From: a virus
Virus record (IMG/VR): IMGVR_UViG_3300031902_000061
Coordinates: 1 to 21,587 of that record
Reading direction: 5' to 3' (one strand)
Length of the DNA stretch: 21,587 nt
Notes under the pieces: model-generated
The model's database searches: none
Told to the model about the DNA's origin: nothing
Seen by the model: the letters and a program-made list of their open reading frames with translations, nothing else
Made by a program: the position numbers and the translations under genes
Shown here: positions 1 to 21,587 of the stretch, piece by piece
How positions within the stretch are numbered: the first letter of the stretch is position 1
How the letters are laid out: the number at the start of each line of letters is the position of its first letter

Positions 1-3
1 GCC

Positions 4-273
4 ATGATCGCGCAGACCGACATCAACAAGGTCGAAGCGGCCAATCCATCGCTATTCGTCAGCGGATGGCGTCCGGCTGTCGGCTGGGTGTGCGTGTTCG
101 GGCTGGTCTATACCTTCGTTGCACAGCCACTGCTTACATGGTGGGCGAATAATCACACTCTCACCGCTCCGCCTATTCTGGACCTTGGAACTCTCGTTAC
201 ACTTCTGGGCGGCATGCTGGGCCTGTCAGGGCTGCGCACCAAAGAGAAGATCGAGGGAGTCGCCAGTAAGTAA
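4..273 (+). CDS. 3TM-type phage holin (C-terminal part or short form)
   Basis: Inner-membrane pore-former that controls the timing of host lysis. The 89 visible residues match the end of the 3TM / GTA-holin family. The signature GWRPAVGW (21-28) opens a membrane segment to about residue 46. A second hydrophobic segment (about 59-77) ends in the typical GMLGLSGLRTKEK tail. Family members usually carry an extra 40-80 residue N-terminal part with one more segment. The frame is still open at base 1, so the true start may lie upstream of the window; ATG at 4 is only the first visible start. No endolysin or spanin is seen next to it here, so it probably closes a lysis cassette that lies outside the window. 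The family call is firm, the completeness uncertain. Confidence 0.85.
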   Translation: MIAQTDINKVEAANPSLFVSGWRPAVGWVCVFGLVYTFVAQPLLTWWANNHTLTAPPILDLGTLVTLLGGMLGLSGLRTKEKIEGVASK

Positions 274-352
274 TGTGCGGTAGCGTACATACGCACGTTT
301 AGAATCAGTCCACCCTTAGAATGCTCATACTCGGGCGCCTAAGGAGTTCTCC

Positions 353-670
353 ATGTCTACTGTCACAATTTCCTGGACCACTACGGACCAGACCTTCCCC
401 ACTGGCACTATCGCTGGTGGATTTCGTTGCACCATCAATGGCGGTCCCGCTGGCTTTGTCCCCATGACCTTGGATTCTGCAGGGTCGCCCGCAGTTTTTC
501 TGAATGTCCCGGTGGAAGCCCAGACTGACCCGGACTATCATGCTACGGTGCAACGTGTCGATTCCCTGGGGGCTGCTCTGGGAGCACCTGCGACCGTTTC
601 GTTTAGCATTGTGTCTCCTCCCCTCCCGGTCGTTGCTATTCCGGGCGTGGTCACTGCTGTGGTGTCATGA
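353..670 (+). CDS. Ig/fibronectin-III-like phage protein, function unknown
   Basis: 105 residues opening with a beta-strand pattern (VTISWTTTDQ) of the sort that starts Fn3/Ig-like domains in phage proteins. The rest is rich in Thr, Val, Pro and Gly, with alternating hydrophobic residues and no membrane segment until a Pro/Val-rich tail (about 86-105). Such single beta-sandwich proteins often decorate virions or aid weak binding to glycans, but no specific role can be read here. An AAGGAG site lies 7 nt before the ATG. It follows the holin by 79 nt and overlaps the next microprotein by an ATGA junction. Orphan call: real gene likely, function inferred only from fold-like appearance. Confidence 0.75.
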   Translation: MSTVTISWTTTDQTFPTGTIAGGFRCTINGGPAGFVPMTLDSAGSPAVFLNVPVEAQTDPDYHATVQRVDSLGAALGAPATVSFSIVSPPLPVVAIPGVVTAVVS

Positions 671-798
671 TGTCAAGCGCTGCACATCAGATTCGCCATC
701 TTATCCTTGAACTGCTCAGGCGTATCGAGCGGATATTGGGTAGCGGCAGGTCGGTAGTTGTCAGCGTGCCAGTCAACCCGTCAGTGAAGGTTGAGTAA
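667..798 (+). CDS. 43-aa microprotein, unknown
   Basis: ORF starting at the ATG that overlaps the preceding stop (ATGA at 667-670), which suggests translational coupling. It encodes a helical, Arg/Leu-rich N-terminal half (HQIRHLILELLRRIERIL) followed by a Val/Pro-rich tail. No signal peptide or known domain is seen. A good independent SD is lacking, so expression would depend on readthrough of ribosomes from the Ig-like gene. It ends one base before the next ATG, and this tight packing is the main support. Confidence 0.5.
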   Translation: MMSSAAHQIRHLILELLRRIERILGSGRSVVVSVPVNPSVKVE

Positions 799-799
799 C

Positions 800-913
800 A
801 TGCGCCCTCGGCAATCATTTGTTGGGGGCGTCTTCCTCTGGCTGGTAGCAGCCGTGATGGCTATTGTTCTAGGATTCGGTGCCGTGGTGGCATACTTCAT
901 CGCCACCTGGTAA
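800..913 (+). CDS. 37-aa single-pass membrane microprotein
   Basis: Short ORF beginning one base after the previous stop. A basic N-terminus (MRPRQS) is followed by one hydrophobic segment of about 25 residues (residues 8-35) ending in ATW. The basic start suggests an N-in orientation by the positive-inside rule. It is the last rightward gene before the convergent junction, in the same run as the holin. A lysis-accessory or host-membrane role is possible but not shown. The upstream AAGG is weak. Evidence is limited to length, position and composition. Confidence 0.5.
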   Translation: MRPRQSFVGGVFLWLVAAVMAIVLGFGAVVAYFIATW

Positions 914-950
914 AAAAGAGGCCCGACAAGGGGGTGAACCGGTCGGGCCT
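911..950 (-). terminator. intrinsic terminator ending the leftward accessory operon
   Basis: Perfect 9-bp stem AGGCCCGAC (919-927) / GTCGGGCCT (942-950) with a 14-nt loop. Read on the minus strand, the stem is followed by CTTTTTTA, the U-tract of a rho-independent terminator. On the plus strand there is no T-tract after the stem, so rightward termination here is unsupported. Confidence 0.85.
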
Positions 951-955
951 GAAGT

Positions 956-985
956 CACCTAGCGCGGGAGGAGGGCGGCTAGGTG
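956..985 (-). other. second hairpin at the convergent junction
   Basis: Perfect 8-bp stem CACCTAGC (956-963) / GCTAGGTG (978-985) with a 14-nt loop. It overlaps the stop codon of the SIS gene and sits just before the terminator hairpin in the leftward transcript. It has no U-tract of its own. It may help termination or protect the mRNA 3' end. Confidence 0.5.
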
Positions 986-1476
986 GTAGTACCTGGATTT
1001 ACAATGGCATGTAGAATCGTCAGCGTTGCAAGTTCAACTGTACCGTAATTGGTGGACGGTATCCAGTAATTTATGTCGCCCATCTTGCGGATTGGATTGT
1101 CTGGACTAAATCCAGTAAAGGTCACGATCCCGCACCGATGCCCACGGGCCTCCTCGATGGCGTTTGCAATGCTGATGCTGTTCCCGCTTGAGCTGATCGC
1201 AATCAGGGTGTCGCCAGGGCGGGCATGGACTCGGATGTGACGGGAGAACACTTCGCCGTAGCCGTGGTCATTGGCGGCCATGGTCAGGGACGCATCATCC
1301 CCGACCACGAACGCGCTCAGTCCCTGCTTGAGCATGTCAGTGGCGATATGGGAACAGATGGCCCGTGATCCGCCATTCCCGACCAGCCAGTGATGGTTAT
1401 GGCCAGGGCGCCACTCTCCGTCCGATTTGGTTTGACTGATTGCGCCATATACATTCTCTGCAAATCTCATATCCAT
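979..1476 (-). CDS. SIS-domain sugar-phosphate isomerase, GmhA/DiaA-like
   Basis: SIS proteins bind and isomerise phosphosugars. The closest match is phosphoheptose isomerase (sedoheptulose 7-phosphate to heptose 7-phosphate), the first step of heptose precursors. Visible marks are GNGGS (33-37), a helix with AND (68-70), the phosphate-binding SSSGNS (95-100), and a C-terminal helix with ELATLTILHAIV (148-159). At 165 residues it is somewhat shorter than GmhA (about 190), missing part of the N-terminal helix. GGGAGG lies 8 nt before the ATG, and the start overlaps the FkbM gene by 10 nt. It is the last gene of the leftward sugar operon, directly before the terminator. The substrate could be another ketose phosphate; the family is clear. 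Confidence 0.85.
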   Translation of the reverse strand: MDMRFAENVYGAISQTKSDGEWRPGHNHHWLVGNGGSRAICSHIATDMLKQGLSAFVVGDDASLTMAANDHGYGEVFSRHIRVHARPGDTLIAISSSGNSISIANAIEEARGHRCGIVTFTGFSPDNPIRKMGDINYWIPSTNYGTVELATLTILHAIVNPGTTT

Positions 1477-2201
1477 GGCGGATTCCTCCCGACGAACAGT
1501 GACCCTTCCCGGTTCTTGTGCGGCATGTCATTGATGCTGGTAACCCGGTGCCAGTCGATCTTCTGTGACCACATGGGCACGTCTATGGCCTGGAAGTGGT
1601 CCATTATCTTCATTGCATTCTCCACGTTGCGCACCTCCATGATGGCGTCCATATGGTTCATGACCTCGGATGTCATGGTGGCGCACAGTTCAGCCTCGTT
1701 GCCCTCGCTGTCGATCTTGGCGAAGTCTGTACCCTCCCACAGGGACCGGCAGTCCACTACCTTGACCGTGACAGTCTCACGCGGGCCGTATGAGTCCTTG
1801 TAGCCGACGATGTGATTACCTGTGAGGTTATTTAGCACACGTACGAACTGCGCCTGCCCGTCATAGGTGTGTACTGCCACATTGAACGGTGCTACGGTCA
1901 TGACGCCATTGGCGAATAGGTTATCGAGGAACTTCGGCCAGTGTTCAGGATCAGGCTCGAACGCACGCACAGTCCAGCCCAGCTTGCTCATCAGGATCGA
2001 GTGCAGGCCAAGATTGGCACCGATATCCAGCACGTTATGCCAGCGCGTGCGATTGTCCCAGTACAGTTTCAGGATCATCAGCTCGGACGGTCCGAACAGG
2101 TCCAGGCTGTCGATGCGTCCCATTTGATAGTATGGGAAATTTATCTTGCCATAGGGGCCAAGATGCTCGGTTATCAGTTCCTGCGCTTTCTCACGGCTCA
2201 T
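1467..2201 (-). CDS. FkbM-family SAM-dependent methyltransferase
   Basis: Transfers a methyl group from S-adenosylmethionine, usually to a sugar hydroxyl in glycan or polyketide pathways. The Rossmann motif I is VLDIGANLGLHS (57-68), motif II acid FEPDP (81-85), and the FkbM signature KIDSEGNE (162-169) is intact. 244 residues is usual for the family. AAAGGAG precedes the ATG by 8 nt. The preceding 64-aa gene stops on the base next to this ATG. Its place among epimerases, an SDR and a SIS isomerase points to O-methylation of a sugar on a surface glycan or a glycolipid, but the acceptor is unknown. Confidence 0.9.
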   Translation of the reverse strand: MSREKAQELITEHLGPYGKINFPYYQMGRIDSLDLFGPSELMILKLYWDNRTRWHNVLDIGANLGLHSILMSKLGWTVRAFEPDPEHWPKFLDNLFANGVMTVAPFNVAVHTYDGQAQFVRVLNNLTGNHIVGYKDSYGPRETVTVKVVDCRSLWEGTDFAKIDSEGNEAELCATMTSEVMNHMDAIMEVRNVENAMKIMDHFQAIDVPMWSQKIDWHRVTSINDMPHKNREGSLFVGRNPPWI

Positions 2202-2396
2202 TCATGGCTCCTTTGATTGGCTCGCCTCACTGACGAAGGCAAGATAGTGCTGCATCTGGTCTCGACTGATAGTGCGTATGGCGTATATGAGGACGCCTGT
2301 CGCCACCATCCAGTCCTCGGTACACCATTGTTTGACGTCCTTGCCGACTGCCGTACCCAGCGCAGACAGAATAGGATCATCTTGCAGTGTTCTCAT
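2202..2396 (-). CDS. 64-aa hypothetical protein coupled to the ThDP enzyme
   Basis: Not recognised. A small mostly helical protein with one Cys and a central hydrophobic stretch (MVATGVLIYAI, about 30-40), too polar overall to be a clear membrane protein. It starts at an ATGA overlap with the stop of the upstream ThDP C-terminal ORF (2393-2396). It ends in SKEP, its last codons lying in the SD region of the FkbM gene. This double coupling is the main evidence that it is translated. Confidence 0.6.
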   Translation of the reverse strand: MRTLQDDPILSALGTAVGKDVKQWCTEDWMVATGVLIYAIRTISRDQMQHYLAFVSEASQSKEP

Positions 2397-3535
2397 ATAG
2401 GCGCGATTATCATCTCGTTCCTGAACTCCTCCCGATCAAGTTGCGGATCCGGGTCTTCGAGTGGCTGACCGTACTTGCACTGAGGGATGAGCTGGGCGTC
2501 GGGATGGATGAATATTTGCATGAATCCGTGTCCGTCAAACGAAAACAGGTCTTTTAAGTCGCGGCAATCTTCTCCCAGTCCGACTATTCCGAATGCATGC
2601 GCCAGCTCATCAAAATCAAGATCAGGCAATCCACCATCAATGCTAGTCGAGTAGTAGTTCCCATCAAGCCACTGTCTCTGAGTCTGGCGGCACATCGCAT
2701 GGCCCCCGTTGTTCAGCAGGATGATCTTGATGTTGAGGTTCCACCGGGCAATGAGGGCAAGATCGGAAAGGGACATTAGCGAGGAACCGTCCCCGGTAAT
2801 CAGGATTATTCTTCGCGTGGTCGCAAATGATGCGCCAATAGCAGCCGGGATACCGTACCCCATCGGAGTGTAATTCCATGCGTGCAACATCCTTTCTCCC
2901 TTGAATGGGAATGCCTTGCATACATATCCTATTGCGGTCCCGGTATCACTGACGATGATGTCATCCGGTGTGGTGTATTTGGCAATATCGCGCATCAACT
3001 GGTACGGATTGACTCCAGGCCAGTCCACTTCAGGCTCGTCCCACATGGCCCGCCACGTCTGAATCTGGTACTTCCACGAGTGGGATCGCAGCTTGAACGT
3101 GTACTCGTTCATCTCTGTCAGGAACGCGCCCACGTCCATGCAGATGCCGGCCTGTAGCGTGACCCCGACCTTCTCCATCTTGTCGATCTCGGACTGATCC
3201 TGGTCGATCATGTAGATCAGCGCTTCACGTGCGAAGTGTTCTCCGTGTCCTGTCGCCTTGGTGTCCAGCCTGCACCCGAGCACGCACAGACAGTCACTAT
3301 TCTGGATGGCGAAGTTGGCCGCACGATTGCCATGCGTGCCGAACCCGCCTGCGAACAGGGGATGATCATGCCGGATCAGGTCGATTGCGCCCCAGGTGAC
3401 CGCGACGGGTATGTTCATGTCCTCTGCCACGCGCAGGGCCAGCTTCTCATGCCCACGCACACCTGCTCCCCAGATGAACATGGGACGTTGCCGGGCTTCC
3501 AGTTCTGCGCCGACTCCTTCGATGTCATTCATCAT
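2393..3535 (-). CDS. ThDP-dependent enzyme, acetolactate-synthase-like: central and C-terminal (PP) domains
   Basis: Second half of an acetolactate-synthase-type carboligase/decarboxylase. Residues 14-150 fit the central domain (WGAGVR at 22-27, DTKATG at 91-96). Residues 180-345 are the diphosphate-binding PP domain. The ThDP/Mg motif begins at GDGSS (248-252) and closes with NN (275-276), the GDG-x(about 25)-NN pattern. It begins where a full-length enzyme would have the linker after the PYR domain, and together with the next ORF gives 552 residues, a normal full length. The start is ATGATG overlapping the previous stop, with GGCGGAAG ahead. In glycan clusters, such enzymes can add a two-carbon unit to a keto-sugar (as YerE does) or make another keto acid; the reaction here is inference. 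Confidence 0.88.
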   Translation of the reverse strand: MMNDIEGVGAELEARQRPMFIWGAGVRGHEKLALRVAEDMNIPVAVTWGAIDLIRHDHPLFAGGFGTHGNRAANFAIQNSDCLCVLGCRLDTKATGHGEHFAREALIYMIDQDQSEIDKMEKVGVTLQAGICMDVGAFLTEMNEYTFKLRSHSWKYQIQTWRAMWDEPEVDWPGVNPYQLMRDIAKYTTPDDIIVSDTGTAIGYVCKAFPFKGERMLHAWNYTPMGYGIPAAIGASFATTRRIILITGDGSSLMSLSDLALIARWNLNIKIILLNNGGHAMCRQTQRQWLDGNYYSTSIDGGLPDLDFDELAHAFGIVGLGEDCRDLKDLFSFDGHGFMQIFIHPDAQLIPQCKYGQPLEDPDPQLDREEFRNEMIIAPI

Positions 3536-4050
3536 ACTTCCGCCCTCTGCAAGTCGTCTGGAATATCAATCAGGACGGGTCCTTTGCGTCCGGTCTGAGC
3601 GGCGCATAGAGCTGCGGCGAGGATTGGTCCGATTGCTTGCGCTCCTTCGAGTCGTCTTGCATATTTCGTGATGTCTCTGACCATTCCGGTGATCGGCGTG
3701 TCCTGGAACCCGTACTGTCGGACTCCGAACCTTTCACTTTGTCTGTGCGTTGCCACCGCGCCCGTGATGTAGATGACCGGGACGCTATCGTAATAGCTGC
3801 TAGCGATTGCCGTGATGAGGTTCGTTGCTCCCGGTCCAGACGTGGCCATAGCACAGCCAAGGCCGGTAAGACGAGCATACGCATCAGCAGAGAAGCCAGC
3901 GTTGCACTCATGCGTCGATGGGATGAACTGGATTTGCGTGGCATCATAGACTCCATGGATGAGGTGCAGATTTGCTCCACCATTTACACCGAAGATGTGG
4001 CGGATACCCTGTTGCTCAAGGAACTTGGCGACGAAGTGGGAGAGCTTCAT
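3532..4050 (-). CDS. ThDP-dependent enzyme, acetolactate-synthase-like: N-terminal (PYR) domain
   Basis: First half of the same enzyme, complete as a PYR domain. The catalytic glutamate that activates the ThDP aminopyrimidine is present in THECNAGFSADAYAR (E48). SGPGATN (71-77) and GFQDTP (114-119) are family motifs, and the ORF ends at IDIPDDLQRAEV, exactly where the PYR domain ends in one-chain homologues. Known split ThDP enzymes (for example sulfopyruvate decarboxylase) work as two subunits that assemble at the shared active site. A GGAGGG site precedes the ATG, and both ends are ATGA overlaps. Either a true two-subunit form or a broken one-chain gene; intact motifs and a clean junction favour the former. 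Confidence 0.88.
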   Translation of the reverse strand: MKLSHFVAKFLEQQGIRHIFGVNGGANLHLIHGVYDATQIQFIPSTHECNAGFSADAYARLTGLGCAMATSGPGATNLITAIASSYYDSVPVIYITGAVATHRQSERFGVRQYGFQDTPITGMVRDITKYARRLEGAQAIGPILAAALCAAQTGRKGPVLIDIPDDLQRAEV

Positions 4051-4733
4051 TCGACCCTCCGCAGTTTGTACAGATCCATGATGTCAGCATCCAGATTCAT
4101 TATTTCCATCTTGATGTGCCAAGGATCTGATGCGCAGATGTTGCGCCCTCCAACTAAAGATTTTGGCGCATCCATACACCACTTGAGGCACCCATATACC
4201 CGCTCAATCGGTGTGAACTTCTGCGCCTCGATTGCTGCTGCCAGCTTGGGATTCGGCCATGCTGCCTTGAGCGTGCCCCTGTGAATCTTGGTATTGACTA
4301 TCCCCGGCCCGAGTGCGAAGAACTTGGCATCCGGTGTCTCATGGTCAAGCTGCTCGACTGCCTTGAGGACGGCCATCTTGCTCACGTTGTAGGCACTGTA
4401 TCCGTCCATGATCATTTGAGGATTGGACCCGGCCAGCCAGCATATGCTTGCCCCTGCGTTATGCTTGGGCCACAGACGGCGCAGCAGCTCGATGGGCAGC
4501 AACAGGTTCGACTTCATGGTCTCGTTCCACTCGAACATGTCATTGTCCATCCACAGCCCGACCGGTGTGATGCGCCCGACCGCCACGATGCACAGATCCC
4601 AGAATCCGAACTGTTCCATACTCTGGAGTTCACCGCGTGCCCAGCCCTCGACGTTCCAGCCATCAGCCTGGAGCAGTGGTGTCAGTTGCTGGGCGATGTC
4701 TGAGTGTGACCCGATTATGATGGCGTTTTTCAT
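4047..4733 (-). CDS. short-chain dehydrogenase/reductase (SDR)
   Basis: NAD(P)-dependent oxidoreductase, probably acting on a keto-sugar or on the product of the neighbouring ThDP enzyme. The 228 residues hold a shortened cofactor loop (IIGSHSDIA, 6-14), a catalytic Ser (AGS, 101-103) and YNVSK (Y115, K119), the SDR Tyr/Lys pair. PG at 168-169 is the usual motif after the active site. The N-terminal glycine loop reads GSHSDIA rather than the textbook TGxxxGIG, as is common in polysaccharide-cluster SDRs. It is joined by ATGA overlaps to both neighbours. In the yersiniose pathway a ThDP carboligase is followed by a reductase, so the pairing here is suggestive. Confidence 0.85.
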   Translation of the reverse strand: MKNAIIIGSHSDIAQQLTPLLQADGWNVEGWARGELQSMEQFGFWDLCIVAVGRITPVGLWMDNDMFEWNETMKSNLLLPIELLRRLWPKHNAGASICWLAGSNPQMIMDGYSAYNVSKMAVLKAVEQLDHETPDAKFFALGPGIVNTKIHRGTLKAAWPNPKLAAAIEAQKFTPIERVYGCLKWCMDAPKSLVGGRNICASDPWHIKMEIMNLDADIMDLYKLRRVE

Positions 4734-5626
4734 GGTCTATGCTCATATGTGAGTGATTGATCCTTCAGGACGTCCCAGTGGTCATTGATCCATTTCCTGA
4801 CCTCTTCGATGCCGTCAGGCATGGTGATGGCAGTCTGCCAGCCCAATGCCTTCATCTTGGTCGAGTCGAGGATGTAAGCCGGGTCCTTGCCGGGCCGGTC
4901 TGGAATGACTTCGACCACATTATTCCAGTCCATTCCCATGCCAGCACAGATCAGCCTGACCAGCGTCTCTATGCGCAGGGTGATGTCGGACCCGACGTGA
5001 TACGCCTCGCCCACCTCGCCATGCAGCATGACCCGCCAGTACGCATCGCACATATCATGCACATGGATGAACTGTCGATAGCTGGCCCCGCCACCTTCTA
5101 GCGGGAACCGGATACCGTGCTTGATGCTGGCCATCACCTTGGGGATGAGCCTGTACAGTTGCTGGCCTGGCCCGTACACGTTGCAGGCCCGCGTGAACAC
5201 GACCGGGAAGCCGAACGATTTGCGATAGGCTTGCAGCATCCACTCAGCAGCGGCCCTGCTGACTGCGTATGGCGTGCTGGGCTGGAACGGCGTGTCCTCC
5301 TTGATGGGTGATACGCCAGCATTGCCGTAGACCTCTGGCGTGCTGATGTGGACGTACCGCTTGAGGTGTGGCAATGCCCCGTGTCGGTAGGAATCAGCGA
5401 TGCGGATGGCGAAATCCAGATTGCTCTCCATGTACCCGTGCGGATAGTCCCAGCTTGGCGCGACCACGTTAGCCGCTGCAAAGTTCACGATGTATTCGGT
5501 CTGATTGCCCCACAGAAAGACCTGCCGCGCCGATTGCTCACATACTTCGCACTCACGCTCTCGCAGATATTCGCAGAAGTGACGGCCAGAGAATGAAGAG
5601 GCGCCGATTACCAGGACCTTAGACAC
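4730..5626 (-). CDS. extended-SDR nucleotide-sugar dehydratase/epimerase-like enzyme
   Basis: NAD(P)-binding sugar-nucleotide enzyme of the RmlB/GalE superfamily. The GTG start at 5626 is chosen because the protein then opens directly with the Rossmann loop (GASSFSG, 8-14) and has GGTGG upstream; the longer frame only runs through the HNH gene. Further marks are HISTPEVYG (about 93-101) and the RxCNVYGPGQ type motif that contacts the nucleotide. Two active-site features are unusual: the SDR Tyr-x3-Lys reads YAVSR (Y120, R124), and the dehydratase Asp in the STDEVYG-type motif is Pro. It may therefore not be a standard 4,6-dehydratase. It overlaps the HNH stop by 8 nt and the SDR by ATGA. Confidence 0.83.
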   Translation of the reverse strand: MSKVLVIGASSFSGRHFCEYLRERECEVCEQSARQVFLWGNQTEYIVNFAAANVVAPSWDYPHGYMESNLDFAIRIADSYRHGALPHLKRYVHISTPEVYGNAGVSPIKEDTPFQPSTPYAVSRAAAEWMLQAYRKSFGFPVVFTRACNVYGPGQQLYRLIPKVMASIKHGIRFPLEGGGASYRQFIHVHDMCDAYWRVMLHGEVGEAYHVGSDITLRIETLVRLICAGMGMDWNNVVEVIPDRPGKDPAYILDSTKMKALGWQTAITMPDGIEEVRKWINDHWDVLKDQSLTYEHRP

Positions 5627-5954
5627 GATTAAGCCACCGATTGGCGAAATTGTTCTTGGTATTGCCTCTGCCTTTTTTCCACATGTCCAAAGCATTATCC
5701 CTTCTTGTTCCCAAAAATAAATGATCAGGATTTACGCATGGAGGGACATCGCATTTGTGCAAGACATCAATGCCTTCAGGAATTGCGCCTCTGTATAGCG
5801 TCCATGCCAGCCGATGAACGAAAGTATTACCCGGCAGCGGATGATTGTTGATAAGGCCATGTCCGAACGATCTGGTCGCGCCAAGCCAAATCCAGCAACC
5901 GGCTTCGGGAATTTGCTCTATGCGAGAATCCAGCCATGTTTTGTCTCGTATCAT
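5619..5954 (-). CDS. HNH endonuclease (HNH_3-type), likely free-standing homing endonuclease
   Basis: A small nuclease of the phage HNH_3 type that cuts DNA with a metal held by a beta-beta-alpha fold. GCWIWLGA (19-26), FVHRLAW (45-51), then VLHKCDVPPCVNPDHLFLGT (64-83) and N/D of RRDNALDMW form the conserved core. The ATG at 5954 is chosen over the longer frame because it makes an ATGA overlap with the epimerase stop and has AAGG 7 nt upstream. It lies between two sugar-enzyme genes, sharing 8 nt with the next. This is typical of mobile endonucleases that settle in phage operons without breaking neighbours. Confidence 0.87.
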   Translation of the reverse strand: MIRDKTWLDSRIEQIPEAGCWIWLGATRSFGHGLINNHPLPGNTFVHRLAWTLYRGAIPEGIDVLHKCDVPPCVNPDHLFLGTRRDNALDMWKKGRGNTKNNFANRWLNRV

Positions 5955-6862
5955 GAGTCCTTGATCCCCTGTGAGGTCATCCAGTTGAGATTGTTCCACC
6001 TCGGATCGTCCACAAGTTCCTTCGTCTGCCATGCCCGCATCACTTCCAGGATGGCGTCGTGGATGGTCTTGCGAGGCCGGAACCCAGTAGCCAGCAGCTT
6101 GTCACTGTTGACCTGATAGGACCGCGCATCACGTACCGGCGTCACGATCACCTTCGCGTCAGTCCTGACCCGTACCATGTCGGCAATTTCAGCGAGTGAG
6201 TGATTCTCGAAGCCCGCATTGAATATCCCGGTATGCTCGGGATGATCCAGCATGAACAGATACAGGTCGCACATGTCATCGATGTGGATGGAGGGACGCA
6301 TCTGCTGTCCACCATGGAGCGTCATCACACCGTCACGCATGGCCTGAACGGTCAGCATGTTGACGGTCAGGTCCAACCTCATCCTCGGGGCCAACCCGCA
6401 GATAGTAGCCGGTCGAATAATTTGCGGACGCAGTTCCGGATATGACATCAGGACGCGCTCGGTACACATCTTTGTTTTGTTGTAGTCCGATAGCGGGCTG
6501 AGTGACATATCTTCCGTGACAAGGCCCCGATCCGCACCGTACACACTTACCGATGAAGCGTATATGACCCTCGTTCCCGCTTTGCTCGCAAGTTGGCACA
6601 GTTGCTGAGTAGCTAAACACGAAGTTTCCCATGATAACCTCGGATAGTGGCTGACCGACGGATCGTTGCTGATCGCAGCCAGATGGATGATGGCCTCGCA
6701 GTTGTCCAGGTGCGTGATAGTGCGCACGTCCTGAGACTTGAACGGCAGCGAGTAGAACCACTGCACATCGATAGGTACCACCTCATGACCAGCCTGAACC
6801 AGCCTGCCTGATAGATTGGTGCCGACATAGCCTGCGGCACCTGTGAGCATGACTCTAGCCAC
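5951..6862 (-). CDS. NAD-dependent nucleotide-sugar epimerase/dehydratase (extended SDR)
   Basis: Acts on an activated sugar (UDP-, GDP- or dTDP-linked), using bound NAD to oxidise and re-reduce the ring. The Rossmann loop GAAGYVG is at 8-14 and the acidic adenine-ribose contact near VPID. AIIHLAA is at about 57-63, ASSVSVYG (102-109) holds the catalytic Ser, and YNKTK supplies Y127/K131. A C-terminal substrate domain with IHIDDMCDLY is present. GTG at 6862 is the preferred start, with GGAGG 5 nt ahead; GTG at 6868 touches the SD and ATG at 6850 is less well spaced. It heads the compact sugar block, and unlike its neighbour it has a full catalytic triad. The substrate is not predictable. Confidence 0.88.
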   Translation of the reverse strand: MARVMLTGAAGYVGTNLSGRLVQAGHEVVPIDVQWFYSLPFKSQDVRTITHLDNCEAIIHLAAISNDPSVSHYPRLSWETSCLATQQLCQLASKAGTRVIYASSVSVYGADRGLVTEDMSLSPLSDYNKTKMCTERVLMSYPELRPQIIRPATICGLAPRMRLDLTVNMLTVQAMRDGVMTLHGGQQMRPSIHIDDMCDLYLFMLDHPEHTGIFNAGFENHSLAEIADMVRVRTDAKVIVTPVRDARSYQVNSDKLLATGFRPRKTIHDAILEVMRAWQTKELVDDPRWNNLNWMTSQGIKDS

Positions 6863-6971
6863 GCGCACCTCCCATGTCAGGCCACTTCTGGGGCGGCGGT
6901 GCTGGTTTCTTGGCTGGCAGTTTGGTGTTGACTGGGCGTTTCGTGACTGGCTGCTTCGGTTTCTGTTTCAT
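6855..6971 (-). CDS. 38-aa Lys/Pro-rich basic microprotein
   Basis: ORF with a good site (AGGAGAG, spacing about 5-8) before its ATG. The product is strongly basic, almost free of hydrophobic residues and rich in Lys, Pro and Gln (starts MKQKPKQPVTKRPVNTK). It is likely disordered and could bind nucleic acid or phosphate-rich partners. Its 3' end overlaps the start of the epimerase gene and contains that gene's SD. Not recognised. Support rests on the SD and the overlap. Confidence 0.5.
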   Translation of the reverse strand: MKQKPKQPVTKRPVNTKLPAKKPAPPPQKWPDMGGARG

Positions 6972-6992
6972 GTGTCTCTCCTGTAGTTAAGG

Positions 6993-7062
6993 TGAGGGGG
7001 CAGGATTTGCACCTGCCGATCAGGCCCATCCTGTTTACCGCACCGCGTGTGCGCCGCCCCTC
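6993..7062 (-). ncRNA. tRNA-like cloverleaf, not an obvious functional tRNA
   Basis: On the minus strand this gap folds into a cloverleaf. The acceptor is GAGGGG/CCCCTC (6 bp). A D-type arm can form as GCGC/GTGC. A central arm is CAGG/CCTG with only 5 loop bases, and the T-type arm is a perfect GCAGG-TGCAAAT-CCTGC. The T arm and acceptor closely resemble a real tRNA 3' half. However, the T loop has G at position 55, the anticodon stem does not give 5 bp plus a 7-base loop, U33 is missing and CCA is not encoded. A base one position out gives a C-A first pair, as in initiator tRNA, but no CAT anticodon is placed correctly. A decayed tRNA or a tRNA mimic are both possible. Confidence 0.3.
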
Positions 7063-7110
7063 GTTTATCTTGGCTGACACCAGCAGTCTTTGCTCAAAAT
7101 GTGTTCGCGT

Positions 7111-7191
7111 TCATCCATAGCCTGCAAAATATCCGATTAGTACGGCAGCTAAAAGCAGCAAAACCGCCACAGTCCATTCAGTCGCAGTCAT
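7111..7191 (-). CDS. 26-aa membrane peptide
   Basis: A very short ORF with a strong site (AAGGAG, 7 nt before ATG). It encodes MTATEW followed by one hydrophobic helix (residues 7-23) and ends GYG. It starts at an ATGA overlap with the 51-aa gene and uses the same 19-nt SD/start sequence that appears at 7340. Single-pass phage peptides of this size can act on membrane proteins or lysis timing; no role can be assigned. Expression is well supported by the junction although the length is extreme. Confidence 0.5.
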   Translation of the reverse strand: MTATEWTVAVLLLLAAVLIGYFAGYG

Positions 7192-7343
7192 GGCTTCTCT
7201 CCTTCCTCATAAAGCTGCAACCAGCAGCATTTCGCATTGCAAGTTCTATGTTCCTTTTCGAGATAGAACACGACCCACCCACGACGCTTGAGATAGTTGG
7301 CCATCCATCTATTTGGGATGGTGATGATGTTGCTCCATATCAT
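7188..7343 (-). CDS. 51-aa Cys- and Trp-containing hypothetical protein
   Basis: Not recognised. It has a basic middle (YLKRRGWVVFYLEKEHRT, about 17-34), a cysteine cluster CNAKCC (35-40) that could hold a metal, and the tail EEGEKP that is shared with the upstream gene because both end in the same SD/stop cassette. ATGA overlaps occur at both ends. AAGGAG lies 7 nt before the ATG. Small, basic and cysteine-bearing, it could bind nucleic acid or a host protein; this is inference. Confidence 0.6.
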   Translation of the reverse strand: MIWSNIITIPNRWMANYLKRRGWVVFYLEKEHRTCNAKCCWLQLYEEGEKP

Positions 7344-7720
7344 GGCTTCTCTCCTTCCGGGTATTTGAAACTAAGGCTGGTTCGTTTCAACACCGCATCC
7401 AGTTTAGAGCGCAACTCCGCGCACTCTGCCGCCATCTTCGCGTTGGCCTCGCCATTGATGCGGAGCAATTCTCTTGCTGTGTTGAGGTCGCGCTCATATG
7501 AATTCAACTTATCGCACAATGACATGGCTCCGTAGGACAAAAATCGCTCACCATTCGAGTGTGTGACGTGATCAGGCGCGATATGCAGGAGTTCAGTAGA
7601 ACTCTCACATTTCCACGGAGTGTCACTCATGGTTTTCCAAATGCTTACATCACACTCACAGTCCGGGCAAAATCCGCTTGATAAAGGTTCCCTGTGCGCA
7701 CAGTAATTCTTGCTACTCAT
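7340..7720 (-). CDS. hypothetical protein with N-terminal zinc-binding site and coiled coil
   Basis: 126 residues. The N-terminus carries CAHRE...GFCPDCECD (C7, H9, C18, C21, C23), which could bind one zinc. The middle is polar. The C-terminal third (about 70-112) has heptad-like Leu spacing and many charged residues (ELLRINGEAN, ELRSKLDAVL), consistent with a coiled coil. It resembles the Ead/Ea22-type early accessory proteins of phages in layout, but no domain is recognised. It begins at an ATGA overlap with the 78-aa zinc protein and has GGGGGA upstream. Confidence 0.65.
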   Translation of the reverse strand: MSSKNYCAHREPLSSGFCPDCECDVSIWKTMSDTPWKCESSTELLHIAPDHVTHSNGERFLSYGAMSLCDKLNSYERDLNTARELLRINGEANAKMAAECAELRSKLDAVLKRTSLSFKYPEGEKP

Positions 7721-7953
7721 GACTCATCCCCCAATTCAACCTTTCGTGCGTAGCACCGTGAACAAGTGAACCATGGATCACCAAGCGGTCCGCAGGTATC
7801 GAATGTCCAACTGTGCCCACCATCCTGTTCACATTCTTGCTGTAGCTCCCTGACCTTGATGCGATAGGTCTTGTCAAAATCGGCCATGGCTACTCGCATG
7901 AAGGTCCGGCGCTCCTTGTCCAAGGCGTTGCGCTTAAGCCAGACGTCACTCAT
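7717..7953 (-). CDS. 78-aa small zinc-binding phage protein
   Basis: The C-terminal half shows a four-ligand pattern: C41, H47, then C54 and CSRC (C64, C67), in a GHSW...GDPWFTCSRCYARK context typical of small phage zinc proteins. The N-terminal half is a charged helix (DKERRTFMRVAMADFDKTYRIKVRELQQE spans residues 12-40). AGGAGG lies 11 nt before the ATG. ATGA junctions occur at both ends. A nucleic-acid or protein-binding adaptor role is plausible; function unknown. Confidence 0.65.
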   Translation of the reverse strand: MSDVWLKRNALDKERRTFMRVAMADFDKTYRIKVRELQQECEQDGGHSWTFDTCGPLGDPWFTCSRCYARKVELGDES

Positions 7954-8069
7954 GGCTTCTCATGCCTCCTATCCAGCACGTGGAGCAGGCCAGCCGTCAA
8001 CACGCCACCGAATATGAAGCAACCCCACAGTACGACCCAGAATGCGTTTTGCTGATAGCACTGGTACAT
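7950..8069 (-). CDS. 39-aa single-pass membrane microprotein
   Basis: The ORF follows the radical SAM gene by one base and ends in an ATGA overlap with the 78-aa gene. CAGGAG precedes the ATG by 7 nt. The product has a short polar N-terminus (MYQCYQQNA), a hydrophobic segment at 10-30 (FWVVLWGCFIFGGVLTAGLL) and a basic tail ending HEKP. Not recognised; membrane location is inferred from hydrophobicity only. Confidence 0.55.
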   Translation of the reverse strand: MYQCYQQNAFWVVLWGCFIFGGVLTAGLLHVLDRRHEKP

Positions 8070-8070
8070 G

Positions 8071-10080
8071 TCAGTCTCCTGCCAGGTTAGAGCTGCGTCG
8101 ATAGGATGTCTCGAAGCCACGGTCAGTCGTGATCCCGTCCGCCGTCATCTTGCGAAACAGTTTCTTGATGTGAGCGCGCAACATGATCCGACCTAATCCT
8201 GTCGTGCTGGTCCCGTACTGGTGCACGAGCTGGTCAATCATGGCTCGTTGTTCGGTGTCGTGGCTGAACTCTATTTCCACAGTCCGAAGATGACCACCTG
8301 GATCTCCGCAAAAGTCCATTTCCAGCAGCGCAGGGAAATCGTAATCAAAGCATCTGGACTGTCCTGGCTCAGTCGTAAGCAGGTCACGCTTGCGCTCAAG
8401 GCTGAATATCTTGGCTTGATCCAGATAGTGCTGGTACTGGGGAAAGATATCGGACGCGATGGAATACATGGCTTCATGCAACGGCTCCTGTAGTTTGAAG
8501 AACGCGACTGCCTTGGCATTGAATAGTTCATTCGTGCCCAACTGTTCCTGCAGATACTCGTCGAGATTGGACTGCGCGAAGGCCAACGCCTCGTCACGGC
8601 TGGCCCACAGTGGCTTTATCGAATCTTCACGGAAGTGATCGTACAGGCTGCCGACGAACTGCCTTCTTTTGGAGTGGAAACGTAGTAGTAAACTGAACCA
8701 CTCGTAACTAGTGAATCCACAAAGTCCAAATAGTTCTCGAAACAGACCGGTGTTGTGAATAATCTCGATGGTAAGGTCAAGTTCCCTGCACTCGATATAA
8801 TCGGTGAAAGCGAGGGAATTCTGCTTGATGACGATTTCTTCGATCTCGGCGGCATTGAATGTCTCTCCTCTGAACTGGTAACGCCCGAAGCATCGGGGCA
8901 TGATCCGAACAGCCGTGTGCAGGCCGAACTTGTCGCGCGTCTCCTGCGTGTTCATCTCGGTCTCGGGAAGCATGATGACCTGGTACATGCGCAGGTATGA
9001 CACGCCACTGTTAACCGCATCCCGCAGGCTCTGGGTGTGCGCAGCCACGCTGTCGCCGGGCAGGTTGAGGATTATTTCGGCATACGTGTTGGCGTCGATC
9101 CTGGAGCCTTCCTTGGCAACGGCCATCAACTGATCATGACTGATGTTGTCTCGCTTGATATTCTTCAGGATGGTCGGATCAGTTGTTTGCAGAGAAGCAC
9201 TGACTCCCATCTTGCCCCCGACGATCTTGGCGAACTCTAGTACGCGCTCCTTATTGTTCTTGCCTCCAGAGCAATGGATATAGTTCGGCCATCCGTATTT
9301 CTTCTGCACTGCTGCTATTTCATGGGCAATCGGCAGGGCATTGGAGAGCATCCCTGTATTGGCATCGGAGAAGTACAAGTCTTGAATTGTTCCGACTCGT
9401 TTGGCGCAGTATTCCAGTTCATCAGCCAATGAAACTTTGCGGGCAACCTTGTTCCAGAACTCTAGTCCCTCAGTACAGAACGAGCAGGAAAAAGGACATC
9501 CACGTGTAGAAGCAAGTAGAGGAATCAGAATTCCATCGAAGAATTTATCCATCAGGCCGGTCGTGTACGGTGATGGCAGATCATCCAAAGATTTGACCCG
9601 AGGCATCAATGGAGTCTTGATCAGTTGACCTTCAAACATGAAATGCGTGCTGGGCATCTCGAAAGTCATCTTGGCGACATCTGGCTGCATGTCCACCATT
9701 TGCAACGTGCGTAACAGTTCGACGGTTGCAAGTTCTCCTTCCTTTTCCACGTAGAAATCCACCCATGGAAACAGTTGCCAGTAGTTGTCTTCCCAGTTAG
9801 GACCGCCAGCTATGACAATCATGTCAGGCTTGAGAAGTTTCATACGGCGTGCGTACTCCATGCCCAGATTGGTATTCCACGAGTAGACGCTGAGTCCTAG
9901 CACGTCTGGTAATTCATTGCTAGTGGCCTCGTTCAAGTCATTAGGCATCTTGAACAGTTCGACACGGGCGCCAGGAATGTCTCGCAGGATCGTGGCACCT
10001 ATCATGCCTATTGCCAGTGGCATGACATTGGAGGCCACAATTTGTCCAGTGTGCGTACCGTCAAATAAATAAATCAGCAT
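8071..10080 (-). CDS. B12-binding-type radical SAM enzyme
   Basis: Large (669 aa) radical SAM enzyme. The cluster motif is C195-x3-C199-x2-C202 in STRGCPFSCSFCTEG, which binds the 4Fe-4S cluster that cleaves SAM. The N-terminal 130 residues look like a cobalamin-binding-type Rossmann domain (IAGGPN at 90-95, a degenerate VEKEGELATVELL), but the DxHxxG cobalamin-ligand motif is not evident. SPYTTG (170-175) and LPETEM further on fit the TIM barrel of this class. The C-terminal 250 residues are not recognised. ATG at 10080 follows GGGA; GTG at 10083 overlaps the HNH stop. In this sugar operon it might methylate or rearrange a sugar or lipid; the substrate is unknown. Confidence 0.88.
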   Translation of the reverse strand: MLIYLFDGTHTGQIVASNVMPLAIGMIGATILRDIPGARVELFKMPNDLNEATSNELPDVLGLSVYSWNTNLGMEYARRMKLLKPDMIVIAGGPNWEDNYWQLFPWVDFYVEKEGELATVELLRTLQMVDMQPDVAKMTFEMPSTHFMFEGQLIKTPLMPRVKSLDDLPSPYTTGLMDKFFDGILIPLLASTRGCPFSCSFCTEGLEFWNKVARKVSLADELEYCAKRVGTIQDLYFSDANTGMLSNALPIAHEIAAVQKKYGWPNYIHCSGGKNNKERVLEFAKIVGGKMGVSASLQTTDPTILKNIKRDNISHDQLMAVAKEGSRIDANTYAEIILNLPGDSVAAHTQSLRDAVNSGVSYLRMYQVIMLPETEMNTQETRDKFGLHTAVRIMPRCFGRYQFRGETFNAAEIEEIVIKQNSLAFTDYIECRELDLTIEIIHNTGLFRELFGLCGFTSYEWFSLLLRFHSKRRQFVGSLYDHFREDSIKPLWASRDEALAFAQSNLDEYLQEQLGTNELFNAKAVAFFKLQEPLHEAMYSIASDIFPQYQHYLDQAKIFSLERKRDLLTTEPGQSRCFDYDFPALLEMDFCGDPGGHLRTVEIEFSHDTEQRAMIDQLVHQYGTSTTGLGRIMLRAHIKKLFRKMTADGITTDRGFETSYRRSSNLAGD

Positions 10081-10562
10081 CACAAATTCCCGTGTTTGTG
10101 GTACTTGCGTTTAGCGTCAATGTACGCTTGATGAGCAATGGCAGCAGTGGGAAACGTTCCCAAGTGCTTCTCTATTCCATTCACTACGATTCTAGAGTGG
10201 TACTTGTTGCCGCGTTTCCGCACGCCCAAAACACCAGTGCTGTTGTGCTTCTTAGGATTGTGCAGGTTCTCATTGTTGGCATATGGTGAAACATCTCGCA
10301 AATTCTCAATGCGGTTGTTCAGCTTGTTGCCGTCGATGTGGTCTATCTGTTGATGCGGCCATTCACCGTACACATACAACCACGCCAAGCGATGCAAATA
10401 GTATGGACGCCCATCTATTGATGTTTTTCTGTAGCCATGACTTGAGATGGACCCAGAGACGCGGCCAACACTGATTCGTCTAGATGTGACCATAAGCCAA
10501 GTAAACAGTCCAGTTTCTGGATCGTAATGCAACACATCTCTCAATCTTTCAAGACTAAGCAT
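10080..10562 (-). CDS. HNH endonuclease with C-terminal AP2-type DNA-binding domain
   Basis: Homing-endonuclease-type protein. It has YLHRLAW (55-61), IDHIDGN (73-79) holding the metal-binding His/Asp, N83 and IENLR (85-89) as the HNH core. A compact AP2-like domain follows (about 107-155: STGVLGVRKRGNKYHSRI..., then GTFPTAAIAHQAYIDAKR), which recognises DNA sequence. This pairing is frequent in phages. The ATG at 10562 overlaps the VRR-NUC stop by 8 nt and its own stop overlaps the radical SAM gene start. It thus marks the border between replication-type genes and the sugar operon, which may be how it spread. Confidence 0.92.
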   Translation of the reverse strand: MLSLERLRDVLHYDPETGLFTWLMVTSRRISVGRVSGSISSHGYRKTSIDGRPYYLHRLAWLYVYGEWPHQQIDHIDGNKLNNRIENLRDVSPYANNENLHNPKKHNSTGVLGVRKRGNKYHSRIVVNGIEKHLGTFPTAAIAHQAYIDAKRKYHKHGNL

Positions 10563-10911
10563 CGCTCAACCTTTCCTCGACCGTAAACACATCATCCGCC
10601 CAGAACGCCAGCCCACCATTGTCATTGACCATCTGGATGAACGCGTTCTGCAACTTGGTCGGGACATTGCCGGGCCGCTTCACCTCGACTGCCAGGAATC
10701 GTCCGTCCTTGAGCTGGCCGATGATGTCGCTGCATCCATTGAAGCCGAACCTGACAAAGCGATGATCAATCAGCATGGCGCCAGTGTTGATCCGCGCAAT
10801 CCAGGCCACCTTCGGATGAATCTTCAGGTAGGCCATGATGGACTTCAGTACATCCGACTCCATGGTCTTGCGGACCTTGAGCTGGCGGAAATCGTGATGG
10901 ATGCTCATCAT
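10555..10911 (-). CDS. VRR-NUC domain nuclease
   Basis: Small PD-(D/E)XK nuclease related to FAN1 and phage Holliday-junction/flap-type nucleases. The core is visible as RFGFNGCSDIIG (54-65, with D62), the E-x-K pair FLAVEVKRPG (E76, K78) and Q88 in the following helix, the expected order of the VRR-NUC active site. At 118 residues it is a stand-alone domain as in other phages. The ATG at 10911 makes an ATGA overlap with the Gp157-like gene. Alternative start Met17 would still keep the domain. With its neighbours it forms a replication/recombination group. Confidence 0.9.
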   Translation of the reverse strand: MMSIHHDFRQLKVRKTMESDVLKSIMAYLKIHPKVAWIARINTGAMLIDHRFVRFGFNGCSDIIGQLKDGRFLAVEVKRPGNVPTKLQNAFIQMVNDNGGLAFWADDVFTVEERLSDA

Positions 10912-11414
10912 TTTATGTCCACTCGCGTAGATTGCTCCAGATGCGCCCCAGGCACGTCCTGCCCGTCCTTGATGGCCTTGGCAATGGCCTTCTTGTCAGG
11001 ATAGGGCTGTGGTGCCTCCGGGTACACGTAGAACTCACACGGGATGGCCGGTGCTGCATCAATGACCACTGAGGGCGGATTCGTCCTGATTGCCACCTTG
11101 AACCAGGGCGAGTCAATCTTGCTGATCCCGGTCCGTTCCATGTGAAACTTGAGATAGTGCTTCATGCGGTCTATCCTCTTCTCGACTGCCTCACGTCGTG
11201 ACTTGATCTGGGCCTCGGCGTGTTTCATGGCGTCTGCACTGGCCTCGATATTCTTGATGAACTTGGACACGTTGACCACTTTCGTCTCCATGTCCCCCTG
11301 CAGGCTTTCGAGCGTGTCCGAGATGGTCTGCTCATCCAGATCCATGTCTGACAGGCGCTCGACTGCCTGCATGTACTCGTCGGCTATCTGGTACAGGGCG
11401 AGATCGTTGGCCAT
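10908..11414 (-). CDS. siphovirus Gp157-like protein
   Basis: 168 residues matching the Gp157 family layout. A helical N-terminus (ALYQIADEYMQAVERLSD) is followed by a DLDEQTISDTLESLQGDMETK segment (25-45). A long coiled region (about 50-98) comes next, then a beta-rich end with PPSVVID (113-119), the IP/FYVYPE segment, DKKAIAKAIKDG (139-150) and PGAHLEQ. The family is common in phage recombination/replication regions and has been linked to phage resistance in streptococci; its biochemistry is not settled. It overlaps the nuclease gene by ATGA and follows the ssDNA-binding-like gene by 2 nt. Confidence 0.87.
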   Translation of the reverse strand: MANDLALYQIADEYMQAVERLSDMDLDEQTISDTLESLQGDMETKVVNVSKFIKNIEASADAMKHAEAQIKSRREAVEKRIDRMKHYLKFHMERTGISKIDSPWFKVAIRTNPPSVVIDAAPAIPCEFYVYPEAPQPYPDKKAIAKAIKDGQDVPGAHLEQSTRVDIK

Positions 11415-11416
11415 GG

Positions 11417-11797
11417 CTATAGAGGTATGTCTTCATCGTCAATGTCACGGGTGACCACGACCCGCTTGGGAGCCGATGCAGGCTTTGCACTCTTCAAGCG
11501 CAGTCCACCGGTAACTTTGCCACCGTAGCTGACATTTGGATCAACGTACAGGATAACTTCCTTGCCGATCCAGTCATCGGTCTCCTCGCCCAGAGCCTTT
11601 TCCAGCAGCTGGATATTGGTGCTGTTCAAGACCATCGCTTTCGGGAACTCCTTGAAGCGGATCATCCATTTGTGCTCGGGCGGTTCATCCTCCTGTGCCA
11701 CGTTGCCCTTGCCCAGTTTCTGCACGGTGACGATGGTATCCCCGTCGATGTCCGACTGTTTGAGATACTTGCTCTCGATCATGTCTGATGCACGCAT
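11417..11797 (-). CDS. phage replication-region protein, possible ssDNA-binding (OB-like)
   Basis: A recurring phage protein found beside Gp157 and nuclease genes. It has MRASDMIESKYLK at the N-terminus, a beta-rich centre (TIVTVQKLGKGNVA, EHKWMIRFKEF), then LNSTNIQLLEKALG and DDWIGKEVILYVDP before an acidic tail (DIDDEDIPL) like that of SSB-type proteins. An OB-fold ssDNA-binding role is inference from this layout. ATG at 11797 has AGAGGA upstream and fits where homologues start. The frame stays open to a GTG at 11881 that would overlap the previous stop by 8 nt and add 28 charged residues. This longer form cannot be excluded and would remove an otherwise odd 76-nt gap. Confidence 0.75.
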   Translation of the reverse strand: MRASDMIESKYLKQSDIDGDTIVTVQKLGKGNVAQEDEPPEHKWMIRFKEFPKAMVLNSTNIQLLEKALGEETDDWIGKEVILYVDPNVSYGGKVTGGLRLKSAKPASAPKRVVVTRDIDDEDIPL

Positions 11798-11873
11798 GTC
11801 TGCTTTTCCTCTCTGTTGTGTCCAGTAAACTTGTTCATAACGCTCGTATTCGTCAACCCATTCCTGCTGATCT

Positions 11874-12038
11874 TTAGTCACTCTGGCGTCCGACCAGTGT
11901 CTTGACCAGGAACGATGCACTGGTGCTGGCCTCGCGTGCTGCCTTCTCGACCGCATCCATCCGGTCATTGGCGATGCGCAGGTCATCGCTCAACTTGTTC
12001 AGAATCTTGGCAATCTGTGCCAGTTCTGCATGTTCCAT
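11874..12038 (-). CDS. 54-aa coiled-coil hypothetical protein
   Basis: A short helical protein with regular hydrophobic spacing (IAKILNKLSDDLRIANDRMDAVEKA, residues 7-31) predicting a coiled coil, with Ser/Thr-rich linker and TLVGRQSD end. ATG at 12038 is chosen because AAAAGGAGG lies 6 nt upstream. ATG at 12092 would give 72 residues with a basic N-terminal extension and start 3 nt after the preceding stop, but its SD is weak. Not recognised. Confidence 0.6.
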   Translation of the reverse strand: MEHAELAQIAKILNKLSDDLRIANDRMDAVEKAAREASTSASFLVKTLVGRQSD

Positions 12039-12095
12039 GTCATGCCTCCTTTTGAGAAACATCTTGGCTTTGATGAGCTTGGCCGAGTCCATCGT

Positions 12096-12302
12096 TTACC
12101 AGCAGATGGTGTTGCACATGTTGCCCGTGCATGTGGTCTGGCACATGACCCAGCGCCCGCCCTGCCAGCCCTGGCACGTCTGGGTATTGCCGGTCCACGT
12201 ACAGGTCCAGGTGTCCATGGCCAGCGCGTCATTGACCAGCCACACGAATGCAGCGTTGATGATCAGGGACAGGATGAGACTGCGAATTGCATATGTGCGC
12301 AT
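12096..12302 (-). CDS. 68-aa exported cysteine-rich microprotein
   Basis: The N-terminus looks like a signal peptide or anchor: basic MRTYAIR, hydrophobic 8-22 (SLILSLIINAAFVWL), then NDALAMD with an ALA cleavage-like site at about 26-28. The mature part (about 40 residues) has six cysteines in a Thr/Trp/Gly/Gln-rich context (TCTW, TCQGW, MCQTTC, MCNTIC), suggesting three disulfides in the periplasm. AAGGAG is 6 nt before the ATG. No toxin, inhibitor or lipoprotein family is recognised. It lies directly after the Gly-X repeat gene, away from lysis genes, so an early role at the host envelope is an inference. Confidence 0.65.
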   Translation of the reverse strand: MRTYAIRSLILSLIINAAFVWLVNDALAMDTWTCTWTGNTQTCQGWQGGRWVMCQTTCTGNMCNTICW

Positions 12303-12321
12303 GATTGCTCCTTGGTTAAAT

Positions 12322-12477
12322 TTAACCGTTCCCGTCCCCGGACCCGGACCCGTCCCCGTACCCGTCCCCGTCCCCGTCCCCGTCCCCGGACCCGTACCCG
12401 TACCCGTACCCGTCCCCGTACCCGGACCCGTCCCCGTCCCCGGCCCCGTACCCGGACCCGGCCACGGTATTACTCAT
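12322..12477 (-). CDS. 51-aa glycine-X repeat protein encoded by a GGGNNC repeat
   Basis: The ORF starts with ATGAGTAA, overlapping the preceding stop by 8 nt, with GAGGG 4-8 nt upstream. After MSNTVA every second residue is Gly, always GGG, for 22 repeats. The other residue is Asp (9), Tyr (6), Ser (5) or Ala (2), always with C in the third position. The result is a disordered GD/GY/GS peptide that ends NG and TAA at 12322. No family is recognised. Tyr/Gly-rich low-complexity peptides can self-associate, but that is inference. The frame, SD and overlap favour translation on this strand over the Pro-Val or Arg-Thr readings of the other strand. Confidence 0.5.
   Translation of the reverse strand: MSNTVAGSGYGAGDGDGSGYGDGYGYGYGSGDGDGDGDGYGDGSGSGDGNG
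12331..12462 (-). repeat. 22-unit hexanucleotide repeat GGGNNC with G-quadruplex potential
   Basis: 22 consecutive 6-bp units. On the minus (coding) strand each is GGG followed by GAC, TAC, TCC or GCC. GGG runs are separated by exactly three bases throughout, the ideal spacing for G-quadruplexes in the leftward mRNA and the non-template DNA strand. Only positions 4 and 5 of the unit vary. It lies within the Gly-X gene and just upstream of the exported Cys-rich gene. Confidence 0.9.
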
Positions 12478-12748
12478 GTGCCCTCATATCGCGCAAAATG
12501 GCGATAGCCTCCTTGGTGCAGGGGATTATTTCGATGGCCTCCAGCAGCAGAATCTCATCCACAAAAACGCTCAGTTTTGAGTTTTTGGATATGCCTTTGG
12601 TCGCAACGGCGGAAAGGGTAAATGCACCTTCCCAATACCAAATGCGACGCGCCTTGGTCAGCAGTACCTCTTTGCCATTCTGGCCGGACAGGGTGCCGTA
12701 GTGCACACCTGCCGAGTACGTTCTGACAATAACTTGTTTCCCGATCAT
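12470..12748 (-). CDS. DUF6948-like phage protein
   Basis: 92 residues with the recurrent phage pattern VIVRTYSAGVHYGTL, a segment with RRIWYWEGAFTLSAVATKG, then LSVFVDEILLLEAIEIIPCTKEA. I recognise this as the DUF6948 type from memory. Its function is unknown, but members are frequent in early regions of tailed phages. AAGGAT precedes the ATG by about 5 nt. It starts 2 nt after the HTH gene's stop and overlaps the Gly-X gene by 8 nt. Predicted cytoplasmic and mostly beta. Confidence 0.8.
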   Translation of the reverse strand: MIGKQVIVRTYSAGVHYGTLSGQNGKEVLLTKARRIWYWEGAFTLSAVATKGISKNSKLSVFVDEILLLEAIEIIPCTKEAIAILRDMRAHE

Positions 12749-12750
12749 GA

Positions 12751-12921
12751 CTATCCTTTCGTCCTTTTGTTGATGATGGTCTGCCCACAGTTCGGACAGA
12801 GTTTTTTTGAAACAGCCTTTGCTATGCTGGACTCATGGCATCCAGCAATGGCCGCGGCTCGTTTCCAGGTCTCGCCCTTGCGGACGAGGGACAGTGCGTG
12901 TTGAACTTTAGGTGAGATCAT
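12751..12921 (-). CDS. small helix-turn-helix protein with C-terminal Cys knuckle
   Basis: 56 residues from ATG 12921 (AAGG upstream). KVQHALSLVRKGETWKRAAAIAGCHESSIAKAVSK (5-39) reads as a homeodomain-like HTH, as in transposase or terminase N-termini, followed by CPNCGQ (42-47). Two cysteines alone cannot complete a zinc site unless it dimerises or uses C28 and H29. It could be a DNA-binding regulator of the early region. The longer frame upstream has no coding character and crosses the hairpin at 12946, so it is not used. Confidence 0.7.
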   Translation of the reverse strand: MISPKVQHALSLVRKGETWKRAAAIAGCHESSIAKAVSKKLCPNCGQTIINKRTKG

Positions 12922-12945
12922 TGTTGGGCCTTGGTTGACTCGTTG

Positions 12946-12967
12946 ATGCGCCCCTAGAGAGGCGCAT
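12946..12967 (-). other. intergenic hairpin between two early genes
   Basis: Perfect 7-bp stem ATGCGCC (12946-12952) / GGCGCAT (12961-12967) with an 8-nt loop, in the 58-nt gap between the 75-aa and HTH genes. No U-tract follows on either strand, so it is more likely an mRNA-processing or stability element than a terminator. Confidence 0.4.
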
Positions 12968-12979
12968 GGGCCAGTCAGC

Positions 12980-13207
12980 CTATTTGTGCAGAGCCTCGAT
13001 AATCCGGTTGTAGACCTCTGCGTGCTCTGTGTAGCTGCCGCACTTGTCAAAACGGCCAATTACTTTGTTCAAAACGTCTGCAATGCCATCTGCTTCTTCT
13101 ATCGACGCTGGCGTAATACACAAGTCCATCTTTTCACCGTCAACTGCCGCGTATACGTCGCCTACTCTGCTTCCGTCTGACAGTGTTTTCTCGATCATTT
13201 TGAACAT
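12980..13207 (-). CDS. 75-aa hypothetical early protein
   Basis: Not recognised. A short beta region (RVGDVYAAVDGEKMDLCITP, 14-33) is followed by two helices (EEADGIADVLNKVIGRF and HAEVYNRIIEALHK). It is acidic overall, with no membrane or signal segments. GGGAG lies 8 nt before the ATG. Second gene of the leftward operon after the divergent control region, where phages keep early host-takeover or regulatory proteins. Confidence 0.65.
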   Translation of the reverse strand: MFKMIEKTLSDGSRVGDVYAAVDGEKMDLCITPASIEEADGIADVLNKVIGRFDKCGSYTEHAEVYNRIIEALHK

Positions 13208-13249
13208 TTCAGTTTCTCCCGTTGCGTTGTTGATGGTGTAACTCTGCGC

Positions 13250-13417
13250 TCACTGTACCCGCTTGTCAAGCGGATTACGCAAAATATATTCAGCCAGTGC
13301 TACGGCATACCGCCAAGTGGGTGATTCTTCGCATAAACCCTCGTTACGAATCATGTCTACAAGCCCTTTAACAGTGGATTCCAGCTCATCGGTACGCATC
13401 TTGTGAAGGTCGATCAC
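13250..13417 (-). CDS. 55-aa hypothetical, first gene of the leftward early operon
   Basis: GTG at 13417 is chosen because GGAGG lies 8 nt upstream; TTG at 13432 and ATG at 13399 have no such site. The product is helical and acidic (DLHKMRTDELESTVKGLVDMI) with AEYILRNPLDKRVQ at the end, matching no family I know. It starts about 40 nt downstream of the likely start point of the minus-strand promoter, making it the first message of the operon. Confidence 0.6.
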   Translation of the reverse strand: MIDLHKMRTDELESTVKGLVDMIRNEGLCEESPTWRYAVALAEYILRNPLDKRVQ

Positions 13418-13443
13418 GGATATTGCCTCCAATATTGTTGCGG

Positions 13444-13472
13444 TTGCACTGTACTATTGACGGCAGTGTTAT
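13444..13472 (+). promoter_or_regulatory. candidate sigma70 promoter for the rightward replication operon
   Basis: TTGCAC (13444-13449), 17-bp spacer, TGTTAT (13467-13472). A start near 13479 would give a leader of about 110 nt before the ATG at 13592. Each box matches the consensus at four of six positions, so it is moderate and may need help. It shares its -10 region with the opposing promoter. Confidence 0.4.
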
Positions 13473-13493
13473 GCAATAGCTTTAGGATGTCAA
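13466..13493 (-). promoter_or_regulatory. candidate sigma70 promoter for the leftward early operon
   Basis: Minus-strand TTGACA (13493-13488, exact consensus), 16-bp spacer, TAACAC (13471-13466, weak). Transcription would begin near 13459 and reach the GTG at 13417. It overlaps the rightward promoter head-on, so the two should exclude each other. Confidence 0.4.
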
Positions 13494-13526
13494 GCGAAAT
13501 GTGTGGTAGAGTCTGGTCTGTAGTTC

Positions 13527-13586
13527 GGATGGCTGGTGTCCTGCCGGTAACAGGCCCAGCTATCCACCCAACCTTTACCGGAGGTG
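13527..13586 (+). promoter_or_regulatory. mRNA leader hairpin with loop-to-SD pairing (pseudoknot, riboregulator-like)
   Basis: A 10-bp stem (13527-13536 with 13556-13565, one G-U pair) carries an inner 4-bp stem CCTG (13540-13543) / CAGG (13551-13554). The 7-nt loop is CCGGTAA (13544-13550). This loop is exactly complementary to TTACCGG (13575-13581), which overlaps the SD GGAGGTG (13580-13586) of the gene at 13592. Formation of the pseudoknot would hide the first SD bases. The layout is that of a translational switch. It matches no riboswitch class that I can recall. No protein gene occupies the segment. Confidence 0.55.
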
Positions 13587-13591
13587 AAAAA

Positions 13592-13756
13592 ATGTGCGTT
13601 ACCACTGACGACGTTTGCATTCGTGTCTATCTGAATCCAGACAACAACATCGTTGTTGCCAATAAAGATCAAGACGAGTTCGTAGTCATACCCTCATGTG
13701 ACGTGGATGCCCTGATCAAAGCCTTGCGGCTGGTTGCGAGGTGGTCAGATGCCTGA
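13592..13756 (+). CDS. 54-aa hypothetical, first gene of the replication operon
   Basis: ATG at 13592 sits 5 nt after a strong GGAGGTG, so the longer frame starting at 13403, which crosses the promoter and hairpin, is not used. The product has an N-terminal CVTTDDVC (2-9), beta-strand IRVYLNPDNNIVVANKD, and a helix DALIKALRLVARW. Not recognised. Its SD is the target of the leader pseudoknot, and its stop overlaps the next gene (ATGCCTGA). Its translation may therefore set that of the replication protein. Confidence 0.65.
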   Translation: MCVTTDDVCIRVYLNPDNNIVVANKDQDEFVVIPSCDVDALIKALRLVARWSDA

Positions 13757-14456
13757 TCGAATCATTCGAGACGAACTGCTGGAGTCGGAACGATGGCTAT
13801 CCCTTAAGGACAATGCCGACCGACTGGCATACATTTCACTCCTGCTTAAAGCCGATGCGCTGGGTAACTTCTCAGCCGAACCGTTCCGGCTGATGAGGTT
13901 GTGGCGAGACTTCGGGATTAACACGGACAGCCTGGTAGCCAAAACCCTAACCGAGCTGACCAACCATGACCTCATACGCTTGTATCAAGTTTGTGCAAAG
14001 GAGTTTTTGCACATCCCTAGATTTGGTCAGCGTTTGCGTCATGTTAAGCGAATATTCCCTCTTAGCCCATGGACTACAGACCAAGAAAAACAAACACTTG
14101 CAGATAATTCACCTGACGAAAGACAGGTGCAAGACAGGCTTGCGTCTGCTGAAGGGAAGGGAAGTGAAGGGAAGGGAAGAGATAAACCCTCTTGTTCAAA
14201 TCCTGACGGATTCGAACGCTTCTGGGATGCATATCCGAAAAAGCGCAGTAAGCAATCGGCAATGAAAGCTTGGAGCAAGATCAAGCCATCCCAAGCCATT
14301 CAGGAAAAAATACTCACCGTGTTACCTGCTTTAGCCAAATCCAGAGACTGGACGAAGGAGGGAAGGCAGTTTTGTCCATTGCCAGCCACATGGCTGAATG
14401 CGGGTGGGTGGGATGATGAAATCGTTGCTCAACAGGACACGAGGGACTTCGTATGA
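13749..14456 (+). CDS. phage replication initiator / helicase-loader-like protein
   Basis: 235 residues. The N-terminal half (about 1-105) looks like the winged-helix of phage replisome organisers, with LLKADALGNFSAEPFRLMRLWR. A charged linker follows (EGKGSEGKGR, 135-144). The C-terminal domain has FERFWDAYPKKRSKQSAMKAWSKI (155-178) and CPLPATWLNAGGWDDE (209-224), as in phage O/DnaT-type proteins. Its likely job is to bind the origin and bring in the helicase encoded next. ATG at 13749 has GAGGTGG upstream and overlaps the previous stop by 8 nt. It is coupled to the helicase by ATGA. Confidence 0.85.
   Translation: MPDRIIRDELLESERWLSLKDNADRLAYISLLLKADALGNFSAEPFRLMRLWRDFGINTDSLVAKTLTELTNHDLIRLYQVCAKEFLHIPRFGQRLRHVKRIFPLSPWTTDQEKQTLADNSPDERQVQDRLASAEGKGSEGKGRDKPSCSNPDGFERFWDAYPKKRSKQSAMKAWSKIKPSQAIQEKILTVLPALAKSRDWTKEGRQFCPLPATWLNAGGWDDEIVAQQDTRDFV
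14150..14179 (+). repeat. tandem 15-bp purine repeat inside the initiator gene
   Basis: TGAAGGGAAGGGAAG occurs twice in perfect tandem (14150-14164, 14165-14179), giving a long purine run. It encodes the EGKG linker. In lambda the origin iterons lie inside the O gene, so this might be an origin element, but a simple linker repeat is equally likely. Confidence 0.6.
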
Positions 14457-15337
14457 TCGACAACGAAAAGGATCTGATCAAGCGAGTCAATGAGCTATAC
14501 AAGCGAGGCTTGCCTACTGGGTATTCGACCGGATGGAAATCGTTGGATAGCCTGTACACCGTGGCACCTGGTCAATGGACACTGGTGACCGGTTTCCCTG
14601 GACACGGGAAATCAGAATTCGTCGATGCGCTCATGGTTAACCTGACCCGGCACGGGTGGAAGTTCGTGGTATGGTCAGCGGAGAACTTGCCTCAAGAAAT
14701 ACACTTGGCAAAGCTGATGGAAAAATACGCCATGAAGCCATTTTCTGAGGGACCGTCCGACAGGATGAATACCGATGAAAAGGACCTGTCACTGGCCGTG
14801 GTGAATAACAATTTCAAGTTTGTGCTGGCGTCGGATCAGATCAACGTGAAAGCGATTATCACGGCTGCATCGAACACCATGGACAACAGCAACCACACCG
14901 GACCGTGGGGACTGGTGATAGACCCATGGAACGAGCTGGAGCACAATCGCCCTGCAAACAAAACCGAGACTGAGTACATTTCGGAATCACTGTCGAAAAT
15001 CAGGGCATGGGCTAGGGAATGGAACGTTCATGTTTGGATCGTTGCACATCCAGCCAAAATGCAACGGGACAAGGATGGCAAAGCACCCAAGCCAGGACCG
15101 AATGACGTTGCCGGATCGCATCACTGGTGGGCAAAATGCGATAACTCGATAACGGTGTGGAGGGATGTTAGTGCATCGCACAATTTGGTCGAGGTGCTGG
15201 TGCATAAGGTCAGGTTCAAGCACATCGGCAAGACCGGTCTGGTGGAGCTGAGATATTCACGCAAGACAGGAACGTATTCGACAGTCGAATCCGTTGTTTC
15301 CATGGGAGATTACAAGCATGCAAAAGATCCAGATTGA
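14453..15337 (+). CDS. DnaB/Twinkle-type replicative helicase (no primase domain)
   Basis: RecA-fold ATPase that unwinds the fork as a ring. Walker A is GFPGHGKS (47-54), Walker B LVIDPWNELEH (154-164, D157), with the sensor VAHPAKMQRDKDGK (197-210) and GSHHWWAKCD...VWRD (221-238), which places it with gp4/Twinkle-type helicases. At 294 residues it is just the C-terminal helicase domain. The N-terminal 45 residues have no zinc finger or TOPRIM primase, so a host primase is presumably used. It is linked to the initiator gene by ATGA. Its 3' end overlaps the next microprotein by 20 nt. Confidence 0.9.
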   Translation: MIDNEKDLIKRVNELYKRGLPTGYSTGWKSLDSLYTVAPGQWTLVTGFPGHGKSEFVDALMVNLTRHGWKFVVWSAENLPQEIHLAKLMEKYAMKPFSEGPSDRMNTDEKDLSLAVVNNNFKFVLASDQINVKAIITAASNTMDNSNHTGPWGLVIDPWNELEHNRPANKTETEYISESLSKIRAWAREWNVHVWIVAHPAKMQRDKDGKAPKPGPNDVAGSHHWWAKCDNSITVWRDVSASHNLVEVLVHKVRFKHIGKTGLVELRYSRKTGTYSTVESVVSMGDYKHAKDPD

Positions 15338-15443
15338 GGTCAGATCGCCTGAAGATTCACGGTGGCCACTGGTCGTGTACGTGGATGGCAAAGCCGTCAA
15401 GATCATCCACAGCTCAGGACTGGTTGAGGACGTGCCTGTGTAA
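15318..15443 (+). CDS. 41-aa hypothetical at the end of the replication operon
   Basis: A short ORF starting inside the helicase 3' end, with GGGAG 9 nt ahead. It encodes a small beta-like protein (KIQIEVRSP, WPLVVYVDGKAVKIIHSSG). Its stop at 15441-15443 abuts the direct repeats of the downstream promoter. Not recognised. Support is the SD, plausible composition and placement. Confidence 0.55.
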   Translation: MQKIQIEVRSPEDSRWPLVVYVDGKAVKIIHSSGLVEDVPV

Positions 15444-15461
15444 AACCTGTGCAAAACCTGT
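15442..15461 (+). promoter_or_regulatory. direct repeats, candidate activator or repressor site
   Basis: AAAACCTGT occurs at 15442-15450 and 15453-15461. The repeats start 11 bp apart, about one helical turn, so both copies face the same side of DNA. The second overlaps the first base of the -35 box. This is the geometry of a protein-binding site controlling the promoter; the protein is unknown. Confidence 0.5.
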
Positions 15462-15488
15462 TGACAACTCCTGAAAGCGTGGTATAAA
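15461..15488 (+). promoter_or_regulatory. strong sigma70 promoter before the virion genes
   Basis: TTGACA (exact -35, 15461-15466), 16-bp spacer, extended -10 TGGTATAAA with TATAAA at 15483-15488. Transcription should begin near 15495 and enter the leader ahead of the packaging genes. Confidence 0.75.
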
Positions 15489-15494
15489 GCACAC

Positions 15495-15580
15495 ATCCAC
15501 CAGCGATTAGGCGCATATGCCAGCATGGTTTTGTAAATCAGCACTTGCATCGCATCCCCTGCGAGCACGTGCTTTTTTTT
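15495..15580 (+). ncRNA. short leader RNA ending at an intrinsic terminator
   Basis: The segment between the promoter and the T-tract would give an RNA of about 85 nt. It contains GCATATGC and the terminator hairpin. It resembles the lambda PR' leader, where an antiterminator is needed to read into late genes. It might instead be a stand-alone phage small RNA. The start point is inferred. Confidence 0.4.
15540..15580 (+). terminator. intrinsic terminator upstream of the packaging genes
   Basis: AGCACTTGC (15540-15548) pairs with GCACGTGCT (15565-15573) with one mismatch, followed by eight T (15573-15580). It can end both the replication operon message and the short RNA from the promoter at 15461. 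Virion genes begin 19 nt later, so readthrough or another promoter is required for them. Confidence 0.75.
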
Positions 15581-15598
15581 CGTCGAAAGGATCAGATC

Positions 15599-15835
15599 AT
15601 GGCCTCTAAGCCCGCACCCGGCGTTCGTGCCGGAGCACAAGGTAATCGCGTTTCGAACATGACCGTCAGCCAGGCCACCAGCAACAAGACCGGCGGTTCC
15701 ATGGGCCAGGGTACGGCAGTCGGTTCCGGTTCCCGTCCCACGCCCAGCAAGGTCAAGATCATGTCGAGCAATCCTGTCTCTTCGCAGATGATTCGCCCGT
15801 CGAACAAAATCGGCGGCACCGGGTACAAGGGCTGA
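15599..15835 (+). CDS. 78-aa Gly/Ser/Thr-rich hypothetical before the terminase
   Basis: ATG at 15599 with GAAAGG upstream. The sequence is low in hydrophobics and probably disordered, with GGSMGQGTAVGSGSRPTPSK in the middle (32-51) and NKIGGTGYKG at the end. The next gene holds a similar GAMGGGSKPTP segment, so the two may be diverged copies. Function unknown. First gene after the terminator, packed 2 nt before the next. Confidence 0.7.
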   Translation: MASKPAPGVRAGAQGNRVSNMTVSQATSNKTGGSMGQGTAVGSGSRPTPSKVKIMSSNPVSSQMIRPSNKIGGTGYKG

Positions 15836-15837
15836 TC

Positions 15838-16074
15838 ATGACCAAGATAGGGCCAAAGGTCACCGGCGTCTATTTCGGCCAGCCTCAGGGTAACGGTCAG
15901 GACCCTGACGAGCCGAATGATCGCTCATCCAGCCGCAAGGATGGTTTCAAGATCAGCGGCAAGGGTGCCATGGGTGGCGGATCAAAGCCCACGCCACAAG
16001 CTGCTCTGATGAAACGAGGGGCAGGGAAGATACCGTCAAGTATTCCCAAGAACTCCCAGAAGCTGCGGGGATGA
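15838..16074 (+). CDS. 78-aa basic low-complexity hypothetical, possible paralogue of its neighbour
   Basis: ATG at 15838 with AAGGG 6 nt ahead. The product starts MTKIGPKVTGVYFGQPQGNG, then a charged linker, then GKGAMGGGSKPTPQAALM (41-58) and a basic end (IPKNSQKLRG). Length equals that of the previous gene (78 residues) and the GS(R/K)PTP segment is shared, in a similar relative position. Unknown function, perhaps an internal or head-associated protein, by location only. Confidence 0.7.
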   Translation: MTKIGPKVTGVYFGQPQGNGQDPDEPNDRSSSRKDGFKISGKGAMGGGSKPTPQAALMKRGAGKIPSSIPKNSQKLRG

Positions 16075-16077
16075 GTC

Positions 16078-16455
16078 GTGGCACTGGAATTCAGCCAAGC
16101 CATTGCCGATGAGGTATGCGAGCGCATAGCCACCGGGGAGAGTCTGCGCAAGGTCTGTGATTCACCGCACATGCCAAGCGCATCAACCATCTGCAAGTGG
16201 CTGGGGCAGAACGCGGAATTCCAAAAACAATACGCGCACGCGCGCGAAATTCAGGCGGACTCATTCGCTGACGAGATTGTCGAAATCTCGGATGATGTGA
16301 CTGAGGACGCAAACAGCCGTAGGGTCAGGGTAGATTCCCGTAAGTGGATTGCTGCCAAGCTACGACCCAAGCGTTACGGTGACAAGCTCGACGTTGAGCA
16401 TAGCGGCGATGTAACAGTCAGCGTGGTCAACTATGGAAGTCCTACTTCCACATAA
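16078..16455 (+). CDS. terS: terminase small subunit
   Basis: DNA-recognition subunit of the packaging motor. Residues 4-45 form an HTH (EVCERIATGESLRKVCDSPHMPSASTICKWLGQ), typical of TerS. AHAREIQADSFADEIVEIS (61-79) is the central oligomerisation helix. SRKWIAAKLRPKRYGDKLDVEH (97-118) is a well-known family signature. GTG at 16078 has GGGG upstream and lies 3 nt after the previous stop. It overlaps TerL by 23 nt, as is common for this pair. 125 residues is on the short side but complete. Confidence 0.9.
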   Translation: MALEFSQAIADEVCERIATGESLRKVCDSPHMPSASTICKWLGQNAEFQKQYAHAREIQADSFADEIVEISDDVTEDANSRRVRVDSRKWIAAKLRPKRYGDKLDVEHSGDVTVSVVNYGSPTST

Positions 16456-17752
16456 TTTCGAGCCACGCTTCTACCAGCTCCCTGTCCTGAAAGCCCTAGA
16501 CAACGGCTGCAAACGTGCTGTCACGGTATGGCACCGCCGGGCTGGCAAGGAAAAGACCTTCGTGAACTATTGCGCCAAGGAAGCATTCAGGCGCGTGGGA
16601 ACGTACTTTTACCTGTTCCCCACCTTTGCCCAGGCCAAGCGTGTTTTGTGGGATGGTCGGGACGGATCAGGCTTCAGGTTCATGGATCACTTCCCGAAAG
16701 AGATCATCAAGAAAAAGAACGAGTCAGACCTGCGCATCGAGCTGGTCAACGGTTCAGCTTTCCAGCTGGTGGGAACGGACAATTACGACTCGATCATGGG
16801 CACGAATCCTATCGGCAACGTGTTCAGCGAGTATTCATTGCAAGACCCTGCAGCTTGGGACTACATCCGCCCTATCCTGCGTGAGAACGGCGGCTGGGCC
16901 ATATTCGATTACACGCCACGTGGTAAGAACCACGGCTACACGCTGTACGAGATGGCCAAGAACAATTCAGACTGGTTCGCTGAGGTGCTGACGATCAACG
17001 ATACCAAGGTCCTGACCGATGCAGACATCGAGGCTGAGCGCAATTCAGGCATGACCGAGGATATGATTCAGCAGGAGTTCTATTGCTCGTTCATGGGCGT
17101 GCAGTCTGGCTCAGTGTTCGGCAAGGCCATGCAGGATGCTGACAACGATGGTCGAGTATGTGGCGTCCCATGGCAGCCTGACATGCCTGTCGATACCTGG
17201 TGGGATATTGGCACTGGTGATCCGACCGCCATCTGGTTCACGCAGACCATCGGGCGTGAGATTCATGTGATCGACTATTACGAGAACTCGGGCGCAGGCG
17301 TGGGCATTGATCACTACGTCAAGCACCTGCAGAACATGCCCTATGTGTGGGGCACTCACAATGGACCGCATGACCTGGAAGCGCATCAGTTTGCTGCGGG
17401 TGGCAAGTCCACGCGTGATGTGGCTGCACAGCTCGGGTTGCAGTTCCGCATCACCGAGAAGCTGGACAAGCAGAGCCAGATCAACGCTGGCCGGTCATTC
17501 ATTGCCAGGTGCTACTTCGACCGCAAGAAGACCGAGCGTGGCCGGGATGCGCTGGTCAGCTATCACTACGAGTGGAATGACAAGCGCAAAGCATTCAGTG
17601 ATGAGCCGTACCACGACTGGGCATCGAACGGTGCTGATGCATTCATGCAACTGGCTGTCGGGCACAAGTTTGCCAAGCCAAGGGTAGCCAAGGAACAGGT
17701 ACGCATCATCAGCTACAGCAAATCAGAGGAGTCCGCACTGTGGATGGGATGA
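16433..17752 (+). CDS. terL: terminase large subunit (ATPase and nuclease)
   Basis: Packaging motor and headful/cos nuclease. The ATPase part has HRRAGKEKTF (34-43), a degenerate Walker A of the R-x-x-G-K sort seen in many TerL proteins. GNVFSE (128-133) is Walker B with catalytic E133. The RNase H-like nuclease starts at DTWWDIGTGDPTA (254-266, D258) and ends with HDWASNGADAF (394-404, D395/D402). 439 residues is normal. ATG at 16433 lies inside TerS with only a weak SD, so coupled translation is likely. Followed at once by a small protein and the portal, the classic order. Confidence 0.95.
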   Translation: MEVLLPHNFEPRFYQLPVLKALDNGCKRAVTVWHRRAGKEKTFVNYCAKEAFRRVGTYFYLFPTFAQAKRVLWDGRDGSGFRFMDHFPKEIIKKKNESDLRIELVNGSAFQLVGTDNYDSIMGTNPIGNVFSEYSLQDPAAWDYIRPILRENGGWAIFDYTPRGKNHGYTLYEMAKNNSDWFAEVLTINDTKVLTDADIEAERNSGMTEDMIQQEFYCSFMGVQSGSVFGKAMQDADNDGRVCGVPWQPDMPVDTWWDIGTGDPTAIWFTQTIGREIHVIDYYENSGAGVGIDHYVKHLQNMPYVWGTHNGPHDLEAHQFAAGGKSTRDVAAQLGLQFRITEKLDKQSQINAGRSFIARCYFDRKKTERGRDALVSYHYEWNDKRKAFSDEPYHDWASNGADAFMQLAVGHKFAKPRVAKEQVRIISYSKSEESALWMG

Positions 17753-17976
17753 TCGAAACATTCCATGTGCGGTTCCTTGAGTACGAGGAATATGACGTCT
17801 GGGAGGATGAACCTGTGATCACGTTGATGGCTACGACGCCCGAAGGCTCGTACAGCGCACGAGTGCCAGGATCAGGCCCAGCGTCCAAGCTGCGCACGCG
17901 CAGGGAAGCATTCAAGGACTACGTGCTGGGCTGCATGAGCCAGCGTATGCCTCCGCATGAGGTGACAATTGGCTGA
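17740..17976 (+). CDS. 78-aa hypothetical between terminase and portal
   Basis: GTG at 17740 is 8 nt after GAGGAG; ATG at 17749 would instead make an ATGA overlap with the TerL stop, and would lose only three residues. The product is acidic at first (FLEYEEYDVWEDEPV, 11-25) with a basic helix later (KLRTRREAFKDYVLG). No family recognised. Its small size and location suggest a packaging or assembly accessory, which is inference. Confidence 0.7.
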   Translation: MDGMIETFHVRFLEYEEYDVWEDEPVITLMATTPEGSYSARVPGSGPASKLRTRREAFKDYVLGCMSQRMPPHEVTIG

Positions 17977-20323
17977 GTACACAGCATCAACCGCTCGGGA
18001 ACCGACGGATGAACAAAAGGGAAGCAAGGCTAAGAAGAGAGATGATTCTGAGTTCATCCACAAAGCGGTTAAACGATTCGCGAAGGTTGAGTCTGCCGAA
18101 GCAAAGAACCGCATGGAAGCGATCGACGACCTCAAGTTCCGCGCCGGAGACCAGTGGCCCGAGCAGATCAAGGCGCAAAGGACCATCGAGAAACGACCCT
18201 GCCTGACCATCAACAAGATTGGCACCTTCGTGCATCAGATAGTGAATGACCAGCGCCAGAACCGTCCAGCCATCAAGGTCAGCCCAGTGGGAGATAAGTC
18301 AGACCCTGACACAGCCAAGATGCTCAAGGGCCTGATAAGGCAGATCGAGCGCACCAGCAATGCAGACATCGCCTATGACGTTGGGTTCGAGTCTGCCTGC
18401 ACGATGGGATGGGGATACTGGCGCATCCTGACTGAGTACGAGGACGAAGATACCTTTGACCAGGTGATCAAGGTCAAGTCCATCGAGAACCCGTTCACGG
18501 TCTACATGGACCCTGACAGCAAGATGCCGGACGGATCTGACGCCAAGTGGTGTTTCATCACAACCCAGATGGTACGCGAGGAGTTCGAGGACGAGTTTCC
18601 CCATGCTGATAGCTGGCCGTGGGAGGAGGGTGGACCGGGTGATGAGTACAAAACATGGTCAACGTCATCGCACGTCAGGGTGGCTGAGTATTACTACACC
18701 GACACGGAAATGCGTGAGCTGGTCAAGCTGGATAACGGTCACATAGGGTGGCGTGATGAGCTTTCTGAGAGCATTCAGACTTCGATCGCTGGTAATCCTG
18801 ATAGCGTGGTGGAGTCGCGTGAAGTCCATTGCAAGAAGATCAAGTGGTGCAAGATCACCAGCAAAGAAGTCCTAGAAGAGAACGAATGGGCCGGGAAATA
18901 CATCCCTGTGATCAAGGTTGTCGGCGAGATGCTGGACATCGAGGGCAAGACCAAGCTCATGGGACTGGTCAGGCCAGCCAAAGACCCGCAGCGCATGTAC
19001 AACTTCTGGTGCACATCCGAGACTGAACTGATCGCACTGGCGCCTAAAGCCCCGTGGCTGATGGAAGAGGGACAGATCGAGGGCCACGAGCAACGCTGGA
19101 AGGAAGCCAACAACAAGTCACTGCCGTACCTACTTTACAAAGGAGTCAATCTTGCTGGTAAGCCTGCGCCTCCTCCCCAAAGACAGCAGTTCGCGGGGCC
19201 TCCTACAGGTGTTGTACAAGCCAAGATATCGGCTGCCCAAGACATGCAGGCAGTCACGGGAATACGCTTTGATGCTACGCACCAGGAAAGGACGTACGAC
19301 GAGAGTGGCAAAGCTCTGCGCGAACTCAAGCAGATCGGGGATCTGGGGAACTTCCACTACGTTGACAACCTGTCGAGATCGCTCAAGTACACTGGAAAGA
19401 TACTGATTGACCTGATCCCCAAGATATACGACACGCCTCGTGTGCTGACCATCCTGCGCGAGGATGACAGCGAAGAGCGTGTCAAGGTTGATCCGCAGCA
19501 GGGCACGCCACACAGCAAGGGTACAGGCATGGATGGGCGTGTGCAGCACATCTATAACCCGAAGCTGGGCGACTATGACGTGACTGTCACTGTCGGTCCC
19601 AGTTTTGCCACGAAACGGGCCGAGGCTGCTGACAGCATGCTCCAGTTCATGCGCTTCGTGCCCCAGTCTGGCCCGTTGATCAGTGACCTGATAGCCAAGA
19701 ACATGGACTGGCCTGGTGCTGATGAGATTGCCAGCCGCTTGGCATCCATGCTCCCGCCCCATCTGCTCGACAAGAAGATCGAACAGTTGCCGCCAGAGGC
19801 CAAGGCACTGGTATCCAGCCTGATGCAGCAGATGCAGCAGCTCAAGCAGGAACATGATCAGGCTGTGCAGTTGCTGGGCGACAAGGAAAAAGACCGCGAT
19901 ATCGAGCGTGCGGCAGTCCTGAACGAGCGTGAGGCCATCGGCAAGGACTTCGAAGCCAAGATGGCGAAGATTCAGGCTGATGTAATGACCAAGCTGGCCG
20001 CCATCGAGGGCAAGGCTGATGATGGCAGCAAGGGTAACAACGCAGTCATGAAGACCTTGCTCGACTTCCAGGCCAAGCTGGAGAAGATTGCCGCAGATCA
20101 GCACATAAAGCTGCTGGAACTGGATATGAAGGCCATGGAGCGTGATGAGAAGTCACGCGAGGAAGCCAAGAAAGAGAAGGAAAAGGAGGCGCAGAAGCCC
20201 GTTACACCTCCAGTGATCAACATTCACATGCCATCCGGCAAGAAGAAGATCACCAAGGGCAAGGACGGCAGTTACACCGCCGAAGATATTGGACCGCCGA
20301 CTGTCGTCAAGGCGTCAACTTAG
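17969..20323 (+). CDS. portal protein, P22-type
   Basis: Forms the 12-fold ring at the head vertex through which DNA passes and to which TerL docks. 784 residues begin with a polar stretch, then KFRAGDQWPEQIKAQR (residues 51-66) and LTINKIGTFVHQIVNDQRQNRP, hallmarks of the P22-like portal. VYMDPDS follows, then a long wing/stem domain. From about residue 600 to 745 it is a highly charged, Gln/Lys/Glu-rich coiled coil, ending in a basic tail with IGPPTVVK. This C-terminal part resembles the barrel extension of P22 gp1. TTG at 17969 is the start, with GAGGTG 4 nt ahead, overlapping the previous stop. Confidence 0.92.
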   Translation: MAEYTASTAREPTDEQKGSKAKKRDDSEFIHKAVKRFAKVESAEAKNRMEAIDDLKFRAGDQWPEQIKAQRTIEKRPCLTINKIGTFVHQIVNDQRQNRPAIKVSPVGDKSDPDTAKMLKGLIRQIERTSNADIAYDVGFESACTMGWGYWRILTEYEDEDTFDQVIKVKSIENPFTVYMDPDSKMPDGSDAKWCFITTQMVREEFEDEFPHADSWPWEEGGPGDEYKTWSTSSHVRVAEYYYTDTEMRELVKLDNGHIGWRDELSESIQTSIAGNPDSVVESREVHCKKIKWCKITSKEVLEENEWAGKYIPVIKVVGEMLDIEGKTKLMGLVRPAKDPQRMYNFWCTSETELIALAPKAPWLMEEGQIEGHEQRWKEANNKSLPYLLYKGVNLAGKPAPPPQRQQFAGPPTGVVQAKISAAQDMQAVTGIRFDATHQERTYDESGKALRELKQIGDLGNFHYVDNLSRSLKYTGKILIDLIPKIYDTPRVLTILREDDSEERVKVDPQQGTPHSKGTGMDGRVQHIYNPKLGDYDVTVTVGPSFATKRAEAADSMLQFMRFVPQSGPLISDLIAKNMDWPGADEIASRLASMLPPHLLDKKIEQLPPEAKALVSSLMQQMQQLKQEHDQAVQLLGDKEKDRDIERAAVLNEREAIGKDFEAKMAKIQADVMTKLAAIEGKADDGSKGNNAVMKTLLDFQAKLEKIAADQHIKLLELDMKAMERDEKSREEAKKEKEKEAQKPVTPPVINIHMPSGKKKITKGKDGSYTAEDIGPPTVVKAST

Positions 20324-20335
20324 GAGTAAATCATC

Positions 20336-20734
20336 ATGCCAGGGTATGCCGTAGCACTCAGAAACGAACGCATGGACCGGATCACGAACACATCCGGTGC
20401 GCTCTCACTCGTTACCATCTACGCAGGGACAAGACCGGCAACGGGCGGAACCTCGACCGTTGTGCTGGCATCGTTCCAGATGTCCAGCACGTTCGCCCAG
20501 CCAGCCACGTCAGCGATTCTGCTGGTCAACAGCACCTCTCCTGCTGTGTGGACCACGACTGCCGTGTTCAGCTCGACTGCGACATGGGCGAGACATCAGA
20601 CCAGCTCAGGAACTTTCATCGCTGATTATTCGGTGTCCACAGCAGCGGCTGATTTCATCCTGAACACTAACGTCCTTACCTCGGGCGTGACGGTCACGAT
20701 CACCTCGGCCAAGATCACAGAAGGCAATCCGTAA
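20336..20734 (+). CDS. small phage structural/tail-associated protein
   Basis: 132 residues of a recurring phage type: an N-terminal helix LRNERMDRITN, then LVTIYAGTRPATGGT (25-39) with the IYxGTRPA signature, TVVLASFQMSSTFAQPA, TATWARHQTSSGTFIADYSVS and a beta-rich C-terminus. Homologues sit near tail-fibre genes; their exact place in the virion is not established to my knowledge. TAGGAG lies 9 nt before the ATG. It is next to a tail-fibre-type gene, with stop and start adjacent (TAA then ATG). Confidence 0.75.
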   Translation: MPGYAVALRNERMDRITNTSGALSLVTIYAGTRPATGGTSTVVLASFQMSSTFAQPATSAILLVNSTSPAVWTTTAVFSSTATWARHQTSSGTFIADYSVSTAAADFILNTNVLTSGVTVTITSAKITEGNP

Positions 20735-21587
20735 ATGGCTGAGCAGTTTCATGACCGGGTGATGGAAATCTGTACCACTGCTGGGACAGGTGTCCTCACT
20801 CTGCTTGGAACTACGGGGATAGCGGGCTTCCGCAAGTTCTCGTCAGTGTGTGCCAGCACCGATACCTTCCCGTACTCTGTCTGGCAAGTGGATGCAAACG
20901 GGGTTCCCAGCGGTGACTGGGAGTCAGGGATGGGCACGTACGGGAACAGCACTGTCACGCGCACGACCGTCTATGAGAGCAGCAGCAGCAATGCAGCGGT
21001 CAACTTCCCGGCAGGTACGACCTACGTTGCCATGTCCCAGATTGCAGCACGTACTCCTTACTGGTCAGTGGACAATGATCTGATCTTCCCGAACCTTGAG
21101 GGTGGATTCCCATCGGCGCCAGGGAACAATTCGACTGCCGTGTTTATAACTGAGCTTGCAAACAGGGCATTTCTTGCAACGCGTGGCCCGTCCGGACTGA
21201 CATCCAGACTGCAGCCGTTCATGGCAACGAACAAGATCGGCTTCTATAACCCTGGTGGCGATTCCACGGTGGTGCCGGGCGTGTTCGGCATGGTCGCGCC
21301 AGGTACGGCGGGAACTGTCAGCAGTCAGGCGACTGCAACGACGAACATTTACACGAGGATGCGTCGTATTGGATTTGGCACGACCGGGGCCGCATCCAGT
21401 CAGGTATCAATCGTGCAGAACCTGAGCCAGTTGACAACGGGTGACGGTTCAAGAAGTGGTGGATTCTGGGTGGATATTCGTTTTGGCATACAGGACGGCA
21501 ATACGACGCCAATGTCCACTGGCGTTGCATTTGTGGGAATGTCCAGCACGAATTTGGCACCAACTCTGGGAACTAATTTCGGTAACA
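20735..21587 (+). CDS. tail-fibre/tailspike-type protein, 3'-truncated by the window edge
   Basis: ATG at 20735 directly follows the previous stop. The frame is open for 284 codons to the window end. Residues 1-110 are the common phage tail N-terminal domain: FHDRVMEICTTAGTGVLTLLG, a W-x-SGMGTY segment near 60-68, TVTRTTVYESSS (about 72-83) and FPAGTTYVAMSQIAAR. In other phages this part attaches to the virion, with receptor binding further on. The next 170 residues are Gly/Thr/Asn-rich beta, with FWVDIRFGIQDG; no enzyme motif is seen, and any depolymerase domain would lie beyond the window. Adsorption protein by inference. Confidence 0.8.
   Translation, partial: MAEQFHDRVMEICTTAGTGVLTLLGTTGIAGFRKFSSVCASTDTFPYSVWQVDANGVPSGDWESGMGTYGNSTVTRTTVYESSSSNAAVNFPAGTTYVAMSQIAARTPYWSVDNDLIFPNLEGGFPSAPGNNSTAVFITELANRAFLATRGPSGLTSRLQPFMATNKIGFYNPGGDSTVVPGVFGMVAPGTAGTVSSQATATTNIYTRMRRIGFGTTGAASSQVSIVQNLSQLTTGDGSRSGGFWVDIRFGIQDGNTTPMSTGVAFVGMSSTNLAPTLGTNFGN

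Follow-up and report, generated by a model that had tools for sequence, protein, structure and literature searches.

Leader of a phage replication operon with a loop complementary to its ribosome binding site

Can the leader of a phage replication operon hide the ribosome binding site (RBS) of its first gene, and by what kind of RNA contact? The locus lies in a virus DNA of 21,587 bases (IMG/VR virus record IMGVR_UViG_3300031902_000061), hereafter the window, which encodes a P22-like portal, an Sf6-like small terminase, a DnaB-type helicase domain protein and a replication initiation protein. The leader is flanked by a divergent ORF (start at 13432) and a 54-aa ORF (13592-13756, plus strand), which is the gene that it would directly control. 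This small ORF resembles in part the small ORF ahead of the L016 replication gene, both products having in common an IP....(D/E).LIKALR stretch (34% over 29 residues). The replication initiation gene follows (13749-14456, plus strand), the C-terminal part of its product matching PHROGs 270 and 9474, and translational coupling from the 54-aa ORF to this gene is likely because the two overlap by 8 nt. The gene of the DnaB-type helicase domain protein (14453-15337, plus strand) overlaps the initiation gene by 4 nt. No sigma-70 promoter or terminator consensus was found between positions 13300 and 13800 of the window.

The first-pass annotation had described a 10-bp stem and an inner 4-bp stem presenting the loop CCGGTAA, with its complement TTACCGG over the Shine-Dalgarno (SD) of the gene at 13592, and all of this is exact in the letters. 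On the plus strand, the outer stem (P1) joins GGATGGCTGG (13527-13536) to CCAGCTATCC (13556-13565) through nine Watson-Crick pairs and one G-U, and the inner stem (P3) pairs CCTG (13540-13543) with CAGG (13551-13554) around the apical loop CCGGTAA (13544-13550). Downstream on the same strand, ACCT (13571-13574) and AGGT (13582-13585) can form a further stem, P4, around the loop TTACCGG (13575-13581). The final GG of this loop is the start of the SD, GGAGG (13580-13584), which ends 7 nt 5′ of the ATG at 13592, and the AGG of the SD is contained in the P4 3′ strand. RNAfold draws the upstream part as one hairpin, interrupted by a 3-nt/1-nt internal loop and lacking a three-way junction (-28.1 kcal/mol over 13520-13592, z -2.8); the SD region folded alone gives -4.1 kcal/mol. 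In the nested minimum-energy fold, an upstream plus-strand stretch, GGTAGAG (13505-13511), pairs with CTTTACC (13573-13579) and is thus a possible anti-P4 strand; this alternative beats the P4 fold (-34.4 vs -30.8) with the kissing energy left out. The GGUAGAG/CUUUACC pairing leaves GAGG free and, judging from these folds, it might represent the open state of the leader.

Other parts of the window were also inspected. The minus strand of 979-10083 carries, in a phage, a sugar/surface-type gene block with SIS, FkbM methyltransferase, short-chain dehydrogenase, two NAD epimerases, a radical SAM protein with a B12-binding domain and a thiamine-pyrophosphate enzyme present as two overlapping ORFs, split at 3532-3535. 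Two HNH_3 endonucleases lie inside or adjoin this block. At 12326-12460, an array of the 6-base repeat CCGTAC (22.5 copies, 85% matches) overlies a minus-strand ORF with a Gly-Asp-Tyr-rich sequence.

Frequency of loop-SD matches in shuffled and natural leaders

It had also been claimed that stem, loop and SD pairing together are unlikely by chance. For one sequence this holds only modestly, since 400 dinucleotide shuffles of the 120-nt window leader produced a loop-SD match of at least 6 nt in 8 cases and of at least 7 nt in 3, so that a single leader gets there in about one of 130 shuffles. Of the 592 SD-bearing starts in the retrieved phage DNA, which is enriched for leaders of this kind, 28 had a match of at least 6 nt. 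The claim gains force when the full geometry is taken into account. A strict kissing scan, which demanded equal loops, full complementarity, a P4 stem and a start codon over 1.36 Mb on both strands, returned 13 distinct sites including the window, all of them belonging to one group that we refer to as the kissing-loop SD lock. Control scans with the reverse, the complement or the identity in place of the reverse complement returned 0, 0 and 1 sites. The window has no close variant, its nearest copy being 100% identical across the 401 bases that surround the leader, and support for the window's own pairs consequently comes only through the group. The window leader taken alone is suggestive only; its comparison with relatives is convincing.

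Relatives carrying the proposed lock

The N-terminal domain MPDRIIRDELLESERW of the replication protein was traced through IMG/VR to collect distinct leaders. Two homologues (L005 and L086) have the loop CCAGTA and the SD stretch TACTGG, with stems wholly unlike those of the window. A third (L073) combines the loop CCCTCC with the SD stretch GGAGGG in a single hairpin as in the window, without clean P4 flanks, and seems to be a reduced variant, as the window is. Looser fits were given by L081 (CCCAATT/AATTGGG with a 3-bp stem) and by L087/L088, in which the junction is present and the match is wobble-rich. No lock was found before the homologous genes of L075-L079, of L082-L085 and of the L097-L114 branch, and in many of these leaders the gene abuts the upstream ORF. 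Leaders that keep the gene and lose the pairings, which the first-pass annotation would have counted against a switch, therefore occur in part; the lock is frequent, not obligatory, with this replication gene.

Scanning for a pattern built on the letters of L005/L086 yielded a set biased in its loop letters; the CCAGTA shared by many sites reflects the letters used in this search. Its matches stand before DUF1376 replication genes (L115 and others, L119, L123, L125) and also before genes for homing-endonuclease-like proteins of the DUF723/treble-clef (L120, L121) and NUMOD3 (L126) types, the last of which reads like a GIY-YIG endonuclease. Specificity of the structure to phage replication is not supported, given this second class of genes. 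The downstream proteins being unrelated, autoregulation by one protein product was ruled out as a general account. RNAfold gave three-way junctions in most of these relatives.

Members independent of the CCAGTA letters were reached by three routes: DUF1376 homologues, a structural detector and the covariance model R1. Among the DUF1376 homologues, L158-L160 have CCTTTA/TAAAGG where L156/L157 have CCAGTA/TACTGG; the proteins of L158-L160 are 95-97% identical to that of L156, indicating a letter change between near-identical phages. The structural detector yielded CCTAAC/GTTAGG, and R1, built from CCAGTA members only, found CCAATT/AATTGG at 54.5 bits. These three letter sets (CCAGTA, CCTAAC, CCAATT) occur together on contig IMGVR_UViG_3300031834_000021, in locks at about 19066, 22744 and 31036, each with its own matching SD, a CCU[N6]AGG arrangement and the junction GAC...UUA. 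The copies (L209 19066-19147; L210 2845-2927 and 11137-11214) precede three similar DUF723-like genes.

Most relatives share a conserved three-way junction P1/P2/P3 in which, outside the pairs, the joining letters are fixed as well (GAC...UUA/UCA/CUA). The models R1 and R2, which describe the GAC/UUA three-way junction, do not match the window because it has no P2, the second arm. The window is thus a reduced form of the junction-type element, and it agrees with the group in having two equal, fully complementary loops, the second with the SD before a start codon, as found by the strict scan.

Loop geometry and compensatory changes

The window and the 12 further distinct sites have CCU[N6-7](A/G)GG on the SD side, itself a potential hairpin with a loop as long as the one it would pair with (7/7 for the window, 6/6 for the rest). 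By themselves the SD regions fold weakly (-2 to -8 kcal/mol), against -5 to -12 for the loop-SD duplexes, and pinning of the SD hairpin by the upstream loop is therefore to be expected. We therefore read the contact as a loop-loop kissing interaction that would stabilise the SD hairpin. In the pseudoknot proposed by the first-pass annotation the loop-SD pairing stands, but the SD partner is a hairpin loop of the same length as the P3 loop, and a kissing loop fits this better than a plain pseudoknot. A classical H-type pseudoknot, in which the P3 loop pairs a linear SD stretch and P4 is unformed, would be satisfied by loop-SD complementarity alone, and L073 without its clean P4 flanks agrees with it; we nevertheless consider it unlikely, given that CCU lies directly 5′ of the complementary stretch in 13/13 strict sites (including ones found without these letters), that the outer P4 pair is A-U, G-C or U-A in 9/13, and that the loop lengths agree.

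Covariation in stems and loop-SD pairs, which had been proposed as a check, was observed among the relatives. Across eight elements of the junction type, both partners have changed in 22 of 30 pairs, among them the outer P4 pair and four of the six kissing pairs. In their alignment, 95.1% of cells are paired as against 69.1% after shuffling and 37-46% after sliding, and 0 of 500 shuffles reach the observed value; the covariation alignments (A5, A6) were hand-fitted to the structure with N padding and lean towards it, the slid controls showing the size of the effect. Each loop pairs fully only with its own partner, with the exception of CCGGTAA/TACTGG through a G-U pair. The ability of the structure to hide the RBS of the operon's first gene is, in this way, conserved with compensatory changes. 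A stable hairpin that happens to lie near an SD with chance complementarity could account for the window leader, given the shuffle frequency and an identical nearest copy that leaves its pairs untested, but for the group this is highly improbable in view of the letter swap between near-identical phages, the three-copy contig, the strict scan and the covariation.

Searches outside the group

The sequence of the window hairpin, CCTGCCGGTAACAGG, recurs letter for letter at 37 places in IMG/VR, all unrelated except the near-identical phage. No strict lock was found in 14 leaders of named phages with DUF1376 genes, where L145 and L155 show resemblance only, and R1 over 22 named phage records gave just two weak matches, both dismissed on inspection. 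In bacterial genomes the protein scan gave nothing, the pattern scan gave five matches judged to be chance, and R2 had no match over 398 genomes of one phylum, a scan without a positive control there. A pattern with a free middle pair added three matches, none before a start codon, and these were dismissed; L118, L129 and L130 were dismissed as chance. Two other leaders have a hairpin loop matching the SD and a second upstream stretch: L023 (4380-4476; ACTCCCTA/TAGGGAG) and L052 (minus strand, about 1330-1235; TTTAGGCTC/GAGCCTAA).

The element is absent from Rfam 15, with no match for the window or its relatives; positions 13480-13620 of the window compared with all Rfam families at E up to 5 gave two unrelated weak matches only. 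That the leader fits no known riboswitch class, as noted at first pass, is thus borne out. The literature search found no paper describing this kissing-loop SD-lock element.

Proposed mechanism and alternatives

From the sequence comparisons, we think it likely that the leader acts in cis as a translational lock on the phage replication operon, in which the kissing P3 and P4 loops sequester the SD. The RNA would fold into the stable P1/P3 hairpin with its 7-nt loop and a weak P4 hairpin that combines the SD with the stretch flanking it on the 5′ side; the loops of both hairpins, fully complementary and equal in length, would then kiss and pin P4. With the GG of the SD in the kissing helix and the AGG in the P4 stem, 30S entry would be blocked or metered. 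Opening of the contact would free the SD of the 54-aa ORF and, via the 8-nt overlap, the replication initiation gene too. If anything opens the contact, candidates are a ligand, a protein or an RNase, the GGUAGAG strand upstream, or the ribosome alone. What the comparison supports is the pairing potential, which is maintained as the letters change among other, uncultured phages, together with the geometry and the place before DNA-acting genes; repression of translation, the coupling and the purpose (proteins kept low or delayed) are what the rules of SD accessibility would predict.

Whether such a lock responds to a signal separates two further readings. It is quite possible, though not probable, that the structure is a constitutive attenuator that holds potentially harmful DNA-acting proteins low in a signal-free manner. 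The downstream genes, replication initiators and homing-endonuclease-like proteins, are in keeping with this, and RBS hairpins hold down T4 homing endonucleases (PMC2988022); a plain SD hairpin would suffice for that task, however, and a junction plus a kissing loop seems over-elaborate. The junction instead invites a riboswitch-like reading, in which a small molecule, or a protein of host or phage, would make or break the kiss by binding to the junction or hairpin. The fixed joining letters of most relatives, a platform like that of cobalamin riboswitches and the anti-P4 strand upstream in the window speak for such regulation. Yet the window keeps the lock without the junction, the controlled genes have no metabolite theme in common, no riboswitch family was matched, and recent common descent may be all that lies behind the joining letters in endonuclease-type elements, so that we regard a regulated switch as rather doubtful; the ligand, protein or ribosome sensor of entry into replication that had been put forward is not supported. 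Only tentatively do we suggest a phage-specific class of RNA switches, spread among unrelated phages, whose three-way junction would read a host or infection signal while the kissing loop opens or closes the RBS of genes for homing endonucleases and replication initiators; the window would carry a minimal version of it.

The proposed translational lock adds to the known RNAs a family, absent from Rfam 15, that would control the timing or amount of phage replication-start and DNA-cutting proteins. The distinct letter sets in one phage, each with its own partner, suggest independent loop-loop locks, which could serve as orthogonal translation controls.

Comparison with known systems

Translation of IncI/IncB plasmid repZ is controlled by a leader pseudoknot in which a loop pairs with the RBS region ahead of the replication initiator. 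The lock would be alike in controlling a replication initiator through such pairing, and differs in that the repZ pairing activates translation and is under the control of an antisense RNA.

T4-type homing endonuclease genes (I-TevI, segB, Aeh1 mobE) have a single hairpin that takes in the RBS, with a late promoter inside the hairpin region, as we read the Figure 5 legend of the review (PMC2988022). Both systems would have in common that, close to a late promoter, the RBS of an endonuclease gene is sequestered at the level of translation. In the endonuclease-type relatives, by contrast, a T4-late-promoter-like TATAAATA precedes the whole element, just upstream of P1 (L121, about 1900-1910; L196, about 1480-1492; L122, about 3455-3468), so that the late transcript would carry the whole lock. 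The window leader falls outside the T4 type, as the genes under its control would be those of a replication operon.

Int-alpA RNA (RF02996) is likewise a three-way junction leader in phages, and here it lies directly before DUF1376 replication genes (L172 1411-1482; L175 1345-1413; L177 459-528; L178 1412-1483; L184 1410-1477; L185 1411-1479), L184 being above the Rfam cut-off and others below. The loop of its third arm complements both the SD region and a second stretch farther upstream; there are four letter groups, with changes on both sides between leaders. In nine int-alpA-type leaders the match of this loop to its own SD region is 5-7 nt long, compared with mostly 3-5 nt for the SD regions of other letter groups. 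Unlike the lock, int-alpA has the second complementary stretch upstream of the SD and no equal-length P4 loop was seen in it, and its core CUAG...CGAAAAG...CUG is absent from the window and the GAC...UUA group. The window has no match to the Rfam covariance model and is without the CUAG/CGAAAAG three-way junction. The loop-SD complementarity suggests that int-alpA RNA, filed as an sRNA, may act in cis as an RBS switch with a decoy site.

Cobalamin riboswitches are about 200 nt long, whereas the lock takes about 65-90 nt, with 6-7 full loop pairs, and stands before phage replication or endonuclease-like genes. It also has no cobalamin aptamer, neither the window nor its relatives having an Rfam match at a permissive E-value. 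The likeness lies in the expression platform: in the cobalamin riboswitch the L5-L13 kissing loop stabilises the RBS hairpin (PMC10653944), and in the proposed lock, likewise, the loop of an upstream domain would kiss that of a downstream hairpin and so stabilise sequestration of the RBS. By this analogy, the lock would work like the platform of the cobalamin (corrinoid) riboswitch and is not a member of that family.
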